A stretch of DNA of 64,000 nt, from positions 248,001 through 312,000 of the forward strand of contig NZ_JALHLG010000005.1 of the NCBI RefSeq assembly GCF_022832375.1. Direction: 5' to 3'. The notes below the pieces were generated by a model. That model saw nothing but the letters and a program-made list of their open reading frames with translations. It did not search any database and was not told where the DNA came from. This stretch comes from Novosphingobium beihaiense. Lineage in GTDB: Bacteria > Pseudomonadota > Alphaproteobacteria > Sphingomonadales > Sphingomonadaceae. Of the stretch, positions 1-64,000 are shown in pieces. Numbering within the stretch: the stretch's first letter is position 1; the number at the start of each line of letters is the position of its first letter. The translations under genes were made by a program, and so were the position numbers.

Positions 1-492
<492 letters not shown>

Positions 493-525
493 TTAGAGCG
501 CTTCCGCGCCCGCGGTTAGATGTTG

Positions 526-1404
526 CTACAGCGCTTCCGCGCCAGCAATAATTTCAACGAGTTCGGTGGTGATCGCGGCCTGGCGGCTGCGGTTGTACTG
601 GATGGTGAGCTTGTTGATCAGATCACCCGCGTTGCGCGTCGCGTTATCCATGGCGGTCATCGACGCGCCCTGTTCGGAAGCGGCATTCTCCAGCAGCGCG
701 CCGAAAAGCTGGGTCTTCAGGTAGCGCGGCAGCAGCGCGGCGAGGATTTCCTCCTCCTCCGGCTCGTATTCGGTCACGGCGTCGCCGTCCTTGGCCTCAC
801 CGGCGGCGGGGGCAGGGACGGGGATGATCTGCTGGCTGGTCGGTTCCTGCACCAGCGCCGAGCGGAACTTCGAATAGAACAGATGCGCGATGTCGAACTT
901 GCCCTGTTCGTACAGAGCCACGAGTTCGTCAGCGACCTGTTCGGCTTCGTTGAAGCCCGCTTCACGCACGCCGGTGGTGTCGAACATGTGCACGATCTGC
1001 TTGGGGTATTCGCGCTTGATCACCGCACGGCCCTTGCGGCCGATGAGGTAGAACAGCACGGTCTTGCCCTGCGCTTCCAGTTCCTTCGCCTTCACGCGCG
1101 CGGCGCGGACGATGTTGGAGTTGAAAGCGCCGCACAGGCCCTTGTCCGAATTGGCCACGACGAGCAGGTGAACCTGATCGCTGCCGGTTCCGGCGAGCAG
1201 CTTGGGGCTGTTTTCCGAAACCGTGATCTTGCTGGCCAGCGAGCCCATCACCTCGGCGAGACGCGCGGCATAGGGGCGCGCCGATTCGGCGGCGGCCTGC
1301 GCCTTGCGCAGCTTGGCCGCGGCGACCATCTGCTTGGCCTTGGTGATCTTCTGGGTCGATTTGACCGAGTTGATGCGGCCTTTGAGTTCCTTGAGCGATG
1401 CCAC
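526..1404 (-). CDS. atpG: ATP synthase F1 subunit gamma
   Basis: Central rotor shaft of the F1 head, coupling proton flow in F0 to catalysis in the alpha3beta3 ring. The 292-residue product has the two diagnostic ends. The N-terminal helix begins [20 protein letters not shown] and continues with the [15 protein letters not shown] stretch; the C-terminal helix carries [18 protein letters not shown]. The length fits the family (about 285-295). There is an acidic insertion near residue 215 (YEPEEEEI), as often seen in alphaproteobacterial gamma subunits. The gene lies 61 bases after atpA and 57 before atpD in the same operon. The ATG at 1404 is the natural start because homologs begin at this helix. 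Confidence 0.97.
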
Positions 1405-1465
1405 TCGTTTCTCTCCGTTTCACCGCCCCGGCCGATAGGCCGGAACGGTGGGGATCAGGTCAGTC

Positions 1466-2998
<1,533 letters not shown>

Positions 2999-3009
2999 TT
3001 AGCCTTTCA

Positions 3010-3564
3010 TCAGCCCTTCATGGCCTGGGCGAGAGAGTTGAGACGGGTGCGGATCGAGCTGTCGATGCGCTTGGAACCGATGGTGACGACAAGGCCGCCA
3101 AGCAGTTCCGGATCGACGCTCGCCTTGATCTTGACGTTGCGGCCCTCGCGCGCTTCCAGCTTCTGGCGCAGCTGTTCGAGCTGCTCATCGCTGAGCGCGT
3201 GTGCGGTCGAGACTTCGGCGGTCGCTTCGCCGCGCTGAGCAGCGGCGATCGCGGCGAAGGCGCGAATGATCTCGGGCAGGGCGGAAAGGCGGCGGTTGCC
3301 CGCCAGAACGCCCATGAAATTCTTGGTCAGGGGAGACAGTTCCAGCACGCTGGCCACGGCTTCTGCCGCCTTGGCCGCTGCGTTCCGGCTGATCTGCGGA
3401 TTGCGAATCAAATCGCGGAAATCCGCGCTCTCCTTGAGGGCAGCACCGGTTTTCTCCAGGTCGCTTTCGACCACGGATACGGTGCCGTTTTCACTGGCAA
3501 GATCAAACAGCGCCGAAGCGTACCGTCCTTGCAAGCTGGCTTTAATGCCGCCGGAATTCTCCAC
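3010..3564 (-). CDS. atpH: ATP synthase F1 subunit delta
   Basis: Delta subunit, part of the peripheral stalk that holds the F1 head to the b subunits. The frame is open much further upstream, but the family match begins at a GTG whose complement ends at 3564. This gives a 184-residue protein starting [20 protein letters not shown], the usual length. The C-terminal signature is visible: [20 protein letters not shown] followed by [18 protein letters not shown]. It is the first gene of the minus-strand F1 cluster; a putative promoter lies about 85-115 bases upstream. The F0 genes (a, c, b, b') are not adjacent, the normal split arrangement in alphaproteobacteria. Confidence 0.93.
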
Positions 3565-3648
3565 GCGTGTCCTATCCTTACATCGGGTGGGCTGAGGCAC
3601 TGATGGGGCGCAATGCTGCATCGTGCCCCCCGGCCCGCAGACGGGGCG

Positions 3649-3677
3649 CGCATAGCGGCGATAGTGAAACGATGCAA
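3649..3677 (-). promoter_or_regulatory. Putative promoter of the atpHAGD cluster
   Basis: On the minus strand a -35-like TTGCAT (complement of 3672-3677) is followed after 17 bases by TATGCG (complement of 3649-3654). Transcription would begin near 3640 and give a leader of about 75 bases before the atpH GTG. The match is by eye only, and the -10 hexamer is imperfect. Confidence 0.3.
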
Positions 3678-3792
3678 GGCGCCGCATGACGCTATGTGAC
3701 AAAGGCCGCGGGTGCGGTTTGAAAGCAACAGGCGGGAAGCGGGCCGCGAAACGATGGGCAATAAGTTCGGCAACACCGGAAAGGAGTTGTTT

Positions 3793-4260
3793 GTGACCTT
3801 TAGAATCATGGGCTTGCCCCGGACGGATTTTGCGCAATATTTCGCCATGACATCGGAAGAACTTGCGCAAATCGGCGCCCGGCGGGTGATTGCCGATGCG
3901 GACCGGGGTTTCCCCTGCCGCATTTCGCTTGAAGATGCGCGGGCAGGCGAGAGCCTGATTCTGCTCAACCATGTGAGCCACGATGTCGCTAATCCGTTCC
4001 GTACCGCGTATGCGATATATGTGCGCGAGCAGGCGTGCGAGCCCGAACCGTGGATCGACAGCCTGCCGCCGGTCTTCGCCGGACGCGCGCTTTCGCTGCG
4101 CGGTTTCGATGCGCAGGGCATGCTGTGCGATGCGGCACTGGCTCAGCCCGAAGAAACGGAGGAAAAGATTCGCGCCTTGTTCGAAAATCCGCAAGTGGCG
4201 GGCATCCACGCACACAACGCCGCCCATGGCTGTTTCGCGGCGCGCATCGAACGCGACTAG
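3793..4260 (+). CDS. DUF1203 family protein
   Basis: Conserved protein of unknown function that matches, by my recognition, the DUF1203 family found in proteobacteria. The frame is open from 3712, but the best start is the GTG at 3793. It is preceded by AAGGAG at 3781-3786 with a 6-base spacer, and gives a 155-residue product starting (M)[20 protein letters not shown], which is the family's usual size and start. Other visible features are the [19 protein letters not shown] stretch, the [20 protein letters not shown] segment and a C-terminal [18 protein letters not shown]. It has no signal peptide or membrane segment, so it is probably cytosolic. It lies 14 bases upstream of ada on the same strand, so the two may be co-transcribed. 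Confidence 0.8.
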
Positions 4261-4274
4261 GATAGAGCATCGAC

Positions 4275-5318
4275 ATGGCAACTCCGACTCTCGACGACGA
4301 CCGGGCCTGGCAGGCCGTGATGGCGCGCGACCGGTCTTTTGACGGGCGTTTCGTGACCGGGGTGCTCACTACCGGCATCTATTGCCGTCCGTCGTGCTCG
4401 GCCCGCCACCCCCGGCGGGAGAACGTGCGCTTCTTTACATGCGCGCGCGAGGCGGAGGCGGAAGGGCTGCGCCCCTGCCTGCGCTGCCGCCCGAACGAGG
4501 TGTCGCGCGATGAAGCAGCCGTCTCGCGCGCGATCGAAGTGCTGGAACAGGCGGAGGAGACGCCCGCACTGGCCGAGCTGGCCGGGCAGGTCGGGTACAG
4601 CCCGGCGCATTTCCAGCGGGTGTTCAAGCGCGCGGTGGGGCTTTCGCCCGCGCAGTTCCTGCGCGCCCGGCGCGTCGAGCGCGCGGGCGAGGCGCTGAGC
4701 GCCGGGACCAGCGTGACCGAGGCGATCTACGAGGCGGGGTTCGCGGCCTCGTCCCGATTCTATGAAGCAAGCGAAGGGAGAATGGGCATGGCGCCTTCCG
4801 CATGGCGCAGTGGCGGGCATGGCGTGACGATCCACTGGGCCGTCGTACCGACGACGCTGGGCGAGATGCTCGTGGCCGCGACGGACAAGGGCGTGTGCCG
4901 TCTGTCCTTCGCCGAAGGGCGCGAGGATCTGGCCGAACGATTCCCGAAAGCCGAACTGGTGGAGGGCGGTGAGGACTTCGCGCGGTTGCTGGCCGACGTG
5001 GTTTCCGCCGTCGAGCAACCGGGGGACAGCCGCTCGATCCCGCTCGATGTGCAGGGCACCGCCTTTCAGGAAGCCGTCTGGCGCGAACTCCAGCGCATCC
5101 CGCCGGGCGAGACACGCTCCTACGCCCAGATCGCCGCCGCCGTGGGCAAGCCGGGGGCCGTGCGCGCGGCGGGCTCGGCGAACGGAGCGAACAATGTTGC
5201 CGTGCTGATCCCCTGCCACCGCGTGATCCGCACCGACGGTTCGCTGGGCGGCTATGCCTATGGGATCGATATCAAGCGCGAGCTGCTGCGGCGTGAAGGC
5301 GGTCAGACGAAGGAATAG
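4275..5318 (+). CDS. ada: Ada: methylphosphotriester sensor and O6-methylguanine-DNA methyltransferase
   Basis: Suicide DNA repair protein and activator of the adaptive response to alkylation damage. All three parts of a 347-residue Ada are present. The N-terminal zinc domain has four Cys in [15 protein letters not shown] and [11 protein letters not shown], the methyl-accepting Cys being the first. An AraC-type helix-turn-helix follows (residues about 85-170, [20 protein letters not shown]). The C-terminal methyltransferase has the active-site [19 protein letters not shown]. It follows the DUF1203 gene by 14 bases. Its last 16 bases overlap the end of the convergent priA, so the two 3' ends share sequence. 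Nothing essential is missing. Confidence 0.95.
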
Positions 5319-7468
5319 GGATCGACGTCGATATTGACGCGCACGCCCTTCGGGAACTGCAGCGGCTCCAGCCAGTCGCGCAGGGCCTTTTGCAGTTCGG
5401 CCGAGCGGCGGGCGTTGATCAGCAGGCGGAAGCGGTGGCGGCCGCGCAGCAGCGATAGCGGGGCGGGCGCGGGGCCGAGCACCAGCATGTCCGGCAGGTT
5501 CGGCGCGGTGCCGCCGATGGCGCGGGCGGCGGCGAGGGCTTCGGCCTGATCTTCCGAACTGACGATGATCGCCGCCCAGCGCCCGAACGGGGGCGCGCCC
5601 GCATCGCGGCGGGATTCGGTTTCGGCGGCATAGAAGGCATCGCGGTCGCCGTTCGCCAGAGCGGCGATCACGGCGGCTTCGGGGTGGCGCGTCTGGATCA
5701 GCACTTCGCCGGGCTTCTCGCCGCGTCCGGCACGGCCCGCGACTTGCGCGATCTGCTGATAGGTCCGCTCCGCCGCGCGCAAATCTCCGCCTTCAAGGCC
5801 GAGATCGGCGTCGATCACGCCTACCAGCGTCAGTTCGGGGAAGTGGTAACCTTTGGTGACAAGCTGGGTGCCGATGATCACATCGATCGCGCCGCCCTCT
5901 GCCATGGCGACGAATTCGCCGATCGCCTCGGGATTGTTCATCGTGTCCGACGTGACCAGCGCGGTGCGTGCTTCGGGCAGCACTTCGGCCACTTCGTCGG
6001 CAATGCGCTCCACCCCCGGGCCGCAGGCGACGAGGCAATCGGCCGTGCCGCATTCGGGGCAGGCATCGGGCACGGGCACGTCGTGGCCGCAATGGTGGCA
6101 GGCGAGGCGCTTGGAAAAGCGGTGCTCCACCAGCCAGGCGGTGCAGTTGGGGCACTGGAAGCGGTAGCCGCAGTTGCGGCACAGCGTCAGCGGGGCATAG
6201 CCGCGCCGGTTGAGGAACAGCAGCGACTGCTCGCCGCGCGCCAGCCGCTCCTTCATCTCTTCGACCAGCCGGGGCGCGATCCAGTGGCCGCGCTCGGGTG
6301 GTTCCTGGCGCAAGTCGACAATGCGGATGTCGGGCAGCATGGCCCCGCCGAAACGGTCCGGCAGTTCGATCTTTTTATAGATCCCCGCTTCGGCGAGTTG
6401 CATCGATTCGAGCGCCGGGGTGGCGCTGGCGAGCACGACCGGGATCGCCTCGAACTTGGCGCGGATCACCGCCACGTCGCGGGCATTGTAGCGCACGCCG
6501 TCATCCTGCTTGAACGAGACTTCATGCGCTTCGTCGACAACGATGAGGCCGAGATCGGCATAGGGCAGGAACAGCGAGGAGCGCGCGCCGACCACGACTT
6601 GCGCTTCGCCGCTGATGACGGCGCGCCAGGCCCGGCGCCGCTCGCTGGACTTGAGCGAGGAGTGCCACAGCACCGGCGGCACGCCGAAGCGCTGTTCGAA
6701 GCGGCGCAGGAAATTCTCGGTGAGCGCGATTTCGGGCAGCAGCACCAGCACTTGCCGCCCCAGCCGCAGCGCTTCGGCGACGGCTTCGAAATAGCATTCG
6801 GTCTTGCCCGATCCGGTTACGCCATCGAGCAGGAAGGGGGCGAAGCGGTGTTCGCGCACTGCCGCGACGAACGTATCCGCCGCCGCCTGTTGTCCCTCGC
6901 TCAGCTCGGGGACGGCGAATTCGGGCCGGGCGCGGGGGTAGGGGCGGTCGAGATCGACCGTCACCGGCTCCAGCAGCCCGGCGCCCACCATGCCGCGCAG
7001 CACGCCTTCGGACACGCTCGCCAGTTCGGCCAGTTCGCGGATCGAGGCCTGCTCGCCCTGCAAGGCATCGAGCGCGGCGGCGCGCTGCGGGGTCAGGCGC
7101 GCGGGTTCCGCGCCGGTCAGGCGGTATTCGGTCGCCGTGCCGCCGCCACGCAGCGCCGCCATGCTGCCCAATGCCATGCGCGCGACGGAAGAGAGCGGGG
7201 CGCAGTAGTAATCCGCCGTCCATTCGATCAGCCGTCGTAGCTGCGCGGGCAGGGGCGGCACCGGCAGCACTTCGAGCAGCGGGCGCAGCTTCGATTCGGG
7301 CACGTCCTGCGCGCTCAGGCGGTCCGCTTCCCACACCACGCCCAGCACCTGCCGCGGCCCGAGCGGGGCGATGACGACCGAACCGTGCTCGACCGCCATG
7401 CCCTCGGGCACGCGATAGTCGAGCACGCCCAGCGCGGCGTTGAAGACAAGGAGTCGGACGCGTTTCAT
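5303..7468 (-). CDS. priA: Primosomal protein N' (replication restart helicase PriA)
   Basis: DNA helicase that recognises stalled forks and D-loops and reloads the replisome. The 721-residue product shows the N-terminal DNA-binding domain (MKRVRLLVFNAALGVLDYRV), Walker A GVTGSGKT at about 216-223, the DEAH box at about 312-315 (IVVDEAHEVSF), and the paired zinc motifs between about 430 and 490 (CRNCGYRFQCPNCTAW, then LACHHCGHDVPVPDACPECG). The helicase C-terminal motif QVAGRAGRGEKPGEVLIQT is also present. Length and domain order are normal. It converges on ada with a 16-base overlap. Confidence 0.96.
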   Translation of the reverse strand: MKRVRLLVFNAALGVLDYRVPEGMAVEHGSVVIAPLGPRQVLGVVWEADRLSAQDVPESKLRPLLEVLPVPPLPAQLRRLIEWTADYYCAPLSSVARMALGSMAALRGGGTATEYRLTGAEPARLTPQRAAALDALQGEQASIRELAELASVSEGVLRGMVGAGLLEPVTVDLDRPYPRARPEFAVPELSEGQQAAADTFVAAVREHRFAPFLLDGVTGSGKTECYFEAVAEALRLGRQVLVLLPEIALTENFLRRFEQRFGVPPVLWHSSLKSSERRRAWRAVISGEAQVVVGARSSLFLPYADLGLIVVDEAHEVSFKQDDGVRYNARDVAVIRAKFEAIPVVLASATPALESMQLAEAGIYKKIELPDRFGGAMLPDIRIVDLRQEPPERGHWIAPRLVEEMKERLARGEQSLLFLNRRGYAPLTLCRNCGYRFQCPNCTAWLVEHRFSKRLACHHCGHDVPVPDACPECGTADCLVACGPGVERIADEVAEVLPEARTALVTSDTMNNPEAIGEFVAMAEGGAIDVIIGTQLVTKGYHFPELTLVGVIDADLGLEGGDLRAAERTYQQIAQVAGRAGRGEKPGEVLIQTRHPEAAVIAALANGDRDAFYAAETESRRDAGAPPFGRWAAIIVSSEDQAEALAAARAIGGTAPNLPDMLVLGPAPAPLSLLRGRHRFRLLINARRSAELQKALRDWLEPLQFPKGVRVNIDVDPYSFV

Positions 7469-7785
7469 CTCAGGGGCATATAGGCACCGGGGCGGCGGTG
7501 CGGGAAGGCGGTGCGTGTTCTGGGCTGGGGAATGGTGGGCTGGGGCACTGAATAGCCGGTGCTACGCCTATACTATCCGTTCGTCCCGAGCGAAGTCGAG
7601 GGGCAATGACCGAGCGCAGCCGAGGTCTGCGATCTCTCAGGTTCTCGGCTTCGCTCGAACCGGTCCCTCGACTTCGCTCGGGACGAACGGACGTTGGGGG
7701 AAGAGGGCCTTGTTGATGGACGCCCTAGCCGCGCCGGAGCCGCTTCCCTATAGGGCTGCGCAGACTCGCCAATCAGGATCGCACC
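7469..7785. other. Intergenic region between divergent priA and fsa
   Basis: A 317-base gap between the divergent priA and fsa genes. It must hold both promoters, but I see no convincing -35/-10 pair. Its centre is filled by a nested palindrome (7577-7690), listed separately. No open frame with coding character is visible. Confidence 0.6.
7577..7690. repeat. 114-bp nested palindrome (REP-like)
   Basis: The outer arms, 7577-7602 and 7665-7690, are exact 26-base inverted repeats built around CGTCCCGAGCGAAGTCGAGG. An inner imperfect pair lies between them: CGAGCGCAGCCGAG near 7611-7624 and CTCGGCTTCGCTCG near 7645-7658, with one mismatch. As RNA either strand could fold into one long hairpin. 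The core CGAGCGAAGTCGAGGG resembles intergenic palindromic repeats scattered in sphingomonad genomes, but that family assignment is from memory. Confidence 0.8.
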
Positions 7786-8436
7786 ATGAAATTTTTCGCT
7801 GACACCGCCGAAATAGAAGACATCAAGGAACTGGCCGCGACCGGCCTGCTCGATGGCGTCACCACCAACCCCTCGCTGATCGCCAAGTCCGGGCGTGATT
7901 TCATGGAAGTCACCAAGGAAATCTGCGGCATCACCGATGGCCCGGTCAGCGCCGAAGTCGTCGCGCTCGATCACGAAGGGATGATGCGCGAGGCCGAAGT
8001 GCTGCGCAAGATCGCCGACAACGTGTGCATCAAGGTGCCGCTCACCATCGACGGTCTCAAGACCTGCAAGGCGCTGACCTCGGACGGCACCATGGTCAAT
8101 GTCACGCTGTGCTTCTCGGCCAATCAGGCGCTGCTGGCGGCCAAGGCCGGGGCCACGTTCGTCTCGCCCTTCATCGGCCGTCACGACGACAACGGCTTCG
8201 ACGGCATGGATCTGATCAGCGATATCCGCCTGATCTACGACAACTATGCGTTCGAGACCGAGATTCTCGCCGCCTCGATCCGCCATGGCGTCCACGTGCT
8301 GCAGGCCGCCAAGATCGGCGCCGACGTGATGACCGCGCCGCCCGCCGTGATCAAGGGCCTGTTCAAGCATGTCCTGACCGAAAAGGGCATCGAAGGCTTC
8401 CTGGCCGACTGGGCCAAGACCGGCCAGTCGATCTGA
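7786..8436 (+). CDS. fsa: Transaldolase-like fructose-6-phosphate aldolase (FSA/TalC subfamily)
   Basis: Class I aldolase of the small transaldolase group. It either moves a dihydroxyacetone unit in the pentose phosphate pathway or cleaves fructose 6-phosphate. The 216-residue product is the short MipB/TalC type. It begins [20 protein letters not shown], has [13 protein letters not shown] at about 24-36, and the Schiff-base lysine at about residue 83 in [10 protein letters not shown]. It ends with the typical [19 protein letters not shown]. Sequence alone does not tell transaldolase from aldolase activity. It stands alone between two palindromic repeats; the downstream cobT is 192 bases away. 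Confidence 0.92.
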
Positions 8437-8450
8437 TCTTGGGTTGAAAT

Positions 8451-8545
8451 ATCCTTCGACAAGCTCAGCCCTTCGACAAGCTCAGGATGAGCGGAGCAGG
8501 AAGGGATATCTCTCCCCCCGCTCAGGCTGAGCTTGTCGAAGCCCC
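8451..8545. repeat. REP-like repeat cluster (three copies)
   Basis: Two direct copies of the core TTCGACAAGCTCAG (about 8454-8467 and 8472-8485, the second continuing GATGAGCGG) are followed by an inverted copy (about 8518-8541, CTCAGGCTGAGCTTGTCGAA). The direct and inverted copies can pair to form a hairpin. The same core occurs at 11383-11410 and 49941-50027 in this window. The cluster fills much of the gap between fsa and cobT and may end fsa transcription. Confidence 0.85.
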
Positions 8546-8628
8546 CGCGCGCAAGGCACACGGGAATCGCGCCCCCGCACACATCGCCCATTTGAGCCGG
8601 TCGCACCGATGCGCTAGGCACTTCGGCA

Positions 8629-10443
8629 ATGTCAGACGAATCTCCCGCAGACCGCTTCAAGTCGGTGTTAACAGGCGCCAGCCGCGCCATTGCTCACGAC
8701 AATGAGATCGAGGTCAACTGGACGGCCGATGCCCCCAGCGCGTCCGGCAATGTCTTTCGCGTGCCGATGCCGGGGCGCAGCCTGCCGCGCGGGGCGGCAA
8801 TGCAGGCACGCGGCTTTGCCGACAGCTTCGCGCTCAAGGCGCGTCATCACAACGACACGCTGCACATGCGCCACGCGCCGTCCGAACCTTCGGCGCGGGC
8901 GTGCTACGATGCGGTGGAAATGGTCCGCTACGAGGCCTTGGGGTCCAACGCCTATCCGGGGATGCGGGACAATCTCGATGCGGCGCTGATGGCGCGCATC
9001 GGTTCCGATCCGATTGCCCGAGCAGAGGCGCCCGATGCGGTGCCGGTGCAGTCCGCCCTCGCGCTGCTGCTGCGCGAACGGCTGACCGGGCAGCCGGTCC
9101 CGGCCGAGGCGCAGGCGGGCGTCGATATGGTCCGCTCGTGGATCGAGGATAAGGCAGGCGCCGATTTCGAAGCACTGGCCTCCTCGCTGGAGGACCAGAA
9201 GGCGTTTCAGGATCTCACGCTCGACATGCTGGAGCATCTCGAACTGACCCGCGCCGAAGACGTCCAGCAGGAGCCCGATCAGGCCGACGACATGGACGGC
9301 GACGAGGAGACCGAGGAAGAGCAGGACGGCGACGAATCCGGCAAGGAGCAGCAGCCGTCCGAAATGGCCGCCGAACCCTCGCAGGGCGAGGATGAGGGCG
9401 AAAGCGAATCCGAAGGCGAATCTTCCGACGACATGGAGGAAGGCCAGGAAGGCGAAGAGGGTGAGGAGGGCATGATGCCGGTGCGCCCCAACCGCCCGTG
9501 GACCGATATTCCCGAAGGCTTCGACTACAAAATCTTCACCGAGGCGTTCGACGAAGTGGTGGGCGCCGCCGACTTGTGCGACGAGGAAGAGCTGACGCGG
9601 CTGCGCGCTTACCTCGATGCGCAGCTTAAGGGCTTGCAGGGTATCGTCACCCGTCTGGCCAACCGGTTGCAGCGCCGCCTGATGGCGCAGCAGAGCCGCT
9701 CGTGGGATTTCGATCAGGAAGAAGGCTTGCTCGATGCCGCGCGGCTGGCGCGCGTGGTGGTCTCGCCCGGCCAGTCGCTGTCCTACAAGGTGGAGCGCGA
9801 CGTCGAGTTCAAGGATACGGTGGTCACGCTGCTGCTCGACAATTCGGGCTCGATGCGCGGGCGGCCGATCTCGATCGCGGCGATCAGCGCCGATGTGCTG
9901 GCGCGCACGCTGGAGCGCTGCGGCGTGAAAGTGGAGATTCTCGGTTTCACCACCCGCGCGTGGAAGGGCGGGCAGAGCCGCGAGACTTGGCTTTCCAGCG
10001 GCAAGCCGCAGCATCCCGGACGCCTCAACGACTTGCGCCATATCGTCTATAAGCAGGCCGACGAGCCCTGGCGCCGCGCGCGCAAGAACCTTGGCCTGAT
10101 GATGCGCGAGGGGCTGCTGAAGGAAAACATCGACGGCGAGGCGCTGCTCTGGGCGCATAACCGCCTGCTCGCCCGGCCCGAGGACCGGCGCATCCTGATG
10201 GTCATTTCCGACGGCGCGCCGGTGGACGATTCGACGCTTTCGGTGAACTCGGCCGGATATCTCGAAGCGCACTTGCGCCGGGTGATCGACTGGATCGAGG
10301 GCAAGAGCCCGGTTCAGCTCGTCGCCATCGGCATCGGCCATGACGTGACGCGTTACTATCGCCGCGCGGTGACGATCATGGACGCCGAGCAGCTCGGCGG
10401 CACGATGATCGAGCAGCTTGCCGGTCTGTTCGAGGAAGAGTGA
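8629..10443 (+). CDS. cobT: Cobaltochelatase subunit CobT
   Basis: CobT is the VWA-containing partner of the AAA+ protein CobS; together they drive ATP-dependent cobalt insertion by CobN in aerobic cobalamin synthesis. The 604-residue product starts [20 protein letters not shown]. It has the helical CobT N-terminal domain to about 215, a long acidic linker (about 218-285, mostly Glu/Asp/Ser), then the C-terminal VWA domain with the MIDAS motif [13 protein letters not shown] at about 402-414. It ends in [12 protein letters not shown]. The ATG is 192 bases after fsa, behind a REP cluster. The stop overlaps the GTG of the next gene by four bases. Its usual neighbour cobS is absent here. Confidence 0.93.
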
Positions 10444-11345
10444 CCTCCGGCTACCTCTGGGTGCCGTTCACGCTCCTGGCCGCCTTCGCGCAGGTCTTGC
10501 GCAATGCGTTCCAGTCACGGCTGACGGCGCGGATCGGCACTGTCGGCGGAACGCAAGTGCGCTTCGTCTATGGTCTGCCGTTCGCCGCGCTGCTCTTCGC
10601 GGGCTATCTCGCGGTGGTTCCGGCGCATGTTCCGGCAATTCCGGCAGACGCGCTGGCCTGGGCGGCCGGTGGCGCATTGAGCCAGATCGGGGCGACGGCA
10701 CTGATGCTGCTGGTCATGGCCAAGCGCGATTTCGGCGTGGCCTATGCCTATATCAAGACCGAGCCGGTGACCGTGGCGCTGCTCGGCCTCGTCCTGATCG
10801 GAGACCGGCTATCGTGGGCGGGCTGGCTGGCGGTGGTGATCGTGACTGTGGGCGTGGTGATGGCCTCGCTCAAGGCGGGCGACAAGACCTCGGCGCTGGC
10901 CGAGTGGAAGCCGATGGCCGTGGGTATTGCCAGCGGCGCGCTGTTCGGGCTGGCCGCGATCTGTTTTCGCGCTTCGATAGAGGCGGTGCCGCAGGGCACT
11001 TTCATGATGCGCGGGCTGACGATGCTGGTGATCTCCATGGCGATCCAGACGGCGACGCTGGCCACGTGGTTCGTGGTGAAGGACTCGTCCGGGTTTTCCG
11101 GTTCGTTGCGCGAATGGCGCCTCAGCGTGCCGGCGGGCGTGCTCGGGGCGATATCCTCGACGGGATGGTTCCTCGCCTTTTCGCTGACGCTGGCGGCCAA
11201 TGTGCGCACGCTGGCGCTGGTGGAAATGCCCGTTGTCGCGCTGGTCTCGCGCTATGTTTCGGGCCAGTGGCTCTCGGCGCGCGAATGGCTGGGACTTGCG
11301 TTGATTACCTTCGGTGTGGCGCTGCTGATGGTGGCGCACGCTTGA
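10440..11345 (+). CDS. EamA/DMT-superfamily transporter
   Basis: Predicted inner-membrane transporter of the drug/metabolite superfamily; the substrate cannot be told. The 301-residue product is almost entirely hydrophobic, with about ten membrane segments in two EamA repeats (for example [20 protein letters not shown] and, near the C-terminus, [20 protein letters not shown]). The start is a GTG at 10440 that overlaps the cobT TGA (GTGA), which suggests translational coupling. Such coupling hints at, but does not prove, a role linked to cobT; these carriers often sit beside unrelated genes. Confidence 0.85.
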
Positions 11346-11378
11346 CTGAAACCGCGTGCCGCCTAATGCCCGGTGCCT

Positions 11379-12854
11379 ATGACCTTTCGACAAGCTCAAG
11401 ATGAGCGGAGCGCGCAACCGCTCACGCTGTTCAACAGCCTCACGCGCCAGCTCGAACCGTTCCAGCCCGTTCACGAGGGCGAAGCGCGCGTCTATAGCTG
11501 CGGGCCGACGGTCTATAACTACCCGCACATCGGCAACATGCGTGCCTATGTCTTTGCCGACGTGCTGGGCCGCACGCTGAGCCACAAGGGCTACAAGCTC
11601 ACCCACGTCATCAACATCACCGATGTCGGCCACCTCACCGACGATGCCGATGCGGGCGAGGACAAGATGGAAAAGATGGCGCGCCAGCAGCACCAGTCCA
11701 TCTGGGACATCGCGCAGCACTATACGCAGGCCTATTGGGCGGACATTAGGGCGCTCAACATCCGCGAGCCCGCCAAGTGGTCGATCGCCACCAAATACGT
11801 GCCGCAGATGATCGATTTCGCGAAGTCGATTGCGGACAAGCACTGCTACGAACTGGACAGCGGCCTCTATTTCGACGTTTCGACCGTTGCCGATTACGGC
11901 CGCCTTGCGCGCGCCGTGACCGAAGAGGGTGAAGGTCGCATCGAGGCAGTGGAAGGCAAACGCAACGCCGCCGACTTCGCGATCTGGCGCAAGACCCCGC
12001 CGGGCGAGAAGCGGCAGATGGAATGGGATTCGCCCTGGGGCAAGGGCGCGCCGGGCTGGCATCTGGAATGCTCGGTGATGTCCGGCGACCTGCTCGGCTT
12101 CCCGTTCGACATCCATACCGGCGGCATCGACCACCGCGAAATCCACCATCCCAACGAGATCGCGCAGAATCAAGCGTTCTGCTGCACGAATGGCCTCGAC
12201 GTGCCCGCCAATTCGGGCGCGCGGGTGTGGATGCACAACAACTTCCTGGTCGAGCGTTCCGGCAAGATGAGCAAGTCCTCGGGCGAGTTCCTGCGTCTGC
12301 AACTGCTGATCGACAAAGGCTATCACCCGCTCGCCTACCGCATGATGTGCCTGCAGGCGCATTACCGCAGCGAACTGGAATTCAGCTGGGAAGGGCTGGG
12401 CGCCGCGCTCACCCGCCTCAAGCGCATGATCATGGCCGCCGAACGGCTGGCCGGTGTAACGCCCGGCGAAGCGCGCCATCCCAAGCTGGCGTCGATGCTG
12501 GACGCGTTCGAAAAGGCCATTGGCGAGGATCTCAACACGCCCGTGGCGCTGACTGCGCTCGAAGACGTGCTGGCCGCCAAGAAAGTCGATCCCTCGGCCA
12601 AGCGTGCCGCCGTGGAGGCGATGGACGCGGTTCTGGGGCTGGACCTGTTCGGCACCACCCGTGCGGACTTGCGCCTCAAGCCCAAGGGGACGGAGATCAC
12701 CGAAGCCGAAATCGGGGACGTGCTGGCCCGCCGCAAACAGGCCCGCGCGGACAAGGACTTCGCCGCGTCCGATGCCCTGCGCGATGAACTCGCGGCCAAG
12801 GGCGTCGAGGTGATGGATGGCGATCCGCTCGGCTGGGAATGGAAGCTGGGATGA
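11379..12854 (+). CDS. cysS: Cysteinyl-tRNA synthetase
   Basis: Class I aminoacyl-tRNA synthetase charging tRNA-Cys. The catalytic core is clear: zinc-binding Cys in YSCGPTVYNYPHIGNMRAYV with the HIGN (HIGH) motif, the WHLECSVMSGDLLGFPFDIH zinc segment, HNNFLVERSGKMSKSSGEF with KMSKS, and a C-terminal DALRDELAAKGVEVMDG. The start is either ATG 11379 or GTG 11373; with ATG the product is 491 residues. The first ten or so codons (FRQAQDERSAQ) are translated from a REP-like repeat; normal family similarity begins at about PLTLFNSLTRQLEPF. The stop overlaps the start of the RES gene (ATGA). Confidence 0.95.
   Translation: MTFRQAQDERSAQPLTLFNSLTRQLEPFQPVHEGEARVYSCGPTVYNYPHIGNMRAYVFADVLGRTLSHKGYKLTHVINITDVGHLTDDADAGEDKMEKMARQQHQSIWDIAQHYTQAYWADIRALNIREPAKWSIATKYVPQMIDFAKSIADKHCYELDSGLYFDVSTVADYGRLARAVTEEGEGRIEAVEGKRNAADFAIWRKTPPGEKRQMEWDSPWGKGAPGWHLECSVMSGDLLGFPFDIHTGGIDHREIHHPNEIAQNQAFCCTNGLDVPANSGARVWMHNNFLVERSGKMSKSSGEFLRLQLLIDKGYHPLAYRMMCLQAHYRSELEFSWEGLGAALTRLKRMIMAAERLAGVTPGEARHPKLASMLDAFEKAIGEDLNTPVALTALEDVLAAKKVDPSAKRAAVEAMDAVLGLDLFGTTRADLRLKPKGTEITEAEIGDVLARRKQARADKDFAASDALRDELAAKGVEVMDGDPLGWEWKLG
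11383..11410. repeat. REP-like half-element inside the cysS start
   Basis: One copy of the core, TTTCGACAAGCTCAAGATGA then GCGGAG, lies across the first codons of cysS. It differs from the other copies in this window by G to A in CTCAAGATG. There is no inverted partner nearby, so it is a half-element. Confidence 0.8.
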
Positions 12855-13312
12855 AACTCTGGCGCCTGTGCCGCGCGGGCCATGTAGCGCTCGACGGCGC
12901 AGGCGCGCAGCAGTTCGGCGGGCGCTATACCCCGGCGGGATGGCCGGTGGTGAACTTCGCATCCGAGGCGGCCCTCGCGGTGCTGATCGCGCTGCGTTAC
13001 CAGCCGCGTGACGTGTCCGGAATTACCGAGGATTTCGTGCTGGGCTGGACCGAAACCGATGCCCAGCCGGTGCGTTTCCCGCCCGGCGCCGATGACGCGG
13101 AGATCCGCCGCGCCGCCGGGCAATGGCTCGAAGCGGGAGAAGCCTTGCTGGCGGCGGCGCCCTCGCGCGTGCTGCCTGAAGGCGATGTGGTGATGATGAA
13201 CGTGCGCCATCCCGAAGCCGCGCATATCGCACCGCTCGTCACCCGGCCTTTCGATTTCGCCCAGTGCCTTCACACGCCGCCGATGGCCGGGATCTATGGC
13301 GGCCAGCAATGA
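12851..13312 (+). CDS. RES-domain protein (toxin-like fold, divergent)
   Basis: 153-residue protein of the RES family, whose studied members are NAD-degrading toxins paired with Xre-type antitoxins. Visible family features: the start MKLWRLCRAGHVALDGAGAQ, the GGRY motif with the conserved Arg, an AAPSRVLPEG segment with the conserved Ser, and the ending MNVRHPEAAHIAPLVTRPFDF. The conserved Glu expected in the helix after the SxxxALxxLE pattern appears to be replaced (ASEAALAVLIAL). The ATG at 12851 overlaps the cysS stop by four bases (ATGA). No Xre-like antitoxin gene is adjacent, so a classical toxin-antitoxin pair is unlikely. It may be inactive or have another role. Confidence 0.75.
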   Translation: MKLWRLCRAGHVALDGAGAQQFGGRYTPAGWPVVNFASEAALAVLIALRYQPRDVSGITEDFVLGWTETDAQPVRFPPGADDAEIRRAAGQWLEAGEALLAAAPSRVLPEGDVVMMNVRHPEAAHIAPLVTRPFDFAQCLHTPPMAGIYGGQQ

Positions 13313-13428
13313 CGGCAGCTTCCGGCTGCATTGAAAGTCCATTTGGGAAGTGTCTGGGGCAAAACGCCAATTTGCCTCTGTGAAATCGCCGGGCACCTGT
13401 TACCTCTGGGGTGCGGGAAAATCGGAGT

Positions 13429-15108
13429 ATGGTTGTGGCTGAAGCAGACAAGTCCAAAGCGTCGGACGTGTTTATCCAGTGCCTGGAAGAAGAGGGTGTC
13501 GAATACATCTTCGGCGTTCCGGGCGAAGAGAATCTGGACCTTCTCGATTCGCTTTCGCGGTCCGGCAAGATCAAGCTGGTGCTTACCCGCCATGAGCAGG
13601 GCGCGGGCTTCATGGCCGCGACGTATGGCCGCCATACCGGCAAGACCGGGGTGTGTCTGTCGACGCTGGGGCCGGGGGCGACCAATCTGGTGACGGCGGC
13701 GGCCTATGCCACGCTGGGCGGCATGCCGATGCTGATGATCACCGGGCAGAAGCCGATCAAGAAATCCAAGCAGGGCCGCTTCCAGATCCTCGATGTCGTC
13801 TCGATGATGCATCCGATCACCAAGTACGCGCACCAGATGGCCTCTGCCGACAATATTCCCAGCCGGGTGCGCGAGGCCTTCCGCATTGCCGAGGAGGAAA
13901 AACCGGGCGCCACCCATATCGAACTGCCCGAGGACGTGGCCGACGAGCACACCGATTCGCGGCCTGTTCCCCGGTCGCTGGTCCGCAGGCCGGCCGCGGA
14001 TATCAAATCCATCGTCCAGGCCGTCGAAGCGCTGGAAAAGGCCAGGCGTCCGCTGCTTGTCATCGGGGCCGGGGCCAACCGCAAGATGACCAGCAAGATG
14101 CTGAGCGAATTCGTCGAACTGACGGGCATCCCGTTCGTCACCACCCAGCTTGGCAAAGGCGTGATCGACGAGCGGCATCCCAAGTTCCTGGGCTGCGCGG
14201 CGCTTTCGGCGGGCGATTTCGTCCACCGCGCGATCGAGGATTCGGACTGCATCTTCAACATCGGCCACGATGTGATCGAGAAGCCGCCGTTCTTCATGCA
14301 CAACGATGCGTCCCGCAATGACCGGGTGGTCGTGCACGTTTCGACCAAGACCGCCGAAGTGGACCCTGTCTATTTCCCGCAGATCGAAGTGATCGGCGAT
14401 ATCGCCAATGCCATTTGGCAGATCAAGGAAGCGGTCACGCCTTCGCCGCAGTGGGATTTCAGCGGCATGCTGCGTTACCGCGAGGCGGAAATGGACCACA
14501 CGGCCAAGCTCGCCGCGGATGAGCGTTTTCCAGTCTTCCCGCCGCATCTGGTGCAGCAGGTCCGCGATACGCTGCCCGATGATGCGATCGTGTGCCTCGA
14601 TAACGGGGTCTACAAGATCTGGTTCGCGCGCGGCTACTATGCAAGCAAGCCCAACACCGTGCTGCTCGACAATGCGCTGGCGACGATGGGGGCGGGGCTG
14701 CCCTCCGCCATGGCCAGCGCTATGGTCTATCCCGATCGCAAGGTCTTTGCGATCTGCGGGGACGGCGGCTTCATGATGAACAGCCAGGAGCTGGAAACCG
14801 CGGTTCGCCTTGGCCTCAATCTGACAGTGCTGGTGCTCAACGACAGCGCCTATGGCATGATTCGCTGGAAGCAGGCCGACATGGGCTTTGCGGATTTCGG
14901 CCTGACCTATGGCAACCCGGACTTCGTGCAATATGCGCAAAGCTATGGCGCCAATGGATACCGCGCTGAAAGCGCGGCGCATCTGAAACAGCTTCTGGCC
15001 CACTGCCGCGATACGCCCGGGGTGCACCTGATCGATTGTCCGGTCGATTATTCCGAGAACGACCGGATTCTGAATCACGACATCAAGGAACTGTCGCGGG
15101 CGTTGTGA
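13429..15108 (+). CDS. Acetolactate synthase large-subunit-like TPP enzyme
   Basis: Thiamine-diphosphate enzyme of the acetolactate synthase group, which condenses two pyruvates to acetolactate. The product (559 residues from ATG 13429; GTG 13411 adds six) shows the N-terminal pyrimidine-binding domain with the catalytic Glu in KLVLTRHEQGAGFMAATYGR, the STLGPGATNLVTAAAYA segment, a central domain near 190-330, and the TPP motif CGDGGFMMNSQELETAVRLG running to NDSAYGMIRWKQ. It resembles the catabolic BudB/AlsS type more than the biosynthetic IlvB, and no regulatory small subunit gene is adjacent. Related TPP enzymes cannot be fully excluded. It ends at a hairpin before a convergent gene. Confidence 0.8.
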   Translation: MVVAEADKSKASDVFIQCLEEEGVEYIFGVPGEENLDLLDSLSRSGKIKLVLTRHEQGAGFMAATYGRHTGKTGVCLSTLGPGATNLVTAAAYATLGGMPMLMITGQKPIKKSKQGRFQILDVVSMMHPITKYAHQMASADNIPSRVREAFRIAEEEKPGATHIELPEDVADEHTDSRPVPRSLVRRPAADIKSIVQAVEALEKARRPLLVIGAGANRKMTSKMLSEFVELTGIPFVTTQLGKGVIDERHPKFLGCAALSAGDFVHRAIEDSDCIFNIGHDVIEKPPFFMHNDASRNDRVVVHVSTKTAEVDPVYFPQIEVIGDIANAIWQIKEAVTPSPQWDFSGMLRYREAEMDHTAKLAADERFPVFPPHLVQQVRDTLPDDAIVCLDNGVYKIWFARGYYASKPNTVLLDNALATMGAGLPSAMASAMVYPDRKVFAICGDGGFMMNSQELETAVRLGLNLTVLVLNDSAYGMIRWKQADMGFADFGLTYGNPDFVQYAQSYGANGYRAESAAHLKQLLAHCRDTPGVHLIDCPVDYSENDRILNHDIKELSRAL

Positions 15109-15111
15109 ATT

Positions 15112-15139
15112 CCGTCCCCCGCGAGGGCTGCGGGGGCGG
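15112..15139. terminator. Hairpin between convergent genes
   Basis: Arms CCGTCCCCCGC (15112-15122) and GCGGGGGCGG (15130-15139) pair with one bulge around a 7-base loop. It lies just after the acetolactate synthase stop and just before the end of the convergent gene. No T-run follows on the plus strand. Confidence 0.45.
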
Positions 15140-15150
15140 ATTCCGTGATC

Positions 15151-15525
15151 TTATGCGTCTTCGAGCAGCAGCAGTTCGGCGGCCACCGTCATGCGCGGGA
15201 CTGGCAGCGTTTCATGCTTTACGGACACGATTGCGGCATCGGCGACAAGCTGGCCGGGAATGGTGAACTCGTGCTCGGGCAAGGCATGTGTATAGGCTTC
15301 TCCCTGTCCGATGGCGTCCGCGCCGCTGAAGGCCAGTGCCACCGTGTGGCGAGATCCGGAAAACGTGGCGCTGGACCAGGGCCGTTCGGCATGATGCAGG
15401 AATTCCACTTGCCGCCCGGCGAGTTGCAATATTTCGGACAATAGCCTCACCCATGGGCCGCGCTGCCGGGCTGGCATGTGCGGCGATGGGGCCATGTCGT
15501 GCTGGCTGGCGAAGTTATTGTGCAC
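15151..15525 (-). CDS. Conserved hypothetical protein (124 aa)
   Basis: I do not recognise a named family. The 124-residue product looks like a real protein: a helical N-terminal part (RGPWVRLLSEILQLAGRQVE), then a beta-rich part with HTVALAFSGADAIGQGEAYT, EHEFTIPGQLVADAAIVSVK and PRMTVAAELLLLED. There is no signal peptide or membrane segment. The start ATG (complement of 15523-15525) has GGGAGG five bases upstream. It overlaps the end of the preceding small gene by 11 bases, so the pair is probably one transcript. The pair faces an S24 regulator across an SOS-like box. Confidence 0.65.
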   Translation of the reverse strand: MHNNFASQHDMAPSPHMPARQRGPWVRLLSEILQLAGRQVEFLHHAERPWSSATFSGSRHTVALAFSGADAIGQGEAYTHALPEHEFTIPGQLVADAAIVSVKHETLPVPRMTVAAELLLLEDA

Positions 15526-15715
15526 GGCAGTCCTCCCGTTCGCTGGCGAGATAGTCTTTCATGAAGGTTTCCACGCGCGTGGCGGTGGATTCGCGCGGGA
15601 TACGGCCATTGCGCAGATCGAATACGAATCGCGGATCATGGGCGGCGAGGCGCCCGAATTTGGTGCTGGGCATGTCCGTCTGGCGCAGGAAGCGCTCGAT
15701 ATGGCGCAGGAGCAT
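15515..15715 (-). CDS. Small putative DNA-binding protein (66 aa, HTH-like)
   Basis: 66-residue basic protein. The pattern MPSTKFGRLAAHDPRFVFDL followed by RNGRIPRESTATRVETFM reads like a two-helix turn: FGRLA as a positioning helix and DPRFVFDLRNGR as a recognition-like helix, similar to small Xre-like regulators. That is inference from pattern only. The ATG has AAGGA about nine bases upstream. It is the first gene of a minus-strand pair (its end overlaps the 124-residue gene by 11 bases) and is divergent from the S24 regulator, with 101 bases between the two starts. Confidence 0.6.
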   Translation of the reverse strand: MLLRHIERFLRQTDMPSTKFGRLAAHDPRFVFDLRNGRIPRESTATRVETFMKDYLASEREDCRAQ

Positions 15716-15750
15716 CTGGGCAGGTCCTTCTGGTGAGTCGATGGCTATTT

Positions 15751-15765
15751 GTTCCCCAAATGTTC
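15751..15765. promoter_or_regulatory. SOS-like box GTTC-N7-GTTC
   Basis: The sequence GTTCCCCAAATGTTC fits exactly the alphaproteobacterial LexA operator GTTC-N7-GTTC. It lies between two divergent starts, 36 bases from the ATG of the 66-residue gene and 51 bases before the ATG of the S24 regulator, in an unusually AT-rich patch. It could control either side or serve the S24 protein itself. Confidence 0.55.
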
Positions 15766-15816
15766 CAATTGAAATCCTACTTGTCTAGGAAATTTCCTTC
15801 ATCTATCCATTACAAG

Positions 15817-16455
15817 ATGGAAAGCTCCGATCCCCGCCGGACTCTGATCGCCCTGGCCGATGCGCGTAAGGTTAGTCTGGCCAGCCTTTCCCGCATGATT
15901 GGCAAGAACGGCAGTTATCTTCACCAGTTTCTTTACAAGGGCAGTCCGCGCAAGCTGGAGGAAACCGACCGGGCAACGCTGGCCCGGTTCTTCGGCGTCG
16001 ATGAAGTTGAACTGGGGGCGCCGAAGGATAAATACAACGATGCGGGCGGAGCCGGTTGGATCGACGTTCCGCGCCTGACGATTGGCGCTTCGGCCGGTCC
16101 CGGTGCTTTGCCGGGCGGGGAAGGGGCCTTTGATGTGCTCCGGTTCTCCGCGCGCTGGCTGCGGTCTATGGGGCTGCAGGCGGATGCCTTGTCAGCGATC
16201 GCGGTGACGGGTGATTCGATGGAGCCCACCTTGCGTGACGGAGACGAGATCCTCGTTGATCGCAGTGCCGGGGGGCTGCGTGATGGTATTCATGTCGTGC
16301 GGCTGGGCGACGCGCTGCTGGTCAAGCGTCTCGATACCGGGCGGCCCGGACTGATCGTGCTGTTGAGCGACAACCCGGCCTACCGTCCCATAGAATGCCG
16401 CCCTGAGGAAGTGCAGGTGATCGGGCGGGTGGTCTGGAAGGGCGGGCGTATCTGA
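15817..16455 (+). CDS. S24-family (LexA/CI-like) self-cleaving transcriptional regulator
   Basis: 212-residue regulator with an N-terminal helix-turn-helix (about 8-65, LIALADARKVSLASLSRMIG) and a C-terminal S24 peptidase domain. The catalytic Ser is at about 134 in VTGDSMEPTLRDGDEI and the Lys at about 170 in DALLVKRLD. An Ala-Gly pair at about 94-95 (IGASAGPGALPG) sits 39-40 residues before the Ser, close to the spacing seen in CI, so autocleavage is plausible. It is not LexA: the N-terminal domain is different. The frame opens upstream, but ATG 15817 starts the family match (MESSDPRRTLIALADARKVS). A GTTC-N7-GTTC box lies in its promoter region. Confidence 0.85.
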   Translation: MESSDPRRTLIALADARKVSLASLSRMIGKNGSYLHQFLYKGSPRKLEETDRATLARFFGVDEVELGAPKDKYNDAGGAGWIDVPRLTIGASAGPGALPGGEGAFDVLRFSARWLRSMGLQADALSAIAVTGDSMEPTLRDGDEILVDRSAGGLRDGIHVVRLGDALLVKRLDTGRPGLIVLLSDNPAYRPIECRPEEVQVIGRVVWKGGRI

Positions 16456-16512
16456 CACCGCTCCGGCGTCCAATGGTTGCATTCACAGCGGCCTGCCGCC
16501 ATTTCGACTCGC

Positions 16513-17190
16513 ATGACCGAGACTTCCCAGCCGATGCGCGTCGGCATCATCCCCGTAACGCCGCTCCAGCAGAACTGCTCACTCCTGTGGTGCACGAAGA
16601 CGATGCGCGGTGCGCTTGTCGATCCTGGGGGCGATCTGCCCAAGCTGAAGCAGGCGCTGGAAAAGACCGGCGTGACGCTGGAGAAGATTCTCGTCACGCA
16701 CGGGCATCTGGATCACTGCGGGCAGGCAGGTGTGCTGGCGAAGGAGATGGGCGTGCCCATCGAAGGCCCGCAGGAGGAAGACCGGTTCTGGATCGCCCAG
16801 CTCGATGACGATGGCCCGCGCTGGAACATGGAGGCGCACACGTTCGAGCCGGACCGCTGGCTGGAACAGGGGGACAAGGTCACGGTCGGCGAACTGGAAA
16901 TCGATGTGCTGCACTGCCCCGGACACACGCCCGGCCATGTCGTGTTCCATCACGCTCCCAGCAAGTTCGCCATGGTCGGTGATGTGCTGTTCCAGGGCGG
17001 AATCGGGCGGTGGGATTTCCCGCGCGGGAATCTTGAGGATCTCGTGAACTCGATCACGCAGAATCTCTGGCCGCTTGGGGACGATGTCACTTTCGTGCCG
17101 GGCCATGGCCCTGTGAGCACGTTTGGCGATGAGCGCCGCAGTAACCCCTATGTCGGGGATGCGGCGCTCGAACGCGGGCTGTCGTATTAG
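16513..17190 (+). CDS. Metallo-beta-lactamase-fold hydrolase (glyoxalase II-like)
   Basis: Zinc hydrolase of the glyoxalase II/YcbL type; the thioester substrate is unknown. The 225-residue product carries the metal motif THGHLDHCGQ (about 68-77), a second His in HCPGHTPGHVVFHH, the bridging Asp in MVGDVLF, and the last His in FVPGHGPVSTFGDER. There is no signal peptide. The ATG at 16513 begins MTETSQPMRVGIIPVTPLQQ; a second ATG at 16534 is also possible. The last four bases overlap the end of the convergent MAPEG gene. Confidence 0.88.
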   Translation: MTETSQPMRVGIIPVTPLQQNCSLLWCTKTMRGALVDPGGDLPKLKQALEKTGVTLEKILVTHGHLDHCGQAGVLAKEMGVPIEGPQEEDRFWIAQLDDDGPRWNMEAHTFEPDRWLEQGDKVTVGELEIDVLHCPGHTPGHVVFHHAPSKFAMVGDVLFQGGIGRWDFPRGNLEDLVNSITQNLWPLGDDVTFVPGHGPVSTFGDERRSNPYVGDAALERGLSY

Positions 17191-17579
17191 AACTGTCCGA
17201 GAGAAATCAGCACGGCCACGGCGGACAGGCCGATCAGAGTCAGTACCGTGATCAGAAAACCGATGGCGCGCAGTGGATTCGTATCCGTCCTGTCCATGCC
17301 GAAAGCATGGCTGATACGGGCGAGCAGATAGACCGAACCGGCAATGGCGAGCCATGTGCCGCCCTTGCCGGTCATTTCGATGGCTGCCGTCAGGATCAGT
17401 ACGAAGGGTGTGTTTTCGATAAAGTTCGCTTGCGCGCGCATACGCTGCATCAGCAGCGGGTGGCCGCCGTCGCCGTGCAGGATCTTGGCATTGTACCGGA
17501 GCTTGCCCGTGCGCATGCCCAGCCAGATGTTCATTACGGCAGCAGCGGCAGCAAGGCTCAGAGTGGTCTGCAGAATCAT
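17187..17579 (-). CDS. MAPEG-family membrane protein
   Basis: 130-residue integral membrane protein of the MAPEG family (membrane-associated eicosanoid and glutathione metabolism proteins); bacterial members are mostly uncharacterised. Visible are four hydrophobic segments and the family motif in LMQRMRAQANFIENTPFVLI, where the Arg, Asn and Glu are typical glutathione-site residues. A later AIAGSVYLLARISHAFGMDR segment also fits. It converges on the hydrolase gene with a 4-base overlap, so the two mRNAs share an end. Confidence 0.88.
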   Translation of the reverse strand: MILQTTLSLAAAAAVMNIWLGMRTGKLRYNAKILHGDGGHPLLMQRMRAQANFIENTPFVLILTAAIEMTGKGGTWLAIAGSVYLLARISHAFGMDRTDTNPLRAIGFLITVLTLIGLSAVAVLISLGQF

Positions 17580-17631
17580 GGAAATCGGTCTCCCCTAAGG
17601 CGGGCGCGTACATGAGGCAGGGAGGAACGGC

Positions 17632-17659
17632 TTGCAACTCGCGAAAATTCGGGTATAGG
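17632..17659 (+). promoter_or_regulatory. Putative rpmF promoter
   Basis: TTGCAA (17632-17637), a 16-base spacer, then TATAGG (17654-17659). Transcription would start near 17666 and run straight into the leader hairpin at 17673-17709 before rpmF. Confidence 0.45.
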
Positions 17660-17672
17660 CGCGCCTTCGCAA

Positions 17673-17709
17673 GCCGCCGTGTCCGCTAACGGTCACTGGC
17701 GGCGTTTTT
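17673..17709 (+). terminator. Terminator-like hairpin in the rpmF leader
   Basis: A near-continuous stem: GCCGCC (17673-17678) with GGCGGC (17698-17703), then GTG with CAC, then CCG with CGG around the loop CTAA, with single-base bulges, followed by GTTTTTG. This is a good intrinsic-terminator shape. No plus-strand gene ends just upstream, since the neighbour is the minus-strand MAPEG gene. It therefore lies between the rpmF promoter and gene and could be an attenuator or the end of a very short RNA. Confidence 0.6.
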
Positions 17710-17741
17710 GACAAATTACAGTTTCAGGAACAGGTGCCGAA

Positions 17742-17921
17742 ATGGCTGTCCCTAAGAGAAAAACGACCCCGTCCCGCCGGGGTATGCGCCGCAGCCATGA
17801 TGCCCTCAAGGCTGAAGCGTTCCACGAATGCCCGAACTGCGGCGAACTGAAGCGCCCGCACAATCTCTGCAACGCTTGCGGCCACTACAACGGCCGTGAG
17901 ATCGTCGCGGTCGAAATCTAA
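17742..17921 (+). CDS. rpmF: 50S ribosomal protein L32
   Basis: Small zinc-ribbon protein of the large ribosomal subunit. The 59-residue product starts [20 protein letters not shown] and ends with a four-Cys ribbon in [20 protein letters not shown] then [10 protein letters not shown]. This is the Cys-containing (zinc-binding) version, at the normal length. It is followed 29 bases later by plsX, the usual rpmF-plsX-fabH order. A promoter and a terminator-like hairpin precede it. Confidence 0.97.
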
Positions 17922-17950
17922 GACCTTTAGACGAGTTTCGGAGAGAGCCC

Positions 17951-19012
17951 ATGAGTTTGCCGCGTATCGCGATTGATGCGATGGGCGGCGACGAGGGCGT
18001 GCGCGTCATGATCGAAGGCGCCGCGCTGGCGCGCCGCCGTCATGACCGCTTCAAGTTCCTGCTGGTTGGGGACGAGGCGCGGATTAAAGCCGCGCTCGAA
18101 AAGCACCCCAATCTGCGGGCAAGCTCCGAAATCCTGCACACCGATGACGTTATCAGCGGCGAGGACAAGCCTAGCCAGGCCCTTCGCCGCGCCAAGACGA
18201 CATCGATGGGGCGCGCTATCGCTGCTGTGAAAAGCGGCGATGCCGGTGCGGCCGTGAGTGCCGGTAATACCGGCGCGCTCATGGCCATTGCCAAACTGAC
18301 GCTGCGCACGATGCCCGGCATCGATCGCCCGGCACTGGCTGCATTGTTGCCGACACTCGGCGACAATGACGTGATCATGCTCGATCTCGGCGCCAATACC
18401 GAGTGCGACAGCCGCAATCTGGTGCAGTTCGCGATCATGGGTTCTGCCTATGCCCGCGTCGCCACCGGGCGCGAGGAGCCGCGCGTGCGGCTCCTCAATA
18501 TCGGCACAGAGGAAATCAAGGGCACCGATCTGCTGCGCGATGCGGCGGCCACGCTGAAAGAGGCGGCGGGTGATCTCTCGATTTCCTTTGACGGCTTTAC
18601 CGAAGCGGACAAGATGTGCCGGGGCGACGTCGATGTCGTCGTCACCGATGGCTTTTCCGGCAACATTGCGCTCAAGGCGGTGGAAGGCACGGCGCGTTTC
18701 GTGGCCGATCTGCTGCGCCGCAGTTTCGCCAGTTCGCTGCGTTCGAAGATCGGCTTCCTGATCTCACGCCCGGCGACCGAACTGCTCAAGCATCATCTCG
18801 ATCCCAATAATCATAATGGCGCTGTTTTCCTGGGTCTGAACGGCATCGTCGTGAAGAGCCATGGCGGCGCGAACGCCGCGGGCGTGGCCAATGCCGTGGC
18901 CGTAACCGCGCGGCTTCTGGAGGAAAATGTGACCGAGCGCATCACTGCCGACCTCGCCCGGGTGGGCGGGGATAACTGGCGCATGCCGCGAACACAGGAA
19001 GAGCGTGCCTGA
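17951..19012 (+). CDS. plsX: Phosphate acyltransferase PlsX
   Basis: Makes acyl-phosphate from acyl-ACP, the first step of membrane phospholipid synthesis with PlsY. The 353-residue product begins [20 protein letters not shown]. It has [20 protein letters not shown] at about 95-114, [19 protein letters not shown], and the C-terminal [20 protein letters not shown]. Length and motifs are normal. The TGA overlaps the fabH ATG by one base (TGATG), consistent with coupling. Confidence 0.97.
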
Positions 19013-19980
19013 TGATTCGTTCGGTTCTTCTGGGAACGGGCTCGGCACTTCCGCGCCGCGCCGTCAGCAACGCCGAACTCGCCGAAAGCGTCGATACCAG
19101 CGATGAATGGATCGTAGAGCGCACCGGCATTTCCAACCGCCACATTGCCGAACCGGACGAAACGACGTCCAGCCTGGCCACGGAAGCCGCGCAGAAGGCG
19201 ATCGAGGCCGCGGGCATCGAGGCATCCTCGATCGATCTGATCGTGCTGGGCACTGCGACTCCGGATCAGACGTTCCCTGCGACCGCGACGATCGTGCAGA
19301 ACAATCTGGGCTGCCGCGGGGGCATGGCCTTTGACGTCGCCGCCGTATGCTCGGGCTTCCTCTATGCGCTGGGCGTTGCCGATTCGATGCTGCGTTCGGG
19401 CATGGCGAAACGCGCGCTGGTGATCGGTTCGGAAACGTTCAGCCGTATTCTCGACTGGGAAGACCGCACAACTTGCGTTCTTTTCGGAGACGGCGCCGGG
19501 GCCATCGTTCTTGAAGCGCAGGAACAGTCCGGCGATGAACCGCGCGGCATCCTGGCGACCCGGCTGCATGCCGATGGCGCGCACAACCAGTTGCTCTTCG
19601 TCGACGGCGGTCCATCGACCACCGGTACGGTTGGCAAGCTGCGCATGAAGGGCCGCGAGGTCTTCCGGCACGCTGTCGTGAATCTGGCAGAAGTCCTCAA
19701 GGAAGTGCTGGAAGAGACAGGGCTGACAACGTCGGATATTGATTGGCTGGTGCCGCATCAGGCCAATGCCCGCATTCTGGACGCGACGGCCAAGAAGCTC
19801 GACATGCCTGCTGAAAAGGTTGTGATGACGGTTGGGCAGCACGCCAATACTTCGGCAGCCTCGGTGCCGTTGGCGCTCGATCAGGCCGTCCGGGACGGGC
19901 GGATCGTCAAAGGCGATCTCGTCATGCTGGAAGCGATGGGCGGCGGTTTTACGTGGGGTGCAAGTCTGATTCGGATGTAG
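19012..19980 (+). CDS. fabH: 3-oxoacyl-ACP synthase III (FabH)
   Basis: Starts fatty acid synthesis by condensing acetyl-CoA with malonyl-ACP. The 322-residue product has the full Cys-His-Asn triad: Cys in [20 protein letters not shown], His in [20 protein letters not shown], and Asn in [20 protein letters not shown]. The N-terminal [20 protein letters not shown] is also typical. It is translationally coupled to plsX by a one-base overlap and followed after 115 bases by ihfA. Confidence 0.97.
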
Positions 19981-20000
19981 GTCCGCGCTCAGAATTCACA

Positions 20001-20043
20001 ATTACGTATAATATTCCTGCCAGCATTGCTTTTTCCCAGCAAT
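20001..20043 (+). promoter_or_regulatory. Putative ihfA promoter region
   Basis: A perfect -10 TATAAT lies at 20007-20012, but I see no good -35 at the right distance. A small inverted repeat follows (ATTGCT 20025-20030, AGCAAT 20038-20043). The gap between fabH and ihfA is AT-rich compared with its surroundings, so ihfA probably has its own promoter here. Confidence 0.35.
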
Positions 20044-20095
20044 TTCATATGATCGAGTATCAAGGGGTTGGCGCTCGAAGGGGAAAGCGGGCTAC

Positions 20096-20392
20096 ATGCG
20101 CTCCACGGAAACATTGACGAGGGCGGAAATCGCCGAATCCATTCACAGGAAGCTTGGGCTTTCGAGGTCGGAGTCGCTTGCCATGGTGGAAGCGATACTC
20201 CAGCACATGACATCCGCGCTCAGTGAGGGCGAGAATGTCAAGATCTCGGGGTTCGGGACATTCCTGTTGCGAGACAAGGGGGAGCGCATTGGACGCAATC
20301 CCAAAACGGGTGTGGAAGTACCCATTACCCCACGCCGGGTGATGACGTTCCGGGCCAGTCAGATGCTCAAGGACCGCATCTCCGAAAGCTGA
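20096..20392 (+). CDS. ihfA: Integration host factor subunit alpha
   Basis: DNA-bending nucleoid protein that works as a heterodimer with IhfB. The 98-residue product starts [20 protein letters not shown]. It has the conserved [20 protein letters not shown] strand pair, the DNA-intercalating Pro in [20 protein letters not shown] and the ending [12 protein letters not shown]. Length and position (after plsX-fabH, before a MerR gene) match the alpha subunit. Confidence 0.93.
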
Positions 20393-20406
20393 TTGCCGGA
20401 GGCTGC

Positions 20407-20799
20407 ATGAGCGGATTGCCGACAGGTCCCGTATTTCATGACGGAAAGGATGCAGATGCCCTGCGCACGATCGGAGAGGTCACGCAGGCACTGGGCATTC
20501 GCCAGCATGTCCTGCGGTATTGGGAAGAGCAGTTCCCTGCTCTGAAACCGGTCAAGCGCAGCGGCGGGCGGCGTTACTACCGCCCGGCGGACGTGGCGCT
20601 GATTGCCGAGATCGACCGGCTCGTTCATCGCGAAGGCTATACGCTTCGCGGGGCCTGCAAGGCGATTTCGGAGAGATCGGCTCCGCCAGCACCATCCGTT
20701 ACCGTCGAGGAACCGGCTTCCCGTGCAGCGGATATCGAGCTTCGTGAACGGCTCGTGGCGATTCGGCGGGATCTGGCCGAAGCGCTTGCAGCAGCCTGA
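20407..20799 (+). CDS. MerR-family transcriptional regulator
   Basis: 130-residue regulator with an N-terminal MerR winged helix: [20 protein letters not shown] then [20 protein letters not shown] (about 18-58), followed by [20 protein letters not shown]. The C-terminal half is a short Ala/Pro-rich and coiled region with no effector domain or metal-binding Cys. It is the MerR that follows ihfA in many alphaproteobacteria; its regulon is not clear. It lies 14 bases after ihfA and probably shares its transcript. Confidence 0.88.
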
Positions 20800-20805
20800 A
20801 ACGGA

Positions 20806-20954
20806 CTAGGACGGATCGACATTCAGAAGATGGCGAGCCGAAAATGGTGATTTTGCGCGCTTCCGGAGCGCAGCGTACTTCATGTACGTGAGCACTGGAA
20901 GCGCGCAAAAGCGCCATTTGCAGGCCGTCAGGGCTGAATGTCGATCCGTCCTAG
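20806..20954. repeat. 149-bp nested palindromic element
   Basis: The outer arms, 20806-20826 and 20934-20954, are exact 21-base inverted repeats ending in CTAG. Inner arms 20843-20864 and 20897-20918 are 22-base inverted repeats with two mismatches (core TTTTGCGCGCTTCC), around a central CGTACTTCATGTACG. The whole can fold as one long hairpin on either strand. It fills the gap between the convergent merR and sixA-like genes, and its right end supplies the TAG stop of the latter. Confidence 0.85.
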
Positions 20955-21496
20955 CTTATGGCCGTGGGGCCGAGCGTGGGGTCCAGATCCCTTGGCCGGA
21001 CCAGATGGACTAGCCGTCCGCAGTTTTCCGCGATGCCGGACCATTCATCGATATCGAGTTCCAGCACGGCATAGGCCGCGGTGGGAAACTTGTCTTCCAC
21101 GATGTCCCGCAAGGGGCAGCTCCCGTCGTCGGGCACCAGATCGAAGATCAGGTCTTCCAGCCCGGGATTGTGGCCGACCAGCATGATCGAGGCGGGATCG
21201 CCGTCCTGATCGCGCAGCATGTCCAGAAGCGCTGCGGAATTGGCCAGGTAGATGCGCCGGTCCCAGGTGATCGGCGGCGTTTCGCCTGCAGCTTCACAGG
21301 CCAGTTCGATGGTCTGGGTAACGCGTACCGCAGGAGAGGCCAGCACGCACTTCCAGCCCACGGCATGATCGCGGATATGCTTGCCCATGACGGCTGCGCC
21401 TTTCCTCCCGCGCTCGTTCAGCGGACGGTCGAAATCGCGCAGGCGCGCATCGTTCCAGTCCGATTTCGCATGGCGGAAAATTCCCAGGGTCTTCAT
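20951..21496 (-). CDS. SixA-like histidine phosphatase
   Basis: Phosphoglycerate-mutase-fold phosphatase of the SixA group, whose members remove phosphate from phospho-His proteins. The product from the ATG at 21496 is 181 residues and starts MKTLGIFRHAKSDWNDARLR with the catalytic RHA motif. It also shows DRPLNERGRKGAAVMG, a VLASPAVRVTQTIELA segment and the second His in IMLVGHNPGLEDLI. An upstream in-frame ATG (21562) would overlap the helicase gene, so I prefer the shorter form. The TAG stop lies in the last bases of the nested palindrome. Confidence 0.85.
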   Translation of the reverse strand: MKTLGIFRHAKSDWNDARLRDFDRPLNERGRKGAAVMGKHIRDHAVGWKCVLASPAVRVTQTIELACEAAGETPPITWDRRIYLANSAALLDMLRDQDGDPASIMLVGHNPGLEDLIFDLVPDDGSCPLRDIVEDKFPTAAYAVLELDIDEWSGIAENCGRLVHLVRPRDLDPTLGPTAIS

Positions 21497-21539
21497 TCGG
21501 GCAGGCAACTCTCGGGCGGGGCGCTGGAACAGCGAGGTG

Positions 21540-24254
21540 TCAGGGATGACCGGTGTTTTCATGATCCGGCGTGGTTTCTCCTGAAGCATGGCCGGACACG
21601 CGATGTAAAGCCTCCTCCAGCGAAATCCGCCTGACCGGTGTGCCTGCGGGAAAGGCACTGAGCAGCCGGGACGGGAAGGCGGAGGAGAGAACCACGAAAT
21701 AGCCGTGGTCCCCGCGGCTGCGGATCAGGCGGCCGAAAGCCTGCGCCAGCCGGGCGCGGATGATCGAATCGTCATAGGCCGAGCCGCCGCCTGCCACGCG
21801 CCGGGCGCGATGGAGGATCGAGGGGCGCGGCCAGGGCACCTGCTCCATCACCACCAGCCGCAGCGAATGGCCGGGCACGTCCACCCCGTCGCGCAGGGCA
21901 TCGGTGCCGAGCAGCGATGCAGCGGGATCGTCGCGGAAGATATCGACCAGCGTGCCGGTATCGATCGGATCGACATGCTGGGCATAGAGCGGCAGCCCGG
22001 CGCGGGCGAGCCGGTCGGCAATGCGGCCGTGGACCGCGCGCAGCCGCCGGATCGCCGTGAACAGGCCAAGCACGCCGCCGCGCGAAGCCTCGATCAGCCG
22101 GGCATAGGCCGCCGCCAGCGCGGGAATATCGCCGCGCGGCACATCGGTGACGATCAGCACTTCGGCCTGAGCGGCATAGTCGAACGGGCTATCCTGCGCG
22201 GTGAGTTGCGGGGCGATGCCGATATGGTCCGCGCCCGAGCGGGCGACGGCCTTGTTCCAGTCCTCGCCGTCGCGCAGGGTCGCGGATGTCATGATCACGC
22301 CGTGCGCGGGTTCGAGCACGACTTGCGCGAAGGGCTTCATCGGGTCCAGCCAGCGGCGGTGGATGCCGATATCGAATTCGCGGGCTTCCGAACGTTCGAC
22401 CGCCAGCCAGTCGACATATTCGGGATCGGCGGGGCCGCCGAGCCTGGCCAGCAGCGCTTCCCACGCGGCAAGCAGATCGATGCGCCAGGACAGCGAATGG
22501 CGCGCACCCTCCAGCCGGGCGCGGCCCTGGCCGTCGAGCCAGTCGGGCGGATCTTCCAGCAAGGCTTCCAGCCGCAGGCCGAGCCGCATGAGTGGCTGGC
22601 GCAAATCGGCCAGGGCCTCGCGCGCGGCTTCGGATATCTCGACGAAAGCCCCATCAAGCCCGGAGGCCTCGGTTTCGAGGCCATAGCCCGCTTCCTGTCC
22701 GCCGCTCTCGTCGCGCGCATAGACAGTGGCGCGCACGGCGGCGAGCAGCTCTTCGAGCGGCCCCCAGGGTGCGCCTTCGGCCAGCCTCTGCATCCAGCCG
22801 TCTCCGGGCAGGGCCTCAGCGGCGGCGCACGCGGCGGTGATCGCCTTGGCCCCGGCCTCGTCATAACTGACGATGTCGGCGAGGCGGGCGGAGAGGCCCC
22901 GGCGGCGGCCGCGCGCGTTCTTTTCCGGGCCGATCACCCAGCGGCGCAGCTCGATCGTCTCGGCCCCGGTGAGCGCGGCGGCGAACGTGGAATCGGCGGC
23001 ATCGAAAACGTGATGGCCTTCGTCGAACACGATGCGGGTGGGGCGCGCGGCGGCATCGCGCCCGCGCGCGGCATTGACCATCACGAGCGCGTGGTTGGCG
23101 ATCACCAGATCGGCCCCGGCACTCGCCCGCGCCGCGCGCTCGATGAAGCATTTGCGGTAATGCGGGCACCCGGCATAGACGCATTCGCCGCGCCGGTCGG
23201 TCAGCGAAGTGATGCCGCGCTGGCGGAACAGGGTGCCGAGCCAGCCGGGCAGGTCGCCCCCGATCATGTCGCCATCGCGCGAATAGGAGGCCCAGCGCGC
23301 CACCAGTTGCGCGAGGATCGCCGCCCGGCCCGCGAAGCCGCCTTGCAGGGCGTCTTCGAGATTGAGCAGGCACAAGTAGTTCTCACGCCCCTTGCGCACG
23401 ACGACCGGCTGCGTGCCGTCCACCCGCCGTTCCGGCCAGGCACGGCGGCTTTCCTGCCGCAACTGGCGCTGGAGGGCCTTGGTGTATGTGGAGACCCAGA
23501 CGGTGCCGCCCGACTGCTGGCTCCACAGCGAGGCCGGAGCGAGATAGCCCAGCGTCTTGCCGATACCGGTTCCGGCCTGTGCCAGCAGCAGGTGCGGGCG
23601 GCCGGAGCGTTCGCGGGGGGCAAAAGCATGGGCGGCCTCGGCTGCGTAGGCGCGCTGGCCCGGGCGCTGCTCGGCGCCGGTGCCGGTCAAGTCTTCGAGC
23701 CGGTGGAGCACGTCCGCCTCGTCCAGCGTGATCTGGCGCGGCTGCGGCTGCTCGGGGCTTTCCTCCCATTCCGGCAGGCGCGAGAACAGCCAGCGTTCTG
23801 CCCGTTGCGGCTTCGCAATGCGGCCGGTGAGCAGGGTGGCCCAGGGCCAGCGCATCCGGACGAGCGATTGCAGAGCCGTCCATGCGCCTTCGCGTTCGGG
23901 CCACTCTGCGGATTCGCACGTACCTAGCAGCGCTTCCGCCGCCTGCTGCAGCAAGAGCGGCACGTCTGCATCGCCCTTTGGTTCCGTCAGCCCGAGCGCA
24001 TGGGCGAGGCCCTTGGGCGTCGGCACCACGAAACGGGCGGGGTGCACGAATGCGAAGAGTTCCAGCAGATCCAGCCCGGCCAGATCGGGATAGCCCAGCC
24101 GTGTTGCCACCAGCGGCGCGTTCAGGATCAGCAGCGGAGCATCCGCTGCCGCCGTGACCGCTTCGCCCCGGGAGATCGTGCGCGTCGCCTCGGCATCGCG
24201 CAGCCAGCACCCGCCATGGCTGGCGTGGAGGGCAGGGAGGGAGAGGGCGGCCAT
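21540..24254 (-). CDS. DinG/XPD-like ATP-dependent DNA helicase
   Basis: Superfamily 2 helicase related to DinG, expected to unwind forked DNA or R-loops with 5'-3' polarity. The 904-residue product has Walker A AQAGTGIGKT at about 225-234, an iron-sulfur-type Cys set (YLCLLNLEDAL, then CVYAGCPHYRKC) near 320-370, a DEGH box in RIVFDEGHHVFDAADS, and the C-terminal QAFGRLIRSRGDHGYFVVLS. The first 180 residues have no clear helicase function; the stretch ILNAPLVATRLGYPDLAGLD recalls a decayed DnaQ-type exonuclease. It lies 43 bases upstream of the SixA-like gene on the same strand. Confidence 0.88.
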   Translation of the reverse strand: MAALSLPALHASHGGCWLRDAEATRTISRGEAVTAAADAPLLILNAPLVATRLGYPDLAGLDLLELFAFVHPARFVVPTPKGLAHALGLTEPKGDADVPLLLQQAAEALLGTCESAEWPEREGAWTALQSLVRMRWPWATLLTGRIAKPQRAERWLFSRLPEWEESPEQPQPRQITLDEADVLHRLEDLTGTGAEQRPGQRAYAAEAAHAFAPRERSGRPHLLLAQAGTGIGKTLGYLAPASLWSQQSGGTVWVSTYTKALQRQLRQESRRAWPERRVDGTQPVVVRKGRENYLCLLNLEDALQGGFAGRAAILAQLVARWASYSRDGDMIGGDLPGWLGTLFRQRGITSLTDRRGECVYAGCPHYRKCFIERAARASAGADLVIANHALVMVNAARGRDAAARPTRIVFDEGHHVFDAADSTFAAALTGAETIELRRWVIGPEKNARGRRRGLSARLADIVSYDEAGAKAITAACAAAEALPGDGWMQRLAEGAPWGPLEELLAAVRATVYARDESGGQEAGYGLETEASGLDGAFVEISEAAREALADLRQPLMRLGLRLEALLEDPPDWLDGQGRARLEGARHSLSWRIDLLAAWEALLARLGGPADPEYVDWLAVERSEAREFDIGIHRRWLDPMKPFAQVVLEPAHGVIMTSATLRDGEDWNKAVARSGADHIGIAPQLTAQDSPFDYAAQAEVLIVTDVPRGDIPALAAAYARLIEASRGGVLGLFTAIRRLRAVHGRIADRLARAGLPLYAQHVDPIDTGTLVDIFRDDPAASLLGTDALRDGVDVPGHSLRLVVMEQVPWPRPSILHRARRVAGGGSAYDDSIIRARLAQAFGRLIRSRGDHGYFVVLSSAFPSRLLSAFPAGTPVRRISLEEALHRVSGHASGETTPDHENTGHP

Positions 24255-24355
24255 GCGAATCTCTTACGCACCGGCACCGCGATTGGAAACGCCGCCAACC
24301 CGGCAGCCCCCGGCAAAATCCGCGCTGATACAATTTTCAGACTTGCTCAAGATCA

Positions 24356-24373
24356 TTTAAGATATATCTTAAA
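24356..24373. promoter_or_regulatory. 18-bp perfect palindrome, probable PadR operator
   Basis: TTTAAGATATATCTTAAA is a perfect palindrome about 40 bases before the padR start. It overlaps the -10 (TATCTT, 24365-24370) of a plausible promoter whose -35 is TTGCTC at 24343-24348. PadR proteins commonly bind such AT-rich palindromes in their own promoters, so negative autoregulation is likely. Confidence 0.65.
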
Positions 24374-24412
24374 GCTATCGCAAATGAAGCGAGTCCACAC
24401 ATGAGGAACACC

Positions 24413-25084
24413 ATGTTCAATCACAGGCAGGGCCGCCGCTGCGGCGGCCGTAACGAAGATTTCCCGAGCGGCGAATTCCACGCAATGCGTGGCGGTTGGG
24501 GCAAGCATGCCATGGCGCGCGGTCCTTTCGGCCGTGGCGGTTTCGGTGAAGGCTTTCCGGGCGCAGGTCCGGGTTTCGGCGGGCCGGGTGGCGGAGGCCG
24601 CGGGCGCGGCGGACGGCGCAAGCGGCTGTTCGACCAGACCGAATTGCAGGCGCTGTTGCTGGCGTTGATCGCGGAAGCACCGCGCCACGGCTATGACCTG
24701 ATCCGCGAGATCGAAACGCTTTCGGGCGGCGAATATGCCCCCAGTCCGGGCGTGGTCTATCCCGCACTTACCTATATGGAAGAGGCAGGGCTGATCGCGG
24801 TGGTGGAGGAAGGCGGCGCCCGCAAGTCCTACGAAGCAACGGCGGAAGGCCGCCAGCAGGCCGAGACCGATGCTGAAAAGGCGGAAAGTCTCAAGACGCG
24901 GCTGACGGCTCTGGCCGAGCATCGCGATAAGGTCGATCCCGCACCGGTGCGCCGTGCTATGCACGCGCTCAAGACATCGGTGTTCGACCGCCTGTCGCGC
25001 GATGGCGCTGACCGGGATATGGTGCTGCAGATCGCCGATGCCATCGACGAGGCCACCCGCAAGATCGAACGGATCGAAGCGTGA
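24413..25084 (+). CDS. PadR-family transcriptional regulator with Gly-rich N-terminus
   Basis: 223-residue regulator. Residues 1-70 are a basic, Gly/Arg-rich tail (for example GFGGPGGGGRGRGGRRKR). The PadR winged helix follows (LFDQTELQALLLALIAEAPR, then HGYDLIREIETLSGGEYAPS and PGVVYPALTYMEEAGLIAVV), and a C-terminal helical dimerisation region completes it. ATG 24413 has GAGGA five bases upstream and is preferred; ATG 24401 is four codons earlier. It overlaps the DUF2218 gene (GTGA). A perfect palindrome in its promoter suggests autoregulation. Confidence 0.9.
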   Translation: MFNHRQGRRCGGRNEDFPSGEFHAMRGGWGKHAMARGPFGRGGFGEGFPGAGPGFGGPGGGGRGRGGRRKRLFDQTELQALLLALIAEAPRHGYDLIREIETLSGGEYAPSPGVVYPALTYMEEAGLIAVVEEGGARKSYEATAEGRQQAETDAEKAESLKTRLTALAEHRDKVDPAPVRRAMHALKTSVFDRLSRDGADRDMVLQIADAIDEATRKIERIEA

Positions 25085-25371
25085 GCACCATTGCAGCTAA
25101 AGTGAAGACCGGAAACGGCGGAAAGTATGTGCGCCAGTTGTGCAAGCACTGGAGCCACAAGCTGGAAACCGGGGTGGATGGCGATACCGGGACGGTGACG
25201 TTCCCTGCGGCTGTCGCGCGAATGGCGGCCGACAGTGAAGGAATTGCCATCACCATCACCGGCGACAGCCGCGATGAGGTGGAGCGGCTGACCGGTGTCG
25301 TCGCCCGTCATATCGACCGCTTCGCATTCCGCGAGGCACCGCTGACTTACGAGTGGGCCTGGCAGCAGTAG
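25081..25371 (+). CDS. DUF2218 domain protein
   Basis: 96-residue protein of the DUF2218 family, small proteins often found next to iron or siderophore genes or PadR regulators, with no settled biochemical role. Visible are KYVRQLCKHWSHKLETGVDG, a central strand GTVTFPAAVARM, and ending HIDRFAFREAPLTYEWAW, all typical. The GTG start overlaps the padR stop by four bases, so it is co-translated with padR and shares its operator control. A strong terminator follows. Confidence 0.85.
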   Translation: MSTIAAKVKTGNGGKYVRQLCKHWSHKLETGVDGDTGTVTFPAAVARMAADSEGIAITITGDSRDEVERLTGVVARHIDRFAFREAPLTYEWAWQQ

Positions 25372-25392
25372 ACGCATTCGGGCCTGAGGAAG

Positions 25393-25430
25393 AAGCCCCG
25401 GAGGACCATGCGGCTCTCCGGGGCTTTCCT
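25393..25430. terminator. Terminator after the padR-DUF2218 operon
   Basis: Perfect 11-base arms AAGCCCCGGAG (25393-25403) and CTCCGGGGCTT (25416-25426). It lies between the convergent DUF2218 and mscS genes and may serve both. Confidence 0.75.
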
Positions 25431-25441
25431 GCATTCGCGGG

Positions 25442-26305
25442 TTATGCGGCGTTTGCGGGTTGGAAGGAGACCGCTTCCTTGAAGGTGTGGGTGACGTAAG
25501 GGAACGGAATCTCGATCCCGGCATCGTCCAGCGCCTGCTTGATGGCGAAGATGACCTGGCTCTTGGTGAGGCGCAGATCCTGCGCCGTGCTGTCGCTCCA
25601 CCACTGAACGAGGAAATCGATGGAACTGGCATTGAATTCCTGCGCGAAGACGACCGTGCCTTTTTCCTTGTCGATCGCATCCACCGTCAGCAGGGCCTGT
25701 TCGATCACTTGTTGCGCATGGGCGAGGTTGGTGTCGTAGGAGACGCCGGCAATCACCTCGTTGCGGCGCAGGTTCTGGTCAGTGAGGATTTCGACCGGGT
25801 TCTTGAACAGCATCGAATTGGGCACCACCGTCAGTTCGCCCGAGAACTGGCGGATATGGGTTTCGCGCAAGGTGATCTTTTCCACTTTTCCGGAAATGCC
25901 GCTGCAGATGACGGAATCGCCGATGTTCATCTTGTCGCGCAGCATGATCAGCACGCCGGCCAGAAAATTCTCGAAAATATCCTGAAAGGCAAAACCGATG
26001 GCTAGAGCGCCGACACCCAGACCGGCGAAAGCGCCTGCCGGTGTGAAGCTGGGGATCGCCACGGTGAGAGCGATGAGAATGCCGCAGATCCACACGAGCA
26101 GGCGCACGAGCGTCGCGGCCAGTTGCTTGAGATCGTCGCGGACTTGCGCGCGCGTGGTGATCCGCAAGGCAATGCGCGCCATCAGGCGGGCCAGCGCCCA
26201 TGTGGCCACGATGATGGCCAGAGCGATGGCAAGCGCGGGAAGGGCATGCACAAAGGCCTGCGCCATCGCTTCGATTTCGGTGTTCAGGATTGCGATATAA
26301 TTCAC
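25442..26305 (-). CDS. Small mechanosensitive channel (MscS family)
   Basis: Inner-membrane channel that opens under membrane tension and releases solutes on hypo-osmotic shock. The 287-residue product has three N-terminal membrane segments, the pore-lining Gly/Ala-rich helix (GAFAGLGVGALAIGFAFQDI), the start of the beta domain (NFLAGVLIMLRDKMNIGD) and the C-terminal alpha/beta domain ending IPFPYVTHTFKEAVSF. Length matches E. coli MscS (286). The gene converges on DUF2218 and is divergent from lysK. Confidence 0.93.
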   Translation of the reverse strand: MNYIAILNTEIEAMAQAFVHALPALAIALAIIVATWALARLMARIALRITTRAQVRDDLKQLAATLVRLLVWICGILIALTVAIPSFTPAGAFAGLGVGALAIGFAFQDIFENFLAGVLIMLRDKMNIGDSVICSGISGKVEKITLRETHIRQFSGELTVVPNSMLFKNPVEILTDQNLRRNEVIAGVSYDTNLAHAQQVIEQALLTVDAIDKEKGTVVFAQEFNASSIDFLVQWWSDSTAQDLRLTKSQVIFAIKQALDDAGIEIPFPYVTHTFKEAVSFQPANAA

Positions 26306-26415
26306 GGGTATTCAGTCCTTTCGGTGCCTTTCGCACATAATGTCTGTTGGGGCGGGCGGTTCCAGATTCAGCTTCGCCCTTGCGAAACGCGCGCAATTCG
26401 CCAAAGAGCGCGGCC

Positions 26416-28014
26416 ATGACCGACAATGCCCTGATCGAAGCCGCCCGTGTGTCCAAGGCCTGGCCCTTCCAGGAGGCCCAGAAGCTAGTCAAACGTTACC
26501 CGCAAGGCAAACCGGGCGGCGAGCCTGTGCTGTTCGAGACTGGCTATGGCCCTTCGGGCCTGCCGCATATCGGCACTTTTCAGGAAGTTCTGCGTACCAC
26601 GCTGGTCCGCCGCGCCTACGAAGCGTTGACGGGCGGGGCACCGACGCGCCTTGTCGCTTTCTCGGACGATATGGACGGCTTGCGCAAGGTGCCCGACAAC
26701 ATTCCCAATGCGCAGGTGCTGGAGGCCAATCTCGGCAAGCCGCTGACGCGCATTCCCGATCCCTTCGGGCAGTTCGAAAGCTTCGCCCATCACAACAACG
26801 CGAAGCTGCGCGAATTTCTCGACCGTTTCGGGTTCGATTACGAATTCGTCTCGGCAAGCGACCGTTACAATTCCGGGGCTTTCGATGCGGCGCTGACGCG
26901 CGTGCTGGAATGCAATCAGGCGATCCTCGACGTCATGCTGCCCACGCTGCGTGAGGAGCGGCGCAAGACCTATTCGCCGGTGCTGCCGGTTTCGCCCTCC
27001 AGCGGCGTGGTGCTGCAGGTTCCGGTGGAAGTGCTCGACCCGGCCACCGGCATGATCCGCTTCAGCGACGAGGATGGTTCGACCGTGGAGCAGTCCGTTT
27101 TCGGCGGGCAGGCCAAGCTGCAGTGGAAGGTCGACTGGGCGATGCGCTGGTATGCGCTGGGCGTCGATTACGAGATGTGCGGCAAGGATCTGACCGACTC
27201 GGTCACCCAGTCTGGCAAGATCGTGAAGATTCTCGGCGGGCGTAAGCCCGAAGGCCTGATCTACGAGCTGTTCCTCGACGAGAACGGGGAGAAGATCTCC
27301 AAGTCCAAGGGCAATGGCCTGACCATCGACCAGTGGCTGACCTATGGCACCGAGGAATCGCTGGGGTTCTATCTCTTCCGCGAGCCCAAGAGTGCCAAGC
27401 AACTCCACGCCGGCGTGATCCCCAAGGCTGTCGATGAATACTGGCAGTTCCGGGGCAATCTGGCGGCGCAGGCGCTCGACAAGCAGCTCGGCAATCCGGT
27501 GTGGCATTTGCTGCGCGCCAATGGCGAAGGCGACGGGGCGGGCGATACGCTGCCGGTGACGTTCTCGCTGCTGCTCAACCTTGTCGGCGTGCTGGGGGCT
27601 GAGGCGACGGCTGAGCAGGTCTGGTCGTACCTTGGCAACTACGTGGCCGAGGCGACGCCGGAAGCCCATCCCGAACTGGGCGAACTGGTCCGCGCGGCGC
27701 TTGCCACCAATCGCGATTTCATTGCGCCTACGCTGGTGCGCCGCGCGCCGGAAGCCAACGAGGCGGAAGCGCTCAAGGCGCTCGATGCCGAGCTGGCCAA
27801 GGCCGGGCCGGAGACCACGGCGGAAGAACTGCAGAACACCGTCTACGAGATCGGCAAGAACGAGGCCTATGGCTTCGCCACTCTGCGCGACTGGTTCAAG
27901 GCGCTCTACGAGACGCTGCTGGGCTCTTCGCAGGGACCACGCATGGGAAGCTTCATTGCGCTTTACGGCGTGCCTGAAACGCGCACGCTGATCGCGCAGG
28001 CTCTGGAAGGCTGA
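26416..28014 (+). CDS. lysK: Lysyl-tRNA synthetase, class I
   Basis: Charges tRNA-Lys. This is the archaeal-type class I enzyme, also used by many alphaproteobacteria instead of the class II LysS. From ATG 26416 the product is 532 residues. It has the HIGH-type motif in FETGYGPSGLPHIGTFQEVL (about 40-59) and the KMSKS-type motif in GEKISKSKGNGLTIDQW near residue 293. The C-terminal part is helical. The upstream in-frame extension has no family similarity. It is divergent from mscS. Confidence 0.95.
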   Translation: MTDNALIEAARVSKAWPFQEAQKLVKRYPQGKPGGEPVLFETGYGPSGLPHIGTFQEVLRTTLVRRAYEALTGGAPTRLVAFSDDMDGLRKVPDNIPNAQVLEANLGKPLTRIPDPFGQFESFAHHNNAKLREFLDRFGFDYEFVSASDRYNSGAFDAALTRVLECNQAILDVMLPTLREERRKTYSPVLPVSPSSGVVLQVPVEVLDPATGMIRFSDEDGSTVEQSVFGGQAKLQWKVDWAMRWYALGVDYEMCGKDLTDSVTQSGKIVKILGGRKPEGLIYELFLDENGEKISKSKGNGLTIDQWLTYGTEESLGFYLFREPKSAKQLHAGVIPKAVDEYWQFRGNLAAQALDKQLGNPVWHLLRANGEGDGAGDTLPVTFSLLLNLVGVLGAEATAEQVWSYLGNYVAEATPEAHPELGELVRAALATNRDFIAPTLVRRAPEANEAEALKALDAELAKAGPETTAEELQNTVYEIGKNEAYGFATLRDWFKALYETLLGSSQGPRMGSFIALYGVPETRTLIAQALEG

Positions 28015-28047
28015 TCCCACGGTAACGGGCGGCTGGTTCCGGGGCCG

Positions 28048-28713
28048 CTATTGCCAGGTGCGCGCCCGGAACCATTTGGTGACGACGTATTTCACGCCGC
28101 GCAACACGGGGCGCGCCGCATGCATCGACCAGGGGTTGGGAGTGCCATCCGCCTGGGCGTTGTTCCAGAGCAGCAGGCTGCCGGTCAAAGGCGGAACGCT
28201 GAGGCGGACGCGGGTGAAATCGGTGGTCCCGCCTTCGGCGACTTCGTTGAGGTAGATCATCGCCGTCCAGCTGCGCTGCCCGCCGCTGCGCCGTTCGCGG
28301 CGCCAGTATCCGGCCGTCGTGTCAAACCAGTCGCAGTGTTCTTCGAAGTACTGGCCGCAGTCGTAGCGCTGCCCTTGCGCGGATTCGCCGCAGGCCAGCG
28401 GCAGCCCGGTAAGGGCGGCAAGGCGGTGATCGAGGGAGCGCACGGTATCGTCGTGAATATCGATATCGCCGGAATAGCTGGTGCGGTAATGGGGCCAGGG
28501 CGTATCGTCGACCAGGCTGGAAGGGCAGGCAACGGCATCGATCATGCCGATCAGGCGCGCGCATTCCTCCGCATTGAGAAAGCTGTCCACGGCGTAGAGT
28601 TCAACCCTCTCTTCGGGAAAGCGTCTGACCGACGGCTCGCAGGACAAGCGCTCGCGCACGGCGGCGCCGATCCTGGCAAGAGCCCTGCAATCGGGATGGG
28701 CAGCGCCTGTCAT
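28048..28713 (-). CDS. 2OG-Fe(II) oxygenase (prolyl 4-hydroxylase-like)
   Basis: Predicted iron and 2-oxoglutarate dioxygenase of the prolyl 4-hydroxylase type; the substrate is unknown. The 221-residue product shows the iron-binding H-x-D in YFEEHCDWFD, the beta-jellyroll segment WTAMIYLNEVAEGGTTDFTR, the SLLLWNNAQADGTPNPWSMH stretch with the distal His, and the 2OG-binding Lys region PVLRGVKYVVTKWFR. No signal peptide is seen. It converges on lysK with 33 bases between the stops. Confidence 0.88.
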   Translation of the reverse strand: MTGAAHPDCRALARIGAAVRERLSCEPSVRRFPEERVELYAVDSFLNAEECARLIGMIDAVACPSSLVDDTPWPHYRTSYSGDIDIHDDTVRSLDHRLAALTGLPLACGESAQGQRYDCGQYFEEHCDWFDTTAGYWRRERRSGGQRSWTAMIYLNEVAEGGTTDFTRVRLSVPPLTGSLLLWNNAQADGTPNPWSMHAARPVLRGVKYVVTKWFRARTWQ

Positions 28714-28821
28714 CGCAACAACAGAGTACGTGAGTTTCGATCAGGATCAATCGTCCTGTTTCTCTCGTGAAAAACGGTCTACATACGGGGCTTACAGCAA
28801 TCTTCATCGGGGTGAAGGACC

Positions 28822-29364
28822 ATGGAAACACAGCACTATTCGCGCGTGGCCGTCGTGCTGCATTGGCTGATCGCGGTGCTTATCGCGCTCAATTTCGCCG
28901 CCGCCTGGATCGCGGAAGATATGCCCAAGGTGCAAAAGATGGAGATCATGGCCACTCACAAGGCCATCGGTCTCACGATTCTGGCGCTGACTCTCGTTCG
29001 CATCGTCTGGCGGCTGATGCACAAGGCGCCGCCGCTCTCTTCCGCGCTTGCCGCCTGGGAAGCCGCGCTGGCCAAGGTGACGCACGGCCTGTTTTACTTC
29101 CTGATGCTGTTCATCCCGCTGACCGGCTGGGGCATGGCGTCCGGCTGGGGGAAGCCGATAAGCTGGTTCGGCCTGTTCGGTGTGCCGCCGCTTCCGGTGG
29201 GGGACAGCAAAGTCCTTGGCGGCATTTTCCATGAAAGCCACGAAGTGCTGGCCACGGCGATGCTGGCGCTGATCGCGCTGCATGTCGCCGGGGCGCTCAA
29301 GCACCAGATCCTGGACCGGGATGATACGATGGCCCGCATGGTGCCTTTCCTGCGCCGCCGCTGA
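28822..29364 (+). CDS. Cytochrome b561
   Basis: Di-haem membrane cytochrome of the bacterial b561 (CybB/YceJ) type that passes electrons from quinol, for instance to superoxide. The 180-residue product has four membrane helices and the usual His ligands: YSRVAVVLHWLIAVLIALNF, MATHKAIGLTILALTLVRI, VTHGLFYFLMLFIPLTGWGM, and ESHEVLATAMLALIALHVAG. The length is normal. The gene is divergent from the oxygenase and followed by a strong terminator. Confidence 0.92.
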   Translation: METQHYSRVAVVLHWLIAVLIALNFAAAWIAEDMPKVQKMEIMATHKAIGLTILALTLVRIVWRLMHKAPPLSSALAAWEAALAKVTHGLFYFLMLFIPLTGWGMASGWGKPISWFGLFGVPPLPVGDSKVLGGIFHESHEVLATAMLALIALHVAGALKHQILDRDDTMARMVPFLRRR

Positions 29365-29390
29365 CCGCCTGCAACAGGTGCAAACGAAAA

Positions 29391-29430
29391 GAAGGCCCCG
29401 GCGCGAGAAAAGCGGCGGGGCCTTCGTTTT
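29391..29430. terminator. Terminator after the cytochrome b561 gene
   Basis: Perfect 10-base arms GAAGGCCCCG (29391-29400) and CGGGGCCTTC (29416-29425) followed by GTTTT. It lies between convergent genes and has A-rich sequence on the other side, so it may act in both directions. Confidence 0.8.
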
Positions 29431-29451
29431 ATCCGGTGCCGTATCGGGCTG

Positions 29452-30348
29452 TTACCAGAAGAAGTCGTAGATCACGTCGGCGACTTCGCCGGTATAGACG
29501 TTTACCAGCAGCACGTCGTCATAGTAGCGGACCCAGCGGTACGGGCCGTAGACGGCAGGCAGGCGATAGGCCCAGGGATCGTTGATCCAGTAGCGGCTGC
29601 TGTAGAACAGCGAGCCTAGCCTGATGCCGATACCGAAACGGCGGTACGAGTAGCCGTGGTAGGGCGCGTAGTAGCGGCCGATCCGGTAAGTCGAGCGGTG
29701 GCGCGCCCGGTAGCTGCGCCAGTTGTAGCGATGGTCGTTGCGCCAGGCATGACGGTTCCAGTCACGGTAGTTATTGCGGCTGGCCCGGTGCCGCTCATAG
29801 CGCTCCCGATCCCGGTTGCGTTCCCAGCGGTCATGATTCCGGCGATCCCGTTCCCAGCGCTGGCGCTCGCGGTTCCGCTCGCGCTCCGCACGCTGGCGGT
29901 CCCGCGACGACCTTGTCTCATGGTCCCGGTCGCGGTTGCGGTACTGATCCCGGTCCTGGCTGGAGCGCCGGTCAGGGCTCTTCCAGGCATGGGACCGCTC
30001 GTTCTGATCGGAACGGTTCGTGCGGACAGTGGGCGTGCGGGTAGTGCCGCGCCGGTCTTCACGCTGGTTGGCGATGCGGGCGCGGGCCTCGGCCCAGTTC
30101 TTGGGGGCGCTCTGGCTGGAACGGCGGGGCCGTTCAGGAGCGGCCTGCCGCTGGCTGCGCACCGCTGCGGGCCTGGCGCTGCGCTGCGGGTTCCGGTCGC
30201 TGCGCAAACTGCGCTGATGGCCGGACCATTGGCGGTGCTCGCGTTCCTGCTGCGGGGCCGCTTCGGCGGGGACTGCCATGGCCAGCCCTGCGACAGCGGC
30301 GGCCATCGTGCTCCACGCACTGGCACCGAGCCATGCGTCTCTTTTCAT
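29452..30348 (-). CDS. RcnB-like periplasmic protein with Arg-rich middle
   Basis: The 298-residue product begins MKRDAWLGASAWSTMAAAVA and has a signal peptide with a likely cut after VPAEAA. Residues 35-210 are a low-complexity stretch rich in Arg, Asp, Asn and aromatic residues (for example RDRQRAERERNRERQRWERD). The C-terminal 85 residues match the RcnB fold (DPWAYRLPAVYGPYRWVRYY, then DDVLLVNVYTGEVADVIYDF). RcnB itself helps nickel and cobalt homeostasis in E. coli. The role here is not shown; the same domain is common in sphingomonads. Start ATG 30348 fits the signal peptide better than the ATG six codons upstream. Confidence 0.82.
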   Translation of the reverse strand: MKRDAWLGASAWSTMAAAVAGLAMAVPAEAAPQQEREHRQWSGHQRSLRSDRNPQRSARPAAVRSQRQAAPERPRRSSQSAPKNWAEARARIANQREDRRGTTRTPTVRTNRSDQNERSHAWKSPDRRSSQDRDQYRNRDRDHETRSSRDRQRAERERNRERQRWERDRRNHDRWERNRDRERYERHRASRNNYRDWNRHAWRNDHRYNWRSYRARHRSTYRIGRYYAPYHGYSYRRFGIGIRLGSLFYSSRYWINDPWAYRLPAVYGPYRWVRYYDDVLLVNVYTGEVADVIYDFFW

Positions 30349-30504
30349 AATCTTCCAGTTTGCCATATCCGGTCTCCAAAAACCGGACTTGCCGCACGGC
30401 GATGGCGGCTCATCCTTGAGCTTGTTCTAGAAGGGGGGCGCTGACTTAAAGGTGAACCGGTTTACAGGTTCCTGTTCATAATTCTGTTATTTTGTCTGAA
30501 TGAT

Positions 30505-30545
30505 GCGGGCGTGCGCCCGGCGCAGCGGGGCCGGACGCACGCCGC
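30505..30545 (-). terminator. Hairpin downstream of ettA
   Basis: Arms GCGGGCGTGCGCCCGG (30505-30520) and CCGGACGCACGCCGC (30531-30545) pair with two mismatches just past the ettA stop on the minus strand. No clear U-run follows, so it may stop transcription only weakly or stabilise the mRNA end. Confidence 0.4.
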
Positions 30546-30550
30546 TTTCA

Positions 30551-32230
<1,680 letters not shown>

Positions 32231-32417
32231 CGGGTTCCTCTGGATGTGATCTGGCGTGTTGGGATAGCTTGCGCGCCGCTCTACAGGGCAGGGCGGGGAT
32301 TGCCAAGGGCGGCGGAGGGAAGTCCGGCAGGGTTATGACACTAGGACCGGTTTAAGGATTCCATGATCTGTCGGCGCCATAAGGTTCGCTGGATTCCAGG
32401 GCCAGGCAGAAGAGTGC

Positions 32418-32969
32418 ATGAAGGGTATCGTTTTCACGGAATTTCTGGAGCATGTGGAGAGCGCGTTCGGTGTCGATGTGCTTGAAGACATGATCGAGAG
32501 AAGCGAGGTTCCCAGCGGCGGCGCCTATACCTCGGTCGGTACTTACGACCATGCCGAGATGGGGGCGCTGATCGCGGCATTGTCGTCGCTTACGCAGACG
32601 CCTGCTGCTGACCTCGTTCACCGCTTCGGCATTTCGCTGGGAACAGGTTTTTCCGGGAAATTCGAAAGCTTTTTCCAGGAGAAAGCTAATCTGTTCGATT
32701 TCCTGGAGAGTGTCGAAAGCCACATCCACGTGGAGGTCAAGAAGCTCTATCCCGATGCGGAGCTTCCCAGTCTTGTCATGGTTGAACGCTCACCGGAGGC
32801 TGCACGCCTGCGGTACAGGAGCCCGCGGAACCTCGACGAGCTGGCGGCAGGGCTGATCGTGTCTTCTGCCGCTTACTACAACGACAGCGTGACGGTTACT
32901 CGCGAACCTGGCGAGGACACCGATGGCCCGTTCGTGGATATCGTTGTCATCCGGCAGCCGCAGAACTGA
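32418..32969 (+). CDS. H-NOX haem-based gas sensor
   Basis: Stand-alone H-NOX (haem NO/O2-binding) protein, 183 residues, the usual size. It starts MKGIVFTEFLEHVESAFGVD. The proximal haem His is about residue 104 in HIHVEVKKLYPDAELP, and the YxSxR motif that holds the haem propionates is at about 133-137 (YRSPR). It lies 16 bases upstream of a GGDEF-EAL gene; in Legionella and Shewanella, H-NOX binds the partner cyclase/phosphodiesterase and changes its activity when NO binds. NO sensing through c-di-GMP is therefore the likely role. Confidence 0.92.
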   Translation: MKGIVFTEFLEHVESAFGVDVLEDMIERSEVPSGGAYTSVGTYDHAEMGALIAALSSLTQTPAADLVHRFGISLGTGFSGKFESFFQEKANLFDFLESVESHIHVEVKKLYPDAELPSLVMVERSPEAARLRYRSPRNLDELAAGLIVSSAAYYNDSVTVTREPGEDTDGPFVDIVVIRQPQN

Positions 32970-32985
32970 GTCCGGGGCTGCGGGA

Positions 32986-34524
32986 ATGTCAGCGGAACAG
33001 GCCAAGCACCTGGAGCGGATGGAACGGCGGGTGGAGCGCGAACGCAAGGCGCGCAAATCCGCCGAAGATCTGCTGGAAAAGAAGAGCCTTGAGCTGTTTG
33101 CCGCCAATCAGGAATTGTCGGCCCTGAATGCGACGCTGGAAGCCCGGGTTCTGAGGCGCACCACGGAACTGGAAGCCGAGCGGGAGCGCGCCGTCGAACT
33201 GGCGGAAAAGGACTATCTGACGCAACTGGCCAATCGCTTGCTGTTTTCGCGCAAGATCGATGTGGCCGTTGAGGCGTGCCGGCGCGGAGAAGAGGTGTGT
33301 ACCCTGATCCTGGTCGATCTCGATGATTTCAAGGTGATCAACGATACCTTCGGCCACATGGCTGGAGACACTGTGCTGAAGACCATCGCGCAGCGGCTTC
33401 AAGCTCATGTGGAGGCGCCCGGCCTGGCTGCGCGCCTGGGCGGCGACGAATTCGCGGTTCTGTTGCGCGGTGAACAGGATAGTACTGCTATTGAACGGCT
33501 GGCCCGGCAGCTTGTGGAAGCCGCGCAGGCGCCAATCCCGTTCGGCGATCAGCAGTTGTTCAGCGGAGCCTCCGCAGGCATCGCCAGTTGCCCCCGCGAT
33601 GCCTCGACCGCCAAGGAGCTTTTTACCTTCGCGGACTTCGCCTTGTACGAGGCAAAGGCGAGAGGGCGGGGGCATGCCGTGTCTTTCGAAACGCGGATGG
33701 CCAGCGATTACAAGCGGCGGCGCGAACTGGGCGGAGATCTGGAGGCGGTCCTCCAGGAAAACGGAACCGATGTCTTCTTCCAGCCCATCGTCGATCTGGA
33801 GACGCGCGCGGTCTGCGGGGCCGAGGCCCTGTTGCGCTGGTGCCATCCCCGGCTGGGCTGGATAAACCCGATCGATATCCTGAGCGTGGCGAAAGACCGC
33901 AACCTGCTTTCGCACCTGACGTGCCAGATCATCAGAACCAGTCTGAAAAAGGCGGGGCCGCTGCTGCGAAGCGGCGAACTGGCATGGGTTTCCATCAACC
34001 TGGCGGATCACGATCTGCGGGACAAGCAACTGGCCGGCTTCATCCTTGCCTGTTGCAACGAAGCGGGGATCAGGCCCGATCAACTCAAGCTCGAACTGAC
34101 CGAACATACGCTTGTGGTAGACATGAGTGTCACACGCAGAGTGATGAAGCGTCTGAATGACTGGGGTGTGCAGTTCGCCGTCGACGATTTCGGAACGGGG
34201 TATTCAAACCTGCTGACGCTGAACCGTTTGCCGTTTCATACGCTCAAGATCGATCAGACGTTTGTGGCGGACTTGTTCGAAAGCGATGAATCGCAAACGA
34301 TCGTCAAGGCCATGATCGATCTGGCCCATTCGCTCAAGCTGGATGTGATCGCTGAAGGTGTAGAGACGATACAGCAAAGCGAAGTTCTGCGCGCTCTGGG
34401 GTGCGATTTCGGTCAGGGCTATCTTTTCGGCCGCCCGGACAGTCTGATCCAACCGCCCGGCCAATCTTCGTTCGAAGCAGGGGGCGGAGCCGGAAAGCGC
34501 TCCGCATCCGGGGGGCAGCTTTAA
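32986..34524 (+). CDS. GGDEF-EAL c-di-GMP enzyme, partner of H-NOX
   Basis: 512-residue cytosolic protein with an N-terminal coiled coil (about 5-75, rich in Glu/Arg/Lys), a diguanylate cyclase domain with intact GGDEF at 152-156 and a phosphodiesterase domain with EAL at 280-282, DDFGTGYSNLLTLNRLPFHT and AEGVETIQQ. Both catalytic signatures look intact. The RxxD inhibitory site expected just before GGDEF is not there. It has no membrane or PAS domain; the input is probably the H-NOX protein encoded 16 bases upstream. The frame is open further upstream, but ATG 32986 lies just after the H-NOX stop and starts the coiled coil. Confidence 0.92.
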   Translation: MSAEQAKHLERMERRVERERKARKSAEDLLEKKSLELFAANQELSALNATLEARVLRRTTELEAERERAVELAEKDYLTQLANRLLFSRKIDVAVEACRRGEEVCTLILVDLDDFKVINDTFGHMAGDTVLKTIAQRLQAHVEAPGLAARLGGDEFAVLLRGEQDSTAIERLARQLVEAAQAPIPFGDQQLFSGASAGIASCPRDASTAKELFTFADFALYEAKARGRGHAVSFETRMASDYKRRRELGGDLEAVLQENGTDVFFQPIVDLETRAVCGAEALLRWCHPRLGWINPIDILSVAKDRNLLSHLTCQIIRTSLKKAGPLLRSGELAWVSINLADHDLRDKQLAGFILACCNEAGIRPDQLKLELTEHTLVVDMSVTRRVMKRLNDWGVQFAVDDFGTGYSNLLTLNRLPFHTLKIDQTFVADLFESDESQTIVKAMIDLAHSLKLDVIAEGVETIQQSEVLRALGCDFGQGYLFGRPDSLIQPPGQSSFEAGGGAGKRSASGGQL

Positions 34525-34586
34525 CTCCCTGCCGTGTCTGCATTGCCCGTTGGCAAGCCCGCTTCTGCGCGCTACCCATCCCGTCC

Positions 34587-35975
34587 ATGGTTCGCACATC
34601 CTCCCATGCGGCGCTGCTCGCCGCCATCGCCACACTTCCCTTCACCGCCACCATGGCCACCGCTACGCCCCAGCAGGGCAGCGGGGTTGCCTGGGATATT
34701 GTCGAAGGTCTGACGACTGAGATCGGGCCGCGCATCGCCGGGTCCGATGCGGAAGCGCGGGCGCGCGCCTGGGCAGAGTCGAAGCTCAAGGCGCTGGGCT
34801 TCAGCAATGTGAAGATCGAGCCGTTTCGCACCAACGCCTGGCAGCGCGGGCCGGAACATGCGCGGCTGACGGCGCCGTACCCGCAGCCGCTGGCGATTAC
34901 CGCACTTGGCTTTTCAGTGCCCACGCCCGCCGGAGGACTGAAGGCGGAGATGGTCTATTTCCCGACGCTTGCCGCGCTGGAGGCCGTGCCGGACGGATCG
35001 CTCAAGGGCAAGATTGCATTCGTCGATCATGCCATGCGCCGCACGCAGGATGGTTCCGGCTATGGCCCATACGGCAATGTGCGGCGGAAGGGCCCCTCGA
35101 TCGCCTCGCAGAAGGGGGCGGCTGGCATCGTCATCCGCTCGGCAGGGACGGACAGCAATCGCGATCCGCATACCGGCTCCACCGTATGGGCCAAGGGCGT
35201 GACGCCGATCCCGGCAGGTGCGGTTTCCAATCCCGATGCCGACCTGATCGCCCGCATCGCGGAGCGTCAGGCCGCAGGCAAGGCAGGGCCGATGCAGATC
35301 GACATGACGCTGCTGGGCAAGCCGTTCCCCAGCGCGCCTTCGGGTAATGTCGTGGCGGAGCTTCCGGGGCGCGACCCCTCGCTGCCGATCGTGCTGGCCG
35401 CATGCCATCTCGATTCGTGGGATCTCGGCACGGGTGCGATCGACGATGCGTCTGGCTGCGGCATCATCACGGCGGCCGCACTGGCCGCGCAGAAGGGCGG
35501 CAAGCCCCTGCGCACGATCCGCGTGCTCTGGTCGGGCAATGAGGAAATGGGTATGGGCGACGGCGGCGGTGCGCACTATGCCGAAGTTCACGGCAAGGAG
35601 CCGCACGCGGTTGCGATGGAAAGCGATTTCGGCGCGGATCGCGTGTGGCAGGTGAAGAACAACTTCGCGCCTGCGGACAAGGCGCTGGCGGACAAGATCG
35701 ACGCCGCGCTCTGGCCGATGGGGATCGTTCCGCACCGCGGGCCAGTCGAAGGCGGGGCCGATGTCAGCGCGATCATCCGTCAGCAGAATCTGGCGGTGGT
35801 CGATCTCGGCCAGGACGGCACGCACTATTTCGATCTGCACCACACGCCTGACGATACGCTCGACAAGGTCGATCCGGCGGCGCTGCAGCAGAATGTCGAT
35901 GCCTGGACTAAGGTGTTCCAGGTGATCGCCAACGAGCCGGGCAAGATCGCCAAGGGCGTCAATGGCGAGGACTGA
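34587..35975 (+). CDS. Secreted M28-family zinc peptidase
   Basis: Exported aminopeptidase or carboxypeptidase of family M28 with two zinc ions. The product from ATG 34587 is 462 residues with a signal peptide (MVRTSSHAALLAAIATLPFT, cut near ATMATA). Zinc ligands and catalytic residues are visible: His and Asp in AACHLDSWDLGTGAIDDASG, Glu-Glu in SGNEEMGMG, Asp in AMESDFGADR, and the last His in FDLHHTPDDTLDKVD. A PA-domain-like insertion (about 130-230) precedes the catalytic core. The long upstream open frame has no signal sequence and overlaps the previous gene, so it was not used. Confidence 0.9.
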   Translation: MVRTSSHAALLAAIATLPFTATMATATPQQGSGVAWDIVEGLTTEIGPRIAGSDAEARARAWAESKLKALGFSNVKIEPFRTNAWQRGPEHARLTAPYPQPLAITALGFSVPTPAGGLKAEMVYFPTLAALEAVPDGSLKGKIAFVDHAMRRTQDGSGYGPYGNVRRKGPSIASQKGAAGIVIRSAGTDSNRDPHTGSTVWAKGVTPIPAGAVSNPDADLIARIAERQAAGKAGPMQIDMTLLGKPFPSAPSGNVVAELPGRDPSLPIVLAACHLDSWDLGTGAIDDASGCGIITAAALAAQKGGKPLRTIRVLWSGNEEMGMGDGGGAHYAEVHGKEPHAVAMESDFGADRVWQVKNNFAPADKALADKIDAALWPMGIVPHRGPVEGGADVSAIIRQQNLAVVDLGQDGTHYFDLHHTPDDTLDKVDPAALQQNVDAWTKVFQVIANEPGKIAKGVNGED

Positions 35976-35983
35976 TCCCGAAA

Positions 35984-36027
35984 CAGGCAACCCGCGGCCC
36001 CTGTGCAATGGGGCTGGCGGGTTCCTG
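35984..36027. terminator. Terminator between convergent M28 and CitE-like genes
   Basis: Arms AACCCGCGGCCCC (35989-36001) and GGGGCTGGCGGGTT (36010-36023) pair with a small internal bulge, with flanking CAGG and CCTG also complementary. It lies between two gene ends pointing at each other. Confidence 0.65.
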
Positions 36028-36040
36028 AAAGCTCCCGAGC

Positions 36041-36934
36041 CTAGCCCCTTTCGGCGATCCGTTCCGCCACGGCCACCAGCCGCTTCGCCTGTTCGAGGTG
36101 GAGTAGTTCGGCCATTTTGCCCTCAACCCGGATTGCGCCCTTACCCTGGTTTTCCGGCTGCCCGAACGCCTCGATTACGGCGCGGGCCCAGGCCAGATCC
36201 GCTTCGCCCGGGCTGAACACTGCATTGCAAGGTTCGACTTGCGCGGGATGGATCAGGCTTTTGCCGTCGAAGCCGAACATCAGGCCTTGCCGGGCCTCGG
36301 CCTCGAACACATCCAGATCGCGGAATTCGTTACATACGCCGTCAAGGATGGTGACGCCGTGCGCGCGGGCGGCCGCGACGGCCATCGAGAGAAAGGGCAG
36401 GAAGGGGGTACGGCACGGCGTCAGCTGCGCGCGCATTTCCTTGGCCAGATCGTTGGTGCCCATGATCCACAGCGAGAGGCGCGAGGCCGGGGCCATCGCC
36501 GCGATTTCCTTGAGGTTGAACACCGCCTCGCAAGTTTCGATCATGGCCCATAGCTGCATCGTGGAAGGGGCCTTTTCCAGCGCTTCCTCATAGCGGCCGA
36601 TGTCTTGGGTGCAGCTGACCTTGGGCACCAGCACCGCGTCGGCCCTGGAGCCGGCGATGGCAGCCAGATCGTCCGCCCCCCATTCGGTGTCGATGCCATT
36701 GGCGCGGATCGCCACTTCGCGGTGGCCGAAGCCGCCTTCTTCCACGGCAGCAATAGCGGCCGTGCGGGCTTCTGCCTTCATCGCGGGTGCGACGGCATCC
36801 TCAAGATCGAGCACGACGACATCGCAGGGCAGCGTGCGGGCCTTGGCAATCGCCTTGGCATTGGACGCTGGCAGGTAGAGCGCGCTGCGGCGGGGGCGTT
36901 CGGGAGCGGCGGGCGCAATCGGCGCAATCGGCAT
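36041..36934 (-). CDS. CitE-like CoA ester lyase
   Basis: Protein of the HpcH/HpaI aldolase superfamily, CitE/Mcl branch, which cleaves malyl-CoA-type or citramalyl-CoA-type esters. The product from the ATG at 36934 is 297 residues, with AAAGGA upstream. It shows RRSALYLPASNAKAIAKART, the metal-binding VVVLDLEDAVAP, then LVPKVSCTQDIGRYEEAL, an AMIETCEAV stretch with the conserved Glu, and FGFDGKSLIHPAQVEPCNAV. No other citrate lyase subunits are near, so it is a stand-alone lyase. The substrate cannot be told from sequence. Confidence 0.87.
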   Translation of the reverse strand: MPIAPIAPAAPERPRRSALYLPASNAKAIAKARTLPCDVVVLDLEDAVAPAMKAEARTAAIAAVEEGGFGHREVAIRANGIDTEWGADDLAAIAGSRADAVLVPKVSCTQDIGRYEEALEKAPSTMQLWAMIETCEAVFNLKEIAAMAPASRLSLWIMGTNDLAKEMRAQLTPCRTPFLPFLSMAVAAARAHGVTILDGVCNEFRDLDVFEAEARQGLMFGFDGKSLIHPAQVEPCNAVFSPGEADLAWARAVIEAFGQPENQGKGAIRVEGKMAELLHLEQAKRLVAVAERIAERG

Positions 36935-37291
36935 GGGGCACATCCTTTCGGGTTTGTGTCCCCTTGGCGTGGCGGCCACAGCCGGGTCAAGCGCGGGACA
37001 GGCTTCTCTTTCAGAAAGGAAACCTGCCTTGGCTTCAAACTGTTAGCCTGAGAGATCGCGGGAATAGTTCCAAACTGGTGTAAATTCTCGCCGATGCGGC
37101 TTCGAGTTGTTATTGCAATCGTTTGCATCTTGCATTATTACATGAGTCATCGAGCACGGAGGTCTTTGACAAGATTTCAGGCCGCCGCTGTTCTTCTCTC
37201 TCTACGATCCCTTCGGGTCGCACCTTATCGCCCTCGCGCCGTTCTGGCTCCTCCGGAACTTGCGGGGGCGATGTTTATCGTAGCAGGGGGC
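36935..37291. other. Intergenic region upstream of the CitE-like gene
   Basis: A 357-base gap upstream of citE on the minus strand and downstream of the SDR gene. It is AT-rich near 37070-37150 compared with the rest, where a promoter for the lyase could lie. I see no coding region, structured RNA or repeat in it. Confidence 0.5.
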
Positions 37292-38176
37292 TCAGCCGAG
37301 AGTGGCGAGAATGCGCTCGCTTTCGGCCCAGAGACGTTTCGCGGCCTCGTCGTCGCGGGCCTGTGGGGCAGGTTCCGCTTCGGCGAGGTCGTGAAAATAG
37401 CGGCCGCCGCCACATCCCAGATCAGGAGCGGTAGCCATCCACACGATGGTTCGGGCAGGGGATTCGGGCGGGATGCAGGGCGCCGCAGCCATGTGAGAGC
37501 GCAACGTCTCGTCGCCATGACTGGCAAAGTTCGTTCCGACACGGCCCGGATGCATGGCATGGGCGACAATGCCCTTTCCGGCGAGCTTGCGGTCGAGCTC
37601 GCGGGTGAACAGCAGATTCGCCAGCTTCGCCTGGCAATAGGCGGCCGTTGCGGCAAAATCGCCGAACATCATCAGATCGTCCCAGTTCATTGCCGGGCAG
37701 CCCATGTGGCCGCTGGAGGATACCGCGATTACGCGCACAGAGCCTTTGGGGGAATCTTGCGCGGCCTGTTCCAGCAGGGGCAGAAGCTCGCGCGTCAGCA
37801 GGAACGGGGCCAGGTGATTGGCCGCGAATGTCGCCTCCAGTCCCTCGGACGTGCGGTAGAGGCTGTCGCGCACGCCGCCTGCATTGTTGATCAGCACATG
37901 CACGCGGCTGGTCAGGCCGGAGATTTCCCGGGCCACGCGCCGTACATCGGCCATTTCGGAAAAGTCGCCGCGCAGGAAATCGATCCGCGCGCCTTTCGCC
38001 GCGACGGCGCGGATTTCTTCTTCGGCATCGGCGCAGCGTTCCGGAGTGCGGCCTGTGCCGATCACGTGCCAGCCCATGTGGGCGAAAGCCTCGGCAGTGG
38101 CCTTGCCGATGCCGGAACTGGCGCCGGTAATCACGACGGAGCGCGGGGATGCGGGCAGGGGTGCAGTCTGCGTCAT
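37292..38176 (-). CDS. Short-chain dehydrogenase/reductase
   Basis: NAD(P)-dependent oxidoreductase of the classical SDR family, resembling the retinol dehydrogenase/WWOX-like group. The 294-residue product has TGASSGIG at 17-24, NNAG at about 97-100, the catalytic Ser in AVSSSGHMG (about 151-159) and Tyr-x-x-x-Lys in YCQAK (180-184). The active-site set is complete. The substrate is unknown. It stands alone on the minus strand. Confidence 0.9.
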   Translation of the reverse strand: MTQTAPLPASPRSVVITGASSGIGKATAEAFAHMGWHVIGTGRTPERCADAEEEIRAVAAKGARIDFLRGDFSEMADVRRVAREISGLTSRVHVLINNAGGVRDSLYRTSEGLEATFAANHLAPFLLTRELLPLLEQAAQDSPKGSVRVIAVSSSGHMGCPAMNWDDLMMFGDFAATAAYCQAKLANLLFTRELDRKLAGKGIVAHAMHPGRVGTNFASHGDETLRSHMAAAPCIPPESPARTIVWMATAPDLGCGGGRYFHDLAEAEPAPQARDDEAAKRLWAESERILATLG

Positions 38177-38536
38177 TGTCCTCTCCTCGATCGGGTTCGT
38201 GTTGCCTTCGTCCGATACGGTCCGGCGCGCCTTTCATGATCGAAGCCTTGCGCCGTTCGTCAGCGCATCTACCGCGAAATGGCACCCGCAGTCGATATCT
38301 TCCGGGGCGAGTGCGTTTCCGGACGGGATGAACCGCATGAGGGCTTTGCGCCGCGCCCGCGCAGACCGGGCGATTCCATCGCCCGCGCGAAAAGGATTCG
38401 CCGTGAAAGCGCCACGGGCGGCTGCCTCTTGCCTGCGCGAACCTTTGCGCTAGGCATCTGGAGGTAACAACCGGCGCCACGGATGCGCGAAACGCGTGTG
38501 CCCGTGCCAGCCGGCCGATGGAGGATCCAGAATACC
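38177..38536. other. Intergenic region between divergent SDR and lipoyl genes
   Basis: A 360-base gap between divergent genes. A possible promoter for the lipoyl gene is TTGCCT (38429-38434) with a 16-base spacer and TAGGCA (38451-38456), a weak match. Nothing else is visible; short frames here have no family similarity. Confidence 0.45.
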
Positions 38537-38767
38537 ATGGCCGTTGAAATCCTGCTCCCGAAGATCGGTTTCTCGATGCAAGAGGGCCAGATCGCCGAAT
38601 GGCTCGTCAAGGACGGCGATCAGGTAACCGAAGGCCAGCCGCTGTTCTCGCTTGAGGCCGACAAGTCGACCAACGAAGTTGAGGCTCCGGCTTCCGGCAC
38701 GCTCAAGATCGCCGCGCAGACCGGCGAAACCTACGAAGTCGGCACCGTGCTCGGCTATATCGAGTAA
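38537..38767 (+). CDS. Free-standing lipoyl-domain protein
   Basis: 76-residue protein consisting of one biotinyl/lipoyl domain and nothing else. It starts MAVEILLPKIGFSMQEGQIA and has the modification-site Lys at about residue 43 in SLEADKSTNEVEAPASG, then GTLKIAAQTGETYEVGTVLG. The acidic residue before the Lys and the absence of the biotin MKM signature favour lipoylation. No dehydrogenase or carboxylase genes are adjacent, so its partner enzyme is encoded elsewhere. ATG 38537 is chosen because family similarity begins there; upstream codons are unrelated. Confidence 0.85.
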   Translation: MAVEILLPKIGFSMQEGQIAEWLVKDGDQVTEGQPLFSLEADKSTNEVEAPASGTLKIAAQTGETYEVGTVLGYIE

Positions 38768-38787
38768 GAACCTGACGTAACTGTCCA

Positions 38788-38817
38788 TACCGGCTGGACA
38801 ATCCCGTTCAGCCGGTA
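38788..38817. terminator. Hairpin after the lipoyl gene
   Basis: Perfect 9-base arms TACCGGCTG (38788-38796) and CAGCCGGTA (38809-38817) lie between the lipoyl and peroxiredoxin genes. No T-run follows, so it may be a weak terminator or an mRNA structure. Confidence 0.35.
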
Positions 38818-38829
38818 CAGGTTGCGGTT

Positions 38830-39375
38830 ATGCGCAAACTGTTGATCCCGATCGCCGCGCTTTCCGCGCTTTTCCTTCCTGCGGCCGCTTTCGCGGACCT
38901 GCCTGTCGGGACCAAGGCCCCGATGTTCCGCACGTCCGTGGCACTGGGGGGCAAGACCATGCGCTTTAGCCTGCGCCAGAACCTGCGGCAGGGCCCGGTG
39001 GTCGTGTACTTTTTTCCGAAGGCCTTTACGGCAGGCTGCACGGCAGAAGCCCACGCCTTTGCTGAAGCCACGGCCGATTTCGCGGCGATGGGCGCAACGG
39101 TAGTCGGTCTGTCAGCGGACGATCTGCCGACCTTGCGGAAATTCTCCACCGAGGAATGCCGCGACAAGTTCGCCGTAGGGGTTGCCTCGCCACAGATCAT
39201 CAAGGGCTTCGATGTGGCGCTGTCGCGGCCGGGCTTGTCCACGGCCATGACCAAGCGCACCAGCTATGTGATCGCGCAGGATGGCACAATCACCATGGTC
39301 CATTCCGACATGGACTATCGCGACCATATGAAGCTCACGCTGGCGGCAGTGAAGAAACTCGCGGCCAAGCGCTGA
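38830..39375 (+). CDS. Exported peroxiredoxin (AhpC/TSA family)
   Basis: Thiol peroxidase that reduces peroxides, here with a signal peptide (MRKLLIPIAALSALFLPAAA, likely cut after AFA), so it acts in the periplasm. The peroxidatic Cys is about residue 70 in FFPKAFTAGCTAEAHAF, with the conserved Pro and Thr before it. The Cys five residues later, typical of PrxQ, is absent; another Cys at about 110 (STEECRDKF) may be the resolving one. The 181-residue length fits. It precedes prfB on the same strand. Confidence 0.88.
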   Translation: MRKLLIPIAALSALFLPAAAFADLPVGTKAPMFRTSVALGGKTMRFSLRQNLRQGPVVVYFFPKAFTAGCTAEAHAFAEATADFAAMGATVVGLSADDLPTLRKFSTEECRDKFAVGVASPQIIKGFDVALSRPGLSTAMTKRTSYVIAQDGTITMVHSDMDYRDHMKLTLAAVKKLAAKR

Positions 39376-39502
39376 CATCACGCTGCACTTGAAACGCACC
39401 GCCCTTGCCGGGTAAGGGCGTCGCTTTCCGCACGGACCTTGTTCGCGTGCCCATCCATCGGGTGCCGGGCAGGGCCGCTGCTGCTTCACTGGAGTTCCTA
39501 TC

Positions 39503-40630
39503 ATGCGTGCCGAAGGGCAGGCCCATATTGACCGCATCGAAAAGGCCCTCGCGCTCGTCCGCAAATCGCTGGACTGGGAGCGCGCGCTGCGCCGTTTCGA
39601 CGAGCTGAACGCGCGCGTCGAGGACCCCACGCTCTGGGACAAGCCGAAGGAAGCCGAAGCGGTCATGCGCGAACGGCGGCGGCTGGAAGCCTCGATCGGG
39701 GCGGTCAACGATATCAGCGCTGAAATGGCCGATGCCGTCGAGTTCGTCGAACTGGGCGAGATGGAAGAGGACGAGGCCACTATCAACGAGGGGCTCGAAA
39801 CCCTGGCCGCGCTGGCGGAACGGGCCGACCGCGACAAGGTGCAGGCGCTGCTGTCGGGCGAGGCCGATGCCAACGATACCTACCTGGAAGTCCACGCGGG
39901 CGCGGGCGGCACCGAGAGTCAGGACTGGGCTGAGATGCTCCAGCGCATGTATACCCGCTGGGGTGAGCGCAAGGGCTACAAGGTCGAGCTGGTGGAATAC
40001 CACGCCGGTGAGGCTGCGGGCATCAAGAGCTGCACGCTGCTGATCAAGGGCGAGAACGCCTATGGCTGGGCGAAGACCGAAAGCGGCGTGCACCGGCTGG
40101 TGCGCATCAGCCCCTATGACAGCTCGGCGCGCCGCCACACCAGTTTCTCGTCGGTCTGGGTCTATCCGGTGATCGACGATACCTTTGAGATCGACATCAA
40201 TCCGGCCGATCTGAAGATCGATACCTATCGCGCTTCGGGCGCGGGCGGGCAGCACGTCAACACGACGGACTCGGCCGTGCGTATCACCCACCAGCCTTCG
40301 GGCATCGTGGTGGCCAGCCAGATCGACCGATCGCAGCACAAGAACCGCGAAATTGCCATGGGCATGCTCAAATCGCGCATGTTCGAAGAGGAAATGCGCA
40401 AGCGCGAGGAAGCCGCCAGCGCCGAACATGCCAGCAAGAGCGATATTGGCTGGGGCCACCAGATCCGCTCCTACGTGCTGCAGCCCTACCAGCAGGTGAA
40501 GGACTTGCGCACGGGCGTCGTCTCGACGGCGCCGGACGATGTGCTGGACGGCGAACTCGATCCGTTCATGGCCGCCGCGCTTTCGCAGCGGGTGACAGGT
40601 GAGAAGGTCGAGGTCGAAGACGTCGATTGA
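39503..40630 (+). CDS. prfB: Peptide chain release factor 2
   Basis: Reads UGA and UAA stop codons and releases the peptide. The 375-residue product is in one frame and needs no programmed frameshift. The catalytic GGQ is at 248-250 (RASGAGGQHVNTTDSAVRIT). The stop-codon-reading motif, SPF in E. coli RF2, reads SPY at 203-205 (VRISPYDSSARRHTSF). The remaining features are standard, including SDIGWGHQIRSYVLQPY near the C-terminus. Confidence 0.96.
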   Translation: MRAEGQAHIDRIEKALALVRKSLDWERALRRFDELNARVEDPTLWDKPKEAEAVMRERRRLEASIGAVNDISAEMADAVEFVELGEMEEDEATINEGLETLAALAERADRDKVQALLSGEADANDTYLEVHAGAGGTESQDWAEMLQRMYTRWGERKGYKVELVEYHAGEAAGIKSCTLLIKGENAYGWAKTESGVHRLVRISPYDSSARRHTSFSSVWVYPVIDDTFEIDINPADLKIDTYRASGAGGQHVNTTDSAVRITHQPSGIVVASQIDRSQHKNREIAMGMLKSRMFEEEMRKREEAASAEHASKSDIGWGHQIRSYVLQPYQQVKDLRTGVVSTAPDDVLDGELDPFMAAALSQRVTGEKVEVEDVD

Positions 40631-40712
40631 GGCTTGTCTGCCCGCCCCCGTTTGCGGGGGACAGGGTGATCCGGAATTTTGCCAAGTGCAGGGTGAAGCG
40701 CTAAAGGGCCGC

Positions 40713-41450
40713 ATGTTCGCGCACCGCGCCTTAGTTCCCGTTGTTCTGATGCTGGCGCTTTGCGCCTGTGAGCAACGCGTGGCCGACGATGGCCGCGCGC
40801 CGGGCGCGCGCGACTTTCCGGCGGCGGACCGGCCGTTCTCCCAGGTGACCGGTGCATCGTTCGGAACCGAAGAGGATCGCGACCGTCTGGGCGAAGGCAA
40901 GGCGGTGATGGACCTTGCCGGTATCGAGCCGGGGATGACCGTCGCCGATATCGGTGCGGGCGGCGGCTACTATACCGTGCGCCTTTCCGCTCAGGTCGGC
41001 CCCAAAGGCCGGGTGCTGGCCGAGGATATCGATCCGCAGGTGACCGAAGCGCTCGGCACGCGGGTGATGCGCGAAGGGCTGGAAAACGTCTCGATCAAAC
41101 TCGGCACCGGCGCCGATCCCAGTCTGCCGCCCCGAAGTTTCGATCGCATCTTCATGGTGCACATGTATCATGAGGTGGCAGAGCCCTATGCCTTCCTGTG
41201 GCGGCTGCGCCCGGCGCTGCGCCCTGACGGCAAGGTGATCGTGGTTGAAAGTGACCGCGCGACGGGTGCGCACGGCATTCCGCCTGCACTTCTCTTCTGC
41301 GAAATGGCTTCGGTGGGCTTTCGTTTGACGGAATTTGTCCGTAAGCCGGAGTTGCAGGGCTATTATGCGCAATTCGAAGCCGTGGGTACGCGGCCGGCGC
41401 CGGAAAAGATTACACCCTGCCGTGTGCCGGGGGGCACGCGAGCGGATTGA
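40713..41450 (+). CDS. SAM-dependent methyltransferase-like lipoprotein
   Basis: 245-residue protein that combines a lipoprotein signal (MFAHRALVPVVLMLALCACE, lipid Cys at about 19) with a class I methyltransferase fold: SAM motif TVADIGAGGGYYTVRLSA at 76-93 and a VHMYHEVAEPYAFLWRLRPA segment, then DGKVIVVESDR. The upstream in-frame extension lacks similarity; ATG 40713 starts the signal. SAM is not known to be free in the periplasm, so the export signal is odd. It may be a predicted-methyltransferase family known to be exported (COG4798-like), with a different ligand. Confidence 0.8.
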   Translation: MFAHRALVPVVLMLALCACEQRVADDGRAPGARDFPAADRPFSQVTGASFGTEEDRDRLGEGKAVMDLAGIEPGMTVADIGAGGGYYTVRLSAQVGPKGRVLAEDIDPQVTEALGTRVMREGLENVSIKLGTGADPSLPPRSFDRIFMVHMYHEVAEPYAFLWRLRPALRPDGKVIVVESDRATGAHGIPPALLFCEMASVGFRLTEFVRKPELQGYYAQFEAVGTRPAPEKITPCRVPGGTRAD

Positions 41451-41501
41451 CATTCACAGGCTGCGGCTGAGGGCAGGGCCAGGGGAAAGACGAAAGACAT
41501 T

Positions 41502-42908
41502 ATGAGTTTCAAGGGTCTCAAGCCGATTGTCTATGGCGGACGCGAAGTCTGGCCGTTGATCGAGGGCGGCAAGGGCGTGGCCGCGACCAACCACATGAGC
41601 TCCGGCGCCTGGGCCGCGGCCGGGGGAATCGGTACGGTCAGCGCGGTCAATGCCGACAGCTACGATGCCGAAGGCAAGATCATTCCACAGGTCTATAACG
41701 CACTGACCCGCAAGGAACGCCACGAGGAACTGATCCGCTACGCCATCGATGGCGCGGTGGAACAGGTGCGCCGCGCCTATGACATCGCGAGCGGAAAAGG
41801 CGCGATCAACATCAACGTCCTGTGGGAAATGGGCGGCGCCCAGCAAGTGCTGGAAGGCGTGCTGGAAAAGACCAGAGGCCTCGTCACCGGTGTTACCTGC
41901 GGTGCGGGCATGCCCTACAAGCTTTCCGAGATCGCCGCGCGGTTCAATGTGAACTACCTGCCGATCGTCAGCTCGGGCCGAGCCTTCCGTGCGCTGTGGA
42001 AGCGGGCCTATCACAAGGTTTCGGACCTCATGGCTGCGGTGGTCTATGAAGATCCCTGGCTGGCGGGCGGCCACAACGGCTTGTCCAACGCGGAAGATCC
42101 GCTCAAGCCGGAAGATCCCTATCCGCGCGTCAAGGCGCTGCGCGATGTGATGCGCAAGGAAGGCATTTCCGACGATGTGCCGATCATCATGGCGGGCGGC
42201 GTGTGGTATCTGCGCGACTGGAACGACTGGATCGACAATCCCGAACTGGGCAACATCGCTTTCCAGTTCGGTACCCGGCCGCTGCTGACGCACGAAAGCC
42301 CGATTCCGCAGGCGTGGAAGGACCACTTGCGCACGCTGGAGCCGGGCGACGTGCTGCTGCACCGTTTCTCGCCGACGGGCTTCTATTCCTCGGCCGTGCG
42401 CAACCCGTTCCTGCGCAATCTGGAAGCGCGCTCCGACCGCCAGATTCCCTATTCCAAGGTTGAGGCGGGCGAGCATACCGTGCGGCTCGACGTCGGGGTG
42501 AAGGGCAAGAACTTCTGGGTCGCGCCCAAGGATCTGGATCGTGCCCGCGCATGGTCGGCGCAAGGGTTTACCGATGGCCTGCGCACGCCCGACGATACGA
42601 TTATCTTCGTCTCGCCCGAGGAACGCGATCTTATCCGTCAGGATCAGGCCGACTGCATGGGCTGCCTGTCACACTGCGGCTTCTCGTCGTGGAAGGACCA
42701 TGACGATTACACCACCGGCCGTCTGGCAGACCCGCGCAGCTTCTGCATCCAGAAGACGCTGCAGGACATCGCCCACGGCGGCCCGGTCGATCAGAACCTG
42801 ATGTTTGCAGGCCACGCGGCCTTCAAGTTCAAGCAGGACCCGTTCTATTCCAACGGCTTCACGCCAACGGTCAAGGAACTGGTGGACCGCATCCTGACGG
42901 GCGACTGA
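41502..42908 (+). CDS. Nitronate monooxygenase-like flavin oxidoreductase
   Basis: TIM-barrel FMN enzyme of the nitronate monooxygenase/2-nitropropane dioxygenase superfamily; the real substrate is unknown. The 468-residue product is longer than typical members (about 330). It shows MAAGGIGTVSAVNADS-like features (AAAGGIGTVSAVNADSYDAE), VTGVTCGAGMPYKLSEIAAR, the FMN phosphate-binding VPIIMAGGVW and IAFQFGTRPLLTHES. A C-terminal region not needed for the barrel holds three Cys (CMGCLSHC, 385-392). It is preceded by the lipoprotein methyltransferase and followed by a strong terminator. Confidence 0.82.
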   Translation: MSFKGLKPIVYGGREVWPLIEGGKGVAATNHMSSGAWAAAGGIGTVSAVNADSYDAEGKIIPQVYNALTRKERHEELIRYAIDGAVEQVRRAYDIASGKGAININVLWEMGGAQQVLEGVLEKTRGLVTGVTCGAGMPYKLSEIAARFNVNYLPIVSSGRAFRALWKRAYHKVSDLMAAVVYEDPWLAGGHNGLSNAEDPLKPEDPYPRVKALRDVMRKEGISDDVPIIMAGGVWYLRDWNDWIDNPELGNIAFQFGTRPLLTHESPIPQAWKDHLRTLEPGDVLLHRFSPTGFYSSAVRNPFLRNLEARSDRQIPYSKVEAGEHTVRLDVGVKGKNFWVAPKDLDRARAWSAQGFTDGLRTPDDTIIFVSPEERDLIRQDQADCMGCLSHCGFSSWKDHDDYTTGRLADPRSFCIQKTLQDIAHGGPVDQNLMFAGHAAFKFKQDPFYSNGFTPTVKELVDRILTGD

Positions 42909-42930
42909 TCGCCCCGGTTCGGACGAGAGT

Positions 42931-43452
42931 TCAGGCGGCCGGTTCGGGATTGCCCGGACCGGCCGTTTTGTTTGTGCCTGCTGCGTCTTCGCGCGGATCG
43001 GGGCCGTAGCGGTTCGCGCTCTTGCTGCCGGGCGCGATCAACAGGGTGATGTAAAGCCATGCGAAGGGCAGGAAGAACAGCCAGTCGACGTAGGAAAGCG
43101 GGCTCTCGATCATGGCGCGGGCTTCCCAGCCGCCAAGACGCAGTGCGAGATCGAGGCCAAGGTTTCTGGCCACAACGAGGCCGAGCAATGCCGTCCATTT
43201 CCCGCTTTGCCCGAAGTCGTGCAGGCGGCGCGCGGAAAGCGCGAAGAGGGGGATGATCGGGAGATAGGACGTGGCAAAGCGTACCCAGCCAAGCGCATCA
43301 TCTGCAAGGAACAGGCCGCCCAGTCCGGCCAGAATCGAAAACAGCAGCTGCGAGCCGACGATATAGATGATGATCTCGGTGCGCCGAGCGCGGCCAGCCG
43401 CCGTGAACGAACGTTTGATAGCCTGGCCGAAGAGCGGGAGTTCGCCTCTCAT
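42931..43452 (-). CDS. DUF805 membrane protein
   Basis: 173-residue inner-membrane protein of the DUF805 family (YhaH-like), function unknown. It has the typical RRTEIIIYIVGSQLLFSILA and the family motif SARRLHDFGQSGKWTALLGL, with about four membrane segments and a polar C-terminal tail (GSKSANRYGPDPREDAAGTN). The ATG at 43452 has GGGAG nine bases upstream; the upstream extension is unrelated. Its 3' end overlaps the terminator of the convergent oxidoreductase gene. Confidence 0.87.
   Translation of the reverse strand: MRGELPLFGQAIKRSFTAAGRARRTEIIIYIVGSQLLFSILAGLGGLFLADDALGWVRFATSYLPIIPLFALSARRLHDFGQSGKWTALLGLVVARNLGLDLALRLGGWEARAMIESPLSYVDWLFFLPFAWLYITLLIAPGSKSANRYGPDPREDAAGTNKTAGPGNPEPAA
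42936..42969 (+). terminator. Terminator of the flavin oxidoreductase gene
   Basis: Arms CGGCCGGTTCGGG (42936-42948) and CCCGGACCGGCCG (42953-42965), 13 pairs with one G-U, followed by TTTTG. It lies inside the last codons of the convergent DUF805 gene. Confidence 0.8.
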
Positions 43453-43483
43453 GGAGCGATCTCCCGCTGCTGCGGGCCGCTTG

Positions 43484-44788
43484 TCAATCGAATTCCCAGG
43501 CGCGTTCACCGTGGCTGGTGATGTCGAGCCCTTCGCGCTCGGCATCCTCGGACACGCGCATCGGGAAGACCAGGGAGGCCATCAGCGCCAGGATCACGGT
43601 CATGATCACGGACCAGATGATGGTCACGCCCACGCCGATCAATTGCGCGGCTGTCTGCGCCACCATGTTCATGCCTTCGCTGTAGCCGACGCCGCCCAGG
43701 CTTTCGGACATGAACAGGCCCAGCAACACCGATCCGAGCATGCCGCCGACACCGTGCACCGCGAAAACGTCGAGCGAATCGTCGATCTGCAGTTTCTGCT
43801 TCACCAGCTGGATCGCGAAATAGCACACCACCGCGCCCGCCGCGCCGAACAGGATCGCGGCGCCGGGTGAGATATAGCCTGCCGCCGGTGTCACCGTGGC
43901 GAGCCCCGCAATCGCGCCGGTGGCAAAGCCGATGCCGGTGGGTTTACCAACCGTGAGGCGTTCCACCCCCAGCCAGACCATGGCTGCGGTGGCCGCGGCC
44001 ACATGGGTGGCGATGATCGCGGCGGCGGCATCATCATTGGCGGCAAGGGCGGAGCCGCCGTTGAAGCCGAACCAGCCCGCCCACAGCAAGCCCGCGCCCG
44101 CCATCGTCAGCGCGGGGCTGTGCGGCAGCATCAGCGTTTGCGGAAAACCCTTACGCTTGCCCAGCATAACGGCAGCGACCAGCGCCGAAACGCCCGCCGT
44201 CGTGTGAATGACGATACCGCCCGCCCAGTCGAGCGTGCCGACACTGGCGGAAAGCCAGCCGCCCCCCCAGATCCAGTGCGCCACGGGGGCATAGACCACC
44301 AGGCTCCACAAGGAGCAGAACGCCACGACCCAGCCGAATCTCGCACGGTCCACCCAGGCGCCGATCATCAGCGCGGGCGTGATCGCGGCGAAGGTCATCT
44401 GGAACAGCGCGAAGGCGCTTTCGGGCACGGATGTGCCTTCGCGCACGTTGCCCAGTGAAACCAGCATCCAGGCATTGCCGCTGCCCAGCCAGCCATTGGT
44501 GACGTTACCGAAGCTCAGCGTATAGCCGGCGACGACCCACAGGATCGAAGCCATGGCCGCTACCGCGCCGCACTGAATCAGCACCGACAGGAAATTCCTG
44601 GTGCGTACCAGCCCGCCGTAGAACAGCGAAAGGCCGGGCAGGGCCATCAGCATGACGAACGCGGAACTGGCGAGCAGCCAGGCCGTATCGCCGCTGTTGG
44701 CCACGTCGATCCGGCCGTCCTGTGCGAAAGCCGCGCCCGGCATGAGAGCCCATGCGGCGGCAAGTGGCAGCAAACGCTGCTTGGTCAT
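43484..44788 (-). CDS. amtB: Ammonium transporter AmtB
   Basis: Trimeric ammonium channel of the Amt/Rh family. From the ATG at 44788 (GGGGGA upstream) the product is 434 residues. It has a signal peptide (MTKQRLLPLAAAWALMPGAA), then SAFVMLMALPGLSLFYGGLV, the first pore His in VVYAPVAHWIWGGGW, and the second in DVFAVHGVGGMLGSVLLGLF. Eleven membrane segments are expected. No glnK gene is adjacent, although amtB is usually paired with it, so PII control must come from elsewhere. It is the second minus-strand gene here, 127 bases after the dehydrogenase. Confidence 0.93.
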   Translation of the reverse strand: MTKQRLLPLAAAWALMPGAAFAQDGRIDVANSGDTAWLLASSAFVMLMALPGLSLFYGGLVRTRNFLSVLIQCGAVAAMASILWVVAGYTLSFGNVTNGWLGSGNAWMLVSLGNVREGTSVPESAFALFQMTFAAITPALMIGAWVDRARFGWVVAFCSLWSLVVYAPVAHWIWGGGWLSASVGTLDWAGGIVIHTTAGVSALVAAVMLGKRKGFPQTLMLPHSPALTMAGAGLLWAGWFGFNGGSALAANDDAAAAIIATHVAAATAAMVWLGVERLTVGKPTGIGFATGAIAGLATVTPAAGYISPGAAILFGAAGAVVCYFAIQLVKQKLQIDDSLDVFAVHGVGGMLGSVLLGLFMSESLGGVGYSEGMNMVAQTAAQLIGVGVTIIWSVIMTVILALMASLVFPMRVSEDAEREGLDITSHGERAWEFD

Positions 44789-44915
44789 TCGATGTCCCCC
44801 TTTCAGGCCGCGCTTTGCGCTGGCGCTGGTTCCTCCTGCGGGAGCTCTTAGAGCAGGAAACGAAGGGGAGACAAGCATTTGCAGGTGTTGGCTTCGCCCA
44901 AACGGCAGCGGCCGG

Positions 44916-45935
44916 TCAGGGCAGGTCGGGCAGGACCATGTCTGGCGGCCGGTGACCGTCGACCCAGAAGCGGATATTGGCAATGATACGCTCGCCCGCT
45001 GCGCCGCGCCCTTCATACGTGGCGCTGCCCAGGTGAGGCATGGCGACAAGGCCGGGCAGGCTCAGCAGCCGCGGATCGATTTGCGGTTCGCGGGCGAATA
45101 CGTCGAGCCCGGCCCCGGCGATACGGCCTTCGGAAAGGGCGGCGATCAGCGCTTCCTCGTCGATCAGCTGGCCGCGGCCAGTGTTCACGATGCAGGCGGT
45201 GGGCTTCATCAGCGAAAGACGCCGCGCATCGAACAAGTTCATCGTCGCGGCCCCGCCCGGGCAGTGCAGGGTGAGAATGTCCGCGTCCGCCGTCAGCCGG
45301 TCGAGATCGGGCTCGTAGCGGGCGGAAAACATGTTCTCCAGCGCAGGGGGCAGGCGATGCCGGTTGTGATAGCGGATATCCATGCCGAAGGCCCTGGCGC
45401 GGTGGGCCACGGCCTGGCCGATGCGGCCCATGCCGACGATGCCCAGCGTCTTGCCCATCAGCGAATGGCCTAGCATGGCGGAAGGCGCCCAGCCGGCCCA
45501 CTGGCCCTCGCGCAGAACCTTAACGTTTTCGCTGAACCGGCGCGAAACGAGAATGATCAGCGCCAGCGTCAGATCGGCGGTATCGTCGGTAAAGACACCC
45601 GGCGTATTGGTGATCATGATCTTGCGCGAACGGGCGGCGGCCACATCGATATGTTCGGTGCCCGCACCGAAACTGGCGATCAGCCCAAGCCGTTCGCCCG
45701 CCTGTCCGATCAGCCCGGCATCGATTGAGTCGGTGACGGTGGGTACCAGCACATCACAGTCCTGCATCGCGGCGGCGAGCTGATCGCGCGTCATCGGCGT
45801 GTCGCTGCCATTGAGCGTGACATCGAACAGCTCGGTCATGCGCGCTTCGACTTCGGGCAGCAGCCTTCGGGTCACGATCACGCGCGGACGGTGCGGGCGA
45901 TTGGGGGCGGAGGTGTCGCTTGCCGGTGCGGTCAT
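44916..45935 (-). CDS. D-2-hydroxyacid dehydrogenase (glyoxylate reductase-like)
   Basis: NAD(P)-dependent reductase of glyoxylate or hydroxypyruvate type. The 339-residue product has the Rossmann motif GKTLGIVGMGRIGQAVA near 163-179 and the three catalytic residues: Arg in IVNTGRGQLIDEEALI, Glu in FAREPQIDP, and His in VAMPHLGSATYEGR. FGAGTEHIDVAAARSRKI is also typical. The exact substrate is not visible. It is divergent from the SH3-domain gene, a common arrangement. Confidence 0.9.
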   Translation of the reverse strand: MTAPASDTSAPNRPHRPRVIVTRRLLPEVEARMTELFDVTLNGSDTPMTRDQLAAAMQDCDVLVPTVTDSIDAGLIGQAGERLGLIASFGAGTEHIDVAAARSRKIMITNTPGVFTDDTADLTLALIILVSRRFSENVKVLREGQWAGWAPSAMLGHSLMGKTLGIVGMGRIGQAVAHRARAFGMDIRYHNRHRLPPALENMFSARYEPDLDRLTADADILTLHCPGGAATMNLFDARRLSLMKPTACIVNTGRGQLIDEEALIAALSEGRIAGAGLDVFAREPQIDPRLLSLPGLVAMPHLGSATYEGRGAAGERIIANIRFWVDGHRPPDMVLPDLP

Positions 45936-46015
45936 GTCCTACCGGCTATGCCTTCCACAGGGTGCGGGTCAAGAAGCCTTGAAGCGATCGCGTGCCGCAA
46001 GGTAAGGATCGGGCC

Positions 46016-46504
46016 ATGAAGCGTTTGCTGACAATGCTGCCGTTGCTGGCCCTTTGCGCGCTTGCCCCCGCCGTGATTCCGGGGGCGGCGAGGGCTGCGG
46101 ACGAGGACAAGGTGCCCTATTGGGCCTCGATCGATGCCGATGTGGCTAATATGCGGGTGGGGCCGGGGCATACCTACAAGATCGACTGGGTATACCGCAG
46201 GCAGCATCTGCCAGTGAAAATCATCCGCCGCGAAGGCCCCTGGCGCCAGATAGAGGATCCGGACGGCGACAAGGGCTGGATGCGCGATTTGCTCCTTTCC
46301 CGCCGCCGCGGGGCCATCGTGAAAGGCAAAGAGCCGGTCGAGATGCGCGCTGGCGGCAGCGACTCGTCACCGGTGCTCTGGCGTGTAGAGCCCGGTGTCG
46401 TGGGGCAACTGGGGGATTGCAAACAGGGCTGGTGCGCATTCGATACCGATGGCCACCGGGGCTTCGTGCGTGCAGGCGCGCTATGGGGAACCGGGGAGCC
46501 CTGA
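46016..46504 (+). CDS. Exported SH3-like domain protein
   Basis: 162-residue protein with a signal peptide (MKRLLTMLPLLALCALAPAV, cut near ARAA) and a bacterial SH3-like fold (YWASIDADVANMRVGPGHTY, then KIIRREGPWRQIEDPDGDKG). A second half with CKQGWCAFDTDGHRGFVRA repeats the SH3 pattern. Such proteins bind cell wall or serve as periplasmic adapters, but the role is unknown. ATG 46016 begins the signal. It is divergent from the dehydrogenase gene. Confidence 0.85.
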   Translation: MKRLLTMLPLLALCALAPAVIPGAARAADEDKVPYWASIDADVANMRVGPGHTYKIDWVYRRQHLPVKIIRREGPWRQIEDPDGDKGWMRDLLLSRRRGAIVKGKEPVEMRAGGSDSSPVLWRVEPGVVGQLGDCKQGWCAFDTDGHRGFVRAGALWGTGEP

Positions 46505-46737
46505 GGCTGGGCCCGCTTGGCATTTCGGGCGAAGTTTGCTTGCAGCGGCAATTCGTGAGATAAACGTCGCGCAGACGTCGAAATTTGCGACGGACTTCGA
46601 ACTTTGCCGACCGCCGCTTGCCGCTATGCAGCCCCGGCGTAAACCAGACGACGTTTTCCTTTCATCGGACGACTTGACGCACGGCCCGTGCGGCACTCTC
46701 GCCTGCGGGCAACTTCTGTTCTGGAAAGGAACACATC
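46505..46737 (+). promoter_or_regulatory. Long leader of the cold-shock gene
   Basis: A 233-base gap before the cold-shock start. It holds a small GC-rich hairpin (GCACGG/CCGTGC type near 46679-46691) and a good ribosome binding site (GGAAAGGAA about six bases before the ATG). Cold-shock genes often have long structured leaders that fold differently with temperature. I see no clear promoter hexamers. Confidence 0.35.
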
Positions 46738-46950
46738 ATGGCCAAGACTGGCACCGTAAAGTTCTTCAACACCGACAAGGGCTATGGCTTCATCCAGCCC
46801 GACGATGGTTCGGCTGACAGCTTCGTGCACATCTCCGCCGTTCAGGCGGCTGGCATGCATTCGCTCGATAAGGATCAGCGTCTCAACTACGAAGTCGAGC
46901 GCGGCCGTAACGGCAAGGAAAGCGCCGTCAACCTGTCCGCTGCGGACTGA
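46738..46950 (+). CDS. Cold-shock protein (CspA family)
   Basis: 70-residue single cold-shock domain that binds single-stranded RNA and DNA. It has both RNP motifs: KGYGFIQPD (RNP1) and SFVHISAV (RNP2), with MAKTGTVKFFNTDKGYGFIQ at the start. The role is RNA chaperone; whether it is cold-induced or constitutive cannot be told. It has a long leader and is followed 82 bases later by a small conserved gene. Confidence 0.95.
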   Translation: MAKTGTVKFFNTDKGYGFIQPDDGSADSFVHISAVQAAGMHSLDKDQRLNYEVERGRNGKESAVNLSAAD

Positions 46951-47032
46951 TAGACAAGGCCGTGTGCCGCCGCCCGGCTTTCGGGCGGCGGCATGGGGTT
47001 TCCGGCAAGTTCTATAGGAACGGGAGAAACCC

Positions 47033-47248
47033 ATGAGCCAGAGTTTCGAATTCTACGACAGCCGGGCGCGCGAGGCCGCTGCCGAAGCGGCCGCAGCAAA
47101 GCTGGACAATGTACGTCAGCGGGCACTGCGATCCGAAGCGACTTGGCGGGGGCTGGCGGACAAGGCCAAGTCCATGGCTGACCGGCGTGCCGTTATCCAA
47201 CAGGAAAAGGCAGACGCGCGTGCTGAGGAAATGAATTTTCCAGAATAG
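47033..47248 (+). CDS. Small conserved hypothetical protein (71 aa)
   Basis: 71-residue highly charged, helical protein (MSQSFEFYDSRAREAAAEAA, then ADKAKSMADRRAVIQQEKAD). I do not recognise a family. A GGGAG ribosome site lies upstream (GAACGGGAGAAACCC before the ATG), and the composition fits a real coding gene. No signal or membrane segment. It follows the cold-shock gene and ends before a strong terminator, so the two may be co-transcribed. Confidence 0.65.
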   Translation: MSQSFEFYDSRAREAAAEAAAAKLDNVRQRALRSEATWRGLADKAKSMADRRAVIQQEKADARAEEMNFPE

Positions 47249-47279
47249 CCGGACAGCACAATAGCTCGCCATCTAACGA

Positions 47280-47309
47280 AAAACCCCCGCCGGTAAGGGC
47301 GGGGGTTTT
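47280..47309. terminator. Bidirectional terminator
   Basis: Perfect 12-base arms AAAACCCCCGCC (47280-47291) and GGCGGGGGTTTT (47298-47309) around a 6-base loop. It has T-runs in both directions and lies between convergent genes (small hypothetical and thiolase). Confidence 0.9.
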
Positions 47310-47334
47310 CGTGTTCAGTGCTGTAGCCCGGCTA

Positions 47335-48528
47335 TCAGGCCATTTCGATGGCCACGGCCGTGGCTTCGCCGCCGCCGATGCAGAGCGAGGCGACGCCCTT
47401 CTTCAGGCCCTTTTCCTTCAGGGCATTGATCAGGGTGACGATGATGCGCGAGCCAGAAGCGCCGATCGGGTGGCCCAGCGCCGTGGCGCCGCCGTTGACG
47501 TTGACCTTGTCGTGCGGGATGCCGAGGTCCTTCATCGCGAACATTGCGACGCAGGCGAAAGCCTCGTTCACTTCGAACAGATCGACGTCCGCCAGGTTCC
47601 AGCCGGTCTTTTCCATCAGCTTGGTGATCGCGCCCACCGGAGCGGTGGTGAACTTGGCGGGCTCCTGTGCGTGTGCCGCAACGCCTACGACGGTGGCGAC
47701 CGGGGAGAGCCCCTTGGCTTCGGCCACGCTCTTGCGGGTCAGCACCATGGCTGCGGCGCCGTCGGAGATCGAGCTGGAGCTGGCGGCGGTGATGGTGCCG
47801 TCCTTGGCAAAGGCCGGACGCAGCGTGCGGATCTTTTCCGGATTGCCCTTGGGCGGCTGCTCATCGGTGTCGACGATCACTTCGCCCTTGCGGGTCTTGA
47901 CGGTGACGGGAACGACTTCGCCCTTGAACGCACCGGTCTCGATCGCTTCCACCGCGCGGCGCAGCGACTCGACCGAGTAATCGTCCTGGGCTTCGCGGGT
48001 GAGCTGGTATTCGTCAGCGCTCACCTGGGCGAAGGAGCCCATCGAGCCGCCTTCGTAAGCATCTTCGAGGCCGTCGAGGAACATGTGATCGTAAAGCGTG
48101 TCGTGACCGGCCCGGGCGCCGCTGCGGTGCTTCTTCGAGAGGTAGGGAGCATTGGTCATCGACTCCATGCCGCCCGCGATCACCACGTCGAGCGAACCGG
48201 CGGCCAGCGCCTCTGCGCCCATGATCACTGTTTGCATGCCCGAGCCGCAGACCTTGTTGACCGTGGTGGCCTGGACCGACTTGGGCAGGCCGGCCTTGAG
48301 CGCGGCCTGGCGGGCAGGGGCCTGGCCAAGACCGGCAGGCAGCACGCAGCCCATGTAGATACGCTCGATGTCGTCGCCCGCGACTCCGGCGCGCTCGACA
48401 GCGGCCTTCACAGCGGTCGCGCCAAGGTCGGTCGCGGCGACTTCGGCCAGCGAACCCTGCAGGCCGCCCATCGGCGTGCGAGCGTAAGAAAGAATGACAA
48501 TCGGGTCTGAAGCCGAAATCTGAGCCAT
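47335..48528 (-). CDS. Acetyl-CoA C-acetyltransferase (thiolase)
   Basis: Thiolase that joins or cleaves acetoacetyl-CoA-type esters. The product from the ATG at 48528 is 397 residues. It has the nucleophilic Cys at about 94 in TTVNKVCGSGMQTVIMG, the NEAFA motif in LFEVNEAFACVAMFAM, the His in NGGATALGHPIGASGSRI, and the last Cys in SLCIGGGEATAVAIE. All are intact. It could serve degradation or acetoacetyl-CoA synthesis; no neighbouring gene decides. Confidence 0.94.
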   Translation of the reverse strand: MAQISASDPIVILSYARTPMGGLQGSLAEVAATDLGATAVKAAVERAGVAGDDIERIYMGCVLPAGLGQAPARQAALKAGLPKSVQATTVNKVCGSGMQTVIMGAEALAAGSLDVVIAGGMESMTNAPYLSKKHRSGARAGHDTLYDHMFLDGLEDAYEGGSMGSFAQVSADEYQLTREAQDDYSVESLRRAVEAIETGAFKGEVVPVTVKTRKGEVIVDTDEQPPKGNPEKIRTLRPAFAKDGTITAASSSSISDGAAAMVLTRKSVAEAKGLSPVATVVGVAAHAQEPAKFTTAPVGAITKLMEKTGWNLADVDLFEVNEAFACVAMFAMKDLGIPHDKVNVNGGATALGHPIGASGSRIIVTLINALKEKGLKKGVASLCIGGGEATAVAIEMA

Positions 48529-48985
48529 GTGCGTGCCTCTCAAGTTATAGTGTTAGACAGTTGCCGACCGGATAATGTTGCGATGCACCAAATGCAATGA
48601 CGGAAAAATGGGGGCCGTAACGGTATACTGTTCCGGAACCGCGACCGCTCGGCGCCGGGCAAAGTCTGGCGGCAGCTCTTCTGGTCCTGCCCACCTTCCG
48701 GGCGGGATTTCGAGGAACTTCCCGCATCAAGATGGGAAGCCGGAGGGATATTGCCAGCCCGACTCGCGGCAGGGCAAGCGGCGCCAGGCGATGTCATGAA
48801 GTTGCCCGGACCGTGCGTGCAAAGCCCGAATTCCGGCCTTACCGGCCAGAGTCTTGTTGCATTGCAATGGATAAGGCCGGAATAATCCAAGGCGACACCT
48901 TGCGATGCCGGGAGGCCTGTCCTAAGAGCGCGCCCAACGACCGGGCGTGCCCCGTATGAGGTGAGTCCGGCAGTCGCATTCCGGT
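48529..48985. other. Long gap between thiolase and nuoA
   Basis: A 457-base gap between the divergent thiolase gene and the nuo operon, where the nuo promoter must lie. It holds a perfect 12-base inverted repeat (ATTCCGGCCTTA at 48830-48841 and TAAGGCCGGAAT at 48872-48883, 30-base loop). I cannot identify a tRNA, 6S RNA or coding gene in it. A possible promoter is not clear. Confidence 0.5.
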
Positions 48986-49000
48986 ATGAGGCCAGAACCA

Positions 49001-49375
49001 TTGACTGATCTGTCACAATACCTGCCGATCCTGATATTCCTGGTGATCGCACTGGCGCTATCGGCGGTAATCGTTTTTCTGCCGATGGGCGTGGCCCGCC
49101 TGACCGGCACGCACCAGCCCAACGCCGACAAGAACAGCGAGTACGAATGCGGCTTTCCCGCGTTCGAGGATCCGCGCAGCCAGTTTGACGTGCGCTTCTA
49201 TCTGGTGGCGATCCTGTTCATCATCTTCGACCTTGAGGCCGCGTTCCTGTTTCCCTGGGCCGTCTCGCTCAAGCTGACCGGCTGGGCCGGGTGGGTGACG
49301 ATGATGGTATTCCTCGGCGAACTGGCCATTGGCCTTGCCTATGCATGGAAGAAGGGAGCTCTGGACTGGGAATGA
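49001..49375 (+). CDS. nuoA: NADH-quinone oxidoreductase subunit A
   Basis: Membrane subunit of complex I near the quinone site. The 124-residue product (TTG start at 49001) reads (M)[19 protein letters not shown], then the loop with Cys ([20 protein letters not shown]) that reaches the Q site, and three membrane segments. GAGG about nine bases upstream favours TTG 49001 over the ATG at 48986, which would add five residues. It is the first gene of the nuo operon and overlaps nuoB (ATGA). Confidence 0.9.
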
Positions 49376-49929
49376 GCACACTCGTGAACTCTGCCGGACG
49401 GCCCCTTTCGCAAGGCGGCGCTGTGACGGCCCCCGATCAGGCGTTTTTCAACGACCTCAATCAGGAAGTGTCCGACAAGGGCTTTCTGGTGACCTCGACC
49501 GAGGAACTGTTCCAGTGGGCCCGCACCGGCTCGCTGTGGTGGATGACCTTCGGCCTTGCCTGCTGCGCGGTCGAGATGATCCACGTGAACATGCCGCGTT
49601 ACGACATGGAGCGCTTCGGTGCCGCGCCGCGCGCCTCGCCGCGCCAGTCGGACGTGATGATCGTGGCCGGCACGCTGTGCAACAAGATGGCCCCGGCGCT
49701 GCGCAAGGTCTATGACCAGATGTCGGAGCCGAAGTACGTCATCTCGATGGGCTCGTGCGCCAATGGCGGTGGGTACTACCACTACAGCTATTCCGTCGTG
49801 CGCGGCTGTGACCGCATCGTGCCGGTCGATATCTATGTGCCCGGCTGCCCGCCGACTGCCGAAGCGCTGCTTTACGGCGTGATGCAGTTGCAGCGGAAAA
49901 TCCGCCGCGTCGGCACGGTGGAAAGGTGA
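49372..49929 (+). CDS. nuoB: NADH-quinone oxidoreductase subunit B
   Basis: Carries iron-sulfur cluster N2, which hands electrons to quinone. The 185-residue product has the four ligands: adjacent Cys 64 and 65 ([20 protein letters not shown]), Cys 129 in [17 protein letters not shown] and Cys 159 in [18 protein letters not shown] 49372 overlaps the nuoA stop by four bases. A pair of REP-like elements lies between its end and nuoC. Confidence 0.96.
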
Positions 49930-49940
49930 GGGGCGTGAGC

Positions 49941-50027
49941 ATCCTTCGACAAGCTCAGGATGAGCGGACCTTTACTTTGGAACAAACCCCAACCCCGCTC
50001 AGGCTGAGCTCGTCGAAGCCCGCGCGC
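49941..50027. repeat. REP-like pair inside the nuo operon
   Basis: One copy of the core (49941-49968, ATCCTTCGACAAGCTCAGGA then TGAGCGGA) and an inverted copy (49995-50027, CTCAGGCTGAGCTCGTCGAA within it) flank a 26-base spacer and can fold as a hairpin in the mRNA. They fill the 115-base gap between nuoB and nuoC, which otherwise should be very small in this operon. Confidence 0.85.
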
Positions 50028-50044
50028 AACGGCTGGAGTGCTGT

Positions 50045-50674
50045 ATGACCGTCCTCCATTCCGCCCCCAAGTTCGCTTCGAACGAAGGCGTTCTCGATAC
50101 GCTGAGCGCCGCGCTCGGCTCCATGCTGGTGTCCGGCAAGGAAGAGCATGGCGAAGTCGTGCTCACCATTGCGCGCGGCGAGATCGAGAACGCGCTCAAG
50201 CTGCTGCGTGACGAGCACGAATATCAGGCGCTGATGGAAATGGCGGGGGTGGATTATCCCTCGCGCCCCGAGCGTTTCGATGTCGTCTACATGCTGCTGT
50301 CGTACACCAAGAACCACCGCCTGCTGGTGAAGGTTAACGCGGCCGAGAATACGCCGGTGCCGACTGTCACCACGCTGTGGCCCAACGCGGGCTGGCTGGA
50401 GCGGGAAGTGTTCGACATGTACGGGGTGATCTTCGCGGGCAACCCGGACTTGCGCCGCATCCTCACCGACTACGGGTTCGAAGGCCATCCGTTCCGCAAG
50501 GACTTCCCGCTCACCGGCTATCAGGAACTGCGCTACTCCGAAGAGGATAAGCGCGTGGTCTACGAGCCGGTCAAGCTTGCGCAGGACTTGCGCCAGTTTG
50601 ACTTCATGAGCCCCTGGGAAGGCGCGGAATACGTGCTGCCGGGCGATGAGAAGGCCGAGGGAGACAAAGTATGA
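50045..50674 (+). CDS. nuoC: NADH-quinone oxidoreductase subunit C
   Basis: Peripheral-arm subunit of complex I, separate from NuoD here. The 209-residue product has [40 protein letters not shown], then [20 protein letters not shown] and [18 protein letters not shown] 50045 follows the REP pair. Its stop overlaps the nuoD ATG by four bases. Confidence 0.96.
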
Positions 50675-51882
50675 GCATGCAGCTCGAACAGTCGCCCACC
50701 ACCACGGGCGAAGTCGTAGACAACTACACGATCAACTTCGGTCCGCAGCACCCGGCCGCGCACGGCGTGCTGCGCATGGTCATGGAGCTGGACGGCGAAG
50801 TGATCGAGCGCATCGATCCGCACGTCGGCCTGCTGCACCGCGGCACCGAGAAGCTGATCGAGCACAAGACCTACCTTCAGGCGCTGCCGTACTTCGACCG
50901 TCTGGACTACTGCTCGCCGCTGGGCATGGAGCACTCCTACGTGCTGGCGGTCGAAAAGCTGCTCAACGTCGAAGTGCCGCTGCGCGCCCAGTACTTGCGC
51001 GTGCTCTTCGCCGAGCTGACCCGTATCTGCAACCACATGCTCAACATCGGCAGCCACGTCATGGACGTGGGCGCGATGACGCCGAACCTGTGGCTGTTCG
51101 AAATCCGCGAGGATTGCCTCAACTTCTTCGAGCGCGCTTCGGGCGCCCGCATGCACTCGGCCTGGTTCCGTCCGGGCGGCGTGCATCAGGACGTGCCGCT
51201 CAAGCTGCTGGCCGACATGGCCGAATGGCTCGACACGCGCCTGCCGACGCTGTTCGAGGACGCGATGAGCCTCGTCGTCGACAACCGCATCTTCAAGCAG
51301 CGCAATGTCGATATCGCCCTTGTCAGCAAGGAAGACGCGATTGCATGGGGCTTCTCCGGCCCGATGATCCGCGCGGCGGGCATCCCCTGGGATATCCGCA
51401 AGCAGCAGCCTTACGACGTCTATGACCGCATGGACTTCGAGATCCCGGTGGGCACCAATTCCGACTGCTACGACCGTATGATGGTCCGCGTCGAGGAAGT
51501 GCGCCAGTCCGCGAAGATCATGAAGCAGTGCCTGGCCGAGATGCCCGAAGGCCCGATCTGCTCGGACGACCGCAAGGTCTCGCCGCCCAAGCGCGCCGAG
51601 ATGAAGAGCTCGATGGAATCGCTGATCCATCACTTCAAGCTCTACACCGAAGGCTTCCACGTTCCGGCGGGCGAAGTCTACGTCGCTACCGAAAGCCCCA
51701 AGGGCGAATTCGGCGTCTATCTGGTCTCGGACGGCTCCAACAAGCCTTACCGCTGCAAGATCCGTCCGACCGCGTTCAGCCACCTGCAGGCGATGGACTT
51801 CATGTCCAAGGGCCACATGCTGCCGGACGCGACCGCCATTCTGGGCGCCATCGACGTGGTGTTCGGGGAGTGCGACCGTTGA
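50671..51882 (+). CDS. nuoD: NADH-quinone oxidoreductase subunit D
   Basis: 49-kDa-type subunit that forms the quinone-binding pocket with NuoB. The 403-residue product has [20 protein letters not shown] with the Q-site His, [20 protein letters not shown], then [20 protein letters not shown] and ends [13 protein letters not shown] 50671 overlaps nuoC. Its stop overlaps the TTG of a small extra gene. Confidence 0.97.
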
Positions 51883-52079
51883 GGCTGACGACGGTGGAGA
51901 TGATCCGCGTGTGGGCGGCCATGACCGGGCTGTTCCTCGTCGCGCTCTATTTCGGCGTGCTCTCCACCGGATCGCAGCCGTCTCCGACGATCGCCATGCT
52001 TGTGAGTGCGATCGCCGGTTTCGAGATTTTCTTTTTCGGCCAGGATCAATGGCTGAAGCGCAGGGGTAAGCATGGCTGA
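51879..52079 (+). CDS. Small membrane protein between nuoD and nuoE (66 aa)
   Basis: Small gene that is not a standard complex I subunit. From TTG 51879 the product is 66 residues, (M)[20 protein letters not shown] then a second hydrophobic stretch ([18 protein letters not shown]), ending [12 protein letters not shown]; two membrane segments are likely. TTG 51879 has GGGGAG eight bases upstream and overlaps the nuoD stop. ATG 51900 (59 residues) is the alternative. Its stop overlaps nuoE by eight bases, so it is expressed with the operon. Its role is unknown; it could be an assembly factor or accessory subunit. Confidence 0.65.
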
Positions 52080-52740
52080 CCGCTATATCGAACCTGATAC
52101 GCCCGAACTGCGGGCGCGTTGGGGCAATTTTGCCTGGACCGAAGCCAACGCCGCGAAGGCGAAGGAGATCGTCGCACGCTATCCGGAGGGGCGCCAGCGC
52201 TCGGCCGTGATGCCGCTGCTCGATCTCGCCCAGCGCCAGGTCGGCGCGGAGGAAAACACGCAAGGCTGGCTGCCGATCCCGGTGATGGAATATGTCGCGG
52301 CTTACCTCGACATGCCGATCATCCGCGTGGTCGAGGTCGCGACGTTCTACACGATGTACAACATCGCCCCGATCGGCCGTTTCCACGTGCAGGTCTGCGG
52401 CACCACGCCGTGCATGCTGCGCGGATCGGACGATATCATCGCCGCTTGCAAGAAGCGCGGGATGAAACCCGGCCACACCACCGAAGACGGCATGTGGTCG
52501 TTCACCGAAGTCGAGTGCATGGGCAATTGCGCCTCGGCCCCGATGGTGCAGATCAACGATGACAACTATGAGGATCTGACGGCGGAGCGCATGGACGCGG
52601 TGCTCGATGCTCTGGCCAAGGGCGAAACGCCCAAGGCCGGGACGCAGGAGCCGGGCCGCCACACCGTCGAACCATCGGGCGGGCCGACCACGCTCAAGGA
52701 GATGGTCTCCGAAAATCACGATTATCGAGGGGAGTGGTAA
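52072..52740 (+). CDS. nuoE: NADH-quinone oxidoreductase subunit E
   Basis: 24-kDa-type subunit with the [2Fe-2S] cluster N1a. The 222-residue product has the four Cys ligands at about 109, 114 (VQVCGTTPCMLRG) and 149, 153 (VECMGNCASAPMVQIN). A C-terminal tail of about 50 residues after the domain is a common alphaproteobacterial extension. It overlaps the small gene before it by eight bases and ends three bases before nuoF. Confidence 0.96.
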   Translation: MADRYIEPDTPELRARWGNFAWTEANAAKAKEIVARYPEGRQRSAVMPLLDLAQRQVGAEENTQGWLPIPVMEYVAAYLDMPIIRVVEVATFYTMYNIAPIGRFHVQVCGTTPCMLRGSDDIIAACKKRGMKPGHTTEDGMWSFTEVECMGNCASAPMVQINDDNYEDLTAERMDAVLDALAKGETPKAGTQEPGRHTVEPSGGPTTLKEMVSENHDYRGEW

Positions 52741-52743
52741 GCC

Positions 52744-54045
52744 ATGGCTCTCCAGGACAAGGACCGCATCTTCACCAATGTCTACGGCTATCAGCCGAGG
52801 AACCTGAAGGAAGCGCAGGCGCGCGGCGCCTGGGACGGCACCAAGGATATTCTCGCCAAGGGCAAGGAAGCCATTATCGAGGAGGTCAAGGCCTCGGGGC
52901 TTCGCGGGCGCGGCGGTGCGGGCTTCCCCACCGGCCTCAAGTGGTCCTTCATGCCGAAGGAACCGCCCAAGGATCATAACGGCAATCCCAAGCCCAGCTT
53001 CCTCGTCATCAATGCCGACGAATCCGAGCCGGGTTCGTGCAAGGACCGTGAGATCATCCGTCACGATCCGCATATCTTGCTCGAAGGCGCGCTGGTTGCC
53101 GGTTTCGCGATGGGCGCGCGCGCGGCCTACATCTACATTCGCGGCGAATACATTCGCGAGGCGGAAACGCTCTTTGCCGCGCGTGATGAGGCTTATGCCG
53201 CGGGCCTGCTGGGCAAGAACGCTTGCGGTTCGGGCTACGATTTCGACGTCTTCGTCCATCGCGGCGCGGGCGCCTACATCTGCGGCGAAGAGACCGCGAT
53301 GATCGAAAGCCTCGAAGGCAAGAAGGGTCAGCCCCGCCTCAAGCCGCCGTTCCCGGCCGGTGCAGGCCTCTATGGTTGCCCGACCACGGTCAACAACGTT
53401 GAGTCCATTGCCGTTGCGCCGACGATCATGCGGCGCGGCGCATCGTGGTTCTCCGGCTTTGGGCGGGAAAACAACAAGGGCACCAAGCTCTTCCAGATTT
53501 CTGGCCACGTGAACAAGCCGTGTGTCGTCGAAGAGGAAATGAGCATTCCCTTCAGCGAACTCATCGAAAAGCATTGCGGCGGCATTCGGGGCGGTAAGGA
53601 CAACCTGCTGGCCGTGATCCCGGGCGGTTCCTCTGTCCCGCTGGTTCCCGCCGAGCAGATCTGGGACGCGCCGATGGACTTCGACGGTCTCAAGGCCGTC
53701 GGTTCCGGTCTCGGCACGGCCGCCGTGATCGTGATGGACAAGTCCACCGATATCGTGCGCGCCATTGCCCGCCTCTCGCGCTTCTACAAGCACGAGAGCT
53801 GCGGCCAGTGCACGCCCTGCCGCGAAGGCACGGGCTGGATGTGGCGCGTGATGGAACGCCTGCGCACCGGTGACGCGGCGGTCGAGGAAATCGACATGCT
53901 GCAGCAGGTGACCAAGCAGGTCGAAGGCCACACCATCTGCGCTCTGGGCGACGCGGCCGCATGGCCGATCCAGGGCCTGATCCGCCACTTCCGCCCCGAG
54001 CTGGAACGCCGGATCGCTGAAAACATGCCGGAGGCCGCTGAGTAA
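52744..54045 (+). CDS. nuoF: NADH-quinone oxidoreductase subunit F
   Basis: NADH-binding 51-kDa-type subunit with FMN and the N3 [4Fe-4S] cluster. The 433-residue product has the nucleotide site [20 protein letters not shown], the FMN site [16 protein letters not shown] and the cluster ligands [15 protein letters not shown]. The stop overlaps the nuoG ATG by one base (TAATG). Confidence 0.97.
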
Positions 54046-56063
54046 TGCCCAAGGTAACCGTAGACGGCGTAGAAATCGAAGTCCCGCAGGGCGCCACTGT
54101 CCTGCAGGCCTGCGAGCTGGCCGGTAAGGAAATCCCGCGCTTCTGTTATCATGAGCGCCTGTCGATTGCTGGCAACTGCCGCATGTGCCTCGTCGAGGTG
54201 AAGCCCGGGCCGCCCAAGCCGCAGGCTTCCTGCGCGCTTCCGGCAGGCGAGGGGCAGGAAATCCGCACTGACTCCGAGATGGTCAAGAAGGCGCGGGAAG
54301 GGGTGATGGAGTTCCTCCTCATCAATCACCCGCTCGATTGCCCGATCTGCGACCAGGGCGGCGAGTGCGACTTGCAGGACCAGTCGGTGGCCTATGGCCG
54401 TGGCGGCTCGCGCTATCACGAGCACAAGCGCGCCGTGACCGAAAAGAACATGGGCCCGCTCATCAAGACCACGATGACGCGCTGCATCCATTGCACCCGC
54501 TGCGTGCGCTTCTCCGAGGAAATCGCGGGCGTCGACGAGATCGGCGCGCTCTATCGCGGCGAAAGCACCCAGATCACCACCTATCTGGAGCAGGCCGCGA
54601 AGCATGAGATGTCGGCCAATGTGATCGACCTCTGCCCGGTCGGTGCGCTGACCTCGCGGCCCTATGCGTTCGAGGCGCGGCCGTGGGAGCTGAAGAAGAC
54701 GCTGGGCATCGATGTGTCCGATGCCGTCGGTGCCAATATCCGCATCGACAGCCGTGGCCGCGAAGTCCTGCGTGTCCTCCCGCGTGTCAATGACGACGTG
54801 AACGAGGAATGGATCAGCGACAAGGCGCGCTACATGGTGGACGGCCTCACCAAGCGCCGTCTCGACAAGCCCTACCTGCGCCGCGACGGCAAGCTGGTTC
54901 CCGCGACGTGGAACGAGGCTTTCGCGGCCATCGCCACGCTGAACCCCGGTAACTCGATTGCGGCGGTTGCGGGCGACATGCTCGACTGCGAGACGATGTT
55001 TGCGGCCAAGAAGCTGACCGGCGCACTTGGTTCGAGCTTGCTCGAAGGCCGCCAGACCGGTATGGACTACGACACGTCCAGCCTTGCGGCGGTAAACTTC
55101 AACACCACGCTGGCCGGTATCGAGACCGCCGATGCTATCCTGATCGTTGGCAGCCACGTGCGCTGGGAAGCGCCGCTGGTGAATGCCCGCCTGCGCAAGG
55201 CGGTGAAGCGCGGCGCCAAGATCTTCCTGATCGGCCCCGAGTGGGAAACCACCTTCGGCGGTGAGTTCCTCGGCGAAGACCTGTCCGTCATCGGCAATCT
55301 GCCGAACCACGTCTGGGAAACGATCCGCGATGCCAAGCGTCCGGCGATCATTGTCGGCGGTGCAGGGATCGGCCGGGGCGGTCTGGAAGCTGCGCTTTCG
55401 GTCGGCGAGCAGATCGGCATCGTGCGCGAACTGGAAGACGGCACGAGGTGGAACGGCTTCAACGTGCTCCACATGGCAGCGGCCCGCATGGGCGGCCTTA
55501 TGCTTGGCTTCGCGCAGAAGGGCGGCATCGCCGATATCGTCGCGGCCAAGCCCAAGGTGCTGCTCTCGCTCGGCGCGGACGAGGTGGATTACACCAAGTT
55601 CGCCGACTCGATGATCGTCTATGTCGGCCATCACGGCGACAAGGGCGCCCATGCCGCCGACGTGATCCTGCCTGCCGCGGCCTACACCGAGAAGGCAGGT
55701 ACTTACGTCAACACCGAAGGGCGCGTGCAGTGGGCTGACAAGGCCGTGTTCGCACCGGGCGATGCCCGTGAAGACTGGACCATTCTGCGCGCTCTGGCGG
55801 ACGCTTTCGGCGTCTCGGTGGGCTTCGACAGTTTCGAGGAACTGCGCGCCGCGATGATTTCCGAAGTCCCGGCCCTTGGCATCGAAGGCCTGGCGGACTA
55901 CGGGAGCGACCTGCCTGCCGGTGGCGGTTCCGCATCCGGCCCGATCGCCTACCCGGTCAAGGACTTCTACATGACCAACCCCATCGCTCGCGCCAGCGCG
56001 ACCATGCAGCAATGTTCGGCTGAATTGCTGCACGGTGAGGAGATCGCGGAGGCTGCGGAATGA
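54045..56063 (+). CDS. nuoG: NADH-quinone oxidoreductase subunit G
   Basis: 75-kDa-type subunit with three or more iron-sulfur clusters. The 672-residue product has the N-terminal ferredoxin domain ([2Fe-2S], [20 protein letters not shown]), then [20 protein letters not shown] and [20 protein letters not shown], and a long molybdopterin-like C-terminal domain without the cofactor. It overlaps nuoF by one base and nuoH by four. Confidence 0.96.
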
Positions 56064-57103
56064 CTGCGTTCTTCCAGACCCTCGGCATGTCCTACGAATG
56101 GGCATGGTTCGTTTCGACGATCTGCGGCATTCTGCTGATCGCGCTGCCGCTGCTGCTCGGCGTGGCGATGATCATCTATGCCGACCGCAAGATCTGGGCC
56201 GCCATGGCGCTGCGCCGCGGCCCCAACGTGGTCGGCCCGTTCGGCCTGCTGCAAAGCTTCGCGGACGGTCTCAAGGTCTTCCTGCAGGAAACCATCATTC
56301 CTTCGGCCGCGAACAAGGGCATCTTCCTGATCGCGCCGGTCGTGACTTTCACGGTCGCGCTGATGGCCTGGGCGGTGATCCCGTTCAATTCGGGCGCGAT
56401 CCTCGCGGACATCAACGTCGGCCTGCTCTATGTGCTCGCGATAAGCTCGCTGGGCGTTTACGGCACGATCATGGCGGGCTGGGCTTCGAATTCGAAGTAC
56501 CCGTTCTTCTCCGCGATGCGTGCTTCGGCGCAGATGATTTCCTATGAAGTCTCGATCGGCTTCATTCTGATCTGCGTCGTCCTGTGGGCGGGAACGTTCA
56601 ACATGAACGGTATCGTCAAGGCGCAGCAGGATCACGTCTGGCTGCTGAACGGCTTCGTGTTCAATCCGTTGCTGTTCCCGATGTGGGTCATGTTCCTGAT
56701 CTCGGGCATGGCCGAGACGCAGCGCGCGCCTTTCGACCTCACCGAGGCGGAATCGGAGCTCGTTGCCGGATATCAGACCGAATACTCGTCGATGGCTTTC
56801 GCCGCCTACTGGCTGGGCGAATATGCCAATGTGCTGCTGATGTGCGCGCTCAACGCGACCCTGTTCTGGGGTGGCTGGCTGCCGCCGCTCGACATCCCCG
56901 TTCTGTACCTCGTGCCGGGCATCGTCTGGTTCCTGCTCAAGGTGCTGTTCTTCTTCTTCGTGTTCAGCTGGGTGAAGGCGACCGTCCCGCGGTACCGCTA
57001 TGACCAGCTGATGCGCCTGGGCTGGAAGGTCTTCCTGCCCGTATCGCTGCTGTTCGTTGTTCTCGTCAGCGGCTACCTCATGGCTACCGGACACTTCGCA
57101 TGA
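56060..57103 (+). CDS. nuoH: NADH-quinone oxidoreductase subunit H
   Basis: Membrane subunit that links the quinone site to the proton channels. The 347-residue product has about eight membrane helices. The conserved regions are [40 protein letters not shown], and [20 protein letters not shown] with the key Glu residues. ATG 56060 overlaps the nuoG stop; its own stop overlaps nuoI. Confidence 0.97.
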
Positions 57104-57585
57104 CCGCCGCTCAACTGATCAAGAGCTTCACGCTCTGGGAGTTCGTGAAGGCGCATTGGCTGACCTTGAAGTACTTCTTCAAGCCCAAGGCGACGATCAA
57201 CTACCCGTTCGAGAAGAACCCGCTTTCGCCGCGCTTCCGTGGTGAGCACGCGCTGCGCCGTTATCCCAACGGCGAGGAACGCTGCATCGCCTGCAAGCTG
57301 TGCGAGGCGATCTGCCCGGCACAGGCGATCACCATCGAGGCGGCGCCGCGTGAAGACGGTTCGCGCCGCACCACGCGCTACGACATCGACATGACGAAGT
57401 GCATCTACTGCGGCTTCTGCCAGGAAGCCTGCCCGGTCGATGCCATCGTCGAGGGGCCGAACTTCGAATACGCGACCGAAACGCGCGAAGAACTGCTCTA
57501 TGACAAGGCTAAGCTATTGGCGAACGGCGATAAGTGGGAGCGGGCGATTGCCGCGAACCTTGAAGCCGATGCGCCGTATCGCTAG
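57100..57585 (+). CDS. nuoI: NADH-quinone oxidoreductase subunit I
   Basis: 23-kDa-type ferredoxin subunit with two [4Fe-4S] clusters (N6a/N6b). The 161-residue product has two classic CxxCxxCxxxCP motifs: [16 protein letters not shown] and [17 protein letters not shown]-terminal [20 protein letters not shown] and [16 protein letters not shown] are standard. It overlaps nuoH by four bases. Confidence 0.98.
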
Positions 57586-57600
57586 GAGGCGCGCGGGCTC

Positions 57601-58218
57601 ATGATTCACGTTATCGCCTTCTATCTTTTCGCCGTGATGACCATTGCGTCGGGTGCGATCACCATCCTTTCCCGCAATCCCGTGCATTCGGTGTTGTGGC
57701 TGATCCTGGCGTTCTTTAACGCTGCCGGTTTGATGATCCTCGTCGGTGCCGAATTCATCGCGATGCTGCTGGTCATCGTCTATGTCGGCGCGGTCGCGGT
57801 ACTGTTCCTGTTCGTCGTCATGATGCTGGACATCGATTTCGCGGAACTGCGCGCCGGGTTCGTCAAGAACTTCCCGCTGGGCATGCTGGTGGCGATCGTC
57901 CTGCTGGCCGAGATGGTCCTGGGCATCGGTGCCTACAAGGCCGGTGCGCTGCAACTCGGCACGCCCGACGGCACGGCGGCACAGCCTGCTGGCACGACCA
58001 ACATCGAAGCGATCGGCGCGCTGCTCTACAGCCGCTATCTGTTCCTTTTCGAAGCGGCTGGCGTGATCCTGCTCGTCGCCATGATCGGTGCCATCGTGCT
58101 GACCCACCGCCAGCGTGGCGATACGCGCGGCCAGAAGATCAGCAAGCAGATCGCGCGCCGTCCCGATGAGGCGACGGTCAACGTCAAGCCGGAAGTCGGC
58201 AAGGGGGTCCAACTGTGA
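57601..58218 (+). CDS. nuoJ: NADH-quinone oxidoreductase subunit J
   Basis: Membrane subunit with five helices and the pi-bulge helix that moves during turnover. The 205-residue product begins [20 protein letters not shown] and has the conserved [20 protein letters not shown] stretch. ATG 57601 lies 15 bases after nuoI. It overlaps nuoK by four bases. Confidence 0.95.
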
Positions 58219-58520
58219 TCGGTATCGAACACTATGTCGTGGTGAGCTCGATCCTCTTCGTGCTCGGCGTCCTCGGCATTTTCCTCAACCGCAAGAATGT
58301 GATCGTGATCCTGATGGCGATCGAACTCATCCTGCTTGCGGTGAACATCAACCTCGTCGCTTTCAGCGCCTTCCTGCACGACCTGACCGGACAGATCTTC
58401 GCGATGTTCGTGCTGACGGTGGCGGCCGGCGAGGCGGCAGTGGGGCTTGCAATCCTTGTGATCTACTTCCGTGGCCGCGGCACCATCGCCGTCGACGACG
58501 TCAACCGGATGAAGGGATAA
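58215..58520 (+). CDS. nuoK: NADH-quinone oxidoreductase subunit K
   Basis: Small membrane subunit with two buried Glu used in proton transfer. The 101-residue product has [20 protein letters not shown], then [20 protein letters not shown] (both Glu regions) and [19 protein letters not shown] 58215 overlaps the nuoJ stop (GTGA). Length and three helices are normal. Confidence 0.96.
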
Positions 58521-58524
58521 GGCG

Positions 58525-60549
58525 TTGAACCAGATCCTGATCATCGTCTTCCTGCCGATGCTGGCAGCGATCATTGCCGGGCTTGGCAACAAGCAGCTCG
58601 GTAATGTGGCGGCCAAGTCGATTACGACCGGCGCGCTGTTTATCGCGTGCGGGCTGTCCTGGCCGATCTTCATTCAGTTCTTGAACGGCAGCGCCGAGGC
58701 GACCGTCGTTCCGGTCATGAAGTGGGTCGCCTCGGGTACCTTGAACTTCGACTGGGCGCTGCGCGTTGATACGCTGACCGCGGTCATGCTCGTCGTCGTC
58801 ACCTCGGTCTCGGCGCTGGTGCACCTCTATTCGTGGGGCTACATGGACGAAGAGCCGGATCAGCCGCGCTTCTTCGCCTACCTCTCGCTGTTTACCTTCG
58901 CCATGCTCATGCTGGTGACGGCGAACAACCTGGTGCAGATGTTCTTCGGTTGGGAAGGCGTGGGCCTTGCCTCGTACCTCCTGATCGGTTTCTGGTTCCG
59001 CAAGCCGTCGGCCAGTGCCGCCGCGATCAAGGCCTTCGTGGTCAACCGCGTGGGTGACTTGGGCTTTATGCTCGGCATCTTCGGCACGTTCCTGGTGTTC
59101 GGCACGGTCTCGATCCCCGATATCCTCGCCGCTGCGCCGGGCATGGCCGGTTCGACCATCGGCTTCCTCGGGATGCGCTTTGATACCATGACGGTGCTTT
59201 GCCTGCTGCTGTTCGTCGGTGCCATGGGCAAGTCGGCGCAGCTTGGCCTGCACACCTGGCTGCCGGACGCGATGGAAGGTCCGACCCCGGTCTCGGCGCT
59301 GATCCACGCCGCCACCATGGTGACCGCCGGCGTGTTCATGGTCTGCCGCCTCTCGCCGATGTTCGAGACGAGCCCGACGGCGATGACCTTCATCACCTTC
59401 ATCGGTGCCGCCACCTGCTTCTTTGCCGCCACGATCGGCTGCACACAGTGGGACATCAAGCGCGTGATCGCGTACTCGACCTGTTCGCAACTTGGCTACA
59501 TGTTCTTTGCAGCGGGCGTGGGCGCCTTCGGCTCGGCCATGTTCCACCTGTTCACGCACGCTTTCTTCAAGGCGCTGCTGTTCCTCTGCGCCGGTTCGGT
59601 GATCCACGCGATGCACCACGAGCAGGACATGCGCTTCTACGGCAACCTGCGTAAGCAGATCCCGATCACTTTCTGGGCGATGACCTTCGGCACTCTCGCG
59701 ATCACTGGCGTCGGCCTGTTCGGCGTGGGATTCGCGGGCTACCACTCGAAGGATTCGATCATCGAGGCTGCTTACGCGAGCGGCACCGGCATGGGCCACT
59801 TCGCTTACTGGATGGGCATTGTCGCGGCGCTGATGACGAGCTTCTACTCGTGGCGTCTGGTGTTCCTGACCTTCTTCGGCAAGCCGCGCTGGGCAGGCTC
59901 CGAGCACATCCAGCACGCGGTCCACGATGCGCATGGCCACGGTCATGACGATCATGGGCACGGGCACGCGGATCATGATGACGGTACCGCCGGTTATCAC
60001 CCGCACGAAAGCCCGCTGGTCATGCTGATCCCGCTGATCTTGCTTTCGGTCGGTGCGATCGCCGCGGGCTATGTGTTCGAGCACGCTTTCGTCAGCGATG
60101 GCATGGGCGAATTCTGGAAGGGTTCGCTGGTGTTCCACGAACACCTGATCCACGCGATGCACGGCATCTCGGGCGTGATCAAATACATGCCTTTCATCGT
60201 GATGCTGATCGGCCTCGTCATCGCCTGGTATGGCTATATCAAGAACACCCGCTTCCCGGCGGCTGTCGCCGAGCAGCTCGGGCCGGTCTACACCTTCGTG
60301 TACCGCAAGTGGATGTTCGACGAGCTCTATCACTACATGTTCGTCGTCCCGGCTTTCTGGATCGGGAAGGTGTTCTGGAAGGTGCTCGATATCGGCGTCA
60401 TCGACCGTTTCGGTCCGGACGGCGCCGCCTGGGCCGTGGCCAAGGGTTCGACTTACACGCAGAAGGTCCAGTCGGGCTATCTGTACAGCTATGCTCTCAT
60501 AATGCTGCTGGGCCTTGTCGGCGCCATCAGCTGGGTGATCGCGGGATAA
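58525..60549 (+). CDS. nuoL: NADH-quinone oxidoreductase subunit L
   Basis: Distal antiporter-like proton channel with the long lateral helix. The 674-residue product has VQMFFGWEGVGLASYLLIGF with the key Glu, MGKSAQLGLHTWLPDAMEGP with the Lys/His relay, then PTPVSALIHAATMVTAGVFM. The start is a TTG at 58525, four bases after the nuoK stop. Residues about 461-494 form a loop with 12 His and many Asp (HGHGHDDHGHGHADHDD), not part of the core fold. Confidence 0.96.
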   Translation: MNQILIIVFLPMLAAIIAGLGNKQLGNVAAKSITTGALFIACGLSWPIFIQFLNGSAEATVVPVMKWVASGTLNFDWALRVDTLTAVMLVVVTSVSALVHLYSWGYMDEEPDQPRFFAYLSLFTFAMLMLVTANNLVQMFFGWEGVGLASYLLIGFWFRKPSASAAAIKAFVVNRVGDLGFMLGIFGTFLVFGTVSIPDILAAAPGMAGSTIGFLGMRFDTMTVLCLLLFVGAMGKSAQLGLHTWLPDAMEGPTPVSALIHAATMVTAGVFMVCRLSPMFETSPTAMTFITFIGAATCFFAATIGCTQWDIKRVIAYSTCSQLGYMFFAAGVGAFGSAMFHLFTHAFFKALLFLCAGSVIHAMHHEQDMRFYGNLRKQIPITFWAMTFGTLAITGVGLFGVGFAGYHSKDSIIEAAYASGTGMGHFAYWMGIVAALMTSFYSWRLVFLTFFGKPRWAGSEHIQHAVHDAHGHGHDDHGHGHADHDDGTAGYHPHESPLVMLIPLILLSVGAIAAGYVFEHAFVSDGMGEFWKGSLVFHEHLIHAMHGISGVIKYMPFIVMLIGLVIAWYGYIKNTRFPAAVAEQLGPVYTFVYRKWMFDELYHYMFVVPAFWIGKVFWKVLDIGVIDRFGPDGAAWAVAKGSTYTQKVQSGYLYSYALIMLLGLVGAISWVIAG

Positions 60550-60550
60550 G

Positions 60551-62086
60551 ATGATGAGTGGTTTTCCGATCCTCAGCGTGATGATGCTGGTGCCGCTGGT
60601 GGCGGGGCTGGCGTGCTTCTTCCTTGACGCGAAAGCAGCGCGCACGCTGGCGCTGGTTGCGACCCTGGTCGATTTCGCGCTTGGCGTGGTGCTCTGGCTG
60701 AATTTCGATATCGGCGGCGCGCAGTGGCAGTTCACAGAACGGCACGAGCTGTTCTCGGGCTTCTCCTATGCGCTCGGCATCGATGGCATTGCCCTTCTGC
60801 TGATTGTGCTCACGGTCTTCCTCATGCCGATCTGCATCGGCGCGAGCTGGAAGTCGGTGGAGAAGCGCGTCGGCGAATACATGGGCGCGTTCCTGATCAT
60901 GGAAACGCTGATGATCGGCGTGTTCTGCGCGCAGGATATCTTCCTGTTCTACATGTTCTTCGAAGCCGGCCTGATCCCGATGTACCTGATCATCGGCATC
61001 TGGGGCGGTCAGGACCGTATCTACGCCGCCTACAAGTTCTTCCTCTACACGCTGCTCGGCTCGGTGCTGATGCTGGTGGCCATGCTCTACATGGTTCACG
61101 TCGCGGGGACGACCGACGTGCCGACGCTGATGGCCTACAACTTCGATCCGAAGGTGCAGACCTGGCTGTGGCTCGCGTTCTTCGCCAGCTTCGCGGTGAA
61201 GATGCCGATGTGGCCGGTCCACACCTGGCTTCCCGCCGCGCACGTTCAGGCGCCGACCGCCGGTTCGGTGATCCTGGCGGGCGTGCTGCTGAAGATGGGC
61301 GGTTACGGCTTCATCCGCTTCTCGCTGCCGATGTTCCCCGAAGCCTCGGCACAGTTCGCGCCGCTGATCTGGGGTCTGTCGATGGCCGCCGTCGTGATCA
61401 CCTCGCTGATCGCGCTGGTGCAGGACGACATGAAGAAGCTGATCGCTTATTCCTCGGTCGCCCACATGGGCATCGTGACGATCGGTCTTTTCGCGTTCAA
61501 CACGCAGGGGCTGGAAGGCTCGATGATGGTCATGCTGAGCCACGGCCTTGTCGCGGGCGCACTGTTCCTGTGCGTGGGCATCATCTACGATCGCCTGCAC
61601 ACCCGCGAGATCGCCCGGTACGGCGGCCTTGCGATCAACATGCCGCGTTATGCGCTGTTCTTCCTGCTCTTCACGATGGCCTCGATCGGCCTTCCGGGCA
61701 CCAGCGGTTTCGTCGGCGAATTTCTGAGCCTTGCGGGGATCTATGCGATCTCGACATGGACCGCGCTGATCTGCGCCACCGGGATCATTCTGGGTGCGGG
61801 CTATATGCTCTATCTCTACCGCCGGGTTGCCTTTGGCGACCAGAAGAACGCCGATGCCGCTGCCATGCTGGACCTCGACGCCCGCGAATACCTGATGGTC
61901 ATTCCGCTGGCGCTCGCGGTGCTGTGGATGGGCGTCTATCCCGAGAGTTTCATTGCTCCCATGCGCGCCGATATCGCCGCGCTGGAAGCCCGGATCGCCT
62001 CTGCGGCGCCGGAGGGAGACTCCAAGGTCACTGTTGGCAAGGAAAAGCCTGTGCACGAAGAAGTTGCGCATGAGGGGGCACACTGA
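60551..62086 (+). CDS. nuoM: NADH-quinone oxidoreductase subunit M
   Basis: Second antiporter-like proton channel. The 511-residue product has the key Glu in IFLFYMFFEAGLIPMYLIIG, then ASFAVKMPMWPVHTWLPAAH and VQAPTAGSVILAGVLLKMGG. ATG 60551 follows the nuoL stop by one base; a second ATG directly after it is also possible. Its stop overlaps the nuoN ATG (TGATG). Confidence 0.97.
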   Translation: MMSGFPILSVMMLVPLVAGLACFFLDAKAARTLALVATLVDFALGVVLWLNFDIGGAQWQFTERHELFSGFSYALGIDGIALLLIVLTVFLMPICIGASWKSVEKRVGEYMGAFLIMETLMIGVFCAQDIFLFYMFFEAGLIPMYLIIGIWGGQDRIYAAYKFFLYTLLGSVLMLVAMLYMVHVAGTTDVPTLMAYNFDPKVQTWLWLAFFASFAVKMPMWPVHTWLPAAHVQAPTAGSVILAGVLLKMGGYGFIRFSLPMFPEASAQFAPLIWGLSMAAVVITSLIALVQDDMKKLIAYSSVAHMGIVTIGLFAFNTQGLEGSMMVMLSHGLVAGALFLCVGIIYDRLHTREIARYGGLAINMPRYALFFLLFTMASIGLPGTSGFVGEFLSLAGIYAISTWTALICATGIILGAGYMLYLYRRVAFGDQKNADAAAMLDLDAREYLMVIPLALAVLWMGVYPESFIAPMRADIAALEARIASAAPEGDSKVTVGKEKPVHEEVAHEGAH

Positions 62087-63549
62087 TGGACTGGTCGCAG
62101 TCGCTGCGCCTGATCGCGCCGGAAGAAACGCTTAGCATTGCAGGCCTGATCCTGCTTCTCGTTGCCGCCTGGGGCGGGGACAAGGCAAGCCGTCTGATCT
62201 CGATCCTCTCGGTGGCCGCGCTGGTGGCTGCCGGAGCCATGGTCGCACCCGCGCTGTGCGGCGGGGCGATGGGCCCGGATACCTCGGCCTTCTTCGGCCA
62301 GTTCCACGCCGATGCTTTCGCGAGCTATACCAAGGTTCTGATCTACCTCTCGGCCGCCGCCTCGCTGGTGATCGCGCCTGCCTTTTTCGACCGCTTCAAG
62401 GCGATGCGGGCCGAATATCCGATCCTGGTGCTCTTCGCCGCGCTCGGCATGGGCATCATGGTTTCGGCGGGCGATCTGCTGACGCTCTACATCGGCCTCG
62501 AAATGAACTCGCTCGCCGCTTACGTGCTCGCTGCCTTCTTGCGCACCGATGACCGTTCGGCCGAAGCGGGCCTCAAGTACTTCGTGCTGGGCGCGCTGGC
62601 CTCGGGCATTCTGCTGTTCGGTATGAGCCTGGTTTACGGCTTCACCGGCACCACCGCGTTCAGCGGCATCAACGCCGCGCTGGCGGGCGGTCTTTCGAAC
62701 GGCGCGCTGTTCGGTATCGTCTTCATGCTGGCAGGCCTCGCCTTCAAGATCAGCGCCGTGCCGTTCCACATGTGGACGCCGGACGTTTACGAAGGCTCGC
62801 CGACGCCGGTGACGATGTTCTTCGCCACCGCGCCCAAGGTGGCTGCTCTCGGCCTGATGATGCGCGTGCTGCTCGATGCCTTCGGCGATCAGGCCGCGGC
62901 CTGGCAGCAGATCGTGCTGTTCCTGGCGCTCGCCTCGATCGTGGTCGGTGCGCTGGGCGCCATCGGCCAGACCAACATCAAACGCCTGATGGCCTATTCG
63001 TCGATCAACAACGTCGGCTTCATCCTCGTCGGTCTCGCCGTGGCGACGCCGCAGGGCGCTTCGGCCATGCTGTTTTACCTAGCGATCTATATCGCGATGT
63101 CGCTCGGCGGGTTCGCGGTAATCCTGATGCTGAAGGACGAGAACGGCAATTACGTCGAGCACATCCCCAGCTTCGCCGGCCTGTCGCGCACGCGTCCGGG
63201 ATTGGCGCTGGGCATGGCCATGGTCATGTTCAGCCTTGCCGGTATTCCGCCCATGTTCGGCTTCTGGGGCAAGTTCCTGGTGTTCAAGGCTGCGGTTGAC
63301 GGCGGCATGATCGTGCTTGCGGCGCTGGGCTTCGCGGCTTCGGTGATCGGCGCGTTCTATTACCTCAAGGTTGTGAAGGTCATGTACTTCGACGAACCAG
63401 CCGATGTGGTGAAGGGCGAAAGCGACGTGTGGCACAAGCTGATCCTCGTGATCTCCTGCCTTGTGATCTCGCCGCTGGGCTTCCTGCTGACCAAGTGGCT
63501 CGGCGGTCTGGCCGATACGGCCGCGACCGCGCTGTTCCATGCGCTCTGA
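62086..63549 (+). CDS. nuoN: NADH-quinone oxidoreductase subunit N
   Basis: Third antiporter-like proton channel. The 487-residue product has LLTLYIGLEMNSLAAYVLAA with the key Glu, GLAFKISAVPFHMWTPDVYE, then GSPTPVTMFFATAPKVAALG. It is the last gene of the nuo operon, overlaps nuoM by one base, and is followed after 15 bases by birA. Confidence 0.97.
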   Translation: MDWSQSLRLIAPEETLSIAGLILLLVAAWGGDKASRLISILSVAALVAAGAMVAPALCGGAMGPDTSAFFGQFHADAFASYTKVLIYLSAAASLVIAPAFFDRFKAMRAEYPILVLFAALGMGIMVSAGDLLTLYIGLEMNSLAAYVLAAFLRTDDRSAEAGLKYFVLGALASGILLFGMSLVYGFTGTTAFSGINAALAGGLSNGALFGIVFMLAGLAFKISAVPFHMWTPDVYEGSPTPVTMFFATAPKVAALGLMMRVLLDAFGDQAAAWQQIVLFLALASIVVGALGAIGQTNIKRLMAYSSINNVGFILVGLAVATPQGASAMLFYLAIYIAMSLGGFAVILMLKDENGNYVEHIPSFAGLSRTRPGLALGMAMVMFSLAGIPPMFGFWGKFLVFKAAVDGGMIVLAALGFAASVIGAFYYLKVVKVMYFDEPADVVKGESDVWHKLILVISCLVISPLGFLLTKWLGGLADTAATALFHAL

Positions 63550-63564
63550 TCCGATCTGGGCGCT

Positions 63565-64000
63565 TTGATCCGGACCGTCGAAGAAACCGGTTCCACCAAT
63601 GCGGATCTGATGGCCATGCTTTCGGGCGGGGAATACCTGCCCGAAGGCGACTGGCTCGTCGCCAACCGCCAGAGCGCGGGCAGGGGGCGTCTCGGCCGCG
63701 TCTGGAACGACGGGGCCGGGAATTTCATGGGCTCCACCGTGGTGCGGCCCGGGCCGGGTGATCCGCCGCCTTCTACACTGGCGCTGATGACGGGGCTTGC
63801 CGTGCATGAGGCACTGGCTGCGTTCGTGCCGCAAGCGAGGGCGCTCTGGCTCAAGTGGCCTAATGATCTGCTGCTCGATGGCGCCAAGATTGCCGGTATC
63901 CTGCTGGAAATGGCGGCGGGCACGGTGATTGTTGGTATCGGCGTAAACCTTGCCGCCGCGCCCGACATTCCGGACCGCGCTGTTGCTTCGCTCGCAGACT
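63565..64000 (+). CDS. birA: Biotin-[acetyl-CoA-carboxylase] ligase (5' part, cut by window edge)
   Basis: Attaches biotin to the carboxyl carrier protein of acetyl-CoA carboxylase. Visible residues start from TTG 63565, (M)IRTVEETGSTNADLMAML, then the biotin-binding loop motif ANRQSAGRGRLGRVWND and LWLKWPNDLLLDGAKIAGIL with the catalytic Lys, then VIVGIGVNLAAAPDIPD. There is no N-terminal DNA-binding domain, so it is a mono-functional ligase without repressor function. It follows nuoN by 15 bases, which is a common alphaproteobacterial pairing. The 3' end is missing. Confidence 0.93.
   Translation, partial: MIRTVEETGSTNADLMAMLSGGEYLPEGDWLVANRQSAGRGRLGRVWNDGAGNFMGSTVVRPGPGDPPPSTLALMTGLAVHEALAAFVPQARALWLKWPNDLLLDGAKIAGILLEMAAGTVIVGIGVNLAAAPDIPDRAVASLAD

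Follow-up and report, generated by a model that had tools for sequence, protein, structure and literature searches.

The window, a 64,000-nucleotide stretch of the Novosphingobium beihaiense genome, contains what by its sequence is an ordinary pair of an H-NOX (haem NO-binding) protein and a c-di-GMP enzyme (HaCE), a kind already known from Shewanella woodyi. The pair probably forms a two-gene NO-response module, in which H-NOX would act via an N-terminal helix of the enzyme (residues 8–44) to shift the balance between synthesis and breakdown of c-di-GMP. NO control of c-di-GMP via H-NOX binding is the likely function of the pair, by analogy with the assayed pair of S. woodyi. With this pair, an already known NO-to-c-di-GMP route gains a diverged HaCE; the newer element would be a general receiving helix. 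H-NOX proteins of the main NO-sensing clade may recognize their partners via one conserved 37-residue N-terminal helix, placed before kinases and GGDEF-EAL enzymes alike—a generalization that we regard as evenly balanced between right and wrong. The helix is proposed as the H-NOX receiving site and, as part of this reading, as the main clade's counterpart of HNOBA. The features of the pair are collected in the table.

Table. Features of the H-NOX gene and its partner gene, in positions of the window
Feature	Position	Strand	Basis
H-NOX (haem NO-binding) protein, 183 aa, zero cysteine	32418..32969	+	PF07700
IHVEV with proximal haem ligand His104	32724..32738	+	His in 134/141 aligned H-NOX rows
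YxSxR motif, residues 133–137 (Y133, S135, R137)	32814..32828	+	alignment
GGDEF-EAL enzyme (HaCE), 512 aa	32986..34524	+	PF00990, PF00563
Proposed H-NOX receiving helix ("dock", our label), 37 residues, 8–44	33007..33117	+	profile match
Signalling-helix-like segment VLRRTTELE, residues 55–63, between receiving helix and GGDEF	33148..33174	+	AlphaFold2 helix 3–74
GGDEF signature, residues 152–156; no RxxD at −9/−6	33439..33453	+	
EALLR signature of EAL domain	33823..33837	+	
DDFGTG motif of EAL domain	34183..34200	+	

The H-NOX protein matches the Pfam family HNOB (PF07700) with E 2.8e-36 and 125.3 bits against a cut-off of 25.5, covering profile positions 1–162 of 163. A sequence search of the PDB yields S. 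woodyi H-NOX (6ocv, E 7.7e-32) as the best match. The AlphaFold2 model, calculated from 32 sequences, features a pLDDT of 94.5, and the H-NOX fold is confirmed by Foldseek (best match 6bde, E 7.5e-16, TM 0.88); among the 50 matches listed, all are H-NOX or soluble guanylate cyclase. A first-pass annotation had read a proximal His and a YxSxR motif from the letters, and both are borne out as His104 and Y133-x-S135-x-R137. Pro117 is present as well, and the protein is predicted to load haem.

The enzyme was taken to start at the ATG at 32986, a start chosen by us, the mechanical ORF beginning at 32923. Both of its domains are recognized by Pfam (GGDEF E 1.4e-41, EAL E 2.6e-61), and no other domain is found ahead of GGDEF at 1e-3. 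The AlphaFold2 model (pLDDT 84.8, nine sequences, residues 488–512 below 50) features a single helix spanning residues 3–74, followed by GGDEF and then EAL, and its best Foldseek matches are the GGDEF-EAL hybrids 5m3c and 4rnh. The EAL positions that we take to be catalytic—E280, N338, E373, D400/D401, K421, E457/E460, and Q477—are all present. When 33 GGDEF-EAL proteins linked to H-NOX are aligned, two of them (L127 and L138) cut by contig ends, GGDEF and the EAL glutamate are kept in 33/33, and the residue at eight other EAL positions is kept in 31 rows, the other two being gapped. The alignment upholds the first-pass statement that both signatures are intact. The lack of an RxxD site before GGDEF, noted at the same time, also holds: positions −9/−6 are E/G, and the enzyme therefore has no I-site. 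As a distinguishing trait, this absence was rejected, because it is common among H-NOX-linked and same-genome GGDEF-EAL proteins. RxxD is missing in 31 of the 33 H-NOX-linked enzymes (L006 and L011 alone have it), and among 12 recognized GGDEF-EAL proteins of the window's genome with EAL inside the fetched stretch, it is present in 2 and absent in 10, the window's included. The genome has 29 GGDEF matches, 24 with a signature recognized by pattern and 6 of these 24 with RxxD. A tally by eye in the GGDEF loci of relatives (28 among the best matches) gives RxxD in 21/28, and in 7/14 for GGDEF-EAL proteins.

The two genes lie on the same strand with 16 nt from the H-NOX stop to the ATG of the enzyme, that is, with the GGDEF-EAL gene beside hnox as expected of a HaCE. 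A same-strand GGDEF-EAL ORF stands beside H-NOX in 33 loci including the window (at L121 with its start 633 nt away), which argues against a chance pairing. SwH-NOX/SwDGC of S. woodyi (SWOO_2751/SWOO_2750) is likewise an H-NOX with a GGDEF-EAL partner, both domains of which are described as functional (PMC8738867, PMC8846402). Synthesis by the complex is described as higher when NO is absent, and hydrolysis as higher when it is present (PMC8846402). The S. woodyi H-NOX, as found in the structure list, is 36% identical to that of the window, and the enzyme is likened by description only. Allorhizobium/Agrobacterium vitis shares the short layout, the receiving helix, and the lack of RxxD (HaCE identity 37.8–39.2%). 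In both trees the window proteins group with it (96/83, 98/95) and not with the 23-row clade of own-genus pairs. The grouping is weak because L131, from the window's genus, falls in the enzyme-tree group as well and the window branches are long (0.75 in the H-NOX tree, 3.45 in the enzyme tree). The A. vitis HaCE is used for making c-di-GMP. The own-genus pairs of the 23-row clade also consist of H-NOX and a GGDEF-EAL enzyme without RxxD, and their receiving helix is a variant; unlike the window enzyme, theirs are mostly ~680 aa long, with additional sequence separating the helix from GGDEF. In L329, a related protein that lacks an H-NOX, this additional sequence gives a GAF match. The H-NOX proteins most identical to that of the window (L013 and L050, 50.6%) have kinases, not HaCE, as partners, and the H-NOX of L005 (Rhizobiaceae) is 50.0% identical.

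The first-pass annotation saw a coiled coil as the sole input region of the enzyme. This stands insofar as one helix and no other Pfam domain precede GGDEF, but the helix includes a conserved 37-residue module and is not generic. Residues 8–44 match an N-terminal helix common to H-NOX partners of several phyla with differing outputs—kinases and GGDEF-EAL enzymes—with the pattern xIxxLxRRLxRExxARKxAExILExKSxELYxxNxxL (alignment A1, 47 sequences). R11, E20, and E24 of the alignment are invariant. Of 117 segments, 65 dissimilar ones were selected, and 47 of these make up the A1 profile. The window copy belongs to these 47 training rows and matches the profile with E 1.1e-15 and 59.9 bits, the best of 44 matches in the genus. 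In Pfam, the window helix scores best with a coiled coil (14.1 bits, cut-off 26.8) and reaches no cut-off; over all 47 members of A1, the top match is HR1 (E 1.5e-4). No PDB chain matches the helix profile at E 10. HNOBA (PF07701), with which diguanylate cyclases, kinases, and one GGDEF-EAL protein linked to H-NOX begin, differs from the N-terminal module of the window enzyme, in which it has no match at 1e-3. Following the module, segment 55–63 holds RRT, compared by eye only with the ERT signature described for the central heptad of the S-helix (PMC1592074). A search by title and abstract found no publication naming the helix; interface papers are outside that reach, so the helix is not claimed to be unpublished.

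The helix is associated with H-NOX at several levels of sampling. In the fetched H-NOX loci, on which the profile was initially both trained and tested, 114 of 986 ORFs longer than 250 aa match. Counting ORFs of any length, there are 117 matches: 113 are the next same-strand partner ORF of H-NOX, and the remaining four still neighbour an H-NOX gene, two of them where the contig ends, another in a split gene, and the last encoded on the opposite strand. The locus set omits L001, L002, and L083–L111, longer stretches of the same places being already included. The main H-NOX clade has the helix in 115 of its 119 loci, a carrier elsewhere on the contig in three, and none at L048; the other clade has it in 0/16, and the partners there begin, as judged by eye, with a different, HNOBA-like region. 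Of these 16, the one scanned (L119) gives no HNOBA match at 0.01; among relatives from the phylum sample, L352 and L356 are above the cut-off and L353 just below. The helix starts a median of 21.5 nt past the H-NOX stop in 116 of the 124 gene pairs measured. Across the genus, 44 matches occur in 40/195 genomes and 36 are adjacent to H-NOX, the matches being mostly at training loci and adjacency being taken from a comparison of the helix and HNOB tables. The eight non-adjacent ones comprise three on the same contig 8–13 kb off, one at a contig start, and four in genomes without HNOB.

A 299-genome phylum sample has the helix in 29 genomes—28 of 80 with HNOB versus 1 of 219 without (Fisher p 3.7e-17), the sample including the window's genome and perhaps other training species, and genome counts not being phylogenetically independent. 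HNOB matches in longer frames (~400–580 aa, mostly fusion-size) were left aside, and 52 of the 80 HNOB genomes give no helix match. The 32 helix matches of this sample include 24 within 400 nt of an H-NOX match, one on the same contig, and seven unlinked (the second ones of G217 and G478, and those of G440, G479, G410, G385, and G248). At 18 H-NOX sites without an adjacent carrier, 14 partners have an HNOBA-like start by eye and four begin otherwise, one with a degenerate helix. On plasmids, 10 of 19 H-NOX records were examined, and the helix is in the next open frame in 8 and absent in 2. L343 and L350, from records labelled as Persicobacter and Pseudoalteromonas plasmids, have a histidine kinase with the helix directly after H-NOX. 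As for controls, the window enzyme is the sole helix match in 57 GGDEF loci (203 ORFs longer than 250 aa), and 33 peptidase loci (192 ORFs) have zero matches. The GGDEF stretches include no more than 1.5 kb of upstream sequence, so that for long proteins the search of the window's whole genome is the better control; it yields two helix carriers only. The idea that the helix really partners FIST/NosP was rejected at genome level in the 299-genome sample. FIST occurs in 19/29 helix genomes versus 133/299 overall (p 0.019), but inside HNOB genomes the link disappears (18/28 with helix versus 34/52 without, p 1.0). Among 81 genomes with FIST but without HNOB, one (G248) has the helix, and no FIST was found among the scanned neighbours of its carrier.

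On the H-NOX side, the positions specific to the main clade were compared with a contact mapped by HDX-MS, which is described to place the kinase HnoK on helices A–C and F of H-NOX (PMC7108781). Under a strict rule—a position conserved at ≥75% in the main clade and ≤15% in the other—16/16 class-specific positions are inside residues 1–59 or 92–117. The clade-specific positions would thus fit the kinase contact segments, which lends the receiving-helix reading weak support; the position test is counted as weak because 20/30 positions under a looser rule, and also 7/11 positions conserved in both clades, are inside the same segments.

In the proposed mechanism, H-NOX would bind NO at its ferrous haem, upon which its distal and proximal subdomains would shift as described for the family. 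NO-bound H-NOX would alter its grip on helix 8–44, which in the predicted structure runs on through the signalling-helix-like segment into GGDEF. Because the helix is continuous into GGDEF in the model, an altered register or dimer geometry would be expected to shift the balance of c-di-GMP synthesis versus breakdown. By analogy with S. woodyi, NO would lower synthesis and raise breakdown, and an effect on biofilm is predicted for the window pair. If the receiving-helix reading is true, it would explain how one sensor family can drive both kinases and c-di-GMP enzymes. It would also make unlinked H-NOX partners findable by sequence, and the helix would predict partners whose genes stand apart, such as a kinase-like protein ~7.6 kb from the second H-NOX of the window's genome. 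According to section 5 of a 2022 review, there is no high-resolution structure of H-NOX with a signalling partner (PMC8738867); a short, portable receiving helix would be a minimal construct for solving such a complex.

The same NO-to-c-di-GMP pair could also work with the N-terminal helix serving only dimerization or signal relay and with H-NOX binding elsewhere, for example to GGDEF—an arrangement that is possible, if somewhat doubtful, and that accounts for the conservation of the helix by genes travelling together. The helix leads straight into the signalling-helix-like segment, as expected of a relay, and carriers without H-NOX alongside exist (L328–L338), two of them beside an MCP-CZB gene. 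A mere relay is harder to reconcile with a module that is N-terminal in partners with different outputs and close behind the H-NOX stop, with the count of two carriers in the entire genome of the window, and with the partners of other H-NOX clades, which mostly begin with an HNOBA-like region. The receiving-helix reading is preferred here. On the catalytic side, the enzyme might have a single activity in spite of its intact motifs, as a phosphodiesterase using GGDEF as a regulator or the reverse. Intact motifs are no proof of activity, and the nearest solved relatives, 5m3c and 4rnh, are GGDEF-EAL hybrids that contain bound GTP or c-di-GMP; yet the signature residues of both domains are present in the window enzyme, and SwDGC is described with functional GGDEF and EAL domains (PMC8846402), which makes a single activity rather unlikely.

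It is highly improbable that this H-NOX senses O2 or redox state and not NO. At the distal position, which we take to be five residues past the Arg of YxSxR, the window protein has Leu142 in place of the Tyr of the O2-binding subgroup, and Tyr occurs there in 0/141 aligned rows (one row a gap). A redox role has its precedent in the Caulobacter H-NOX, which is described as working via zinc-thiol oxidation, not NO, and as leaving its kinase uninhibited when NO-bound (PMC12329717). The redox subgroup is, however, defined by three zinc-ligating Cys in the description of the zinc site (PMC7108781), and the window protein has none. With a distal Leu and no Cys, both O2 sensing and zinc-thiol sensing are unlikely, and so is the O2-bound state that the first-pass annotation had proposed for assay. 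Control by NO through the receiving helix remains the reading followed here.

Within the genus, HNOB is present in 43/195 genomes and is therefore an accessory trait. The pair is flanked on its 5′ side by ettA (reverse strand, start 32230) and on its 3′ side by an M28 peptidase gene identified by Pfam (start ~34587). A peptidase search over 59 genomes returned 30 loci, 29 other than the window's own, and H-NOX is within the 1.5 kb flank of the peptidase in 0/29 loci outside the window's genome. ettA and peptidase are divergent neighbours in 16/29 loci, 126–521 nt apart between first aligned residues; the distance is 1.1–1.4 kb in 7/29, and in 6/29 there is no ettA inside the flank. In the congener whose peptidase is most similar (91%), the two genes are 2.9 kb apart and no H-NOX match lies between. 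The interval (32230–34587 in the window) varies across the genus, being short, filled by different sequence, or occupied by the H-NOX pair. Because this spot varies among relatives, the simplest reading is that the H-NOX and enzyme genes were gained or lost together, as a two-gene insertion. The flanking ettA is nearest to Sphingomonas (79.6%) within the plasmid collection. With a box pattern that we assume to be FNR/NNR-like and NO-responsive, no match with ≤2 mismatches is found between ettA and H-NOX; the whole window has 60 matches versus 41.8 expected. A scan of 32200–34700 gave no pattern resembling a promoter or terminator. A search of the genome for NO reductase gave three COX1-family matches, not distinguished from oxidases.

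Carriers of the helix also occur away from H-NOX. In G217 and G478, helix-bearing kinase-like ORFs (L333 and L334) come right after a chemoreceptor-like gene with MCP-signal and CZB (zinc-binding) domains, and the H-NOX of each genome, with its own helix partner, stands elsewhere. Given this MCP-CZB neighbour, the helix may be used by a further sensor and not be exclusive to H-NOX. Four genomes without an HNOB match (G035, G066, G073, and G081) encode helix-bearing GGDEF-EAL proteins (L329–L332), which would be orphan partners or partners of another sensor. The helix match is weak and unlinked to the genome's H-NOX in G440, G479, G410, and G385 (L335–L338; L336 is a hybrid kinase), where H-NOX neighbours a GGDEF protein with an HNOBA-like start. 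Four congeners (L152, L153, L162, and L165) have two H-NOX genes in tandem, with one helix-bearing kinase-like ORF behind them. The second H-NOX of the window's genome lies beside a sigma-54 response regulator (L154, G000:C53:1-16000, 8728–9315 and 9329–10756), amid polysaccharide genes for an export protein, a sugar transferase, and a WecG domain. On the same contig, ~7.6 kb from it, a helix-bearing protein features HisKA, receiver, and Hpt domains (L339, 6796–9000) and gives no HATPase match at 0.01. G076 and G004 have an equivalent pair of H-NOX and regulator together with a helix-bearing kinase-like protein on the contig.
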